38,313 nt of DNA from a virus. Of this stretch, positions 1 to 38,313 are shown piece by piece. Both the position numbers and the translations under genes were made by a program. Numbering within the stretch: position 1 is the first letter of the stretch; every line of letters begins with the position of its first letter. The DNA lies in IMG/VR virus record IMGVR_UViG_3300021139_000049, positions 1 through 38,313 of that record; one strand, written 5' to 3'. Below the pieces are notes generated by a model, which did no database searches, was not told the DNA's origin, and was given only the letters and a program-made list of their open reading frames with translations.

Positions 1-1
1 C

Positions 2-139
2 GGTTACGGTTCCCGGGGTGAAACCAGGGGCCGCGATAACGCCAGCAAAGAGCGCATCTGGTTCAGCCGCCATTGCATCAAGCCATCCGTAGAGGCATCC
101 CACGAACTGCTTTTCAACCCGACCGACCTCGCTAATTGA
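2..139 (+). CDS. C-terminal fragment of a small phage protein
   Basis: An open frame enters from the left edge and ends at TGA 137-139, leaving 45 residues (start GYGSRGETRG, end FNPTDLAN). It is rich in charged residues and has no recognised domain. If the molecule is circular, the 65 bases at the right edge (from 38249) supply the start: the leftover GA at the right edge plus the first C here form GAC, and the frame continues without a stop into this fragment, giving a protein of about 67 residues. That would make it the last small gene of the recombination operon, just upstream of the excisionase candidate. The in-frame continuation is visible; circularity is inferred. Function unknown. 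Confidence 0.5.
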   Translation, partial: GYGSRGETRGRDNASKERIWFSRHCIKPSVEASHELLFNPTDLAN

Positions 140-161
140 TCTTGTCCAGGAGCACCACCCC

Positions 162-407
162 ATGATCCTCACCCAGCAGGCCCTGTGCGCCTGGCTTCGG
201 AGCCAGGGCCTCAGGATCTCCCCCAGCACCATCCACCACTGCATCCAGGCTGGCATGCCCACGGTCCAGCTCCCCTGGATCACTAAGCCCCGCTTCGACC
301 AGGACCAAGTGTGGGCCTGGATCATCAGCACCCGCGAGGCCAACCCCTTGACCCTTGCGGTCAGGGATAAGATTGTCAGGCAGTCCAGGAGGCGGGCCAG
401 TGCCTAG
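162..407 (+). CDS. Small DNA-binding protein, excisionase (RDF) candidate
   Basis: This 81-residue protein has a helix-turn-helix-like N-terminal part (about residues 3-32, LTQQALCAWLRSQG then SPSTIHHCIQAGMP) followed by a wing-like stretch and a basic tail (RDKIVRQSRRRASA). The pattern resembles MerR/excisionase-type winged helices that bind at att sites and set the direction of recombination. A Shine-Dalgarno AGGAG lies about 10 bases before the ATG. Its stop overlaps the GTG start of the integrase by 8 bases, so the two are probably co-translated, as expected for a xis-int pair. It could instead be another small regulator; the role rests mainly on position and size. Confidence 0.6.
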   Translation: MILTQQALCAWLRSQGLRISPSTIHHCIQAGMPTVQLPWITKPRFDQDQVWAWIISTREANPLTLAVRDKIVRQSRRRASA

Positions 408-1407
408 GTGGTTGACCAAGCGCGGCAAGGCCGGGATCTGGCACTACCGCTTCAATGCCGGTGGTCGGGACTTCAGCGGCAGCACCGAGGCCACAGACCT
501 TCCCACGGCCAAGCTCGTGCTAGAGGAGGCCCGCCGCCAGGCCATCCTCATGGGGATAGGGCAAGGCAAGGCCCCCAGCCTGGGTGAGGCCATCGACGGC
601 TGGACTGAGACCCGGGGCCGCCTGGTCAGCACCTGGCATCTGACCGCAGCGGGCAAGGCCCGGACCTCCCTGGGGAAGCTGGTGAAGCTACCCCTGGACC
701 GGATCACCACCTCCGAGGTGCAGGGCTGGATGGCAGACTATCTGGCCGACCACAGCCCCGCCTCCACCAACCTGGTGCTCCGCTACCTCAAGCTCTGGAC
801 CCGCTGGGCACTGGCCGAGGGCCTGATCCGGGTCATGCCGTTCAAGGTCTCCCCCATCAAGGTCCAGGAGAGGCAGCGCCCCGTGGCAGACCTGACCCTG
901 CTGGACAAGGTATGCGAAAGCGCGACCAACCCGCAGATCCGAGCGGCCCTCGCCCTCTGCATGACCTGTGGACTTCGGGAGGCCGAGCTGCTCCAGGCCC
1001 GCTGGGAGTGGCTCCAGGATGGGGCGCTCGTCATCCAGGGCCGCACCAAGTCCAAGCTGATCCGGGTCATCCCCCTAGCTGAGGTCGCCCGGGTGGCCCT
1101 GCTCCAGATGCTGGCCGCGCAGCAGCTCGGCCCCGCGCAGCTCCCCCGCTTGGGGCTGATGTTCCCTGGCCGAAAGGGGAAGCCCCACTCCCAGGGGTGG
1201 CTCCGCCAGGCGCTCAAGCGTTCCGAGGTCAAGGGCCTGGGTATGCACCGGCTGCGGGCCACCTTCGCCACGCTGCACCTGCGGGCCAAGACACCCCTGA
1301 AGGAGGTCCAGGAGATGATGGGCCACGCCAAGCCGACCACGACCCTGCTCTACCAGGAGACCAACCTGGAGGACAAAAAGAAACGCCAGCGGGATCTATG
1401 GGCTTGA
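400..1407 (+). CDS. int: Tyrosine integrase (tRNA-Asn type attachment)
   Basis: This is a 335-residue phage integrase that should recombine attP with attB. From the GTG start at 400 the catalytic set is complete: Arg193 (CGLREAEL), Lys217 or 219 (GRTKSKL), His283-x-x-Arg286 (HRLR), His309 (MMGHA) and the nucleophile Tyr318 (LLYQ). Residues about 60-150 form the SAM-like core-binding domain, and the N-terminal 40 residues look like an arm-binding domain. The frame is open upstream to a TTG at 355, but the GTG at 400 has a perfect AGGAGG (387-392) seven bases upstream and is preferred. The gene ends two bases before the left 19-bp arm repeat and about 75 bases before the tRNA-Asn core, the usual int-attP arrangement. 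Confidence 0.93.
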   Translation: MPRWLTKRGKAGIWHYRFNAGGRDFSGSTEATDLPTAKLVLEEARRQAILMGIGQGKAPSLGEAIDGWTETRGRLVSTWHLTAAGKARTSLGKLVKLPLDRITTSEVQGWMADYLADHSPASTNLVLRYLKLWTRWALAEGLIRVMPFKVSPIKVQERQRPVADLTLLDKVCESATNPQIRAALALCMTCGLREAELLQARWEWLQDGALVIQGRTKSKLIRVIPLAEVARVALLQMLAAQQLGPAQLPRLGLMFPGRKGKPHSQGWLRQALKRSEVKGLGMHRLRATFATLHLRAKTPLKEVQEMMGHAKPTTTLLYQETNLEDKKKRQRDLWA

Positions 1408-1408
1408 T

Positions 1409-1427
1409 GCACGGCTGCTGCACAAGC
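1409..1427 (+). repeat. Presumed integrase arm-type site, left copy
   Basis: The 19-bp sequence GCACGGCTGCTGCACAAGC recurs with one mismatch, in the same orientation, at 1640-1658 on the other side of the tRNA-derived core. Paired repeats flanking the crossover core are typical of integrase arm-binding sites in an attP. Binding is inferred; the repeat itself is plain in the sequence. Confidence 0.65.
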
Positions 1428-1482
1428 GAAAATGGAACCGCCGCCAACCCGCACCACTGTTGAGCCTGCACACTTACCAAAC

Positions 1483-1531
1483 GTGACTGTTAATCACTAG
1501 GTCGGGGGTTCAAATCCCTCCTCCGGAGCCA
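1483..1531 (+). other. attP core: 3' part of tRNA-Asn(GTT)
   Basis: The 49 bases run from the anticodon stem to the terminal CCA of a tRNA-Asn. Visible parts are the anticodon stem GTGA/TCAC with loop CTGTTAA (anticodon GTT, 1489-1491), a five-base variable loop, a T arm (GGGGG, loop TTCAAAT, CCCTC), acceptor strand CTCCGGA, discriminator G and CCA at 1529-1531. The 5' acceptor strand and D arm are absent upstream, so this is not a functional tRNA gene. Such fragments are the identity block used for integration into a host tRNA gene, restoring its 3' end. The integrase lies next door and presumed arm repeats lie on both sides, so this looks like an intact attP rather than a prophage end. Confidence 0.85.
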
Positions 1532-1535
1532 AGAG

Positions 1536-1570
1536 AAAACCCCCGTCACCATTAGGTTTCGGGGGTTTTT
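1536..1570. terminator. Bidirectional Rho-independent terminator after the att core
   Basis: A 10-bp stem AAAACCCCCG/CGGGGGTTTT (1536-1545 with 1560-1569) encloses a 14-base loop and is followed by T on the plus strand; the complementary strand also ends in a T-rich tail. It can end integrase transcription from the left and late transcription from the right, which converge here. It lies four bases after the CCA, so it may also be the captured terminator of the host tRNA-Asn gene. Confidence 0.8.
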
Positions 1571-1639
1571 GCTATTAACGCTTCGGATTGTTTTATTCGT
1601 TATTTTCCGCCTTTTTGCCGCCTGTTTTCAGGGGCACTT

Positions 1640-1658
1640 GCACAGCTGCTGCACAAGC
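1640..1658 (+). repeat. Presumed integrase arm-type site, right copy
   Basis: The 19-bp GCACAGCTGCTGCACAAGC matches 1409-1427 at 18 of 19 positions, in direct orientation. Between the terminator and this repeat (1571-1635) lies an AT-rich stretch with T-runs, which could be the bendable part of a P' arm. The next gene on the minus strand ends three bases away. Confidence 0.65.
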
Positions 1659-1660
1659 CC

Positions 1661-1744
1661 TCACGGGTGGACCTCCACAACCCCGTCCTCGTCCGACTCA
1701 ATGATGCCGATGATGTGCCCGTATTCATCCCGGATGATGGTCAT
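1661..1744 (-). CDS. 27-residue ORF coupled to the tail spike
   Basis: On the minus strand an ATG overlaps the spike stop codon in a TGATG arrangement and opens a frame of 27 residues (start MTIIRDEYGH, end GVVEVHP) rich in Asp and Glu. There is no recognisable domain. Coupling and position as the last open frame of the late operon favour translation, but the length is too short for certainty. Its stop lies beside the right arm repeat of the att site. Confidence 0.4.
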   Translation of the reverse strand: MTIIRDEYGHIIGIIESDEDGVVEVHP

Positions 1745-4002
1745 CAGAACAGCATCTCAAGGGAGGCCGTCACGTCTGCGGTGGCGGGGAGCCAGGCCGA
1801 ATCAGTTATGATGCCGATTTTGATTTCGTCCCCAGCGTCGATCCATACGCCACCCTCGGGGGGATAGCGGTGGGCGCAGATGGTGGTGTTGGTTCCATCC
1901 AGGATGGCCTGGATGCCCGACTTCGAAACACCATTGACGATGAGCGTAGCTGTGGCCGTGCCCGCAGTCCGGGGAGTGTTGGACTTCAGGATGATGCCGG
2001 TGACCAGGCCGGATCTGGGAGCGATGAAGATGTTCTGCCAAGAGGCTGCGCCGTTCCCACGGATCATGGCCACGTTGGTGCTGGCCGTGAGGTTTTCAAC
2101 ACCCCAACCATCAACTACCTGGGTGGTCCCGGAGGAAATCAAGGGGTAGTGGGCGCCCCCAGGGACCAGCTTGGAAACCATGTTGTTGTTCCCGCTGATC
2201 GTCACCCGGGAATCAGCTTCGACGGACAAGCCGGAGGCGTCCATGAGGGTCCACTTGCCCGCCAGGAAGTCCGTCGAGAAGGCTGCAGCAGACGTGTGGG
2301 CCACAGCACACTTGTAGGTGGTGGTGTAGCCAAGATAGTTCACCTGGATCCAGTCGCCCACCAGGTAGCTGTGTGCGGTCACCCAATAGGCCACGGGGTA
2401 GAAGGTGTTATCCCGCACCGTTCCGTAAGACAGGCCAAGCGCCCGGATCTGAGAAACCGTTCCAGTCCCAGGGAGGAAGTAGCAGTTGTCGATGGCGAAG
2501 TAATTGCCATCCATGATGAAGCAGGAAGGCAACAACTCTTCGAAGTAGATGTCATGGAATTCCTGAATCCCACCCTTCATGTAAATGGAGGACAGGCAGT
2601 TGTTGGATTCGAAGTCACCGCCATACATGACCCAGTTCTGGCAGCTGCCGTTGTTGGGGATGCGGATGCAGTGGGTGGTCCCGTTGCCGTTGTTCTCCAC
2701 ATTGGTGTTGAACCAAACCATCTGGAAAAGGTTCAGGCAGGCAACGTCCTGGTTCATGGCGCAGACACCACAGTTCGTGATGTTCACACTGCGGAAGTCG
2801 GCGATCCAAATATCCCCTGCGAAGTAAATACCAGCGTTGGGATACTTGTCGATCCTGACATTATCCAAGGCCCTCATGCTGCGCTGGTTCCAACCAAGCT
2901 GCAGGCCGTTGGCCGAACCTGTGGCGTGGCCCCCATAGATGGTCAGTTCGTGGATGCTGAGGCCCTTCCTGATGCCGCTGGCGCCAAGGGCGTTCACCCC
3001 GATGGCAGATCCGTAGTAGTCCAGGATCGTGGACAGAACACCAGCCCCACGCCAGGGTGCCCCTGTGTAAATCAGGGTGGTGTTGTGCCGATAGGTCCCA
3101 ACCTGGAACTGGACGTAGCCGGTGTAGAGCAGGGTCCCATCGCTATTCTGCAGGGCCGTGATGACTGAGGCGCTGGCAGCGTTGATGGCTGCGGTCATGT
3201 CCGTGGTGCCAGGCGTGGTGTTCTCCCCCCACCACTCGGGGTAGGCCACCTTCAGGCCCACCACTGTCCCGGTCCCGGCGAAAATCTGGCGCAGGGGCGG
3301 GGCCTCCAGGGAACCGTTGATCGTGAGGACCTTCCCGGAGGCGATGGTGAGCAGGCCCGGCTTCTGGACCTTCAGGCTGGTGTTCGGGTTGACCGTGGTG
3401 TTGTTGTTGACCGTGATGGGGGAATCCACGACCAGGGTCACGTTGGCCGAGCCGATGGCGGTGACGGCCGCGCTCAGGTCCGAGCCGTAGGAGCTGGCCG
3501 AGACCGTGGTGCTCGCGTAGGCCGGCCCGCTCAGGACATTCTCCAGGCCCGTGCCGGTGGAGTTCCAGCGGAGGAGCCCCAGGGGGGTCGGGGTGGGCAG
3601 GACCGGATTCACCGAGGAGGTCTCGTCGATCATGAAGCAGCGGGAGAGCTGCTCGTCCTGCTGCTGGTCGATCTCGGTCAGGCGGTCGAAGACGGCCTCG
3701 TGGATCTCCGGGAAGAAGGCGCCCTGGTTCCGGATGCTGGTGGGCTGGGTGATGGTGAGCAGGCGCTTGATGGTGAGCGTGTACCCGGAGGCATAGGTCT
3801 GGGTGGTGGTCACGCTCCCGGTGGCCCCGGTGATGTTCACCGAGTAGTCCGAGTTGAGGACCAGGACCCTCTTGTTCCCGTTGGAATCGGTGAGGATCAC
3901 CCGGAGGTCCGTGGCCTGCGCCACCGGGAAGCTGAACGGGAAGACGGTCGAAGACCCATTGCAGGGGGAATCAACCCGAGAGATGGCGGTCGGAACGGTC
4001 AT
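1744..4002 (-). CDS. Tail spike, probable beta-helix receptor-binding protein
   Basis: The 752-residue virion protein should sit on the tail and bind or process the host surface. The N-terminal about 130 residues (MTVPTAISRVDSP, then a Phe/Pro-rich stretch and LTEIDQQQDEQLSRCF) match the adaptor type found in podovirus fibres and spikes that docks to the tail. The middle has many Asn/Gly-rich short strands (for example NGSCQNWVMYGGDFE), typical of a right-handed pectate-lyase-like beta helix, and the C-terminus looks like a small beta domain (EGGVWIDAGDEIKIGI). The start at 4002 was chosen because GGAG lies eight bases upstream; the longer upstream frame overlaps the fibre gene and has shadow composition. 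Enzymatic activity cannot be decided from sequence. Confidence 0.85.
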   Translation of the reverse strand: MTVPTAISRVDSPCNGSSTVFPFSFPVAQATDLRVILTDSNGNKRVLVLNSDYSVNITGATGSVTTTQTYASGYTLTIKRLLTITQPTSIRNQGAFFPEIHEAVFDRLTEIDQQQDEQLSRCFMIDETSSVNPVLPTPTPLGLLRWNSTGTGLENVLSGPAYASTTVSASSYGSDLSAAVTAIGSANVTLVVDSPITVNNNTTVNPNTSLKVQKPGLLTIASGKVLTINGSLEAPPLRQIFAGTGTVVGLKVAYPEWWGENTTPGTTDMTAAINAASASVITALQNSDGTLLYTGYVQFQVGTYRHNTTLIYTGAPWRGAGVLSTILDYYGSAIGVNALGASGIRKGLSIHELTIYGGHATGSANGLQLGWNQRSMRALDNVRIDKYPNAGIYFAGDIWIADFRSVNITNCGVCAMNQDVACLNLFQMVWFNTNVENNGNGTTHCIRIPNNGSCQNWVMYGGDFESNNCLSSIYMKGGIQEFHDIYFEELLPSCFIMDGNYFAIDNCYFLPGTGTVSQIRALGLSYGTVRDNTFYPVAYWVTAHSYLVGDWIQVNYLGYTTTYKCAVAHTSAAAFSTDFLAGKWTLMDASGLSVEADSRVTISGNNNMVSKLVPGGAHYPLISSGTTQVVDGWGVENLTASTNVAMIRGNGAASWQNIFIAPRSGLVTGIILKSNTPRTAGTATATLIVNGVSKSGIQAILDGTNTTICAHRYPPEGGVWIDAGDEIKIGIITDSAWLPATADVTASLEMLF

Positions 4003-4046
4003 GGGATTCTCCGGGGGGCCGGGCGGACCGGCAAAGGAGGGTTGGA

Positions 4047-4982
4047 TTAAACGGTCGAGCTGTCGGTGAGCAGTCCGAGGGAGGCCAGAGCGGTGAGGAG
4101 GGAGGCCAGCGCGGCGTTGCCGCCCCGGGAGCCAGTGACGGTGGGCTTGGTGGCTGGTGTGGCCCCGAAGAATCCGATGAGCGTGGTGGCCGCGAAGGCG
4201 ATGCCACCGGAAGCGTTCAGGGCGAAGCGGGTGATGCCGTTCTGGGTGAAGTAGATCGGGATGTTCACCGTGGGGCCGAAGTCCATCTCGGCCGCATCGC
4301 AATAGAGGTATCCCTTCTGGGTTCCGGCCACCTTGAAGGAGAAGACCTGGCCCCCGGATGCGAGGTCGAAGTTCGTGACCTTGCTGACCGTGACGGCCGC
4401 GGTGGTCCAGGAGATGACCGCGGTCATGGTGCCCGTGCCAGGAGAAGACCCGGTGTAGCCGAGGCCCCAAGTCCCCGCCCCGGTCCTTCCCATCACCCCG
4501 TAGTTGGCCCCGCCGTCACTCATGTAGAAGGAGCCGGAGACCGTGGTGGTGCCCGCGTCCACGTGGTAGGTGCCCGAGAGCCCCCCGATGCCAGAGTCCC
4601 CGGCCTTGTTGATCGGCGTGAAGCCCAGGGCCGCCTGGCGGGAGGTGTCCACCGGATGCACGTGATCACCCTTGGCCCAGGCAGCGCTTGAGCCAGCGGC
4701 CCCCACTCCGTTCATCGTCGGGGTGCTGGTGTAGGCCACGGGAACGCCCGCGCTGGTGATGTAGCCGGCCGGATTGGTGGCGTTGTACGGGGTGAACCCG
4801 AGGGCCGTGGTCACGTCCGAAGAGGTGATGATCCTCCACACCCGGGTCCCCAGGCCATCGTCGTGCAGGTAGCCCAGGGCGCTCGGGGGGACATTCGGGA
4901 TGGAAGGCGAGGGAAGGGAATACTCATGCCCTGGGAGGTCGGTGGTCAGCCCTGCGTCCGGCGGCAGCTGGTCGCTTCTCAT
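4047..4982 (-). CDS. Tail fibre protein
   Basis: This 311-residue protein has repeated fibre motifs ALGFTPYN (about residue 60) and ALGFTPIN (about residue 118), with the HVHPVDTSRQAALGF block between, as widely found in phage fibres and collar fibres. The rest is Gly/Thr/Ser-rich short strands, and the C-terminus (FFGATPATKP, then a leucine/alanine-rich end) resembles the conserved end of many phage fibre proteins. The start overlaps the stop of the giant ejection protein (ATGA). It lies directly before the spike, so the two probably act together in adsorption: one as a shaft or secondary fibre, the other as the binding spike. No fibre-assembly chaperone gene follows. Confidence 0.8.
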   Translation of the reverse strand: MRSDQLPPDAGLTTDLPGHEYSLPSPSIPNVPPSALGYLHDDGLGTRVWRIITSSDVTTALGFTPYNATNPAGYITSAGVPVAYTSTPTMNGVGAAGSSAAWAKGDHVHPVDTSRQAALGFTPINKAGDSGIGGLSGTYHVDAGTTTVSGSFYMSDGGANYGVMGRTGAGTWGLGYTGSSPGTGTMTAVISWTTAAVTVSKVTNFDLASGGQVFSFKVAGTQKGYLYCDAAEMDFGPTVNIPIYFTQNGITRFALNASGGIAFAATTLIGFFGATPATKPTVTGSRGGNAALASLLTALASLGLLTDSSTV

Positions 4983-7900
4983 CGGTGGCCCCCTTCCGCA
5001 GGGTTCTTACCGAGGAGGGTGTTCTTGACCAGCTCGTAGTTGTTGGCCGGCCGCTCCTGGCCCGAGGAGACCTGCTGCAGGTAGTGGGCGGACTTCACGG
5101 CCTGGGTGGTGCCCCCGATCCCGAAGGTGTGGCCGAAGGCCTTGGCGGCGTCGAAGCCAGCCTTGGACCACTCGGCATCCCCATGTGCGGCCTTGTCCAG
5201 GCTCATGAGGGCCTGGGTCTGCTCCTCGAAGATCCCGAACATGGGGGAGAACTTGAAGTCCTTCCCGCTCTTCCCGTTCTTCAGGGTGTCCGCGATGTTC
5301 CGGATCAGGGGGATGGAACTGGCCCCGAAGTGCAGGGATTCCAGGATGGCCCACTCGGCTTTGTTCTCGTCATCGGCGGGGCCCCGGTTCTTGATGTAGG
5401 CACCGAAGACGGCTGGGATCAGGAGGGTAAGGAGGGTAGTGGAAGCTGCTTGCTTGGTGGCGCCCAGGAAGTTCCCGTTGCCCGCCATCACGCTCGCCTT
5501 GTGGGCGGAGTCCTCCATGTTGGCGTAGAGCTTGTTGAAGTGGCCGTAGTACATGGTGGCCATCTTCCAGAACTCGTGGTTCCGCATGATCGGGGCGAGG
5601 TCTTTGGCACCGGCCGCCGGGAGGGTCATGCGCACGGCGCGGTCCCCTTCCAGCACGGCCCGGGCGGCGTCCCCGTGGGTGGCTAGGCCCTGGCGGTAGG
5701 CCCCGAGCCAAGTGGGAACGCCCATGGCGATATCAGCAAGGGTGATTCCATGGAAAGCAAACTTCATCACTTCTGAGTTGGCCTTCATCACGGGAAGCAC
5801 CAGACTGCGCACGGTCTTGTTGGCGGAGGCGGCCAGACTGTCCGTGAGCTCGCCCCGCATGACCCCCCCCATGTCCCGGTCGTAGTTCTCGGCTCGGTTG
5901 GCCATCTCACCAGAGAGCTCGCGGACCATCTTGGTCGTGTCCATGGGGTGGGCAATGAACTCCCCCAGGGCCCTGAGGAGGTGCCCGCCTTCCACGTAGT
6001 GCTGGGCCCGGGTGATGCCCGAGAACTGGACCACGGTGGTCGCCAGGTTGAAACCCATGGTGGCCACGACCGCATTGGCGCGCAGCTGCATCATCCAGCG
6101 GGAGACCTCGCCCAGTCCCTGGACCGCGGACCCGTTCCGGTTGTTGGCCTGATAGCGGAGCCAGGGCATGAACTGCTTCTCGTACTCGGGCCCCAGGGTC
6201 TCCCGGAGGGTGTCCCGGACGCGCTGGTCCGTCAGCAGGCGGTTGGAGTCCACCACGAACTCGCGGTAGGCGAGGTCCTTGGCGATCTTGGTGGCATGCT
6301 GGGTCACGATCTGCTCGAAGTCCAGCAGCAGGGGATAGGTGGCCTTGGTCCGCTCCTTGGTGTAGCCGGTGGAGGTGGTGGCGCGGACGTAGCCCGAGCC
6401 GCTGTCCATGACGCCCTTGCCCGCGTCTATGTCCTGGCGCATGCCCACACCGCTCTCGCCGGGGTCGGCGACCAGGGGGTAGTATCCGCCCTTGAGGTGG
6501 GCGATCACGTTCCCCTTCTCGTCCACGGCGGCGAAGGGCCGGGCCTCAACCCACTGGGGCTCCAGGCCGGTCATCTTGCGCTGCAGGTCCCCGATCTCAG
6601 GCCGCAGGGATTCGAAGGCATCCCAGACCTTCTGGGCGAACTCCCACTCGGGCGCCGTGAGCTTGGCCAGGCCCCGGCCGATCTCGGCCTGGGATTCCAT
6701 GGAGGTCCAGCCCCGGCCATGAAGGAGCTTCTCCCAGTTCTGTTCGTTGCCCCGGTTCAGGGCGATGGAGAGGAGCTGCTTCCGGTTCAGGTCCCGGTCC
6801 ATGCCCGGGAGCCGGATGCCGGTGAAGTCGAGCATGGAGTGCTTGATCTCGGTGGGGATCGCGGCCAGGGCCTCCTTGATGGGGATGGCCAGGCGCGCAG
6901 CCAACTCGTGCTCCTTGTTCTGCGCTTCGCTGGCCCGGTTCATGAAGTGCTCGTGCCAGGGGCCCGTGACATCCCCGCCGTCCAGCCGGTCCATGAGCTG
7001 CTCCATGGGGAGCAGGGCGGCGTTGGCGGAGCGCGCCTTGGCGGCCAGCCTCTCCCCGGCGGTCAGGGTGGACCCGCTCAGGGGAACGGCCTTGCTCTTC
7101 ATGTTCAGGGTGGCGGTGTTGGTGAGGTTCTCCACGGCCACGTCGAAGTCGATGGCCTTGCCCTCGGCGGTGACCTTGTTGGCGCGCCGGGCGATGGTCT
7201 CGATGTTCTTCAGGGCATCCTTCACAGCCCGCAGCTCAGAGAGGGGCACCTCGCGCCAGTTCTTGGCCTGGCCCTCGCGGTATAGGCTGGGGTCGATGGC
7301 GACCTCCTCCCCGGCGGCGCTCTGGTCCGCGGCCCACTCGGCGAGGCTCTTCCGGTTGTCCAGCTCCTTGTTGGTGACCTGGGAGAACTCGTACCGCCCT
7401 GCCAGCGCGTTCCACTGGTCCCGGTAGTCGCTCCCAGCCTTCCCCAGCATGGCCTGGAACTTCCCGGCCTGGCCGTCCTTGCCGTAGGCGGCGATGTCCC
7501 CGGCCTCGGTCTTGGCCTTGGTCGACTCCAGGTAGAGGAAATGGTTCAGGAGCTCCTTCTGCTTGGCGTCCCCGGCGGTCGCATAGTCGTCTCCGGCCAT
7601 GGCCTTGAACGCCTCGCGGGAAGCCTGGCGGCTGGCTACGAGGTAGCGGTAGGGCTCCAGGTCTCGGACAGTGGTCTGCTCCACCAGCTGCTGCGCTGCG
7701 TCCTTGAAGGTCTGGATCGGGGGAACCTCCTGCACGGTGGCCCGGGCCTGGGCCTTGCCCTCCTTCACCTGGGCCTGCAGCTTGCGCAGGGCCTGCAGCT
7801 CGGTCATCAGGGCCTTCTCGCGGTCCGCGTTGTGCAGGACCTCCAGGGCCGTCTCCGCAATGGAACCGTCCGTCAGCATGTCGCCGTGGCGCTGCTTCAT

Positions 7901-10900
7901 GAGCAGGTCCGCATCGGCCTTGATCCGCTCGTTCCGCGGGGCCATGCGCTTGAGGGTCTGGACCAGCTGGTCCCCGGAAGCGAAGCCCAGAACCTCGGCG
8001 GCAGACTGGGCATCCATCCCGCCCTCCTTCGCGTAGGTCCAGCGGGCCCCGTGGCGGGGCAGGTCCTTGAGCACGTCCTCGCCGAACTGCGCGACCAGGG
8101 CATCCTTGTTCAGCTTGATCGGGGTCCCCTCGACGGTCTTCCCCTCGGAAAGCGCCTTGAAGGCCACCTGGGCAGGGTCCGCGTCGATGTCCGCAGCCAC
8201 CTCTTCCCGGGCCTTGGCCAGCTCGTCCTTCCACCACTGGAGCCGGTCGCGCTGCGCCTCGCGGTTAAGCTTCTCGACCAGGGCGCCCTTGGCGTTCTCG
8301 ATCTCCCGCTCCTTCGTGGCCTTGTAGGCTTCGAAGGCGGCGTCCGTCATGCCAGCCTTCTCGGCGGACTCGAAGATCGGCTGCTCGCCGCCCAGCTGCT
8401 CTCGGGCCTGCTCGATCTCCCGGTCGCTGGCATAGATGCGGTCGAACACCCCGCGGACATCATCCGTGAGGTGCACGTTGAGGTCGGTGAGGCGCTGGTA
8501 GACGCCGGAGAGCCAGGTCTTAAAGCGGGCGAAGGGCCCCTGCAGGGCCTGGCTGGGGGCCTTGCCCTCGCGCAGGTAGGCCTCGTGAGCGCGCGCCAGC
8601 CACTCCTGATCCTCGGTGGTGAGCTCGGCCACGCTGCTTTTGCCCCGGGCCTCCAGGATGGTCTGCAGGTCTGCCTTGGTCTGCTCGGTGGCCTCGGGCC
8701 GCTCCGCCAGGTCCCCGAGCATCTTGACCCAGAAGTGGCCCAGCTCGTGGACGAAGGTCGAAGCGTTGGCCTTCTCCAGGATGGAGATCGAAACCTTGTT
8801 GTCCGGACCGAAGGTGATGGAGCCGCGGTTGTCCCCGGGCTCGTGGTTCAGACTTACTTGATTCCCTTCATCGCCAGGCCGTGCTTCAAGGCCTTGACCA
8901 TCGCCTCGCCCGAGGCCTTCCTGGTTTCGGGTGTCCAGGGCGCCGAGCGAATCTTGGGGGAGGCTTCTGTCGAGGAAGTCTCGGGCTTCTTGGCTGATCG
9001 GGAATCTTTGACCGGAGTGGTCTTCATAACCGTGCTCCCTAACCCTATGGTAGGCCTGAACGGCGCTCTGCGCAACGTCAGGGCGTGAATTGAGGTGCTC
9101 CACCAGGTAGTCCCGGGTGGCGTGGTCGGGGATGAGGGTGATGTCGGAAGGCTTGCCGTTGTTGTCCACGATGTTGAAGTGCACAAGCGGGTCGTGGCCG
9201 TAGTCGTCCATCAGGGTAAGGATCGTCTTGGGGGCCTCCTCGTGCGCGCCCACGAGCTGGTCGATGCCGACGAAGCGCCCCTTCTCCTCGGGGTCCGTGT
9301 GGCCTCGGAGGATGGTCCCCTCCACGGCCTTCTCCACGTCCCGCAGGGTGAAGTTGATCTCCACGGGCCGGGCGTTCTCGCCATCGTGGGCGGTGTCCAG
9401 GGCCAGGTCGATCATCTTCTTGGAGGAGCCCAGGTCCTTCATCGTGCCGTCAACGATGGTGTGGGCGTCCGAGTAGAGGTCGAAGGCCTTGGCCGCGGAG
9501 CCCTTCCCGGACCCTCCGCCGCCGGCCATGAAGACCACCTTCTCGTTGGGGCCCTGGATCGGCTCGGCCATCCGCTCCGCGTAGATCCGCTTGATGAAGG
9601 CGGAGACCTCGGAGTGGTGGTGCGGGACGGTGGCGGTGGGGTTCTCTCGGTAGTTCGGGTCCAGGCGCCGGGCGATGTCCACGTTCAGGAGCTTCCCGCC
9701 CTTGGTGTCGGGCAGGGCGTTGTATTCCTCCACGGTGCGGGGGTCGTTGTAGAGGTCGTGAGCCTCTTGGCGAATCTGGGCCGGGGTCTTCTCCACAGGC
9801 TGGAAGAGACTCTGCGCCTCCTCTGCCGGCGCAGCCTTGGGCTTGCCCTGCATCTCCTTGATGGAACCCTTCACGGCGCCCAGGGCCTGCTGGCGGATGG
9901 CCTCAGCCTCCTTGGCGCTGCGGGCCTGCTGGAGCTTGGTGGCGAACTCGTTGATCACGTCCCCCACGCCCGCGAGGTTCTTCATGGCCTCGAAGGTGCC
10001 CAGGGTCGTCCCGGCATCCTGCTTGATCCCGGCCGCGGCCTCCTTGTCCACGGTGGCGGCCTTGCCCACGGCCTCCTCGTAGCGGCCGCCGGTGAGGACC
10101 TGCCCGACCGTCTTGTCCGTGCGTAGCTTCGACCGGATGAAGCGGACCAGGTCCGTCTGCTGCTCCAGGGTGGACTGGTAGGACTCCTCAGAGCCGAAGA
10201 GCCCCTCCTCCTGGGTGGTGGTCACCTGGGAGCCCTTGATCCGGTCCAGCATGTCCCGCCAGAAGGGGCTGGTGATGTCCTCCGGGCCTTTCTTCTTGAG
10301 GACGGTGTTCAGTTCCTGGAGGGCCACACCCTGCTGCTCAGGGGTCAGGCCAGCCTTCCCGGTCTCGACCGCCAGGCGCTCGAACTCGGGGTCGCTCTTG
10401 GCCGCTGCGTACCATGGTTCGGACAGGCGGGAAAGCGCGAGGCCGTTGGTGACCACATCCTTGTTTGTGGGAATACCCAGGCGCTCAAGGTCGCCCAGGG
10501 TGTACTTCCCATCCCGGAAGAGGCTCGCAGCGTCCATGGCCGTGCCCTTGCCGGCGGCGATGTTCTGAATGGCTCCGGCGATCTTGGCTTCCTGGGCGTT
10601 CTTCGCATCGATGAATCGGACCTTGAGCCGATCCACGCCCAGTTTCTTCGCCAGGTCGTAGCGGTTGTGCCCGTTCACCACGTAGGTCTTGCCATCCGCA
10701 GGATCGCGCCAGGCGCTGATGGTGCCCGCGCTGTCTGGGTTCCAGACATTCACGCCCGCAAGGGCGCCGGATGCGCCGGTCTCCTTGTTCACCTGGTTGA
10801 CCCCAGTGGTCTCGTTCCGGCCCTTGTATTGGAACCGGCCAGGGTCCGCGGTGAGCTCGGAGGTGGGGATGGTGAAGTCCTCCCCGCTCGGCCGCAAGCC

Positions 10901-12718
10901 GGGGATGTCCTTGAAGGTGTCCGGTACGGTTCCGGTGAAGGGCTGCATGGGTGAGCCTTCCCCACCCGGCCCAGTGATGTTCAGGCCGTACTTCTCGAAC
11001 TGCTTGATCGGGTCCAGGCCCTCCCGCATGGACTGGGTCACAAGACCCCGAGCCAGGAGGGTCGCATTGTCCTCGGCGATAGCCGGAGTGAAGCGTCCGG
11101 TTGCCTCCAGGCGGTTCTGGATCTCTGGCTTGAGGGAGGTGAAGGCCCGGAACTGCTCGTCGGGGAGTTCAGTCTTGGCCTGCTCCACCATCTGAGCCAC
11201 ACGCTCGGGAGCGTTGGCCTCGTGCTCGGCCGCCTCGCGGATGGTCGTCCCGCCGGGCCGGACCCGAATGTCTTGGGCCAAGGCATTCATCTGGTCGGGC
11301 TTCAACTTGGCCAGGAAGTCAGCGGTGGGGATGACCACATCGGTCCCGGAGGTGATGGCCTCGGCGTAGTTCTTGGCACCTAGGCGGTCTGCTTCCTGGG
11401 CTGGGTCCAGACCCTGCTCCTGGAAGAAGGTGGTCAGCCTGTCAGCTGGGATCATCACGTTTTCGACGTTGGAATCCCGGAGGATCCCGCTCACCACATC
11501 ATGGAAGGCCTCGGGCGATCGGGCCTTGAGCGAGGAGGTAGAGGCGGCGCTGATCAGGCGCGGGAGCGTGTTCCCGACCTCAAACCCTGTCATGGAGACG
11601 ATGCCTTGGGGCAGACCAGACCAAAGAGGCGCCTCAGATCCATGCAACCGCCCCAGCGCGTTCTCCGCGGCCGTGACACCGGTCCCAAGCGTGACACCAC
11701 GCTTGCCGGCCTCTAGGATCTGGCCAAGGGCTGAGTTAGCCTGTGCAGGGTGTGGGACCTTGTTCATCAAGGCGTAGTTGATCCCAGCGCTCCCGAGACC
11801 CTCAGCCAAAGCAGTGACAGGGTCAGCACCCTCCTCGATGGCGCGCTGGTACTTCTCCTGGCCAGCGTTGGCCACAGTCGCCTGCATGCCCGCCTTCCCG
11901 GTCATGGCGAAGAAGGCGGCAGCCCCAGGGATTGAGGCCACAGTGTTCAGGGTGTCGCGGCCATACCAGTGGTAATCAGGGTTTGCGAATGGTTTTCCGG
12001 TGGTGGGGTCCATCAGGTATTGAGAAGGGCCTGTCTTTACGGGAGCCGCCCATCCCTGCCTCAGGGTGTTGGTTCCTTCCTGGATGTCGCCGCCGGTGGT
12101 CCCCGCGTCGAGCGGGTTTTTGATGGCTTCCCAGATCCTGCGGGCGGTCGTGTCGAGAGTCTGTGAGGTGGTTAGGAAATCCGCCAGGGAGCCAACAGTC
12201 TCGGCCGCCAGGGATGGGATGGTTGACGCGGTCTCGGCGGTCGAGAGGATGGGACCGCTGAATCCCATGCCAGCCGTAGAGGCCAGCGAGTAGGCCTCAT
12301 TCCTGGGCTTGTTGTGATTCAGCACCCGCAAGCGATCATTTTTGATCACTTCCCACTGGGCATCGGTGACGCCCTGGGGCCTTCCCTGGGATGCTCCTTC
12401 TATCTCCTGAAGGGTAGGAACATCATCATGCGCCACGGCAGCATTGCTGGGATCACTGAGCCATGACGCCGCCCGGGGGGCGTTGTTGATGAAGGCGTTG
12501 TAATCGAAGGCGTTCACCTTCGCCGCCGTGGCCAGGGGCTTCAGGTTGTCGTTGGCATAAGCCTGGGTCGTCCCCAACTGCTGGGCCGCGGCGCGCGCCT
12601 GAGCCTGCTGGTCGGGGTTCTGGCCCACCGCGTAGCCCATGGAGGACCGTAGCTGCTGGGCCTTGGCGTCCATCTCGGCCGCTTGGCTGAAGACCTGATC
12701 AAGCGGGTCCTGGCTCAT
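4979..12718 (-). CDS. Giant internal virion (ejection) protein, gp16-like and polyvalent
   Basis: This is one continuous frame of 2579 residues, about twice T7 gp16 (about 1300). It occupies the last ejection-protein slot after gp13-, gp14- and gp15-like genes, so it is probably packaged in the core and delivered into the cell. Domains seen: a ParB/DdrB-like region at about 615-730 (VVNGHNRYDLAKKLG); a P-loop at about 1064-1075 (MAGGGGSGKGSAAKAF) followed by VDGTMKD and a GRFVGIDQL block, like Zeta-type kinases; and a zinc-metallopeptidase motif HELGH at 1324-1328. Then come long charged helical segments to about 2000. The end, from about 2200, has hydrophobic stretches (STTLLTLLIPAVFGAY near 2426). 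No lytic transglycosylase motif is evident at the N-terminus. Family assignments come from motifs only; activities are inferred. Confidence 0.85.
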   Translation of the reverse strand: MSQDPLDQVFSQAAEMDAKAQQLRSSMGYAVGQNPDQQAQARAAAQQLGTTQAYANDNLKPLATAAKVNAFDYNAFINNAPRAASWLSDPSNAAVAHDDVPTLQEIEGASQGRPQGVTDAQWEVIKNDRLRVLNHNKPRNEAYSLASTAGMGFSGPILSTAETASTIPSLAAETVGSLADFLTTSQTLDTTARRIWEAIKNPLDAGTTGGDIQEGTNTLRQGWAAPVKTGPSQYLMDPTTGKPFANPDYHWYGRDTLNTVASIPGAAAFFAMTGKAGMQATVANAGQEKYQRAIEEGADPVTALAEGLGSAGINYALMNKVPHPAQANSALGQILEAGKRGVTLGTGVTAAENALGRLHGSEAPLWSGLPQGIVSMTGFEVGNTLPRLISAASTSSLKARSPEAFHDVVSGILRDSNVENVMIPADRLTTFFQEQGLDPAQEADRLGAKNYAEAITSGTDVVIPTADFLAKLKPDQMNALAQDIRVRPGGTTIREAAEHEANAPERVAQMVEQAKTELPDEQFRAFTSLKPEIQNRLEATGRFTPAIAEDNATLLARGLVTQSMREGLDPIKQFEKYGLNITGPGGEGSPMQPFTGTVPDTFKDIPGLRPSGEDFTIPTSELTADPGRFQYKGRNETTGVNQVNKETGASGALAGVNVWNPDSAGTISAWRDPADGKTYVVNGHNRYDLAKKLGVDRLKVRFIDAKNAQEAKIAGAIQNIAAGKGTAMDAASLFRDGKYTLGDLERLGIPTNKDVVTNGLALSRLSEPWYAAAKSDPEFERLAVETGKAGLTPEQQGVALQELNTVLKKKGPEDITSPFWRDMLDRIKGSQVTTTQEEGLFGSEESYQSTLEQQTDLVRFIRSKLRTDKTVGQVLTGGRYEEAVGKAATVDKEAAAGIKQDAGTTLGTFEAMKNLAGVGDVINEFATKLQQARSAKEAEAIRQQALGAVKGSIKEMQGKPKAAPAEEAQSLFQPVEKTPAQIRQEAHDLYNDPRTVEEYNALPDTKGGKLLNVDIARRLDPNYRENPTATVPHHHSEVSAFIKRIYAERMAEPIQGPNEKVVFMAGGGGSGKGSAAKAFDLYSDAHTIVDGTMKDLGSSKKMIDLALDTAHDGENARPVEINFTLRDVEKAVEGTILRGHTDPEEKGRFVGIDQLVGAHEEAPKTILTLMDDYGHDPLVHFNIVDNNGKPSDITLIPDHATRDYLVEHLNSRPDVAQSAVQAYHRVREHGYEDHSGQRFPISQEARDFLDRSLPQDSLGALDTRNQEGLGRGDGQGLEARPGDEGNQVSLNHEPGDNRGSITFGPDNKVSISILEKANASTFVHELGHFWVKMLGDLAERPEATEQTKADLQTILEARGKSSVAELTTEDQEWLARAHEAYLREGKAPSQALQGPFARFKTWLSGVYQRLTDLNVHLTDDVRGVFDRIYASDREIEQAREQLGGEQPIFESAEKAGMTDAAFEAYKATKEREIENAKGALVEKLNREAQRDRLQWWKDELAKAREEVAADIDADPAQVAFKALSEGKTVEGTPIKLNKDALVAQFGEDVLKDLPRHGARWTYAKEGGMDAQSAAEVLGFASGDQLVQTLKRMAPRNERIKADADLLMKQRHGDMLTDGSIAETALEVLHNADREKALMTELQALRKLQAQVKEGKAQARATVQEVPPIQTFKDAAQQLVEQTTVRDLEPYRYLVASRQASREAFKAMAGDDYATAGDAKQKELLNHFLYLESTKAKTEAGDIAAYGKDGQAGKFQAMLGKAGSDYRDQWNALAGRYEFSQVTNKELDNRKSLAEWAADQSAAGEEVAIDPSLYREGQAKNWREVPLSELRAVKDALKNIETIARRANKVTAEGKAIDFDVAVENLTNTATLNMKSKAVPLSGSTLTAGERLAAKARSANAALLPMEQLMDRLDGGDVTGPWHEHFMNRASEAQNKEHELAARLAIPIKEALAAIPTEIKHSMLDFTGIRLPGMDRDLNRKQLLSIALNRGNEQNWEKLLHGRGWTSMESQAEIGRGLAKLTAPEWEFAQKVWDAFESLRPEIGDLQRKMTGLEPQWVEARPFAAVDEKGNVIAHLKGGYYPLVADPGESGVGMRQDIDAGKGVMDSGSGYVRATTSTGYTKERTKATYPLLLDFEQIVTQHATKIAKDLAYREFVVDSNRLLTDQRVRDTLRETLGPEYEKQFMPWLRYQANNRNGSAVQGLGEVSRWMMQLRANAVVATMGFNLATTVVQFSGITRAQHYVEGGHLLRALGEFIAHPMDTTKMVRELSGEMANRAENYDRDMGGVMRGELTDSLAASANKTVRSLVLPVMKANSEVMKFAFHGITLADIAMGVPTWLGAYRQGLATHGDAARAVLEGDRAVRMTLPAAGAKDLAPIMRNHEFWKMATMYYGHFNKLYANMEDSAHKASVMAGNGNFLGATKQAASTTLLTLLIPAVFGAYIKNRGPADDENKAEWAILESLHFGASSIPLIRNIADTLKNGKSGKDFKFSPMFGIFEEQTQALMSLDKAAHGDAEWSKAGFDAAKAFGHTFGIGGTTQAVKSAHYLQQVSSGQERPANNYELVKNTLLGKNPAEGGHR

Positions 12719-14532
12719 TTGGCCGCCTTGTAGGTGCCATCGTCATTGAGCAAGCCCTGCTTCTTCGCCAGGAAGTAGGCCTGGGTGATGGCGTTCCGAG
12801 AGAGGTTCGGATTGCGCAGCTGGGCGAGCTTGATGAAGGCCACTGGGACCTGGTCCTCCACCTTGAAGGCCGGGGCCTTGGTCTCGCTAGTCCACCAGTG
12901 ATTCGAGGGATCCGTGATGATCGGCTGGATCTCGGCATCGATCAGCTTCTGGGTGTTCTCCTGGCTCCAGGGCTGCTGAGATGCGGACTGGATGAGCATG
13001 ATCTTGGCGTGGAGGTCCCCCACCAATGACCGAGAGGCATCATTCTCCTTGTCGGTGATCAAGCCGGCGCGCCGAAGGGAGCTCGTCAGCAGGTCATGGT
13101 CCACGGCGTAGTGCTGGACCTTGGCCTGCCCGAGCTGCATGTCCCCGACGGTGCTAACAAGGAGGCCGGTCATCTGCTTCCCAAGGCCGTCCGCATTGGA
13201 ATAAATGTCGTTCTTGGTGAGCGTCCCCGCCCTGGCCTTGGTCAGCAGGTCATTGAATAGGAAGCCACGATCAGCGATCTGCTGAGGCGTCAGGTTCTCC
13301 TGGTTCGCCTCCGCCTGGCGCTGCTTGTCGATGGCGTGGAGCTTTTCCTGTAGGTCAGCCTGGACGCTATCTGGCATCGCCAGGACGTTGTCCATGCTCA
13401 TGATGGCCCGCGTGGACTGCCCATCGAGCTTGGCCTTGACGGCGGTCCCAAAGAAGTCGGTCTGGGTCTGGCGGACTTCCTGGGCCTTGGCCGCCTGTTG
13501 CTCCCGCAGATGCTCCTTGGCCAGGTTGAAGACCTCGGGCGGAAGGTTGCGGTCGCGCAGATCGGCGAGCAGGGCGCTGTAGCTCGGGGGTGCCGCGAAA
13601 GGGTTGGCCTGCTCCACTTCCCCGTTAGGGTTCGGGGGCCCTGCATGGCCCAGGGCTGGGTTAGTCGCCTTGTCCCAGATGTCATTGGCCGCATCCTGGG
13701 CCTGCTGCTGGTTCGAAGCGTTCTTCGCTAGGTTGCTCATCTGGGCGATGGCTCCAGGCGTCATCTCCGAGGTGTGCTCCTTCAGGTAGGCCACGGCATC
13801 CTGAGGGCGGCCGGCCGTGATTAGGCCCTGGGCGATGGTGGTGTGGATCGGGCTCGCGGCCCCGACCTGCAGCGCCAGGTAGCTCGGATCGTCCTTGTTC
13901 ACGGGGATGCCGGTCAGAGTCGCTAGGTTGTCCGCCCCTGCTCGAGCCTGATGGAGGAAACTGGCCGCGATGTCGAACTGGCCGTTTGCCGCCGCGGTGG
14001 CTGCGGACTGGTTGGCCATCGTGATCGAGTCCTGCGCGTTGCCGACCTGGTACCCATGAAGCTGGCGGTCCTGGTGGGCCTGGACCTGGGGCATCACCTG
14101 CATGCTGTAGGCCGTGGCCATGTTGTCGATCATGGCCTGCTGGTTGGGGTTCTTCGCCGCGCCCCGGGCGTTGGCGACGAGGCCCTTCATGTCAGATCCG
14201 ACCTTGCCCACGAGATCAGTGGTGTCCTGGGACATGTCCGAAGGGATGTCACCCGTGGGCTGGCTGATCACGTCCTTCCCCAGAACCTGGGTGGCTTTCT
14301 GGAGGATCTGCTGGCCCGGCTTCTGGACCTGGTTCAGGAAGATGTCCGTGGCCACGGTCCGGTCGGCTTCGTTCTGGATGTGGGCCAGCTGCCCGGCGGC
14401 GCCCTGGATCTTCTCGCCCAGCTCCGCGCCGAAGGCATCGCCCGCCCCACGAAGGATCCGGTGAGGGTCAAGCTGGGCGTCCGGCGTCTGTTGGGCGGCG
14501 ACCTGGGGAGCGTTGTAGACCGGAATCTGCAT
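12715..14532 (-). CDS. Internal virion protein, gp15-like
   Basis: The 605-residue protein is mostly helical, rich in Gln and Ala, with no signal peptide and no enzymatic motif. Its N-terminus (MQIPVYNAPQVAAQQ) and its place between the gp14-like and giant gp16-like proteins fit the T7 gp15 role: a tube-forming core protein ejected across the periplasm ahead of DNA. Tetratricopeptide-like helical pairs are suggested at about 180-260 (LITAGRPQDAVAYLKEH). Its stop overlaps the next start in ATGA. Assignment is by synteny and composition. Confidence 0.75.
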   Translation of the reverse strand: MQIPVYNAPQVAAQQTPDAQLDPHRILRGAGDAFGAELGEKIQGAAGQLAHIQNEADRTVATDIFLNQVQKPGQQILQKATQVLGKDVISQPTGDIPSDMSQDTTDLVGKVGSDMKGLVANARGAAKNPNQQAMIDNMATAYSMQVMPQVQAHQDRQLHGYQVGNAQDSITMANQSAATAAANGQFDIAASFLHQARAGADNLATLTGIPVNKDDPSYLALQVGAASPIHTTIAQGLITAGRPQDAVAYLKEHTSEMTPGAIAQMSNLAKNASNQQQAQDAANDIWDKATNPALGHAGPPNPNGEVEQANPFAAPPSYSALLADLRDRNLPPEVFNLAKEHLREQQAAKAQEVRQTQTDFFGTAVKAKLDGQSTRAIMSMDNVLAMPDSVQADLQEKLHAIDKQRQAEANQENLTPQQIADRGFLFNDLLTKARAGTLTKNDIYSNADGLGKQMTGLLVSTVGDMQLGQAKVQHYAVDHDLLTSSLRRAGLITDKENDASRSLVGDLHAKIMLIQSASQQPWSQENTQKLIDAEIQPIITDPSNHWWTSETKAPAFKVEDQVPVAFIKLAQLRNPNLSRNAITQAYFLAKKQGLLNDDGTYKAAK

Positions 14533-14540
14533 GTCCTACC

Positions 14541-15188
14541 TCATTTCCCGAAGCCCTTGCCCCAGTTGGTTCCGACTCCGTAGGCATTCACGGATCCACT
14601 GAGGAGGCTTCCAGCGGCGCTGATGCCCGCACCCTGGCGCGCGTAGCTGCCCTGGAGCTGGTCCCCAACTGCCTGCGTCTGGAGGCCCCAGGCCTGCTTC
14701 AGAGCGTTGTTCCTGATCGTCAGGGCATCCAACTCCCCGAACTGGCTGGTCTGGTCCAGGACGCTCCCGAAGCTGCCCGAGCCTGCAACGGCCCCGGAGG
14801 CGCCCATGGCGGCCGTCTGCTGGCCCTCCACCTGGCGCACCTTGTTGCGCTGCTGCTCCTCGGCGATGGAGCCCATCTGGAGGGCCTCGTTGGAGCGCTG
14901 GGTGGCCACGTTGGCGTTGTAGTTCGCCATGTCGCTCTCAGCTTTGCCCTTCTGGACTTGGCCGTAGGCGGTGGCCGCAGTGCCTGCCAGGGCGGCGCCC
15001 GTGAGTAGGCTGGAAGACCCGGTTGCGGCTGTGGTGGTAGCAGCCGTCGATGCCGCCGTGGTTGCGGCTGTGGTTGCAGCGGTTGCTCCCGCCGTTTCAG
15101 CGCCAGCTACAGCGGCCGTGCCGGTGCCTGCGGTGAAGTAGGTCACAGCCGCGAGAGCGGCCAAGCCGATCATCTGGTTATTGCACAT
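14541..15188 (-). CDS. Internal virion protein, gp14-like
   Basis: The 215-residue protein has an N-terminal hydrophobic helix (about 5-35), a Thr/Ala-rich low-complexity linker (about 35-60), a second hydrophobic patch (about 60-75, SSLLTGAALAGTAATAY) and an amphipathic Gln-rich helical half (90-200) containing the NEALQMGSIAEEQQRN block typical of podovirus internal virion protein B. T7 gp14 is thought to form the outer-membrane channel during ejection. The low-complexity segment is alternating ACC/GCC-type codons. Start ATG at 15188 overlaps the preceding gene by 11 bases. Confidence 0.78.
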   Translation of the reverse strand: MCNNQMIGLAALAAVTYFTAGTGTAAVAGAETAGATAATTAATTAASTAATTTAATGSSSLLTGAALAGTAATAYGQVQKGKAESDMANYNANVATQRSNEALQMGSIAEEQQRNKVRQVEGQQTAAMGASGAVAGSGSFGSVLDQTSQFGELDALTIRNNALKQAWGLQTQAVGDQLQGSYARQGAGISAAGSLLSGSVNAYGVGTNWGKGFGK

Positions 15189-15648
15189 GAGCCCTCCAGA
15201 TCTGGAAGAGATGGAAGTCCATCCCGAGCGGACCGGCCGGGGCGGGAGGGTTGAACTGGAAGCCGACCCACTTCAGCCAACGAATGGCCACAGTGTTCCG
15301 GGCATCCACGAGGTTCATCAGCACGGGGAAGGTCTCCAGCCAGCGCCGCACCAGCGGCTTGGAGCCCTGGAGGAAGAAGCGGGCATGCTTGGTGATCTGG
15401 TCCGTGCCCACGGCCCAAGGGACGCCAGCCCCGCCCAGGAGGGAGCCGGGCACCACGCCGAAGACGCAGAACGGCACCCCATCAGCCAGGGCCACCCAGC
15501 ACTCAGAGGAGACCTCCAGGCCGCGCTTCATCACCTCCAAGGGGAGCTGGAGGCTGGAGGCCCAGAGCTCGTCAATGTCCGCCTGGCGCACATGGGGTGC
15601 CATGAGGCGGACGTGCCATTCGGTGGCGGGGACGATTTCATAGGTCAC
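15178..15648 (-). CDS. gp13-like protein (GNAT-like fold, virion morphogenesis)
   Basis: With the GTG start at 15648 this is 156 residues (start VTYEIVPATEWHVRLM). The GTG is chosen over a longer frame because GGGAGGAG lies upstream and the extension overlaps the nozzle gene with shadow-like composition. The pattern, with a C-terminal block ARNTVAIRWLKWVGF, matches the T7 gp13-like family, which has an acetyltransferase-like fold but a morphogenetic role in T7. It precedes the gp14-like gene as in T7-like phages. Catalysis is not implied. Confidence 0.72.
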   Translation of the reverse strand: MTYEIVPATEWHVRLMAPHVRQADIDELWASSLQLPLEVMKRGLEVSSECWVALADGVPFCVFGVVPGSLLGGAGVPWAVGTDQITKHARFFLQGSKPLVRRWLETFPVLMNLVDARNTVAIRWLKWVGFQFNPPAPAGPLGMDFHLFQIWRAHVQ

Positions 15649-18422
15649 GAGAAGGCTCCTCCCACGCTGACCTCGGGGATCAGGGCCAGGATCGAGATGG
15701 GGTCCGGGGTGTCGTGGCGGACCCATAGGTCACCGGCGGGGCCCCAGCTGGTGGCGATGCGCACGGGGGCGATGCCCGTGAACATATTGGTGGGCGTGTC
15801 GTAGTTCTCAGCGTTGCGGACCTTCACCTCGAACAGGTGGGTCAGGTCTCGCCCGGCCTTGATGCTGCGGGACTCGTTCACGAGCATGCGGACGGCCGAG
15901 ATTGCCTTTGCCTTGGGGACGATGGTCTCGATGTTGGGGACGCTGAGGTCCAGGGTCTGGAGGTCTGCCGTGATGGGCAGGCCCACGTGCACCCGGTAGG
16001 CCGGCGGATTGATGACGATGGTCCCCCCCGAAACCACCTGCTGGTCCTGCACGTTGCCGTCCCCGAGAATGTTGACGGTCTGCCCCTCCAGGTGGGAAAG
16101 CCCGGAGAAGGTGTTCCTGGCCATCCACCAGTCCGAGCGCGCCGCAGCGCGGTAGCCCACGGGAAGGATCCGGTTGGGAACGGCCAGGGCCTGAGTAGTG
16201 CTGGAGGTGGACTGGATGGTCAAGCGATAGGCGATGCCCGAGGCGTCCACGAAGACCAGCTGGTCCCCGGCGTCCGTGGTGGCAGGGTAGGCGAAGAGCG
16301 GGGCCGAGCTGGTGACCGTGAGGCTCTCGGTCTCATTCCAGAGGGTGCCGCCGGTGATGGTGACCGTGACCCCGGTCAGGTCCGTGGTGCCGCTGACGCC
16401 GCCCTTGGTCTTCACGCGGCCATCGTAGGAAAGGCCAGCATCCACGAAGAAGCCGTCCCGGATGTCCGTCACGACCCGGGTGTCGATCCGCTCCACGTAG
16501 CGCTTGGTGGCGCCGCCGATAGTCCGGTTCACCACCACATAGAGCACGTCCTCATTGCCCTCGGAGATCACGCAGAGGCTCTCGTAGGTGCCCAGGGTGT
16601 CGTGCCGATGCCAAGCCACGACCTGCTGCTCCTTCATGTAGGTGAGGCCCAAAAGAATGCCGTCATCCCGGATCGCGTAGACGATGGTGTTGGGGATCTG
16701 CTGGTAGGCCCACTCGGTGAGGGTGTGCCCCTCCACCAGGTGGTTGGCGAAGACCGTGAGGTCCTCCCCGGTGAAGCTGTCATTGGCAAACTGATAGGAC
16801 AGATCCCGGACCACCTGGCCCATGCGCTGCAGAAAGATCGCGGTGTTCCCGACTCCGATGGGCGGCAGGTCCGAAGACCCCCGATAGCCCTGCAAGATGC
16901 AGCTGATGTTGGAGGGCGTGACCACATCCTGGGCGGAGTTGCCCACCACCCACTCCCCGCCAGCCGTCAGGAGCATGAGGCGGTTCATGGCCAGCATGGA
17001 CTTGATGGAGTCCACCTTGGCGGAGGCCAGGGTGAAGGTCACGGCATCGTCGTCTAGGACCGGGCTAGAGACCCCGAAGTCATTGAAGGAGCCGGTCCGG
17101 CTCATCCAGATCGTCTGGGGCTGGTTGGCATTGTTCCCGAAGCAGAGGCGCTGCTGGTGCATGGCCACGCAGGAGGGATACCCCACCGAGGGCCCCCAGG
17201 CGCCGAATGCGTACTTGTAGGTCGGGGCGTAGGTGGTGGCCAGGGAGGCATCGGTCACGGTGCCGGAGACGAAGCTGGCAAAGTCCGAGGTGACCCCATC
17301 CCATATGACGATGCCGGGATAGATGTTGATGTGGGTGGCGTCGATGACCGTTAGAACCGAAGAGCCCGTGACCGTGACAGGCAGGCCCGTGGTGATCGAG
17401 TTGTAGGTCAGGGTGAAGTTGCAGGTGTCCCCGGTCACGAAACTCGGGAAGGCCGCAGCCGTGCAGTTCAGGGAGAGGCCATCTCCCACGGCGCCGGTGA
17501 GGGTCACGGGGGTTCCCAGGCCAGAGAGGAGGCTGTCGGGCATCCGGCTCAGGATGTTGATCGAGCAGGTGGCGCTGGGCGTGGCGTTCAGGGTCCCGGC
17601 CTGGATGATGCCGATCCCGTAGCCCTGGTGCAGGAACATCCAGGTCACTCCGCCATCGTTCCAGATGTCCACGGTGTTGATGGGCCGCAGGGTGCCAGTG
17701 GTTCCGGCGCTGGTGGCCTGGTAGTACTTCCCATCTGAGCGCCGGATATCACCGATGGAGATGGTCTTGTTGACCTCCCAGGGCACCCCGAAGTCCTTCT
17801 GCTCCAGGTAGAGGAGCAGGCCCACGTGGGCACTGGTGAAGATCGGCTTCGAGCAGGTGACAGTGGCGACTCCGGTGGTCTTGCTCACAGTCATAGATGT
17901 GTTCAGATCAGAATTGATCGTCTGGAAGGGCCCGTTCTGGTAGTTGAAGGCGGAGATGGTCCAGTGGTCGTTGGCGAAGCGCTTGAGCTGCTGCACCGGG
18001 TAGCTCGGGTGCGCGATGGTCATCACGTCCGCGCTCTGGGTGAACTTCAGCAGGGGCAGGTCCGCCGTGCCATAGGGCGTGGCGATCTCCACGGGCTGGC
18101 CAGGGGTTCCGTAGCTGGACCCCACCGGATAGACGACCTGGCCGCCGTTGCTCCAGATTCGGATGTAGCCCGCCCCGAACTCCAGCGCGTAGGTCTGGGT
18201 GGTGTTGAAACTGAAGGGGATCAGGCGGACCCGCGTGGTCTGGTCCTTCACCGTGCCCAGGTAGCGGCTCCCCGCCCGGTTCTTCACGCCACCATAGGGG
18301 TAGACCACGAAGTTCCGGCAGGTCTTGAGGCTGATCCCATAGCGCGCGACATCGACCCGGCCCCAGAGGGTGGGCGCGAGCTCGCCGCCAGCGAGGGAGG
18401 CCTGGAGGGCTTGGCTACCCAT
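15645..18422 (-). CDS. Tail nozzle, tubular protein B (gp12-like)
   Basis: The 925-residue protein begins with the family signature: ALQASLAGGELAPTLWGRVD, then CRNFVVYPYGGVKNRAGSRY, seen in podovirus nozzle proteins that form the distal hexameric tail tube. The remainder is beta-rich with long insertions, some Ig-like in composition (about 290-390 and 690-740). It overlaps the adaptor gene by 8 bases upstream and the gp13-like gene by 4 bases downstream, so the tail module is translationally coupled. The length is above T7 gp12 (about 794) but ordinary for this wider family. Confidence 0.9.
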   Translation of the reverse strand: MGSQALQASLAGGELAPTLWGRVDVARYGISLKTCRNFVVYPYGGVKNRAGSRYLGTVKDQTTRVRLIPFSFNTTQTYALEFGAGYIRIWSNGGQVVYPVGSSYGTPGQPVEIATPYGTADLPLLKFTQSADVMTIAHPSYPVQQLKRFANDHWTISAFNYQNGPFQTINSDLNTSMTVSKTTGVATVTCSKPIFTSAHVGLLLYLEQKDFGVPWEVNKTISIGDIRRSDGKYYQATSAGTTGTLRPINTVDIWNDGGVTWMFLHQGYGIGIIQAGTLNATPSATCSINILSRMPDSLLSGLGTPVTLTGAVGDGLSLNCTAAAFPSFVTGDTCNFTLTYNSITTGLPVTVTGSSVLTVIDATHINIYPGIVIWDGVTSDFASFVSGTVTDASLATTYAPTYKYAFGAWGPSVGYPSCVAMHQQRLCFGNNANQPQTIWMSRTGSFNDFGVSSPVLDDDAVTFTLASAKVDSIKSMLAMNRLMLLTAGGEWVVGNSAQDVVTPSNISCILQGYRGSSDLPPIGVGNTAIFLQRMGQVVRDLSYQFANDSFTGEDLTVFANHLVEGHTLTEWAYQQIPNTIVYAIRDDGILLGLTYMKEQQVVAWHRHDTLGTYESLCVISEGNEDVLYVVVNRTIGGATKRYVERIDTRVVTDIRDGFFVDAGLSYDGRVKTKGGVSGTTDLTGVTVTITGGTLWNETESLTVTSSAPLFAYPATTDAGDQLVFVDASGIAYRLTIQSTSSTTQALAVPNRILPVGYRAAARSDWWMARNTFSGLSHLEGQTVNILGDGNVQDQQVVSGGTIVINPPAYRVHVGLPITADLQTLDLSVPNIETIVPKAKAISAVRMLVNESRSIKAGRDLTHLFEVKVRNAENYDTPTNMFTGIAPVRIATSWGPAGDLWVRHDTPDPISILALIPEVSVGGAFS

Positions 18423-19059
18423 AGTAGGGCCAGCTGTCGCGAGAGAATGGGACGGCCATGTTCCGGGTGGCGATCAGCTCGGATGGCGGTTCCGGGCCCT
18501 CGGCGCCCTCGCTCATGTTCCGAGCGGCGGCGGAGCTGGAGACCAGCGCGTAGGCCTGGCGCGCCTGCTGGGAGATGGCAGGGTTCACGGACAGGGGCAG
18601 GCAGATCTCGGAGGCCAGCAGGTAGGCAAAGGCCGAGACGAACATCGGGTCCCACATGGTGGTATCCGTGACGCGGGCCCGGTAGACCAGTTCAGCGGTG
18701 CCCATGTCCGTGTAGATCACGCGGCCCACGCCGGGCTCGTAGGCCACCTTGAAGGGGACCCGAGCCGAAGCGGTGGGAGTGCGGAGCCCTGGGATGGTGA
18801 TGGCGATGGCCGCCAGACAATCCGAGGGATAGGCGTACTTGAAGGCCCAGTTGGTGGGAGGGTCGCCTGCAGCCTGGGCCAGGGTGACGCGCACCTCGGC
18901 GAAGTTCCAGGGGTAGTCCCGAAGGATGTAGTCCAAGGTGGCGTCGAAGAACTGCGCGCAGACGTTGGACTCCTGGGAGCCCTCGTTGATGTCAGCGATG
19001 ATCGTGGAGACCCCGATCCGCATCAGGGCCATGTTGCAAATATCTACTTTGGAGGCCAT
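18415..19059 (-). CDS. Head-tail adaptor, tubular protein A (gp11-like)
   Basis: The 214-residue protein has the N-terminal pattern KVDICNMALMRIG, then QESNVCAQFFDATLDYILRD and PWNFAEVRVTL, conserved in the adaptor ring that joins the portal to the nozzle. It overlaps the nozzle gene by 8 bases. A strong hairpin (19084-19111) lies in the 62-base leader between this gene and the preceding 71-residue gene. Confidence 0.9.
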   Translation of the reverse strand: MASKVDICNMALMRIGVSTIIADINEGSQESNVCAQFFDATLDYILRDYPWNFAEVRVTLAQAAGDPPTNWAFKYAYPSDCLAAIAITIPGLRTPTASARVPFKVAYEPGVGRVIYTDMGTAELVYRARVTDTTMWDPMFVSAFAYLLASEICLPLSVNPAISQQARQAYALVSSSAAARNMSEGAEGPEPPSELIATRNMAVPFSRDSWPYYG

Positions 19060-19083
19060 GAGGGATCCTTGGGGTGAGCCCTG

Positions 19084-19111
19084 GGCCAGCTACCTCATGA
19101 GGCAGCTGGCC
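19084..19111. other. Intercistronic hairpin before the adaptor gene
   Basis: GGCCAGCT (19084-19091) pairs with AGCTGGCC (19104-19111), and the inner CCTCATGAGG is itself a perfect palindrome. There is no T-run on the minus strand, so it looks like a processing or stability element or weak attenuator rather than a full terminator. Confidence 0.5.
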
Positions 19112-19121
19112 AGAGCGGTGA

Positions 19122-19337
19122 CTAGGCCTGGTCCTGACCGAGTTCAGCGGCCACATCAGCCGCGCTCTTCTTGGTCTTCTTGACGGCAACATGCGCGAGA
19201 GGGGGGTTGACCTTCTGCATGTTCCCCTGCCCGTTCACGTCGATCACTTCGTCGAGATCAACTTCGAACTCTTGGCCAGGCTGGATGAGGCCAGTCTTGG
19301 TATGCAGGAGAACTTTGGCGATAAAGGTGGTGGTCAT
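19122..19337 (-). CDS. Small structural-module protein
   Basis: The 71-residue protein starts with strands (MTTTFIAKVLLHTKTG), has an EFEVDLDEVID acidic patch and ends with a lysine/alanine-rich helix. Short proteins of this type are common between capsid and adaptor genes in BPP-1-like phages; the role is unknown. It is bracketed by two intercistronic hairpins, 19357-19380 upstream and 19084-19111 downstream, suggesting separate control of its mRNA segment. Confidence 0.65.
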   Translation of the reverse strand: MTTTFIAKVLLHTKTGLIQPGQEFEVDLDEVIDVNGQGNMQKVNPPLAHVAVKKTKKSAADVAAELGQDQA

Positions 19338-19356
19338 CTGATGATCCGAAGAAGGG

Positions 19357-19380
19357 CCGGGAGGCCCGAAGACCTCCCGG
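19357..19380. other. Intercistronic hairpin after the cement gene
   Basis: CCGGGAGG (19357-19364) pairs with CCTCCCGG (19373-19380) around an 8-base loop. It lies between the stop of the cement gene and the start of the 71-residue gene and lacks a T-tract. Confidence 0.5.
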
Positions 19381-19391
19381 CGGGTTGAGGG

Positions 19392-19853
19392 TTAACCGAC
19401 GACGAAGCCGGAGCCAGCCTGGATCGGGGAGTTCTGGGGATCCTTCACGATCTGGGCGGTCGCGGTGCCAGCGGCATTGGCGCCCACGTTGCGCCAGGCG
19501 ATACGCAGGTAGCGCTTCAGGCCAGAGGCCGGGATGCGGAACCGGGGGAAGACGTAGCCAGCCACCAGGGTCGCCACAGGGATCGCCGCGCAGAGGGGGA
19601 ACTCGGCGAGGGCGGTGGCGAAGTTGGTGTTGGTGTCGGTCTGCAGCACGGGCTGCAGGGAGGTGCCGCCGGTGATGGCGGTGTTGATCTGGGCGAAGAA
19701 CGTGACCTCCTCGCCGGGGCCCTCGTCACCGGGCCAGGCGGCGTTGGCGGCCAGGTTCGGGGCAAGGTCGATGATGTTGGTGGAGTTGACATCAGCACCA
19801 GAGGCGAAGACCGCCTGGGCAGCGCTGAAGATTTCCTGGGAGTCGATGAACAT
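19392..19853 (-). CDS. Capsid cement protein (Bbp16-like)
   Basis: The 153-residue protein begins MFIDSQEIFSAAQAVFASGA and continues with NIIDLAPN, a pattern shared with Bbp16-type cement proteins that bind the outside of the BPP-1 capsid as a small beta domain. The ATG at 19853 is chosen because GGAG lies six bases upstream; the frame extends further up to 19961 but that part is out-of-frame shadow of the capsid gene end. It follows the major capsid gene, as expected. It is flanked on both sides by strong intercistronic hairpins. Confidence 0.75.
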   Translation of the reverse strand: MFIDSQEIFSAAQAVFASGADVNSTNIIDLAPNLAANAAWPGDEGPGEEVTFFAQINTAITGGTSLQPVLQTDTNTNFATALAEFPLCAAIPVATLVAGYVFPRFRIPASGLKRYLRIAWRNVGANAAGTATAQIVKDPQNSPIQAGSGFVVG

Positions 19854-19885
19854 GGGAATCTCCGAATGGTTGAGGGAGGGTGGAA

Positions 19886-19913
19886 CCTGGCCCAGGGTTC
19901 GCCCCAGGCCAGG
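19886..19913. other. Intercistronic hairpin after the major capsid gene
   Basis: A 12-base arm (19886-19897) pairs almost fully with 19902-19913 around a four-base loop (TTCG on the plus strand, CGAA on the minus strand). No T-tract follows on the minus strand. Placed between the capsid and cement genes, it may stabilise or partly attenuate the transcript and so set their ratio. Confidence 0.5.
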
Positions 19914-19921
19914 AGGAAGGC

Positions 19922-20935
19922 CTACGAGACAAGGGCCTCGGTGGTCAGCAGCTGGTCGCACATGCGGATGGGGATGCCCATGAAGTTCGTGACGAACTGC
20001 TGGTTCCCGAACTGGTCAGCGCCCTCGGTGAGACTCAGGGCCGCGGTGCTCTTGTTCATCGCCTGGATCTTCAGCATTTCGCTGATGGTGCGGTTCACGT
20101 AGAACACGGGACGGCACTTCTTCAGGGCCGGGATGCGCGCCTGGGCCTTGATCATCAGTTCGATGAGCTTGAAGGTCGTGCCGCCGGTATCCGTGAGGAG
20201 GTTGGTCTGGTCGATGTTGCAGATGCGGACCGCATAGCGCCAGTCGCGCACGGCCAGGCCGCACTTCCACTGGAACCGATCCGCGAAGGCGCGGAAGCGG
20301 TTGTTGCTGGCGTCGAAGGCGTCGATCTCGCCCAGGTCCTGGTGGACCAGGCCGGCCATGGAGCCCTTGGGGAAGATGCCCGTGAGGGTGTTCTCGCCCC
20401 ATCCCAGGAGCCAGATGGAGTTGTTGTTGGCGGCGGTGGCGCCGCCGGCCTTGATGATGTTCTGGCCGTTGGTGGCGGAGCTGGAGCTGTACCGGGCAGA
20501 GAGGCCCAGGAAGCGCTCGGGGTTGACCGAGGTGTCCCCGTAAAAGAGGGTCTGCACGAAGGTCTGGTTCATGGACTCCAGGAAGGAGTCGGCCTCGGAC
20601 AGCCGGAAGGCGGCGGTGTTGCCGTTTAGCTCGGCGATGTCCTTATCCACTTCGGACCGGGCTTCGAGCATGCCGCAGGAGTCGTCCACCTGAGCGCGGA
20701 CGCTCTTGCTGGGAGGGACGCCGCCGTAGAGCTGGCGCCAGACGACCGTGGGCAGGCCGGTGCGAATGGTGGAGCGGTGGCCGGTGGGCAGGTTGCCCTC
20801 GATCCACAGCATGTCATCCAGTACCTCGTTGGTCTGGTTGAGGAGTTCGACGACAGCCGCGGTGGTGCCATCGGGGTTGATGGACTTGGCAAAGTCCAGG
20901 AGGGTGACTGCGCCAGCTTTCGGCAGGGTGGCCAT
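19922..20935 (-). CDS. Major capsid protein (BPP-1 Bbp17/gp7-like)
   Basis: The 337-residue protein (MATLPKAGAVTLLDFAKS, then VVELLNQTNEVLDDM and the LPTGHRSTIRTGLP block) matches the family of BPP-1-like major capsid proteins, which build the shell with an HK97-type fold. Other family signs are the VRAQVDDSCGMLEARSEVD segment and the C-terminal GIPIRMCDQLLTTE. It follows a scaffold gene and precedes a cement gene. A T-arm-like hairpin (20952-20967) lies just before its start. Confidence 0.9.
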   Translation of the reverse strand: MATLPKAGAVTLLDFAKSINPDGTTAAVVELLNQTNEVLDDMLWIEGNLPTGHRSTIRTGLPTVVWRQLYGGVPPSKSVRAQVDDSCGMLEARSEVDKDIAELNGNTAAFRLSEADSFLESMNQTFVQTLFYGDTSVNPERFLGLSARYSSSSATNGQNIIKAGGATAANNNSIWLLGWGENTLTGIFPKGSMAGLVHQDLGEIDAFDASNNRFRAFADRFQWKCGLAVRDWRYAVRICNIDQTNLLTDTGGTTFKLIELMIKAQARIPALKKCRPVFYVNRTISEMLKIQAMNKSTAALSLTEGADQFGNQQFVTNFMGIPIRMCDQLLTTEALVS

Positions 20936-20951
20936 GGTTCATCTCCGAGGG

Positions 20952-20967
20952 GCGGGTTCGATCCCGC
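20952..20967. other. Hairpin in the leader of the major capsid gene
   Basis: GCGGG (20952-20956) pairs with CCCGC (20963-20967) around the six-base loop TTCGAT. It looks like a tRNA T arm on the plus strand, but no other tRNA parts are near. It lies 16 bases before the capsid start codon on the minus strand, close enough to affect ribosome loading. Confidence 0.4.
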
Positions 20968-20991
20968 AAAGGAGGGTTGAGAGGGAGCCTT

Positions 20992-21636
20992 TTAGGGCTG
21001 GTTGGGGTAGAGGATCTTGGCGAGGTCGCGGGGCCCGCCGGGGCTGCTCCCGGGCTGGTGGACGGTGTCCTCGCCCATGTCCTTGCCCACGCGGGCAAAG
21101 GCTCTGACCAGTTCCGGGTGGTTGGCGATGCCGAGCTGCTGGAGCGCGGCCACCAGGGGCTCGCCGCCGAACTTGTTCAGGGCGGTGTTGGCGTGGCGGA
21201 GCGCGGTGGCGAAGTTCTGGCCCCCGATCTCCTTGTCCGCCTTAACGGCCTGGATCCAGTCGGCCTGCTGCTTCAGTGCGGCGTCCGCCTGCGCCTTGAC
21301 CAGGGACGCCTGCAGGTTGACCACCTTCTGGGCGGCCTCCTGCGAGAGCCCGAGTTCCTTGGCGAGAGGCTCGAAAGCCTCCAAGGCGGCAGGGTCGAGC
21401 GTGATTCCTTTGGGGGCCGTAAATTCGTACTTCTCGGGGGGACCCTCCTTCCCCTTCTCCTCGGCCGGCTTCGCATCCCCCTTGGGGGTCTGCCCATCGG
21501 CGGCCTTGGTTTCCTCCACACCGGGCTTGCCGGTCAGGAGCGATTCGGTGGAGGCCGTGGTCGTCGTCTCGGGCGCCGCGGTCTCGGTGGTGGTCGTGGT
21601 CTCCGCTACAGCGGTGCCCGTGGTTTCATCAGCCAT
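20992..21636 (-). CDS. Capsid assembly scaffold protein
   Basis: This 214-residue acidic protein has a long Thr/Ala/Glu low-complexity N-terminus (about 1-45), a Lys/Pro/Glu linker (about 50-75) and a helical region (85-160) rich in Ala/Gln/Lys, the usual make-up of phage scaffolding proteins that guide shell assembly and then leave. It sits directly before the major capsid gene. The start at 21636 has AAGGAG upstream and overlaps the preceding stop by 8 bases; the frame runs further up to 21693, but that part has shadow composition. Confidence 0.8.
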   Translation of the reverse strand: MADETTGTAVAETTTTTETAAPETTTTASTESLLTGKPGVEETKAADGQTPKGDAKPAEEKGKEGPPEKYEFTAPKGITLDPAALEAFEPLAKELGLSQEAAQKVVNLQASLVKAQADAALKQQADWIQAVKADKEIGGQNFATALRHANTALNKFGGEPLVAALQQLGIANHPELVRAFARVGKDMGEDTVHQPGSSPGGPRDLAKILYPNQP

Positions 21637-21976
21637 TGGCTTTCTCCTTCTTGGCGGCCTCGTAGGCCTCGGCCTGCATCTGCAGGTAGGCATCGGGGAA
21701 GTTGGTGGTGATCTCGGTAGTGAGGTTCAGGCCCACAGAACGACGGCCAGAGTCGAAGGCGCTGGAGTGGGTCTCCTGGTGGTGGAAGCCCAGGGCGTAG
21801 ACCCCGCACTCGCCGATCAGGCCCCACATGAACCGGCGCCCCTGAACCGTGGACAGGACCACAGCGAGGTCATCCCGCTTCTGCTCTTCCAGGCGGTCCA
21901 CTTTCCGCTTGCGCTTCTTGACCTGGGTCTCATCCGCGGCGTTGAAGCCTTCTTGAAGATCGAGGTCTTCGCTCAT
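21629..21976 (-). CDS. Bbp19-like virion-associated protein
   Basis: The 115-residue protein carries the conserved block GRRFMWGLIGECGVYALGF and GRRSVGLNLTTEI, then PDAYLQMQAEA, characteristic of Bbp19-type proteins encoded between portal and scaffold in BPP-1-like phages. Its function in those phages is not settled. It overlaps the portal stop in ATGA and the scaffold start by 8 bases. Confidence 0.8.
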   Translation of the reverse strand: MSEDLDLQEGFNAADETQVKKRKRKVDRLEEQKRDDLAVVLSTVQGRRFMWGLIGECGVYALGFHHQETHSSAFDSGRRSVGLNLTTEITTNFPDAYLQMQAEAYEAAKKEKANG

Positions 21977-23670
21977 TGAGCCACCCCGCCGGTGGCCCGG
22001 CTGATCATGGCCCCGAGGGCGCTGTCAGAAGTGACTGGGGTCTGTCCAAGGGTCTGGGCGGTCTGGGCGCCGGCCTGGGCCATCTGCATCGCCTGCTGGG
22101 CCTGCTGCTGCTTGGCGCGCTGCTGGCGGTCCAGAGCCACCAGTTGCGGGTCCCTCTGGAGCTGGGGCGGGATCCCGATCATGTCGCCATAGGTGTCCAC
22201 GGTCTGGTCCCAGTCCGGAAGATCCAGGACCTCAGGCCGGGCCGTGGCCAGGTTCCCGACGAAGGCCACGTACTTCTCGATGGCTCCTACGCCGATCATC
22301 TTCTGGGCCTGAGCCAGGATGGACACGTACTCGATGGCCATGTTCATCCCCTGCACCTCGGGCGGAGGCGGGGGGATGATGTTCATCTTGACCATGATGC
22401 TGAAGGTCCGCTCGATCAGCGGGTCCAGCAGCTCGTCGTTCATGCGCTCAAGGATGGGCCCGAGCATGAGCATCTTCTCTTCGTGACGTTCCTGGATCTC
22501 AGTGGCGGTCACACCGCTCCGCTGATCGTTGGCGATCATGAGGAAGATGTCCTCAAAGAACGCCTTGCGGATGCGGGCCTGGTTCTCCTGGATATCTTCC
22601 ATGAGGGCCTGCAGCTCGGGCTTGATGATGTAGGCAGGCTCGAAGGACTGGCCGCCCTGGCTGGAATCGACGTAGGTCACGTCTCCAGGGAGGAGGCTGG
22701 CCCGCTGGTTCCGGAGGGCGCTGGGTGCCTTCATTGGCGGGTTGACCAGCTTGTCGATGGCCTGAGCCTTGCGCTTCTGCTCGAGCTGAAGGGCGCGGAT
22801 GTCGCCCAGTGCGTCCATGGCCGGGCTAGTCCCGTAGATGTCCTCGCCGGTGATGCTCCAGCGAGCCACCATGATCGGGAAGGTGTCGAAGCCGCTGATC
22901 TTCAGGAACTGGCCAGCAACGCCGCCCTTTTCATAGTAAACGGACCGGAAGGGCTTGTACTTGGCGTGGGGCTTGCGCTCGTCATGATCCGGGTTGGGTT
23001 CAACGGCGTGCACCACATCGACCCAGGCGTCCACACCCTGCCTCAGGTCGTAGGCTTGCCTAACCTGCGGAGAGACGTTCTCGATGCCGAACTGCTCCAC
23101 CAGCTGCTTGCGGCTCATCTGAAATTCGCGGTAGCAGGTGTCCACCACGCCGCGGTGGTTGGTGCCGATGCAGTAGGACCCGATGGGAAACGGGAAGCAG
23201 CGGATCACGCTCTGGTCGTCCTCCAGGACGGCGAAGGCGTGGGTCCCGAAGACCCCCAGATCCGTGTAGGTGATGGGCAGGGTGGTGTAGAGGTTCGACC
23301 GGAGGAAGACCTCGGCCATGCGGTCGCGGACCAGCTCCAGCCACATCTTGATTGGCTTGTATTCGTTGAGCCCTGGGTCAGAAGTCTTCAGGCTGAACCA
23401 AGGCCGGGCGGGGGAGGTAAGACCCGACATCATGCCCGAGGACATGGTTCGGACGCTCATGGTGGCCGTGTTGTCCATGATGCGCATGTTCTTGCGCTCG
23501 CCCCGGTTCCGGTCCGTCACGAAGAACCGGGCGCCACGCGGAAGGATGTGGTCGCTCAGATCTCGCCAGTGGTCGATGAAGGAGGCCCGCTCGATGCGCA
23601 GGGCACCAAGACGCCGGTCCAGCTCCCTTCGGAGCTCGACATCGGGTTCAATCTTGGCGATGGCGCGCAT
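21973..23670 (-). CDS. Portal, head-to-tail connector protein
   Basis: The 565-residue protein has the N-terminal signature of the podovirus connector family: ERASFIDHWRDLSDHILPRG, then MDNTATMSVRTMSSGMMSGL and SPARPWFSLKT. It forms the dodecameric vertex ring through which DNA is packaged and leaves. The C-terminus is a Gln/Ala-rich helix (RQQRAKQQQAQQAMQMAQ), as in the barrel or tail of such portals. It directly follows a 66-residue gene and couples to the Bbp19-like gene (ATGA). Confidence 0.93.
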   Translation of the reverse strand: MRAIAKIEPDVELRRELDRRLGALRIERASFIDHWRDLSDHILPRGARFFVTDRNRGERKNMRIMDNTATMSVRTMSSGMMSGLTSPARPWFSLKTSDPGLNEYKPIKMWLELVRDRMAEVFLRSNLYTTLPITYTDLGVFGTHAFAVLEDDQSVIRCFPFPIGSYCIGTNHRGVVDTCYREFQMSRKQLVEQFGIENVSPQVRQAYDLRQGVDAWVDVVHAVEPNPDHDERKPHAKYKPFRSVYYEKGGVAGQFLKISGFDTFPIMVARWSITGEDIYGTSPAMDALGDIRALQLEQKRKAQAIDKLVNPPMKAPSALRNQRASLLPGDVTYVDSSQGGQSFEPAYIIKPELQALMEDIQENQARIRKAFFEDIFLMIANDQRSGVTATEIQERHEEKMLMLGPILERMNDELLDPLIERTFSIMVKMNIIPPPPPEVQGMNMAIEYVSILAQAQKMIGVGAIEKYVAFVGNLATARPEVLDLPDWDQTVDTYGDMIGIPPQLQRDPQLVALDRQQRAKQQQAQQAMQMAQAGAQTAQTLGQTPVTSDSALGAMISRATGGVAQ

Positions 23671-23870
23671 CAGGATCCCAGCAGGGTCTTCGAGGTGGTG
23701 GTGGGGGCAGCCAGGCCGGCCGCGCCGGTGAGGAGGGTGGAGTCCATGCCGTTGGCCGCAGCCCGGCGCTTCCGGTCAGCGTTCACGGCCGCCGAGATGG
23801 CGGGGTCGTTGGGCTGCTCGGTGGGCGGGATCACGGGCGCCGCAGGGGTGCTGGAGCTGGGGAAGCACAT
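23670..23870 (-). CDS. Small portal-proximal protein
   Basis: The 66-residue protein starts MCFPSSSTPAAP, has an Arg-rich middle (ADRKRRAAANG) and ends LLTGAAGLAAP..TSKTLLGS. Short proteins with an MCF start and a TLLG end are frequently seen just before the connector gene of podoviruses; the role is unknown. Its stop and the next ATG are coupled. The MCF start is not a typical lipobox because no hydrophobic signal sequence precedes the cysteine. Confidence 0.7.
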   Translation of the reverse strand: MCFPSSSTPAAPVIPPTEQPNDPAISAAVNADRKRRAAANGMDSTLLTGAAGLAAPTTTSKTLLGS

Positions 23871-24181
23871 CAGGGCCTCCGCTCGATGAGGCGGTCCAAC
23901 TTGTCGTTGATCGCCTTGAGGTCAGAGCGGACTTCACCCTTATGGTCGTCCTGGATCTTCTGGATGCGCTTGTCAGCCTCTTCAAGGCTGGTGGCACGGT
24001 CCTCGACCTTGGTGACGCGGGTGTCCTGGTGGATCACGTAGCCGATGCCAGCGAAGAGTATCACCAGGAAGGAAATGATCACGTCCAGGCCGATTCGTCG
24101 TTCCAAGTGCCAGCCTCGCCGTTCTTCCTCGGGTTTGCCGTGGTACGGGCAGTCCTCCGCCTCGCAAGTGCGTCCGGTCAT
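23870..24181 (-). CDS. Spanin-like or lysis accessory membrane protein
   Basis: The 103-residue protein has a small Cys/His patch at the N-terminus (CEAEDCPYH), one strong membrane helix (about 33-50, VIISFLVILFAGIGYVI) and a long charged coiled coil (about 55-100). One anchor plus a coiled coil, directly after a holin, suggests an inner-membrane spanin (Rz type). A partner outer-membrane lipoprotein was not found in the overlapping frames. It could instead be an anti-holin. Start overlaps the holin stop (ATGA). Confidence 0.55.
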   Translation of the reverse strand: MTGRTCEAEDCPYHGKPEEERRGWHLERRIGLDVIISFLVILFAGIGYVIHQDTRVTKVEDRATSLEEADKRIQKIQDDHKGEVRSDLKAINDKLDRLIERRP

Positions 24182-24720
24182 GGTTTGCCCCCCAAGATCT
24201 CGGTCTTGCGGTCGGATCCGGCGGAGCTGCCGAAGTAGTAGCCAACGACCGTGTCGGCCTTGGCGCTGATGTAGCCGATGAGGGTCCCGACCATGCCGAT
24301 GGTTGCGGGGTCCTTCAGGCCCTGAACGCGGCCCGAAAGGACGTACCAGACAGACCAGAGGAACCCGAAGACCACGACCCCGGCCAGGATGCGGGGCGTC
24401 TTGTCCTGGGTCTTCACCTCACGGTCGCGGGCACTGGCCCGGTCCCCGGCGTCGATGGCGGCGATGGCCTCGGCGTTCTTGAAGCCCAGCTCGGTCATCT
24501 GGAGCTGGAACTCCTGGTCAGCCTTCTTGAGCGCAAGAAGTTGATCGGGAGTGGCGCCCTGGACGGCCGCCGCAAGAGCTGAGTCATCACCAGCACTGGA
24601 GTCTGGAACACCAAGAACCTTCGCCAGCGCCAGACCTGCCACTCCCCCGAGCGGTCCGCCCAGAGCAGTGCCGATGGACGGAGCCACCGATTTAACAAGA
24701 GCCCTCCAGTCGAATGCCAT
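24178..24720 (-). CDS. Holin, GTA/3TM type
   Basis: The 180-residue protein has a glycine-rich hydrophobic N-terminus (about 16-37), a Gln/Glu-rich helix (58-105) and two clear membrane segments (about 111-129 and 140-163), ending with the family-like TVVGYYFGSSAGSDRKTEIL. This pattern is that of holins related to those of gene-transfer agents. It would permeabilise the inner membrane at lysis. It lies between a virion-like gene and the spanin-like gene, near the endolysin. Confidence 0.78.
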   Translation of the reverse strand: MAFDWRALVKSVAPSIGTALGGPLGGVAGLALAKVLGVPDSSAGDDSALAAAVQGATPDQLLALKKADQEFQLQMTELGFKNAEAIAAIDAGDRASARDREVKTQDKTPRILAGVVVFGFLWSVWYVLSGRVQGLKDPATIGMVGTLIGYISAKADTVVGYYFGSSAGSDRKTEILGGKP

Positions 24721-24728
24721 GGCGCGCC

Positions 24729-25079
24729 TCAGACGTACTCGACGCCAGCCTGCACATCGCCAGCGGCGACAGCGGTGGCATCGTTAGCGGGTGCAGCGCC
24801 GGTGATGGAGATACCCAGGCCAAGGGGGAAGGCGATACCCTCGCCGAAGTACACCTCTTTGCTGGAGCTGGCGGGAACCGCGACGACCACGACCGGGATG
24901 TCAGTGCCAACCGTGGGGGCCGTGGCCTTGTTGTAGAACCGGACCCACTTCGTGGCGGCCGAGGCGTTATTGAGATAGACGCCCTGGAGCCGCGTGATGC
25001 CCACCTGGATCAGCGCAGCATTGGTCGTCGCCAGTGCGTTCACCGAGTAGAGCGAGGATGGGGGATACCAGGTGGACAT
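24729..25079 (-). CDS. Beta-rich phage protein of unknown role
   Basis: The 116-residue protein is rich in Val, Thr and Ala, with a LQGVYLNNASAATKWVRFYN block and FGEGIAFPLGLGISITGAA. Similar small beta proteins occur in many phage genomes near lysis or tail genes and may be decoration or minor virion proteins. It has no signal peptide or membrane helix. It sits nine bases after the endolysin stop and eight bases before the holin start, as part of the lysis cassette transcript. Confidence 0.65.
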   Translation of the reverse strand: MSTWYPPSSLYSVNALATTNAALIQVGITRLQGVYLNNASAATKWVRFYNKATAPTVGTDIPVVVVAVPASSSKEVYFGEGIAFPLGLGISITGAAPANDATAVAAGDVQAGVEYV

Positions 25080-25087
25080 GGGCTCTC

Positions 25088-25570
25088 CTATGCCTTGACG
25101 ACGCCGTTGGCGGTCCAGATCCCGTAGAGGGGATAGGCCCGCCGACCGTTGAGGTCCTCGTCCAGCCGGAGCTCGTGCCGAGGGATGAAGTGATGCTGGA
25201 AGACCGGAAGACCGATGTGGACACAGCCGCGCTCGATGATCAGCTGGTCCACGTCCTGCATGAACGCAGGGTCAGCGACCAAGGCGTCCCATGCATCCCG
25301 CAGGTCCAAGCCCTGGGGGATGGCATCCGCTGCCAGGCCTTCGAGGTGCGCGCTGGTGGGGCTCGTGCTGCCACAGGCCGTGTTCAGAGCCTCGGAGCGG
25401 TAGCCGTAGGAGATACGGACCGGCACTCCCCAGATGGCCCGGGCCTGCTCAAGCTTCTCGGCAACCTTCACGAGGTTGGCCGCGAGTTCCTGCGGAGGAT
25501 CGTTGAAGATGCCGACATGCGGCCCGACCGTGGTCAGCTCTTCGAAGCTGAAGTGCTCGGACAGTTGCAT
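25088..25570 (-). CDS. Endolysin, peptidase M15 type
   Basis: The 160-residue protein is a zinc peptidase that should cut peptide bonds of the cell wall at lysis. The zinc motif S-x-H-x-x-G-x-A-x-D is complete (SAHLEGLAAD, residues 73-82), and the third ligand is probably His118 (CVHIG). A conserved SYGYRSEALN block (54-63) precedes it. There is no signal peptide, so it needs the holin. The gene opens the lysis cassette after a 285-base gap that holds three tandem 10-bp repeats and a GC-rich hairpin, so it may be the first gene of a separately controlled late segment. Confidence 0.88.
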   Translation of the reverse strand: MQLSEHFSFEELTTVGPHVGIFNDPPQELAANLVKVAEKLEQARAIWGVPVRISYGYRSEALNTACGSTSPTSAHLEGLAADAIPQGLDLRDAWDALVADPAFMQDVDQLIIERGCVHIGLPVFQHHFIPRHELRLDEDLNGRRAYPLYGIWTANGVVKA

Positions 25571-25635
25571 CGGACGCGTCTCCGATTCCCAGCCTCTGGC
25601 CTGGGGACACGTCGATCCACAACGCTAGGGTGCGG

Positions 25636-25665
25636 AGTGATGCACAGTGATGCGAAGTGATGAAC
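25636..25665 (-). promoter_or_regulatory. Three tandem 10-bp repeats upstream of the endolysin
   Basis: AGTGATGCAC, AGTGATGCGA and AGTGATGAAC follow each other exactly (25636, 25646, 25656), so AGTGATG repeats once per helical turn. They lie 66 to 95 bases upstream of the endolysin start. Phased repeats of this kind often bind an activator or repressor. No good sigma70 promoter is seen beside them. Confidence 0.5.
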
Positions 25666-25680
25666 AAAGCACAATGACGA

Positions 25681-25700
25681 GGGCCCCGGCGAAGGGGCCC
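25681..25700. terminator. GC-rich hairpin, possible weak terminator
   Basis: GGGCCCC (25681-25687) pairs perfectly with GGGGCCC (25694-25700) around GGCGAA. The minus strand continues TCGTCATTGT, a poor U-tract; the plus strand reaches an ATTTT run about 7 bases on. It separates the tRNA segment from the lysis cassette. Confidence 0.45.
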
Positions 25701-25789
25701 TGATCAATTTTGATAACCTGCAAGGTGCCGGTCTTTCCCGGTTGTCAGGCCACACCCTGCCACCGGGTGCACATGGACCAGCGCTTTCA

Positions 25790-25852
25790 CACTGGCGGGG
25801 ATTCGAACCCCTCCTTCCCACGATCTCGGCCAGCGAGCGGAGTCGAACCGCC
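25790..25852 (-). other. tRNA-like remnants downstream of tRNA-Tyr
   Basis: Two T-arm-like elements stand in a row on the minus strand: GGCGG, loop TTCGACT, CCGCT (25836-25852), then GGGG, loop TTCGAAT, CCCC (25797-25811). The second is enclosed by a seven-base acceptor-like stem CGCTGGC/GCCAGTG (25829-25835 with 25790-25796). Between acceptor and T arm are only about 17 bases, with no anticodon arm and no CCA. They look like decayed tRNA genes or a small tRNA-like fold. Confidence 0.45.
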
Positions 25853-25855
25853 TGA

Positions 25856-25940
25856 TGGTGCCAGTCCCAGGGATCGAACCTGGTTGAGTCGCCTCGCCGG
25901 ATTTACAGTCCGGTGCCCCGACCATTGAGGCGCGACTGGC
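25856..25940 (-). tRNA. tRNA-Tyr (GTA)
   Basis: The 85-base gene folds as a class II tRNA. Acceptor strands GCCAGTC and GACTGGC pair perfectly; the anticodon stem is CCGGA/TCCGG with loop CTGTAAA, giving anticodon GTA (tyrosine). The long variable arm of 13 bases contains GAG/CTC, the T arm is CCAGG, TTCGATC, CCTGG, and the encoded end is ACCA. All canonical parts are present, so it is probably functional. It may help translate TAT/TAC codons in virion genes. It lies in the leftward transcript between small packaging-region genes and the lysis cassette. Confidence 0.93.
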
Positions 25941-25942
25941 TT

Positions 25943-25992
25943 GGTTCCCGCCAGCCTGCGCGGGATCTGGAGGCTTCTCCCTTTCGGGAACC
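25943..25992. other. Inverted repeat in the spacer upstream of tRNA-Tyr
   Basis: GGTTCCCG (25943-25950) and CGGGAACC (25985-25992) are perfect inverted repeats ending three bases from the tRNA-Tyr 5' end. On the minus strand the interior holds AGCCT/AGGCT, which can form a second stem. The wider 118-base spacer (25941-26058) carries no convincing gene. It may be a processing leader or a further decayed tRNA, but a canonical T loop is missing. Confidence 0.4.
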
Positions 25993-26058
25993 CGGTGGCC
26001 GACCCGGGCTCATACACCTTCCAGCGACTGAGGCTCTCGCCCCCACCGATCATCAAAG

Positions 26059-26175
26059 CTACTTCTTCTTCTTGTCCTGCGCCACGTCCTTCTTGCTGTC
26101 TTCCTTGATGCCGTGCTTCCGGTCGTAGGCCTGGTCCTTCTTGCCTTCGCCCTTGGGTGCGGGTTTGTTGGCCAT
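26059..26175 (-). CDS. 38-residue lysine-rich protein
   Basis: On the minus strand an ATG at 26175 with AAGGAG five bases upstream opens a 38-residue frame. The product is highly charged: KGEGKKDQAYDRKHG, then KEDSKKDVAQDKKKK. The good ribosome site and the skewed charged composition, with many AAG codons, argue for a real gene. No family is recognised; such small basic proteins could bind nucleic acid or be packaged with DNA, which is only a guess. Confidence 0.65.
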   Translation of the reverse strand: MANKPAPKGEGKKDQAYDRKHGIKEDSKKDVAQDKKKK

Positions 26176-26209
26176 GGTGGCTCCTTGGAGGTGGGCTCGA
26201 CGGCCCGGG

Positions 26210-26551
26210 TTAAATCGGGTGGATGATGCTGGGGTCCTTGAGAACGCCCATGTTCTGGAGGAAGGACTGCGCGGTGGCGAAGGCTGCGGGCTTGATGCAG
26301 CCAGCCAGCACTCCCAACTGGTCCTTGGCCAGGAGGACCATCTCCAGGTTCACGTCCTCGTCGGCGAAGGCCTGCCCCTGGGCCCCGGCGATCATGACCC
26401 GGATCTTGACCTGCTTGGAGCTGGTGATCTCGGGGCCCGCCCAGTCCGAGAGAGCCTGGCGCAGCACGTCGATCTCGCCGAGCAGCTGGGCGCGCTGCTC
26501 CTTCAGGGTGGCGTTCTCGTTCTGGAGGTTGATGATCTCGACCATGCTCAT
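26210..26551 (-). CDS. Hypothetical protein with N-terminal coiled coil
   Basis: The 113-residue protein opens with a heptad-like helix (about 3-36, EIINLQNENATLKEQRAQLL), then a strand region (KVKIRVMIAG type, about 46-75) and a hydrophobic helical end (AFATAQSFLQNMGVL). It is coupled by ATGA to the preceding small HTH gene. Its role between terminase and lysis genes is unknown. Confidence 0.65.
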   Translation of the reverse strand: MSMVEIINLQNENATLKEQRAQLLGEIDVLRQALSDWAGPEITSSKQVKIRVMIAGAQGQAFADEDVNLEMVLLAKDQLGVLAGCIKPAAFATAQSFLQNMGVLKDPSIIHPI

Positions 26552-26739
26552 GAGGCGGGTCTCCGGGCGCTTGCATTGATGAAGGCCTGCATTACCTCGA
26601 CTTTGATAAACAGGCGGTGGCTGAAAACATGGGTCTCGATGATCGGTGGGTCACCCTGGCAGAAGGTGCGCCGGAAGTAGTTCGGGCTGTAGCCAATGAG
26701 CTGCGCCGCCTCTTTGATTGAGAGCCAGTCGTTCTTCAT
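26548..26739 (-). CDS. AlpA/excisionase-like helix-turn-helix protein
   Basis: The 63-residue protein has the pattern WLSIKEAAQLIGYSPNYFRR, then a wing (HVFSHRLFIKVEVMQAFINA), as in MerR-fold excisionase/AlpA small DNA-binding proteins. Its ATG overlaps the large terminase stop in TAATG, so it is made with the packaging proteins. A DNA-binding protein here is unusual; it could regulate the late genes, act as a second directionality factor, or assist terminase at the pac/cos site. Confidence 0.65.
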   Translation of the reverse strand: MKNDWLSIKEAAQLIGYSPNYFRRTFCQGDPPIIETHVFSHRLFIKVEVMQAFINASARRPAS

Positions 26740-28112
26740 TAGTCCCTCCCGCCGAAGATGTCGTATTCCATGACGGTCTTGGCCCCGCGCTCCTGGGCCG
26801 TCTCATAGGGGTCGTAGTCCATCAGTGACCGGGAGGTGGCGCCCAGGGATGGGTGGATGTGCCCCAGGCCGGCCGCCACGGGGTAGGCGAAGGTCAGGGC
26901 CAGGGCATCGGCCACGTCCGGGCTGCGCATGATGCGGGCCTTGATCTGGTCCTTGGACTCCAGGCAGATCTGGTTCTTGGAGTTGAAACTGTAGGTCGGG
27001 CTGGCCAGGTCCTGCTTCAGGTCCTGCCGGTTGGGGATCACCCCGCCGTTCTCGATCCAATCCTTCACCGACCACCACATCTCCGTCCGCTTGTTGACGT
27101 ACTCGGGACTGGTGGCCCGGCCGCCGAAGTTGATCTCGGTGATCACGTGGCCCAGCTGCCGTAGGCGGTCGATCACCCCTGATCCCTGGCCCACGTCCAC
27201 GAAGGTCGCGTCCGGGTGCCAGTCCAGGATCTCCTGGGCGACACGGGCAGCGAAGGCCATGTTGTCCGCCCCGGTGACCACGATGGGCTCAAAGCAGATC
27301 AGGCCCTGGCGCTTCACGATGACGCTCTTGTCGTCCCCAAACCGGGCCACATCAACGCCCAGGATCCGGGGAGACCTGGCCACATCTTCAGGATTTAGGT
27401 GGCGCTGAGCGGCGGACTCAGCCATGCCGATGCTGATCAGCTGATCCTCGGCGCTGGCTGAGAAGTCGCACAGATACTCTCGAGCGAACTCATTATCCGG
27501 CATATCCCGCTTCAGGCGCGCCACCTCATCCGGGTCCAGGGCATCCGTGTCGTAGACCGTGTAGAGGGTGGAGAACCAGTCCGGGAGGGTCTTGGCCCGG
27601 TAGAACAGGTCTGAGAATAGGTTGATCCCGTGGGGAGTCCCGATAAACAGTGCCCAGCCCAGGCGGTCGGAGAGGGCGGGCTGGATGATCTCCAGCCAGA
27701 CCTCGGGTTTGATCTGGGCGAACTCATCGATCACCACGCCATCGAACCGGAGCCCGCGCATGGCATCGGCGTTGTCCGCCCCGAAGACCTGGATCTTGGC
27801 CTTGTTGTGCCGGAAGCGGATCCAGAGCTCGGACTCGTTGATCTCGGTCCCGGGCACGAGGTGGGCGTAGTGCTTCAGCCTGTCCCAGGCGATGGCCTTG
27901 GCCTGGTTCCGGAAGGGTGCGATGTAGGCGAAGTGGGGCAGGTCCTTCTGGCAGCGTAGGGCGTTGTCCAGCAGCTCCATGATGGCCAGCTCGGTCTTCC
28001 CGGCCCGGCGGTGCAGGGCGAGGACCACGAAGCGAGCCTTGTTCAGGTGCCGGTGGCACTCCGCCTGCCAGGCCCTGGGTACGTAGCCCAGACTGATCCG
28101 CTTCTCAGCCAT
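26739..28112 (-). CDS. terL: Terminase large subunit
   Basis: The 457-residue packaging motor has an N-terminal ATPase with Walker A HRRAGKTE (34-41), Walker B GVVIDEF (Asp129-Glu130) and coupling motif IGTPHG (157-162). It has a C-terminal RNase H-like nuclease beginning with ILGVDVARFGDD, whose Asp254 is a metal ligand. It uses ATP to pump DNA into the procapsid through the portal. The start MAEKRISLGY at 28112 overlaps the small terminase by 8 bases; the frame runs 13 residues further up with shadow composition. Confidence 0.93.
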   Translation of the reverse strand: MAEKRISLGYVPRAWQAECHRHLNKARFVVLALHRRAGKTELAIMELLDNALRCQKDLPHFAYIAPFRNQAKAIAWDRLKHYAHLVPGTEINESELWIRFRHNKAKIQVFGADNADAMRGLRFDGVVIDEFAQIKPEVWLEIIQPALSDRLGWALFIGTPHGINLFSDLFYRAKTLPDWFSTLYTVYDTDALDPDEVARLKRDMPDNEFAREYLCDFSASAEDQLISIGMAESAAQRHLNPEDVARSPRILGVDVARFGDDKSVIVKRQGLICFEPIVVTGADNMAFAARVAQEILDWHPDATFVDVGQGSGVIDRLRQLGHVITEINFGGRATSPEYVNKRTEMWWSVKDWIENGGVIPNRQDLKQDLASPTYSFNSKNQICLESKDQIKARIMRSPDVADALALTFAYPVAAGLGHIHPSLGATSRSLMDYDPYETAQERGAKTVMEYDIFGGRD

Positions 28113-28608
28113 GGGGAACCCCGGTCTCCACGACCACCAGGCCGCCGTCATCGGGGATGACCCCCTTGTTCGCCTGCATCATGCCGACCGCGGTAGAGAC
28201 GGATCGGTTGGCGCCTTCCTGTAGGGCCACGGCCATCCTCAGGTCATCCGGACAAGGGGCATCGCCCAGCGCCTTGGCCTTCTTGTGGGCCGCCTCGGCG
28301 AGGATCTTCCCAGTCTCAACCCCCTTCGAAGCCACCTCGGCAAGGCCGTGGGATATCCCTTGGAGCTGATCCGCCAAACTACGCACGGACCCCTGCGCAG
28401 AAACAGGGAGCCTCTTCAGGTCGGACTCCGCTGAAGCCAGCCTATTTGCAACGTCTCGAATTGTTGCGGGGTGCGTAGAAATATTTGCGCGGATAGTCCC
28501 CTCGGAGACGCCGAACTCCTTGGCGAGCTTCCTGCCGGACTCACCTGCTGCCAGGCGCCGGCCGATCTCCGCCTTCTGGCGGTCATCGAGAGCGGGAGGT
28601 CTACCCAC
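28105..28608 (-). CDS. Terminase small subunit (probable)
   Basis: The 167-residue protein begins with a resolvase-type helix-turn-helix (MGRPPALDDRQKAEIGRRLA, then SGRKLAKEFGVSEGTIR, about 5-42), followed by a helical, Ala/Ser-rich oligomerisation-like region. A DNA-binding N-terminus, the size and the 8-base overlap with the large subunit fit the small terminase, which recognises the packaging site. The sequence family is less distinctive than for the large subunit, so the name rests partly on position. Confidence 0.75.
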   Translation of the reverse strand: MGRPPALDDRQKAEIGRRLAAGESGRKLAKEFGVSEGTIRANISTHPATIRDVANRLASAESDLKRLPVSAQGSVRSLADQLQGISHGLAEVASKGVETGKILAEAAHKKAKALGDAPCPDDLRMAVALQEGANRSVSTAVGMMQANKGVIPDDGGLVVVETGVPHG

Positions 28609-28813
28609 GGAAGGACCTCGCTTCGGTTCCCCGGGCCTTCAGGTGCACGTCAACGGCGCTCTCGATCTCCTGGGTGAGAGCATGCTGGGCCTTGTTGAGG
28701 TTCCCCATGGCCTCTTCCACGGAAGCGCGGGCGGTTCGTTCCACCCGCTCGGCGAGGGTCACCTGGATCTGGGCGGTGGCCACCCGTTCAATGAGCTCTT
28801 CGATCTTGGTCAT
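28601..28813 (-). CDS. Small coiled-coil protein
   Basis: The 70-residue protein is nearly all helix (IEELIERVATAQIQVTLAERVER, then EEAMGNLNKAQHALTQEIES) and probably a coiled coil. Start ATG at 28813 overlaps the ninB stop (ATGA), and its end overlaps the small terminase start by 8 bases. It is the bridge between replication and packaging genes. No function is recognised. Confidence 0.65.
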   Translation of the reverse strand: MTKIEELIERVATAQIQVTLAERVERTARASVEEAMGNLNKAQHALTQEIESAVDVHLKARGTEARSFRG

Positions 28814-29229
28814 GCGGCGGTTCCTTTCTTGAGGTCGGGTTCGGTGTTGATGCCGTGCTGGGCGGAGGCGGCGTGGAGGAACTCCAGCCAGTCCGAGAAC
28901 TCCTTCTTGCCGAAGTCCCGGGTTCGGGCCCCCAGCAGGACCATGCCGCCGTCGAGGCCCTGGGCGATGCGGAGGGCTTCCCGCCTGAAGGCCGAGGTCA
29001 GGATGATCTTCCACTCCTCGGGGGAGAGCTTGGTCATGACCCCGTTCACGGGCCATTCCTTCTGCTTCGACCAGCAGGCCAGGATGGGCCACATGGCGGA
29101 GTTCTGCTCCAGGGTGCGGCTGGGCTCGCTGATGGTGACCGCGTAGCCGTCAGGGGCTTCCTGGATGGCACGGATGGCCAAAGATCGGGCCGGATGGGGA
29201 GGCGGGGTGCAAATGTAAGTCCTTTTCAT
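28810..29229 (-). CDS. ninB: NinB-like recombination protein
   Basis: The 139-residue protein carries the NinB/lambda Orf pattern: a core around SRTLEQNSAMWPILACWSKQ, then LSPEEWKIILTSAFRREALR and a C-terminal FSDWLEFLHAASAQHGI. In lambda this family binds single-stranded DNA and SSB and can replace RecFOR in loading recombination proteins. It is overlapped by its neighbours in ATGA junctions, within the leftward early operon, and probably works with the ERF/YqaJ pair encoded on the other strand. Confidence 0.85.
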   Translation of the reverse strand: MKRTYICTPPPHPARSLAIRAIQEAPDGYAVTISEPSRTLEQNSAMWPILACWSKQKEWPVNGVMTKLSPEEWKIILTSAFRREALRIAQGLDGGMVLLGARTRDFGKKEFSDWLEFLHAASAQHGINTEPDLKKGTAA

Positions 29230-29519
29230 CGCACCTCCTGCATTTCAAGCAGGGTCCGTGTGTGCTCCAGCAGCTCCGCCTCGGTCCCGTAGATCCTTTC
29301 CCATGTCCGCTTGCCCGCATGGACAGCCACCCCCATGCCCCCGGTCTGGTGGTGGGTGGGGCAGAGTGGGATGGTCTCGAAGTCGCTGGCCTTTCGGCCC
29401 ATGGTCCGGCAGTTGATGTGGTGGGCACTGGCTGGGGTGAAGCCCAGGCCCTCCCGCTTACAGACGATGCAGCCGAGCTCCCGGACGGCATCCATGTGGT
29501 TCTTCCCGGCCTTGCTCAT
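29226..29519 (-). CDS. HNH-like nuclease (Ref/YbcO-like)
   Basis: The 97-residue protein has a CIVCKREG zinc knuckle (about 18-25), SAHHINCRTMGRK (about 31-43) containing the HH of an HNH-type core, and LCPTHHQTG (about 52-60). The spacing fits small phage HNH proteins such as Ref or YbcO that cut DNA during recombination. It is coupled on both sides to dnaB and ninB, so a role in recombination-dependent replication is likely. Activity is inferred. Confidence 0.78.
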   Translation of the reverse strand: MSKAGKNHMDAVRELGCIVCKREGLGFTPASAHHINCRTMGRKASDFETIPLCPTHHQTGGMGVAVHAGKRTWERIYGTEAELLEHTRTLLEMQEVR

Positions 29520-30907
29520 TTGGCCCTCCCAAGCCGGGGGGTGAGCCCCGCATTGCAGGCAGCCATGAAAGGTTCCGTGCTCCGATCCGCTTCCCGGAAG
29601 GTGTAGGTGCTCAGATCGGCCTCAAGGGGGATAGTTCCTGTCTTTCCCCCGCGCACCTTGGGAACAACCAACTCATAGCTGGCGTCTTCCCCTTCGCCCT
29701 TGCGATGGATGAATATCACCACATCGGCATCCTGCTCGATGGCGCCCGAGTCCCGAAGGTCCGACATCTGCGGCCGGCGCCCCTGGCCCTTCTCGATCTC
29801 CCGGTTCAACTGGGAGAGGATCACCACGGGGATACCGCAGTCTTTGGCCATGAGTTTGAGGCCCCGACTGATGTCGGCGATCCGATTGGCCTCGTTCTGC
29901 TTCTCGGCCCTGGCTCCCTTTGGGCTGGAGATCAACTGGAGATAGTCCACAAGAACCATGGAGATCTTGCCGAACTTGGCCACAGCGCGGTCTACCCTCC
30001 CGCGGATCTCGGCCACCGTGATCTCGGCCTGGTCGTCCACCAGCAGGGCCAGCCCGTCCAGGTCTTCCTTGGCAGCCTGGAGCCGGGCCCATTCGGTGTG
30101 GGAGAGCTCACCCAGGCCCAGGCGCTCGCTGTCGATTCCGGCCATGTTCCCGGCGAGGCACTCCCAGATTTCATCAGAGCTCATTTCCAGGCTGAAAAGT
30201 GCGGCCGTACCGTGGAGCCCCGCGCAGCGCTTCCCCCAGCCGCGGGCCATGGTGGACTTCCCGATTCCTGGGCGGGCAGCCAAGACCACGAGCTGGCCGG
30301 GCCGGAAACCGCCCTTGAGCATGCGGTCGAGCCGGGGGAGCCCGGTGGTCACCACAGGCAGTCCCCGGCCCTCCAGGGTGGCGCTGAGGCGATCCATGGC
30401 CCCGTTCCCGATATCCCGGGTGAACCGGAGACCCTTGCCCTTCTTCGTGGTAGAGAGGTCCGCCAGCTTGGTCGAGGCCGCGGCGATCAGGGACTCAGGG
30501 GTGTCCTCCTCGTTGGCAGCCATGCGGGTAAGCTCGGCGCCCGCGTGGACCAGCTTCCGGAGCTTGGCCTTCCGGGCAATGATGTCCGCGAGAACCTGCG
30601 GGCGTTCCACATCCTCACCCATGAGAACCTCGGATAGGCCAGGGAAGCCGCCCACCTTCCCGAGCTCCCCTGTTTGTCGGAGGGTGTCCTGCAGGGTAAG
30701 GCTGCTGACTTCCGTCCCTTCGGCATGGAGAACCTTCAGCGCCCGGAAGACCGCCCGGTGCTGGGGGGAGACGAAATCCTCATCGGTCAGGAAGGCCACA
30801 GCCTCAACGCCCACAGCGCCCGCACCAGGTGCGCATACCGTGGCGAGGAAGGAACGCTCGGAGTCGAGGTCTTCGGGAAGGCGTTCAGGGATCCAATCAG
30901 CTCGCAT
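29516..30907 (-). CDS. dnaB: Replicative DNA helicase, DnaB family
   Basis: The 463-residue hexameric helicase has an N-terminal domain with the typical ERSFLATVCAPGAG and FVSPQHRAVFRALKVL pattern (about 17-60). Its RecA-like domain has Walker A ARPGIGKST (211-219), Walker B VLVDYLQLI (Asp321) and the SQLNREIEKGQGRRPQMSDL block with arginine-finger region. It unwinds phage DNA after loading by the preceding protein, whose gene it overlaps by 11 bases. Length agrees with the family. Confidence 0.96.
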   Translation of the reverse strand: MRADWIPERLPEDLDSERSFLATVCAPGAGAVGVEAVAFLTDEDFVSPQHRAVFRALKVLHAEGTEVSSLTLQDTLRQTGELGKVGGFPGLSEVLMGEDVERPQVLADIIARKAKLRKLVHAGAELTRMAANEEDTPESLIAAASTKLADLSTTKKGKGLRFTRDIGNGAMDRLSATLEGRGLPVVTTGLPRLDRMLKGGFRPGQLVVLAARPGIGKSTMARGWGKRCAGLHGTAALFSLEMSSDEIWECLAGNMAGIDSERLGLGELSHTEWARLQAAKEDLDGLALLVDDQAEITVAEIRGRVDRAVAKFGKISMVLVDYLQLISSPKGARAEKQNEANRIADISRGLKLMAKDCGIPVVILSQLNREIEKGQGRRPQMSDLRDSGAIEQDADVVIFIHRKGEGEDASYELVVPKVRGGKTGTIPLEADLSTYTFREADRSTEPFMAACNAGLTPRLGRAK

Positions 30908-31703
30908 GAGCTACCTCCCGCGTGGTCATCTGGGCCCTGACAAAGCCATCCCAGGGTCCCTGGGGGCCGAAGAAATACTGCGGAGCCTTATAGCGCTGAC
31001 GTGTGCTGGCCAGGTATTCACGCCCTGCCTGAATCAGCATGTCTGGGGTCACATGGGGCTGGGCTTTCAGGATGCCGTCCACGGCCTTCCCCGTGTCCTC
31101 TGGCCCGGCCTTGATGGGCCTGCCGTCCTCCGGGTCTTCCGTGCGCCACTCGTCTAGCAGGGTGTTCACGACCCTGACGACCTCCGGCCCGAAGGGCTCA
31201 AGGATCTCCTGGCGGCTCCGGCGACCAGTGCCCCCCCTGGGGGGCTTAGGGGGTAATGCTTTTTCTTTCTTCCTTCTTCCTTCTTCGGTTTCGTTTGCTT
31301 TGGTGTTTGGTTTCACATCTGGTTCACCATTTGCGAAACCATCTGGTTTAGCTTTTGGTTTAGATGGGCGGCCACCCTTGGCACCGTTCTTCCGGAGGAC
31401 CAGGCACTTCGCCTCATAGGCGTTCTGCTCGGCCAGCAACCGGAGGCTGACGAGTCGAGTTCCATCCCCCTCCACGGGGGCAAAGAACTTCGTTACCCAA
31501 ACCAAATGCTTAACCATCTGGTTTTTGTTTGCGACCCCGAGAAGCTTACCAATTGCGACCGGATCCGATGGGATGCAGCAGCCGTCCTCATTGGCGAAAG
31601 CCCACAGCAGCACGAGCTTCCCGAGTTGGTCGTGGTCCAACTGCTTGACCTTGGGGTCTGACAGGATTTCCTTTGAGTAGAGCTTGAACCAGGGGGCGGG
31701 CAT
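30897..31703 (-). CDS. Replication initiator / helicase loader-like protein
   Basis: The 268-residue protein has a winged-helix-like N-terminal domain (MPAPWFKLYSKEILSDPKV, LWAFANEDGCCIPSD, about 1-105), a charged disordered linker (105-165, many Lys, Pro and Glu) and a C-terminal domain with YLASTRQRYKAPQYFFGPQG (about 230-250), as in phage replisome organisers. It should bind the origin and recruit the DnaB encoded next. The linker DNA contains tetra-repeated TTTGGTT/TTTCGTT-like stretches (31260-31345 on the plus strand), a possible iteron-like origin inside the gene as in lambda O; this is inference. Confidence 0.8.
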   Translation of the reverse strand: MPAPWFKLYSKEILSDPKVKQLDHDQLGKLVLLWAFANEDGCCIPSDPVAIGKLLGVANKNQMVKHLVWVTKFFAPVEGDGTRLVSLRLLAEQNAYEAKCLVLRKNGAKGGRPSKPKAKPDGFANGEPDVKPNTKANETEEGRRKKEKALPPKPPRGGTGRRSRQEILEPFGPEVVRVVNTLLDEWRTEDPEDGRPIKAGPEDTGKAVDGILKAQPHVTPDMLIQAGREYLASTRQRYKAPQYFFGPQGPWDGFVRAQMTTREVAHAS

Positions 31704-31903
31704 CAGGCCACCCCGCTAATCGGATCATCACCATTCAATTGCCGATGGCCCTTGGCGAGGTGGCGCTTGGCCTCCAGGAGGGCCTCTACCGCCTTCTCGA
31801 TGCAGGCGCGGGCGATGGGGTCGCTCTGGCCCTTGTGGTGCTCTGAGGCCAACTGGACGGCCATAGCAGAGGTTCGGAGCGAATACTCTCGGAGGCTGCT
31901 CAT
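31703..31903 (-). CDS. Small helical hypothetical protein
   Basis: The 66-residue protein is helical and rich in Ala, Glu, His and Lys (ACIEKAVEALLEAKRHLAK). It is coupled to the DUF1064-like gene (ATGA) and to the replication gene (TGATG). No family is recognised; position suggests an early accessory role. Confidence 0.6.
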   Translation of the reverse strand: MSSLREYSLRTSAMAVQLASEHHKGQSDPIARACIEKAVEALLEAKRHLAKGHRQLNGDDPISGVA

Positions 31904-32205
31904 GCGACCTCCCGGATCCGGATCCCATGGACCTGGAGCATGAGCTTCCGCTTGATGACGTATTCAGGGGTTCGGACCCCCTTCACGTCTTCGGCGATCA
32001 GCTTGCCGTTCAGGTCCCGGTAGACGAAATCGGCGATGTAGTGGACCGGGCGCTCACCCTCCTGGGGTGGGATCAGTTCAAAGCGAACCTGCTGCTGGAG
32101 GTCCTGGATCACCCCGGAACGCAGCGCGAGGCCCAACTCGAACCCACGCTTGGCCTCCGCCTTGGAGTCGTAGCCGTTGGTTTTCTTGGCGCCGAACTTA
32201 TTCAC
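31900..32205 (-). CDS. DUF1064 family, PD-(D/E)XK nuclease-like
   Basis: From the GTG at 32205 the product has 101 residues with the DUF1064 pattern: KFGAKKTNGYDSKAEAKRG, a YIADFVYRDLNG strand, then AEDVKGVRTPEYVIKRKLM. The D..EDVK arrangement is a PD-(D/E)XK-type core, so a DNA-nicking or junction-resolving role is possible. GAGGGGG lies six bases before the GTG, which decides the start. It overlaps the upstream gene by 8 bases. Confidence 0.8.
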   Translation of the reverse strand: MNKFGAKKTNGYDSKAEAKRGFELGLALRSGVIQDLQQQVRFELIPPQEGERPVHYIADFVYRDLNGKLIAEDVKGVRTPEYVIKRKLMLQVHGIRIREVA

Positions 32206-32509
32206 TCGACACCCCCTCATCCAGCAGTTGCCGCAGGTGGAAGAGCAGGGCCTCATCGTTGACGCCCGGGCACCAGCCGCTGGGGCTGCCGATCATCTCC
32301 CCGATCTTGCGGAACAGCTCTCGAAGGGACTTGACCTCGGGGTCCCGGATTTCCTTCTGGAGTTCCTGGACCGCCTCCCGGAGGCTTCCCATGGCCCTGG
32401 AGGCGCCCTCGGTGGGATTCCCGAGCAGATACCCGTGGGCATCCTGAACCGCGCTGAGGGCCTTCAGGACGTTGATACTGGCGATTCCTTGCAGGGCTGG
32501 GGCAGTCAT
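32198..32509 (-). CDS. Hypothetical early protein
   Basis: The 103-residue protein starts MTAPALQGIASINVLKALSA and has a helical SLREAVQELQKEIRDPEVKSL segment. It couples to the zinc-knuckle gene (ATGA). No family is recognised. The frame extends far upstream (to 32668), but that part overlaps the previous gene and is not favoured. Confidence 0.6.
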   Translation of the reverse strand: MTAPALQGIASINVLKALSAVQDAHGYLLGNPTEGASRAMGSLREAVQELQKEIRDPEVKSLRELFRKIGEMIGSPSGWCPGVNDEALLFHLRQLLDEGVSSE

Positions 32510-32712
32510 CGGGCACCCCACACCAGGAGGGCGATGAAGATGACGGCGAAGCCTACGGCCATCAGGATTCCTTCGGCCTTCGTGGGTGCCTGAAGGTCGT
32601 GGCACTCGGGGCAGGGATACATCTCGACCCGGGGGCCGAAGTCGCTGTAGTACGGGGCCTGGTACCAACCGATCCCTTGGCAGATGGGGCAGTTTGGATT
32701 AAGCTTGGTCAT
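32506..32712 (-). CDS. Zinc-knuckle protein with C-terminal membrane helix
   Basis: The 68-residue protein has two Cys pairs, CPICQGIGW (8-16) and CPECHD (about 34-39), resembling a single DnaJ-type zinc knuckle, followed by one hydrophobic helix (about 48-65, GILMAVGFAVIFIALLV). AGGAG lies seven bases before the ATG. A tail-anchored zinc protein in the early operon could interfere with a host membrane process; no function is known. Confidence 0.65.
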   Translation of the reverse strand: MTKLNPNCPICQGIGWYQAPYYSDFGPRVEMYPCPECHDLQAPTKAEGILMAVGFAVIFIALLVWGAR

Positions 32713-32741
32713 GCTCGTTTCTCCTAAAAACGGGTTGCAGT

Positions 32742-33053
32742 TCAGGCCCGGGAGTCGCTTCCTGGGCCTGTTTCGTTGATGGGGTATCCCGCGGCCTTCA
32801 GCAGGTGGTCGAGAATGCTGTAGTCGCCAGTGACGGCGCAGAACATGGGGATCATGTCGGCGGGGATGCAGGTCTCCGACTCGTCGCTTTTCCAGTGGCT
32901 GATGGCGCTGTCCGGCACATCGAGCTCGATGGCGATCTGCTTCTGCTGAAGGCCCCGGGCCTGGGCCTTGGCGAGAGTCGTCCGCACGATTCGATTGATA
33001 TCAAATGAGAAGGGGTTTCGCGGCGGCTGGAAAAAAGTGATGCTGTCTGGCAT
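32742..33053 (-). CDS. CII-like transcription regulator
   Basis: The 103-residue protein has a helix-turn-helix (LQQKQIAIELDVPDSAISHWKS, about 35-56) and a C-terminal motif PADMIPMFCAVTGDYSILDHLLKAAGYPI that matches CII/CP76-type phage regulators. It is the second gene of the leftward transcript and joins cro by TAATG. By analogy with lambda it may activate lysogeny genes such as cI or int, but no matching target repeats were identified. Confidence 0.72.
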   Translation of the reverse strand: MPDSITFFQPPRNPFSFDINRIVRTTLAKAQARGLQQKQIAIELDVPDSAISHWKSDESETCIPADMIPMFCAVTGDYSILDHLLKAAGYPINETGPGSDSRA

Positions 33054-33259
33054 TAGGAGGCCTCCTCATGCACGGACTCAGCAAAGAACTCCGTCCAGCG
33101 AATGGCGCCATCCGTGGCTGCCTCAAGGCGCTTGGCCAGCGCCACCGATGGCTGCTCCTTCCCGGCAAGCACACGCCAGACCCAGGAGTAGGAGTCGCAT
33201 TCGACCTCCCTTTGGATCTGGGTGATGGACTTGGTCAACCGCGGGCGCAAATCGGGCAT
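33053..33259 (-). CDS. Cro-like repressor (Cro/YdaS type)
   Basis: The 68-residue protein has a compact helix-turn-helix (ITQIQREVECDSYSWVWRVLAG, then SVALAKRLEAATDGAIRW), like Cro/YdaS small DNA-binding proteins. It is divergent from cI and is the first gene of the leftward operon. A promoter (33266-33294) places the transcription start at about the A of its ATG, so the mRNA may have no leader. It probably binds the same operators as CI to shut off repressor synthesis. Confidence 0.78.
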   Translation of the reverse strand: MPDLRPRLTKSITQIQREVECDSYSWVWRVLAGKEQPSVALAKRLEAATDGAIRWTEFFAESVHEEAS

Positions 33260-33265
33260 GGTCCA

Positions 33266-33294
33266 AGTATGTATTCAGAAAACAGACTATGCAA
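33266..33294 (-). promoter_or_regulatory. Leftward early promoter with operator in the spacer
   Basis: On the minus strand TTGCAT (33294-33289), a 17-base spacer and CATACT (33271-33266) form a plausible sigma70 promoter. The spacer contains GTTTTCTGAATACAT, which resembles the operator in the spacer of the second early promoter at 34537 (GTTTTCCTGAAACAT). The expected start point is at or next to the cro ATG. Confidence 0.65.
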
Positions 33295-33299
33295 CAAAA

Positions 33300-33328
33300 A
33301 ACACTATTCCTTTGCGGAACATAGTGTT
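33300..33328. promoter_or_regulatory. Inverted repeat, probable CI/Cro operator before cI
   Basis: Arms AACACTA (33300-33306) and TAGTGTT (33322-33328) are perfect inverted repeats, with an inner TTCC/GGAA pair (33307-33310 and 33316-33319). It lies 12 bases before the cI start codon and 5 bases from the cro promoter. GGAACATAGT is close to GAAACATAGT of the site at 34553, so the same protein may bind both. Confidence 0.6.
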
Positions 33329-33340
33329 GAGGCTGTTGAC

Positions 33341-33730
33341 ATGGATAGATGGCCTCAGCGAGACAATTTGAAGGCGAAGGTCAAGGAGGTTGGGGATGCC
33401 CTGCACCTCACCCACCAACAAATTGCCGAGAGCCTGGGTATCAGCACCGAATACCTTCGGTCACTTCTCTACCGGAAGAACACGCGCCCGGACTGGGATC
33501 TGGCGGTCAGGATGTCCCAGAACTGGAATTGCGATGTCACAGAATTCATTGACAACCCAGGAGGCGAGCCGCCCCAGGGAATCCCCAAAGAGAAATATCG
33601 AGATGGCTCCCCTGAGAATCGCGCATACCTACGGGCAATGGGGAACGACCTAGACAAGCTCACGCCGGAACAAAGGATAAATGCCCTCGAAGCCTGGCGG
33701 GCTGTGATTCGGGGGATAACTGGGACATGA
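33341..33730 (+). CDS. CI-like lysogeny repressor
   Basis: The 129-residue protein has an N-terminal helix-turn-helix (LTHQQIAESLGISTEYLRSL, about 23-42) and a C-terminal helical region (KLTPEQRINALEAWRAVI, about 105-122) without the Ser-Lys self-cleavage domain of lambda CI. It is paired with an ImmA-like peptidase, so removal by that enzyme rather than RecA-driven self-cleavage is likely. The ATG at 33341 has GAGG eight bases before it; longer frames (from 33068 or 33269) run across the operators and the divergent promoter and are rejected. Its stop overlaps the peptidase ATG (ATGA). Confidence 0.82.
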   Translation: MDRWPQRDNLKAKVKEVGDALHLTHQQIAESLGISTEYLRSLLYRKNTRPDWDLAVRMSQNWNCDVTEFIDNPGGEPPQGIPKEKYRDGSPENRAYLRAMGNDLDKLTPEQRINALEAWRAVIRGITGT

Positions 33731-34194
33731 CCCCATCCTGGTTTGGGAATCGCTACCCCCAGCTCGAAGACATGATCGTCTTCGCTGAGTCTCTGGGGGC
33801 CAAGGTGACCTGGGCCGAAGTTGGGGAGGATGCCGTTTATTTCGCTGCCGATGCGGCGGCGGGCGAGCCAGCGGTCATCGTCCTTCCTATCAATGTTGGT
33901 CCTTTACGGATGGCATGGTTGATGGCACATGAGCTGGGGCACCTGGTGCTCCATGGCGGCTATGTCAGCAAGTGGAGCCGTGATCGCCAGGAAAGCCAGG
34001 CGTCACGCTGGGCCGTCCGAGCTTTGATCCCGGACAAGGCCATCCGCCAGTACCGCAATGCCTGCGAAGATGCCTTCATTGCGGCCCTGTCCAAGCATTT
34101 TGAGGACATCCCATTCATAGATTGTCCAGAGCGCCAGTTGGCAGCCTTCATTGCAAGGATCAGGCTCAGCATTCTTCAGGAGGAAGTGGCATGA
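33727..34194 (+). CDS. ImmA/IrrE family metallopeptidase
   Basis: The 155-residue zinc peptidase has HELGH at 68-72 in AWLMAHELGHLVLHGG and a third ligand Glu89 in the RQESQASRWAVRALIP block, the typical ImmA/IrrE layout. In ICEBs1 and many phages the partner peptidase inactivates the repressor upon DNA damage or signal. Coupling to the CI-like gene supports that role here. The C-terminus is helical (AAFIARIRLSILQEEVA). Confidence 0.9.
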   Translation: MTPSWFGNRYPQLEDMIVFAESLGAKVTWAEVGEDAVYFAADAAAGEPAVIVLPINVGPLRMAWLMAHELGHLVLHGGYVSKWSRDRQESQASRWAVRALIPDKAIRQYRNACEDAFIAALSKHFEDIPFIDCPERQLAAFIARIRLSILQEEVA

Positions 34195-34451
34195 GAATCG
34201 TGGCAATAATATCTAATATAATAGCGTTTATATTGATGGCCGCAGAAGCCATTAGAATGTCTAATAGCTCATATTATAATTCTAATAATTGGTGGCCGAT
34301 GTTATTAGTGTTTTTTTATATTATATTGAATACTTTTGTTATATTACGCACAACAATCCCAAAAGAATCCTTGATCGGCCTTTACATTGAGAGAAAGAAA
34401 GCAGAAGAAAAGTTCAAACTTGAAGAAATCCATACCAATAAAAAACAATAA
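34191..34451 (+). CDS. AT-rich two-helix membrane protein in the lysogeny operon
   Basis: The 86-residue protein is coupled to the peptidase by ATGA. It has two membrane segments (about 3-20, VAIISNIIAFILMAAEA; about 34-53, WPMLLVFFYIILNTFVIL) and a charged, Lys/Glu-rich tail. Its DNA is strikingly AT-rich (many ATA, TTA and AAT codons) against a GC-rich genome, a sign of recent acquisition. Proteins expressed from the repressor transcript in a lysogen are often superinfection-exclusion or defence factors; that is an inference from location and topology. A strong terminator follows. Confidence 0.75.
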   Translation: MRIVAIISNIIAFILMAAEAIRMSNSSYYNSNNWWPMLLVFFYIILNTFVILRTTIPKESLIGLYIERKKAEEKFKLEEIHTNKKQ

Positions 34452-34481
34452 TTAACCGCACCAAAATTGTCGAGGCCAGTC

Positions 34482-34506
34482 AAGCCCCTCACCCGAGGGG
34501 CTTTTT
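34482..34506 (+). terminator. Rho-independent terminator of the lysogeny operon
   Basis: AAGCCCCTC (34482-34490) pairs with GAGGGGCTT (34495-34503) around ACCC and is followed by TTTTT. It ends the cI-immA-membrane protein transcript before the next promoter. Confidence 0.9.
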
Positions 34507-34536
34507 CATGCCCAAAGAAAAATCGCTCGGGATGGG

Positions 34537-34565
34537 TTGACATATGTTTTCCTGAAACATAGTAT
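34537..34565 (+). promoter_or_regulatory. Rightward early promoter with CI-type operator in the spacer
   Basis: TTGACA (34537-34542), a 17-base spacer and TAGTAT (34560-34565) make a strong sigma70 promoter for the recombination operon. The spacer holds the palindrome TATGTTT-TCCTG-AAACATA (34543-34561), related to the operators at 33269-33291 and 33300-33328. A repressor bound here would block the promoter directly. Confidence 0.8.
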
Positions 34566-34609
34566 GTATTTAGGAAGTCACCCCACAACCCCACTCCATG
34601 GAGCGACAC

Positions 34610-34903
34610 ATGGGCATCAAGTTCAACAAGCACCACGTCACCAACGGGGCGATCAAAGCCCGCGTCCACTACAGCCTGGACAACCGCTGCGATGGCCGCC
34701 CCTGCGTGACCCTCTACGCCAAGGACTATGACCACCTGCTGGGCAAAGTCATCCCCGAGGGCTGGAAGAACGAGACCGACATCTACACCGACTACTTCGA
34801 CAAGGGCCACGTGACCCTCTTCGAAGACAGCCAGCTCTACGCCCAGGCCCGGGCCCGCGCCGAACAGATCAGCCAGGAACGGGCTGCGAGGTATGCGCGA
34901 TGA
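34610..34903 (+). CDS. Hypothetical early protein
   Basis: The 97-residue protein starts MGIKFNKHHVTNGAIKARVH, has a YDHLLGKVIPEGWKNETDI middle with many Asp and Tyr, and ends in a helical ARARAEQISQERAARYAR. GGAG (34600-34603) six bases before the ATG at 34610 decides this start over the ATG at 34598. It is the first gene behind the rightward promoter. No family is recognised. Confidence 0.65.
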   Translation: MGIKFNKHHVTNGAIKARVHYSLDNRCDGRPCVTLYAKDYDHLLGKVIPEGWKNETDIYTDYFDKGHVTLFEDSQLYAQARARAEQISQERAARYAR

Positions 34904-35022
34904 AGAACCGAACCGCCAACACCGTGGTCCTGCTCCTCATCCTCTCCGCCATCGCCATTGGGATCCTCCAGGGCGCCGCGGAAGCTGCCGAGGCCCTGGC
35001 CTCCCTTGCGAGTGCCTCATGA
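34900..35022 (+). CDS. 40-residue membrane protein
   Basis: The ATG overlaps the previous stop (ATGA) and the stop overlaps the next ATG (ATGA), so this short frame is fully coupled. The product has one hydrophobic helix (TVVLLLILSAIAIGILQGAA, about 7-26) and an Ala/Glu-rich end. It could be a small single-span inhibitor or simply a spacer protein; no family is seen. Confidence 0.6.
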   Translation: MKNRTANTVVLLLILSAIAIGILQGAAEAAEALASLASAS

Positions 35023-35276
35023 GCGCCGACCGCATCGCCACCATCAAGGCCCTGTCCCAAGAGATCGCCGACATTTGCGCGCAGTCACCCGTCATGGGAT
35101 CTCCAGCATGGGCTCGGATTGAAAGAATCCAGGGCGAGATCGAGGACCAGATCAGCCTCTACAAACGAGAAGAGGACGAAGCCTTTGAGGCTCGTGAGGG
35201 TGCCCGAATCCAGGCCGAATGTGATGCCGGCGCAGCTGCTCTTCGCTTCCTGTGCACCGGACGGAGGACCGCATGA
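35019..35276 (+). CDS. Small helical hypothetical protein
   Basis: The 85-residue protein (MSADRIATIKALSQEIADIC) is helical and charged, with an Arg/Glu-rich middle (EREIEDQ type, LYKREEDEAFEAREGARI), and ends in CTGRRTA. Coupled on both sides by ATGA. No function recognised. Confidence 0.6.
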   Translation: MSADRIATIKALSQEIADICAQSPVMGSPAWARIERIQGEIEDQISLYKREEDEAFEAREGARIQAECDAGAAALRFLCTGRRTA

Positions 35277-35476
35277 TCAGCCTCCCATGCACTGCTGAAG
35301 AAATTCAAGACGCGTTGGACACCATGGACACCCCCGCCTTCTGCCCCTTCTGCCTGGAGTTCTACGACACCAACAGCCGCGAATGCCCCGGCTGTGGCGG
35401 GGACGACCTGGACAACGAAATCGAATACCACTTGGAGCTTGCCCTGGAGCGGGAAAGCATGAAGGAGACCTCATGA
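35273..35476 (+). CDS. Zinc-ribbon protein
   Basis: The 67-residue acidic protein carries two CxxC knuckles, FCPFCLEF (about 23-30) and ECPGCGGDD (about 37-45), which form a one-zinc ribbon, followed by an acidic helix. It lies just before the ERF gene (ATGA) and may bind DNA or a recombination protein. It also resembles small zinc proteins that modify host enzymes; the exact role is unknown. Confidence 0.65.
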   Translation: MISLPCTAEEIQDALDTMDTPAFCPFCLEFYDTNSRECPGCGGDDLDNEIEYHLELALERESMKETS

Positions 35477-36102
35477 ACATCTTTCAAAAACTCAATCAGA
35501 TCCGGTCCAAGGTCGGCTACATCAAGAAGGACAAGTCAGTCGAGAACTACAAGGCTGTGACCTATGACGCCATGGTGGCCGAAACCCGCCAGTGGTTCAT
35601 TGAGCTCGGCGTGATGGCCATCCCTTCTGTGGTGTGCGATACCACCCTGGACACCGGGGCCAAAAGCTCCAAGGGGAGCACCCTCTGGCGCTACGAAGGC
35701 ACTTTCGAGGTGGCCTTCATCAATTGCGATGACCCGAGCGACCTGGTGAAGGTCAGGGTTACCGCCCACGCAAATGACTACGGGGACAAGGCACCCGGGA
35801 AAGCGATCACCTACGCCACCAAGAGCGCCATCTTGAAGGTGCTCTACCTCGAAACCGGCGAGAACGACGAGGCCCGGGCCACGAGCAACATGGCCCCCGG
35901 TGATGAGATCAGTGACGCGGATCTGTTTGTCATGCTCAAGGCCATTCAGGAGGCTAAGGATCTGGAAGCACTTCTGGAAGCCTACGCTTCCGCCTTCGCC
36001 AGAGCTGAAAAGGACAAGGATGCCCGGGACCAGATCATCCAGGCGAAGACCGCCCGCCAGATCGTCCTGAAGGGTCAGGCCAAGCTCGGAGGTGCGAAGT
36101 GA
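35473..36102 (+). CDS. erf: ERF family single-strand annealing protein
   Basis: The 209-residue protein has the ERF-type pattern: an N-terminal LNQIRSKVGYIKKDKSVENYKAV region with YDAMVAETRQWF, a strand core (YEGTFEVAFINCDD, KVRVTAHANDYGDKAPGKAI) and ITYATKSAILKVL, typical of this recombinase superfamily. It anneals single strands coated by SSB and can circularise phage DNA. The next gene is its exonuclease partner, giving a Red-like pair. Confidence 0.87.
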   Translation: MNIFQKLNQIRSKVGYIKKDKSVENYKAVTYDAMVAETRQWFIELGVMAIPSVVCDTTLDTGAKSSKGSTLWRYEGTFEVAFINCDDPSDLVKVRVTAHANDYGDKAPGKAITYATKSAILKVLYLETGENDEARATSNMAPGDEISDADLFVMLKAIQEAKDLEALLEAYASAFARAEKDKDARDQIIQAKTARQIVLKGQAKLGGAK

Positions 36103-36716
36103 GAACCTTCGACGTAGTTCAAGGCTCCGACGAGTGGAAGGCCCTGCGCGCCGGTGTGGCCACGGCTTCCGAGTTCTCCAGCATCTTGGCCAAGGGGCAG
36201 GGGAAGACCCGGGCCGCCTACATGCGCCGCATGGTGGCAGAGCGCCTCATCGGTGCCCCTATGGAGACCTACAAAAATGCCCACATGGTCCGGGGCAACG
36301 AGCAGGAACCCGATGGTCGCGAAGAATACGTGGTACGCACCATGACCCTGGTGGACACCATTGGATTCGCCATGCACGATACGCTCCTCGCGGGATCCTC
36401 TCCGGATGGTCTAGTGGGTCTGGACGGTGGCCTGGAAATCAAGAGCGTGATCCCCACCACCCAACTCGACACCATCGAGGCCGGCGGCTATCCCTCTGAG
36501 CACAAGGCCCAAATCCAAGGGAACCTCTGGATTACCGGCCGCCAGTGGTGGGACTTCGCCAGTTTCTGCCCGCTGATGCCCGCAAACCTTCGCCTTTACA
36601 CCTTCCGCGTGGAACGAGACGAGAAATACATCCAGGAGCTGGAAACCGAAGTCAGGCGGTTCTTGGTTGAAGTGGAACAGGCCGTCAACAAGTTCAGAGA
36701 GCGGAGGGTGGCGTGA
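36099..36716 (+). CDS. YqaJ-like exonuclease (lambda Exo type)
   Basis: The 205-residue PD-(D/E)XK nuclease starts at GTG 36099 with GGAGGT six bases upstream. Catalytic residues are visible as Asp103 (GSSPDGLVG) and Glu113-x-Lys115 (LEIK), with further Glu68/70 (GNEQEP) and Gln138/140 (HKAQIQGNLW). It should resect double-strand ends to feed the ERF annealing protein. It is coupled by GTGA overlaps on both sides. Confidence 0.88.
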   Translation: MRTFDVVQGSDEWKALRAGVATASEFSSILAKGQGKTRAAYMRRMVAERLIGAPMETYKNAHMVRGNEQEPDGREEYVVRTMTLVDTIGFAMHDTLLAGSSPDGLVGLDGGLEIKSVIPTTQLDTIEAGGYPSEHKAQIQGNLWITGRQWWDFASFCPLMPANLRLYTFRVERDEKYIQELETEVRRFLVEVEQAVNKFRERRVA

Positions 36717-36931
36717 GCACCTTCAAGGAATCCGCCGCGCGCATGGCCGAGCGCCTGCGCCTCATGAAGCGCCTGCAGCAGCTCCACCGGGAGATGGGGG
36801 ACGAGGAAGTTCTGCTCCCCATCCAGGACCTTTTCAGCGCTGGGGACCAAGCTGCCCTGGATGCCTACGAGCGCGAACTGAATGAGCATCTGGGGAACCG
36901 TCCTCTGCCCTTCGAGCAGGTGGCCTCATGA
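36713..36931 (+). CDS. Small helical early protein
   Basis: The GTG start at 36713 overlaps the exonuclease stop. The 72-residue product (MSTFKESAARMAERLRLMKR) is helical and charged, ending LNEHLGNRPLPFEQVAS. It is coupled to the next gene by ATGA. Function unknown; perhaps an accessory of the exonuclease/annealing pair. Confidence 0.6.
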   Translation: MSTFKESAARMAERLRLMKRLQQLHREMGDEEVLLPIQDLFSAGDQAALDAYERELNEHLGNRPLPFEQVAS

Positions 36932-37185
36932 TCGCCGCCGAAGCCCTGGCCCTGCACCGCTCCCGCCGCCCGGAGTGCCCGCGACCCTTCATCTCGACCA
37001 GCCCCGAGGCGATCCAGTTCCAGGCCGACCTGCAGGCCTGGTGCAACACCCTGGAGCGCCTGGAGAGCAAGGCCCACTGCGAAGCCTTCGGGCTGACCCC
37101 GCTGGACCACAACCCGAAGTGCTCCCCCAAGACCGAGGACTACTACTTCCGCGAGCCCATCCGGCGCCGGCGGAGGGTCGCATGA
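36928..37185 (+). CDS. Hypothetical early protein
   Basis: The 85-residue protein (MIAAEALALHRSRRPECPRP) has an acidic/aromatic middle (FQADLQAWCNTLERLES) and an Arg-rich end (REPIRRRRRVA). It is coupled by ATGA to the following recombinase gene. No family is recognised; the basic end suggests nucleic-acid contact. Confidence 0.6.
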   Translation: MIAAEALALHRSRRPECPRPFISTSPEAIQFQADLQAWCNTLERLESKAHCEAFGLTPLDHNPKCSPKTEDYYFREPIRRRRRVA

Positions 37186-38207
37186 GTCTCTTTTCTCAAA
37201 GCGAAGAGAACCTTGAGATGGTGCCAGCGCTGACTCTGGACCGGGTTCCTACCCTGAACCCCGACTCACTGATGCCCCAGGTCATCGAGGCTTTTCTGAC
37301 GAGCCAGATCCCGAACAAGAAGACGGCTCGCGGCTACCGGCGCCACATCCTGGCTGCCGTGGACATGATGGCAATCGAGCGCCTGTCCGACCTCCAGCCC
37401 GTACACCTTATGGACTACAAGGCCGATTTGATGAACACCATGCGGTTCGGCATGGCCACTAAGGCTCAAGCACTGATCGCCCTCCGGTCATTCCTTAGCT
37501 GGGGGGCGGCGCTTCGCGGGCATGACCTTCAAATGGTGCAGGTCAATTACCTGCTGCCTGTCCCCAAGGTGAAGGTCATCACCCCGCACGAGATTCTCAG
37601 CGACAAGGAGATCACCCGCTACCTGGCCGCAGCGAAGCTGCAGGGCAGGCGGGACTATGCGCTCCTGGTCGTGGCTCTTGGATCAGGTGTTCGCGTGGCC
37701 GAGCTGGTCAACCTCGACGTGCAGGATATCCGCTTCGATGGCATGGGCTCCGTGATCCACGTCCGCCAGGGCAAGGGCGGGAAGGACCGCATGGTCCCCG
37801 TGAGGAAGGAAGTCCGGAAGGCCGTAGACGCCTACCTGGATGAGACGGGCCGCAAGCCTACCGACAAGGGCCCCTTGTTCCTCAGTGAAGACCGGGCCAT
37901 GGGAAGCCGTGAAAGCTGGAGGCTGACCACGAAATCGGCCAGCCGGATCGTGAAGGCCCTGGCTGAAGCAGCAGGCATCCGAAAACGAGTCTCACCCCAT
38001 GCTCTTCGACACACCTTCGCCGCCGCAACCTTCATGCACAGCCGGAATGCCGTCTTCGTGATGAAACTCCTCGGTCACGCCAGCATCGCAACAACCATGC
38101 GCTACATCGACCACCTAGTTGACTCCGACCTTCGCAATGCTTCGCCGGCCTTCCTGGTCGGAGGCAAGGGACCGAAGGTTTCTCTCTCACTCAAGAAGGC
38201 CGCCTAG
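37182..38207 (+). CDS. Second tyrosine recombinase, XerC/D-like
   Basis: The 341-residue protein has a complete catalytic set: Arg171 (GSGVRVAEL), Lys198 or 201 (QGKGGKDR), His273-x-x-Arg276 (HALR), His299 (LLGHASIATT) and Tyr308 (RYID). The core follows XerC/D more closely than phage tRNA-type integrases. The ATG at 37182 overlaps the previous stop; longer frames are shadows. Encoded at the end of the ERF/exonuclease operon and far from the att core, it may resolve dimers, act at a dif-like site, or replace the first integrase. It differs strongly in sequence from the recombinase at 400. Confidence 0.88.
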   Translation: MSLFSQSEENLEMVPALTLDRVPTLNPDSLMPQVIEAFLTSQIPNKKTARGYRRHILAAVDMMAIERLSDLQPVHLMDYKADLMNTMRFGMATKAQALIALRSFLSWGAALRGHDLQMVQVNYLLPVPKVKVITPHEILSDKEITRYLAAAKLQGRRDYALLVVALGSGVRVAELVNLDVQDIRFDGMGSVIHVRQGKGGKDRMVPVRKEVRKAVDAYLDETGRKPTDKGPLFLSEDRAMGSRESWRLTTKSASRIVKALAEAAGIRKRVSPHALRHTFAAATFMHSRNAVFVMKLLGHASIATTMRYIDHLVDSDLRNASPAFLVGGKGPKVSLSLKKAA

Positions 38208-38248
38208 AGCGGTTCTGTCCAGGATCGCCTGGGAGAAAGGAACTACCG

Positions 38249-38313
38249 ATGGCTGAACTGATCCTCACTGAAGAAGAAAAAGCCGCCTCGACTTGGCTGG
38301 AACTGCCTGACGA
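38249..38313 (+). CDS. N-terminal fragment of a small protein, cut by the window edge
   Basis: ATG at 38249 has GGGAGAAAGGA nine to ten bases upstream and opens a frame of 21 codons plus two bases (MAELILTEEEKAASTWLELP). The segment is acidic and helical. The leftover GA joins in frame with base 1 to the open frame ending at 139 if the molecule is circular, giving about 67 residues. No family is recognised. Confidence 0.6.
   Translation, partial: MAELILTEEEKAASTWLELPD

What the first reader, a model, noticed from the sequence alone, without database searches (positions are those of the whole stretch)
4979..12718. A 2579-residue ejection protein with ParB-like, Zeta-kinase-like and HELGH peptidase modules
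The gp16 position holds a protein about twice the usual size, carrying a ParB/DdrB-like segment, a P-loop (GGGGSGKGS) with Zeta-like downstream motifs, and a HELGH zincin motif before a gp16-like end. If injected, it would deliver several enzyme activities to the host before any phage gene is expressed, resembling the polyvalent proteins of phages and conjugative elements. This is the best candidate for an under-described system in the window.
Basis: partly seen in the sequence, partly recalled or inferred. Interest (0 to 1): 0.72.

Follow-up and report, generated by a model that had tools for sequence, protein, structure and literature searches.

The report
Phage ejection protein with cargo slot
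This phage gene encodes a giant protein that is probably injected into the host with the viral DNA; its shell is shared with many phages, but one internal slot holds exchangeable enzymes, here a DNA-partition-like module and a cell-wall-poisoning-type kinase, so it is an unusual member of a known class of injected phage proteins.

Summary
The ORF is real: 12718..4979 (-), 2579 aa, last in the internal-virion-protein block of a temperate BPP-1-like podovirus. It is a "polyvalent protein" (LPD22; Iyer 2017), homologous to BPP-1 Bbp10, and of ordinary size for that family (24 of 76 relatives are longer). Comparing 136 proteins shows one conserved shell (LPD22, N-core, zincin plus helical C-core) with a single slot of 16 to 2340 aa just before the zincin. 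The slot carries swappable ART, PBECR, GNAT, GGDEF, RadC, MuF_C or Zeta modules; two Achromobacter prophages with 94.6% identical C-cores carry unrelated cargo. Catalytic motifs are strictly conserved; models support the kinase fold (Z 22) and the ParB fold. The "gp16-like end" has weak fold support (T7-like ejectosome proteins rank 1, 2 and 4, Z about 6). Injection, cleavage and substrate are untested. Novelty: new architecture of a known kind, plus a clearly defined exchangeable cargo slot.

The parts
4979..12718 (-). whole gene, 2579 aa, BPP-1 Bbp10-type polyvalent ejection protein
   Evidence: PHROG 9880 over 1286-2572 with E 0
12374..12655 (-). LPD22 domain, residues 22-115
   Evidence: Pfam PF18834, E 5.6e-15; present in nearly all relatives
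10949..11569 (-). conserved N-core, residues 384-590
   Evidence: own HMM, found in 82 proteins of the panel
8828..10975 (-). cargo slot, residues 582-1297 (about 717 aa between the cores)
   Evidence: slot length 36-2340 aa in 81 viral-collection and phage proteins, 16-812 aa in 55 genome proteins
9854..10909 (-). ParB-like module, residues 604-955: N-domain 612-723 with GHNR at 683-686, HTH 724-828, helical tail
   Evidence: AF2 model, VIA Z about 10 to ParB and Noc; the GH of GHNR in 43 of 43 nonredundant relatives
8918..9769 (-). zeta-type kinase module of the permuted ng_zeta1 subclass, residues 984-1267; D1014, K1072, R1138, R1148
   Evidence: PDB 6EPH E 4.2e-17, VIA Z 22.2, 3.1 A over 254 residues, invariant in 64 of 64
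8429..8827 (-). zincin-like segment, residues 1298-1430: HELGH 1324-1328, E1372 and E1379 in the second helix
   Evidence: HExxH in 66 of 66 aligned rows, E1372 and E1379 in 67 of 67; helices in the model
4982..8827 (-). conserved C-core, residues 1298-2579, mostly helical
   Evidence: BFVD matches to polyvalent and structural proteins
6125..7012 (-). residues 1903-2198, weak fold resemblance to T7 gp16 and PhiM1 ejectosome protein
   Evidence: VIA Z 6.6, 6.2 and 5.4, ranks 1, 2 and 4 of 612 chains; below the level that is safe alone
5393..5449 (-). hydrophobic segment, residues 2424-2442, possible membrane contact
   Evidence: hydropathy of 1.6 or more in 51 of 67 relatives

Best explanation
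It is a polyvalent ejection protein of a temperate BPP-1-like podovirus. The shell (LPD22, N-core, zincin plus helical C-core) is the part that works in the virion and in DNA delivery, in the position of T7 gp16. One slot between N-core and zincin carries exchangeable payload enzymes. Here the payload is a ParB-like nucleotide- and DNA-binding module followed by an ng_zeta1-type sugar-nucleotide kinase. Most likely the protein enters the host with the DNA, the adjacent zincin may cut it to free the payload, the kinase phosphorylates UDP-sugar cell-wall precursors (or a related sugar nucleotide) to restrain the host early in infection, and the ParB-like module binds incoming DNA or a nucleotide. 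Shown: ORF, domain anatomy, folds of kinase and ParB module (as predicted models), conservation of catalytic residues, slot exchange. Inferred: presence in the virion, injection, cleavage, catalysis and substrate.
For: Shared shell and variable slot in 81 viral-collection and phage proteins and 55 genome proteins. Cargo tallies of known effector families. Clean cargo replacement between L281 and L282, C-cores 94.6% identical, flanking DNA collinear on both sides. Zeta: 6EPH match and conserved D, K, R, R against the residues of PMC5923241. ParB fold. HExxH plus Glu conserved. Gene order after phrog_308 and phrog_418 internal virion proteins and the structural-lysozyme position. T7-like ejectosome proteins rank 1, 2 and 4 in the fold re-alignment.
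Against: No virion proteomics for this phage was found. No activity data. Contacts that make ng_zeta1 prefer UNAM (K59, N75) are R1017 and T1030 here, so the substrate may differ. No adjacent antitoxin-like gene was found. The gp16 fold match is below the safe level (Z 6.6). The zincin gave no significant PDB fold hit.
Confidence: 0.6

Rival explanations
1. The kinase phosphorylates something other than cell-wall precursors, for example NAD or nucleotides, and serves counter-defence rather than cell-wall arrest. The structural relative AvrRxo1 is, from general knowledge, a NAD kinase.
For: AvrRxo1 is the next best fold (Z 11.6) after ng_zeta1, and polynucleotide kinases follow. The UNAM-specific contacts are changed. 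The slot is often filled by ART domains, which act on NAD.
Against: ng_zeta1 scores twice as high (Z 22.2) and shares the rare permuted order with the Asp before the P-loop.
Confidence: 0.2
2. The payload acts in the producing cell late in infection, or protects the lysogen from superinfection, and is not a delivered effector.
For: The phage is temperate, with integrases in the window. The gene lies among the late structural genes. No test of delivery exists here.
Against: The payload is fused inside a conserved virion-protein-type shell in every relative examined, which a cell-internal enzyme would not need. Related giant proteins, such as N4-type virion RNA polymerase, are ejected (PMC10925440, PMC5512222).
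Confidence: 0.15
3. Slot contents are degenerate passengers with no activity; only the shell matters.
For: Slots can be nearly empty, 16-22 aa, in several prophages, so cargo is dispensable for the shell.
Against: Catalytic residues of the zeta module are invariant in 64 of 64 phage sequences, and the ParB GH motif is kept in 43 of 43. Slots repeatedly hold known enzyme domains.
Confidence: 0.05

Closest known systems
Bordetella phage BPP-1 Bbp10 and relatives (Pseudomonas AF_016, HU1, Cobetia Carin1 gp32, Caulobacter BL94 gp037)
   Same: Same shell, gene order, LPD22 and zincin-bearing C-core.
   Different: Their slots carry PBECR1, LPD23, PBECR5 or ART-PolyVal domains; none of these has the ParB plus zeta pair.
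Polyvalent proteins (Iyer et al. 2017, PMC5512222)
   Same: Several unrelated enzymatic domains in one phage protein, LPD22, zincin, late-gene context; zeta-like kinases are mentioned there in conjugative elements and fused to MuF.
   Different: The passages read do not describe zeta inside this ejection shell, the permuted subclass, or a single exchangeable slot; its supplements were not read.
ng_zeta1 toxin of Neisseria gonorrhoeae (PDB 6EPH, PMC5923241)
   Same: Permuted zeta kinase: catalytic Asp before the P-loop, P-loop Lys, two Arg (D1014, K1072, R1138, R1148).
   Different: UNAM-specific contacts are not kept; no antitoxin gene seen; embedded in a large phage protein.
ParB / Noc family
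   Same: N-domain and HTH arrangement with a GxxR-type motif (GHNR).
   Different: No ParA partner sought; no Pfam ParB or DdrB-ParB match; function in phages unknown.
MuF polymorphic toxins of temperate phages (PMC12226406)
   Same: A phage-protein shell with variable toxin modules.
   Different: There the toxin is C-terminal and countered by immunity proteins; here the cargo is internal and no immunity gene was found.
N4-type virion RNA polymerase ejection protein (phage DEV, PMC10925440)
   Same: Giant multidomain protein identified as an ejection protein.
   Different: No RNA polymerase match here; homology was not tested directly.

Membership tests
Polyvalent proteins | several domains of unrelated activity in one polypeptide | tested here: met
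   zeta kinase, ParB-like, zincin-like
Polyvalent proteins | LPD or other catalogued associated domain | tested here: met
   LPD22 E 5.6e-15
Polyvalent proteins | phage late structural gene context | tested here: met
   internal virion, tail and head genes upstream
Polyvalent proteins | transfer into the host with the DNA | not testable with these tools
   needs virion proteomics and an injection assay
Zeta kinases, ng_zeta1 subclass | fold | tested here: met
   6EPH Z 22.2, 254 residues, 3.1 A
Zeta kinases, ng_zeta1 subclass | Asp before P-loop, P-loop Lys, two Arg | tested here: met
   D1014, K1072, R1138, R1148; invariant in 64 of 64
Zeta kinases, ng_zeta1 subclass | K59 and N75 contacts to the UNAM carboxyethyl group | tested here: not met
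   R1017 and T1030 at the aligned positions; bears on substrate preference, not on fold or subclass
Zeta kinases, ng_zeta1 subclass | partner antitoxin gene | tested here: inconclusive
   downstream 311-aa gene reads as tail-fibre-like and is absent from the near relative L002
Zeta kinases, ng_zeta1 subclass | UDP-sugar kinase activity and toxicity | not testable with these tools
   biochemistry needed
ParB/sulfiredoxin superfamily | ParB N-domain fold with conserved Arg motif | tested here: met
   ParB and Noc matches Z about 10 within model residues 7-234; G, H and R of GHNR invariant in the five-sequence alignment
DdrB-type ParB of polyvalent proteins | match to a family profile | tested here: inconclusive
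   no Pfam ParB or DdrB-ParB match up to E 1; weak phrog ParB matches
Zincin metallopeptidases | HExxH plus downstream Glu in the next helix | tested here: met
   HExxH 66 of 66; E1372 and E1379 67 of 67, in model helix 74-90
Zincin metallopeptidases | fold match to a solved zincin | tested here: inconclusive
   no significant PDB hit for the 1200-residue model; the domain was not folded alone
T7 gp16-type ejection protein | last gene of the internal virion protein block | tested here: met
T7 gp16-type ejection protein | sequence similarity to gp16 | tested here: inconclusive
   none found in PDB sequences with a 67-row profile
T7 gp16-type ejection protein | fold similarity of the helical core | tested here: inconclusive
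   ranks 1, 2 and 4 are T7 or PhiM1 core proteins, Z 6.6, 6.2, 5.4; Foldseek E 0.84
MuF polymorphic toxins | MuF N-terminal domain with C-terminal toxin | tested here: not met
   no MuF match in the window protein; cargo is internal

The most novel reading that the evidence does not exclude
BPP-1-type podoviruses use their last ejection protein as a general payload-delivery platform: one internal slot next to a protease accepts whole enzyme modules, is exchanged without touching flanking genes, and delivers them into the host before any phage gene is expressed. The window's version would deliver a permuted zeta kinase that stalls cell-wall precursor synthesis together with a ParB-like DNA- or nucleotide-binding module.
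Probability: 0.4. Interest if true: 0.75.

Novelty: new variant of a known kind. Interest (0 to 1): 0.5.

Why it matters
If true, phage virions of a common group carry interchangeable injected effectors much like bacterial secretion systems. The slot, with natural empty forms and natural swaps between nearly identical prophages, makes the open question of what injected polyvalent proteins do directly testable, one module at a time. It also places a cell-wall-poisoning type kinase in an injected phage protein.

Tried and rejected
Antitoxin or immunity gene next to the protein: the downstream 311-aa product is fibre-like and absent from near relative L002; no NCBIfam or PADLOC match. Zeta segment by single-sequence search: nothing in phages or PDB; it needed a profile. 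ParB segment against PDB by profile: no ParB hit by sequence; only the fold search showed it. T7 gp16 by sequence: none. No solved zincin appeared in the fold lists for the 1200-residue model. PHROG_21 'portal' label on the ParB part: read as a naming artefact, because ParB-like modules occur behind portal-type proteins (L177 has Portal_Mu at 1e-94). Lack of an SLT domain in the upstream 605-aa protein as something linked to zeta: not specific; 81 of 121 panel loci gave no SLT hit with a small four-sequence HMM. One mixed alignment of all ParB and zeta rows misplaced the zeta rows, so a tested subset was used. Literature on virion proteomics of this family: none found in the searches made.

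Full report
Observation. The window is a 38,313-base virus record. The ORF 12718..4979 (-) encodes 2579 aa without interruption and starts on an ATGA overlap with the upstream gene. PHROG scans place it downstream of head, tail-tube and internal virion protein genes (phrog_308, phrog_418) and show two integrases, so this is a temperate podovirus.

Family. Pfam finds LPD22 at residues 22-115 and a partial match to Zeta_toxin; PHROG 9880 covers 1286-2572. tblastn in annotated phages finds the conserved part, about 1284-2570, in BPP-1 Bbp10, Pseudomonas AF and HU1, Cobetia Carin1, Caulobacter, Vibrio and Xanthomonas phages. In six of these the gene encodes 2039 to 3209 aa and sits in the same place. 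Their slots carry PBECR1, LPD23, PBECR5 or ART-PolyVal, or nothing that Pfam names. The class was described as polyvalent proteins (PMC5512222), and the Bbp10 peptidase-like segment as CLCA_X (PMC3650047).

Slot. From 80 viral-contig loci plus the earlier ones, 81 proteins contain both an N-core (window 384-590) and a C-core that starts at the zincin; the gap between them is 36 to 2340 aa, median 363, window 717. Of 76 slot sequences Pfam names ART-PolyVal in 19, PBECR5 in 8, LPD3 in 5, Zeta in 4, PBECR1 in 3, MuF_C, GGDEF and GNAT in 2 each, RadC, LPD1, LPD5, LPD23 and PBECR3 in 1 each, with some unknown DUFs. A genome scan gave 55 more, from genomes of Pseudomonas, Stenotrophomonas, Paraburkholderia, Achromobacter, Mesorhizobium and others, with slots of 16 to 812 aa, several nearly empty at 16-22 aa, and a similar cargo list. 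Sharing of slot content rises with core identity, yet about half of the pairs at 60-80% core identity share nothing detectable. Achromobacter L281 and L282 are 94.6% identical in the C-core, but one slot holds an ART-type module and the other a GNAT-type module (read by eye from the sequences); nucleotide similarity is continuous for 11.7 kb before and 4.3 kb after the slot. The slot, not a neighbouring gene, is what is exchanged there.

Kinase. Own HMMs find zeta in five slots. An alignment of these hits gonococcal ng_zeta1 (PDB 6EPH) at 4.2e-17. ng_zeta1 is a permuted subclass whose catalytic Asp56 precedes the P-loop Lys115, with Arg175 and Arg181 in the active site (PMC5923241). The aligned window residues are D1014, K1072, R1138 and R1148, invariant in 64 of 64 phage sequences. 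K59 and N75, which are thought to explain the UNAM preference of ng_zeta1, are R1017 and T1030. The AF2 model of 598-1295 (pLDDT 82.9) matches 6EPH at Z 22.2 over 254 residues and canonical zeta toxins at about Z 11.

ParB-like module. The 600-1000 segment has relatives in Prochlorococcus podoviruses and other phages and in hundreds of viral contigs. Its GH motif is kept in 43 of 43 nonredundant relatives. The model matches ParB and Noc across both the N-domain and the HTH. In one phage of the same shell (L225, same contig as L102) zeta precedes ParB, the reverse of the window order; in L204, L241 and L242 the two occur together in shorter proteins. Pfam did not name a ParB family, so the DdrB subtype is left open.

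Peptidase and core. HExxH is present in all 66 aligned rows, and E1372 and E1379 in 67 of 67; in the 1295-2494 model (pLDDT 86.8) they lie on successive helices after two strands, close to the arrangement described for polyvalent zincins (PMC5512222). PDB gives no significant fold for this model. In the VIA re-alignment the best chains are T7 core protein (Z 6.6), PhiM1 ejectosome (Z 6.2) and, fourth, T7 again (Z 5.4); this fits gp16 but is below the level that is safe alone. BFVD shows the same core in many phage proteins labelled polyvalent, structural, nuclease or crystallin-like.

Mechanism. Most likely the shell works in the virion and during DNA entry, and the slot carries payload. Release by the adjacent zincin, kinase action on UDP-sugars and binding of DNA or nucleotide by the ParB-like module are inferences. 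A giant ejection protein with an enzyme domain is known for an N4-like phage (PMC10925440). MuF toxins are a parallel case with C-terminal cargo and immunity proteins (PMC12226406).

Verdict. The kind is known; the architecture (ParB-like plus permuted zeta) and the sharply defined exchangeable slot appear new within what was searched.

Noticed in passing
L225 (same contig as L102), L204, L241, L242: ParB-like and zeta modules recur together in one protein, in either order; in L204 behind a weak portal-type match. This suggests a travelling pair.
   Followed up: partly
L174, L175: The ParB-like module also lies in giant proteins of Autographiviridae (2563 aa in Prochlorococcus phage P-SCSP1g, about 1485 aa in S31C1).
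   Followed up: partly
window 12715-14532 (-): The protein in the structural-lysozyme position has no SLT domain, unlike HU1, BPP-1, Carin1 and AF; many relatives have a similarly short version.
   Followed up: partly
window 25798-25960: A tRNA-Tyr gene (25856-25940) next to two more T-arm-like sequences, perhaps remnants of other tRNA genes.
   Followed up: no
window 355-1407 (+) and 36882-38207 (+): Two integrase-family genes at the two ends of the record.
   Followed up: no
window 4047-4982 (-): A 311-aa fibre-like protein between the ejection gene and the tail spike, missing in the near relative L002.
   Followed up: partly
L093-L172: Zeta relatives of the same subclass are mostly stand-alone phage genes of about 300 aa.
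   Followed up: partly
L262: A contig filed under a Rickettsia endosymbiont MAG resembles Stenotrophomonas prophages in slot length and core; possible contamination.
   Followed up: no
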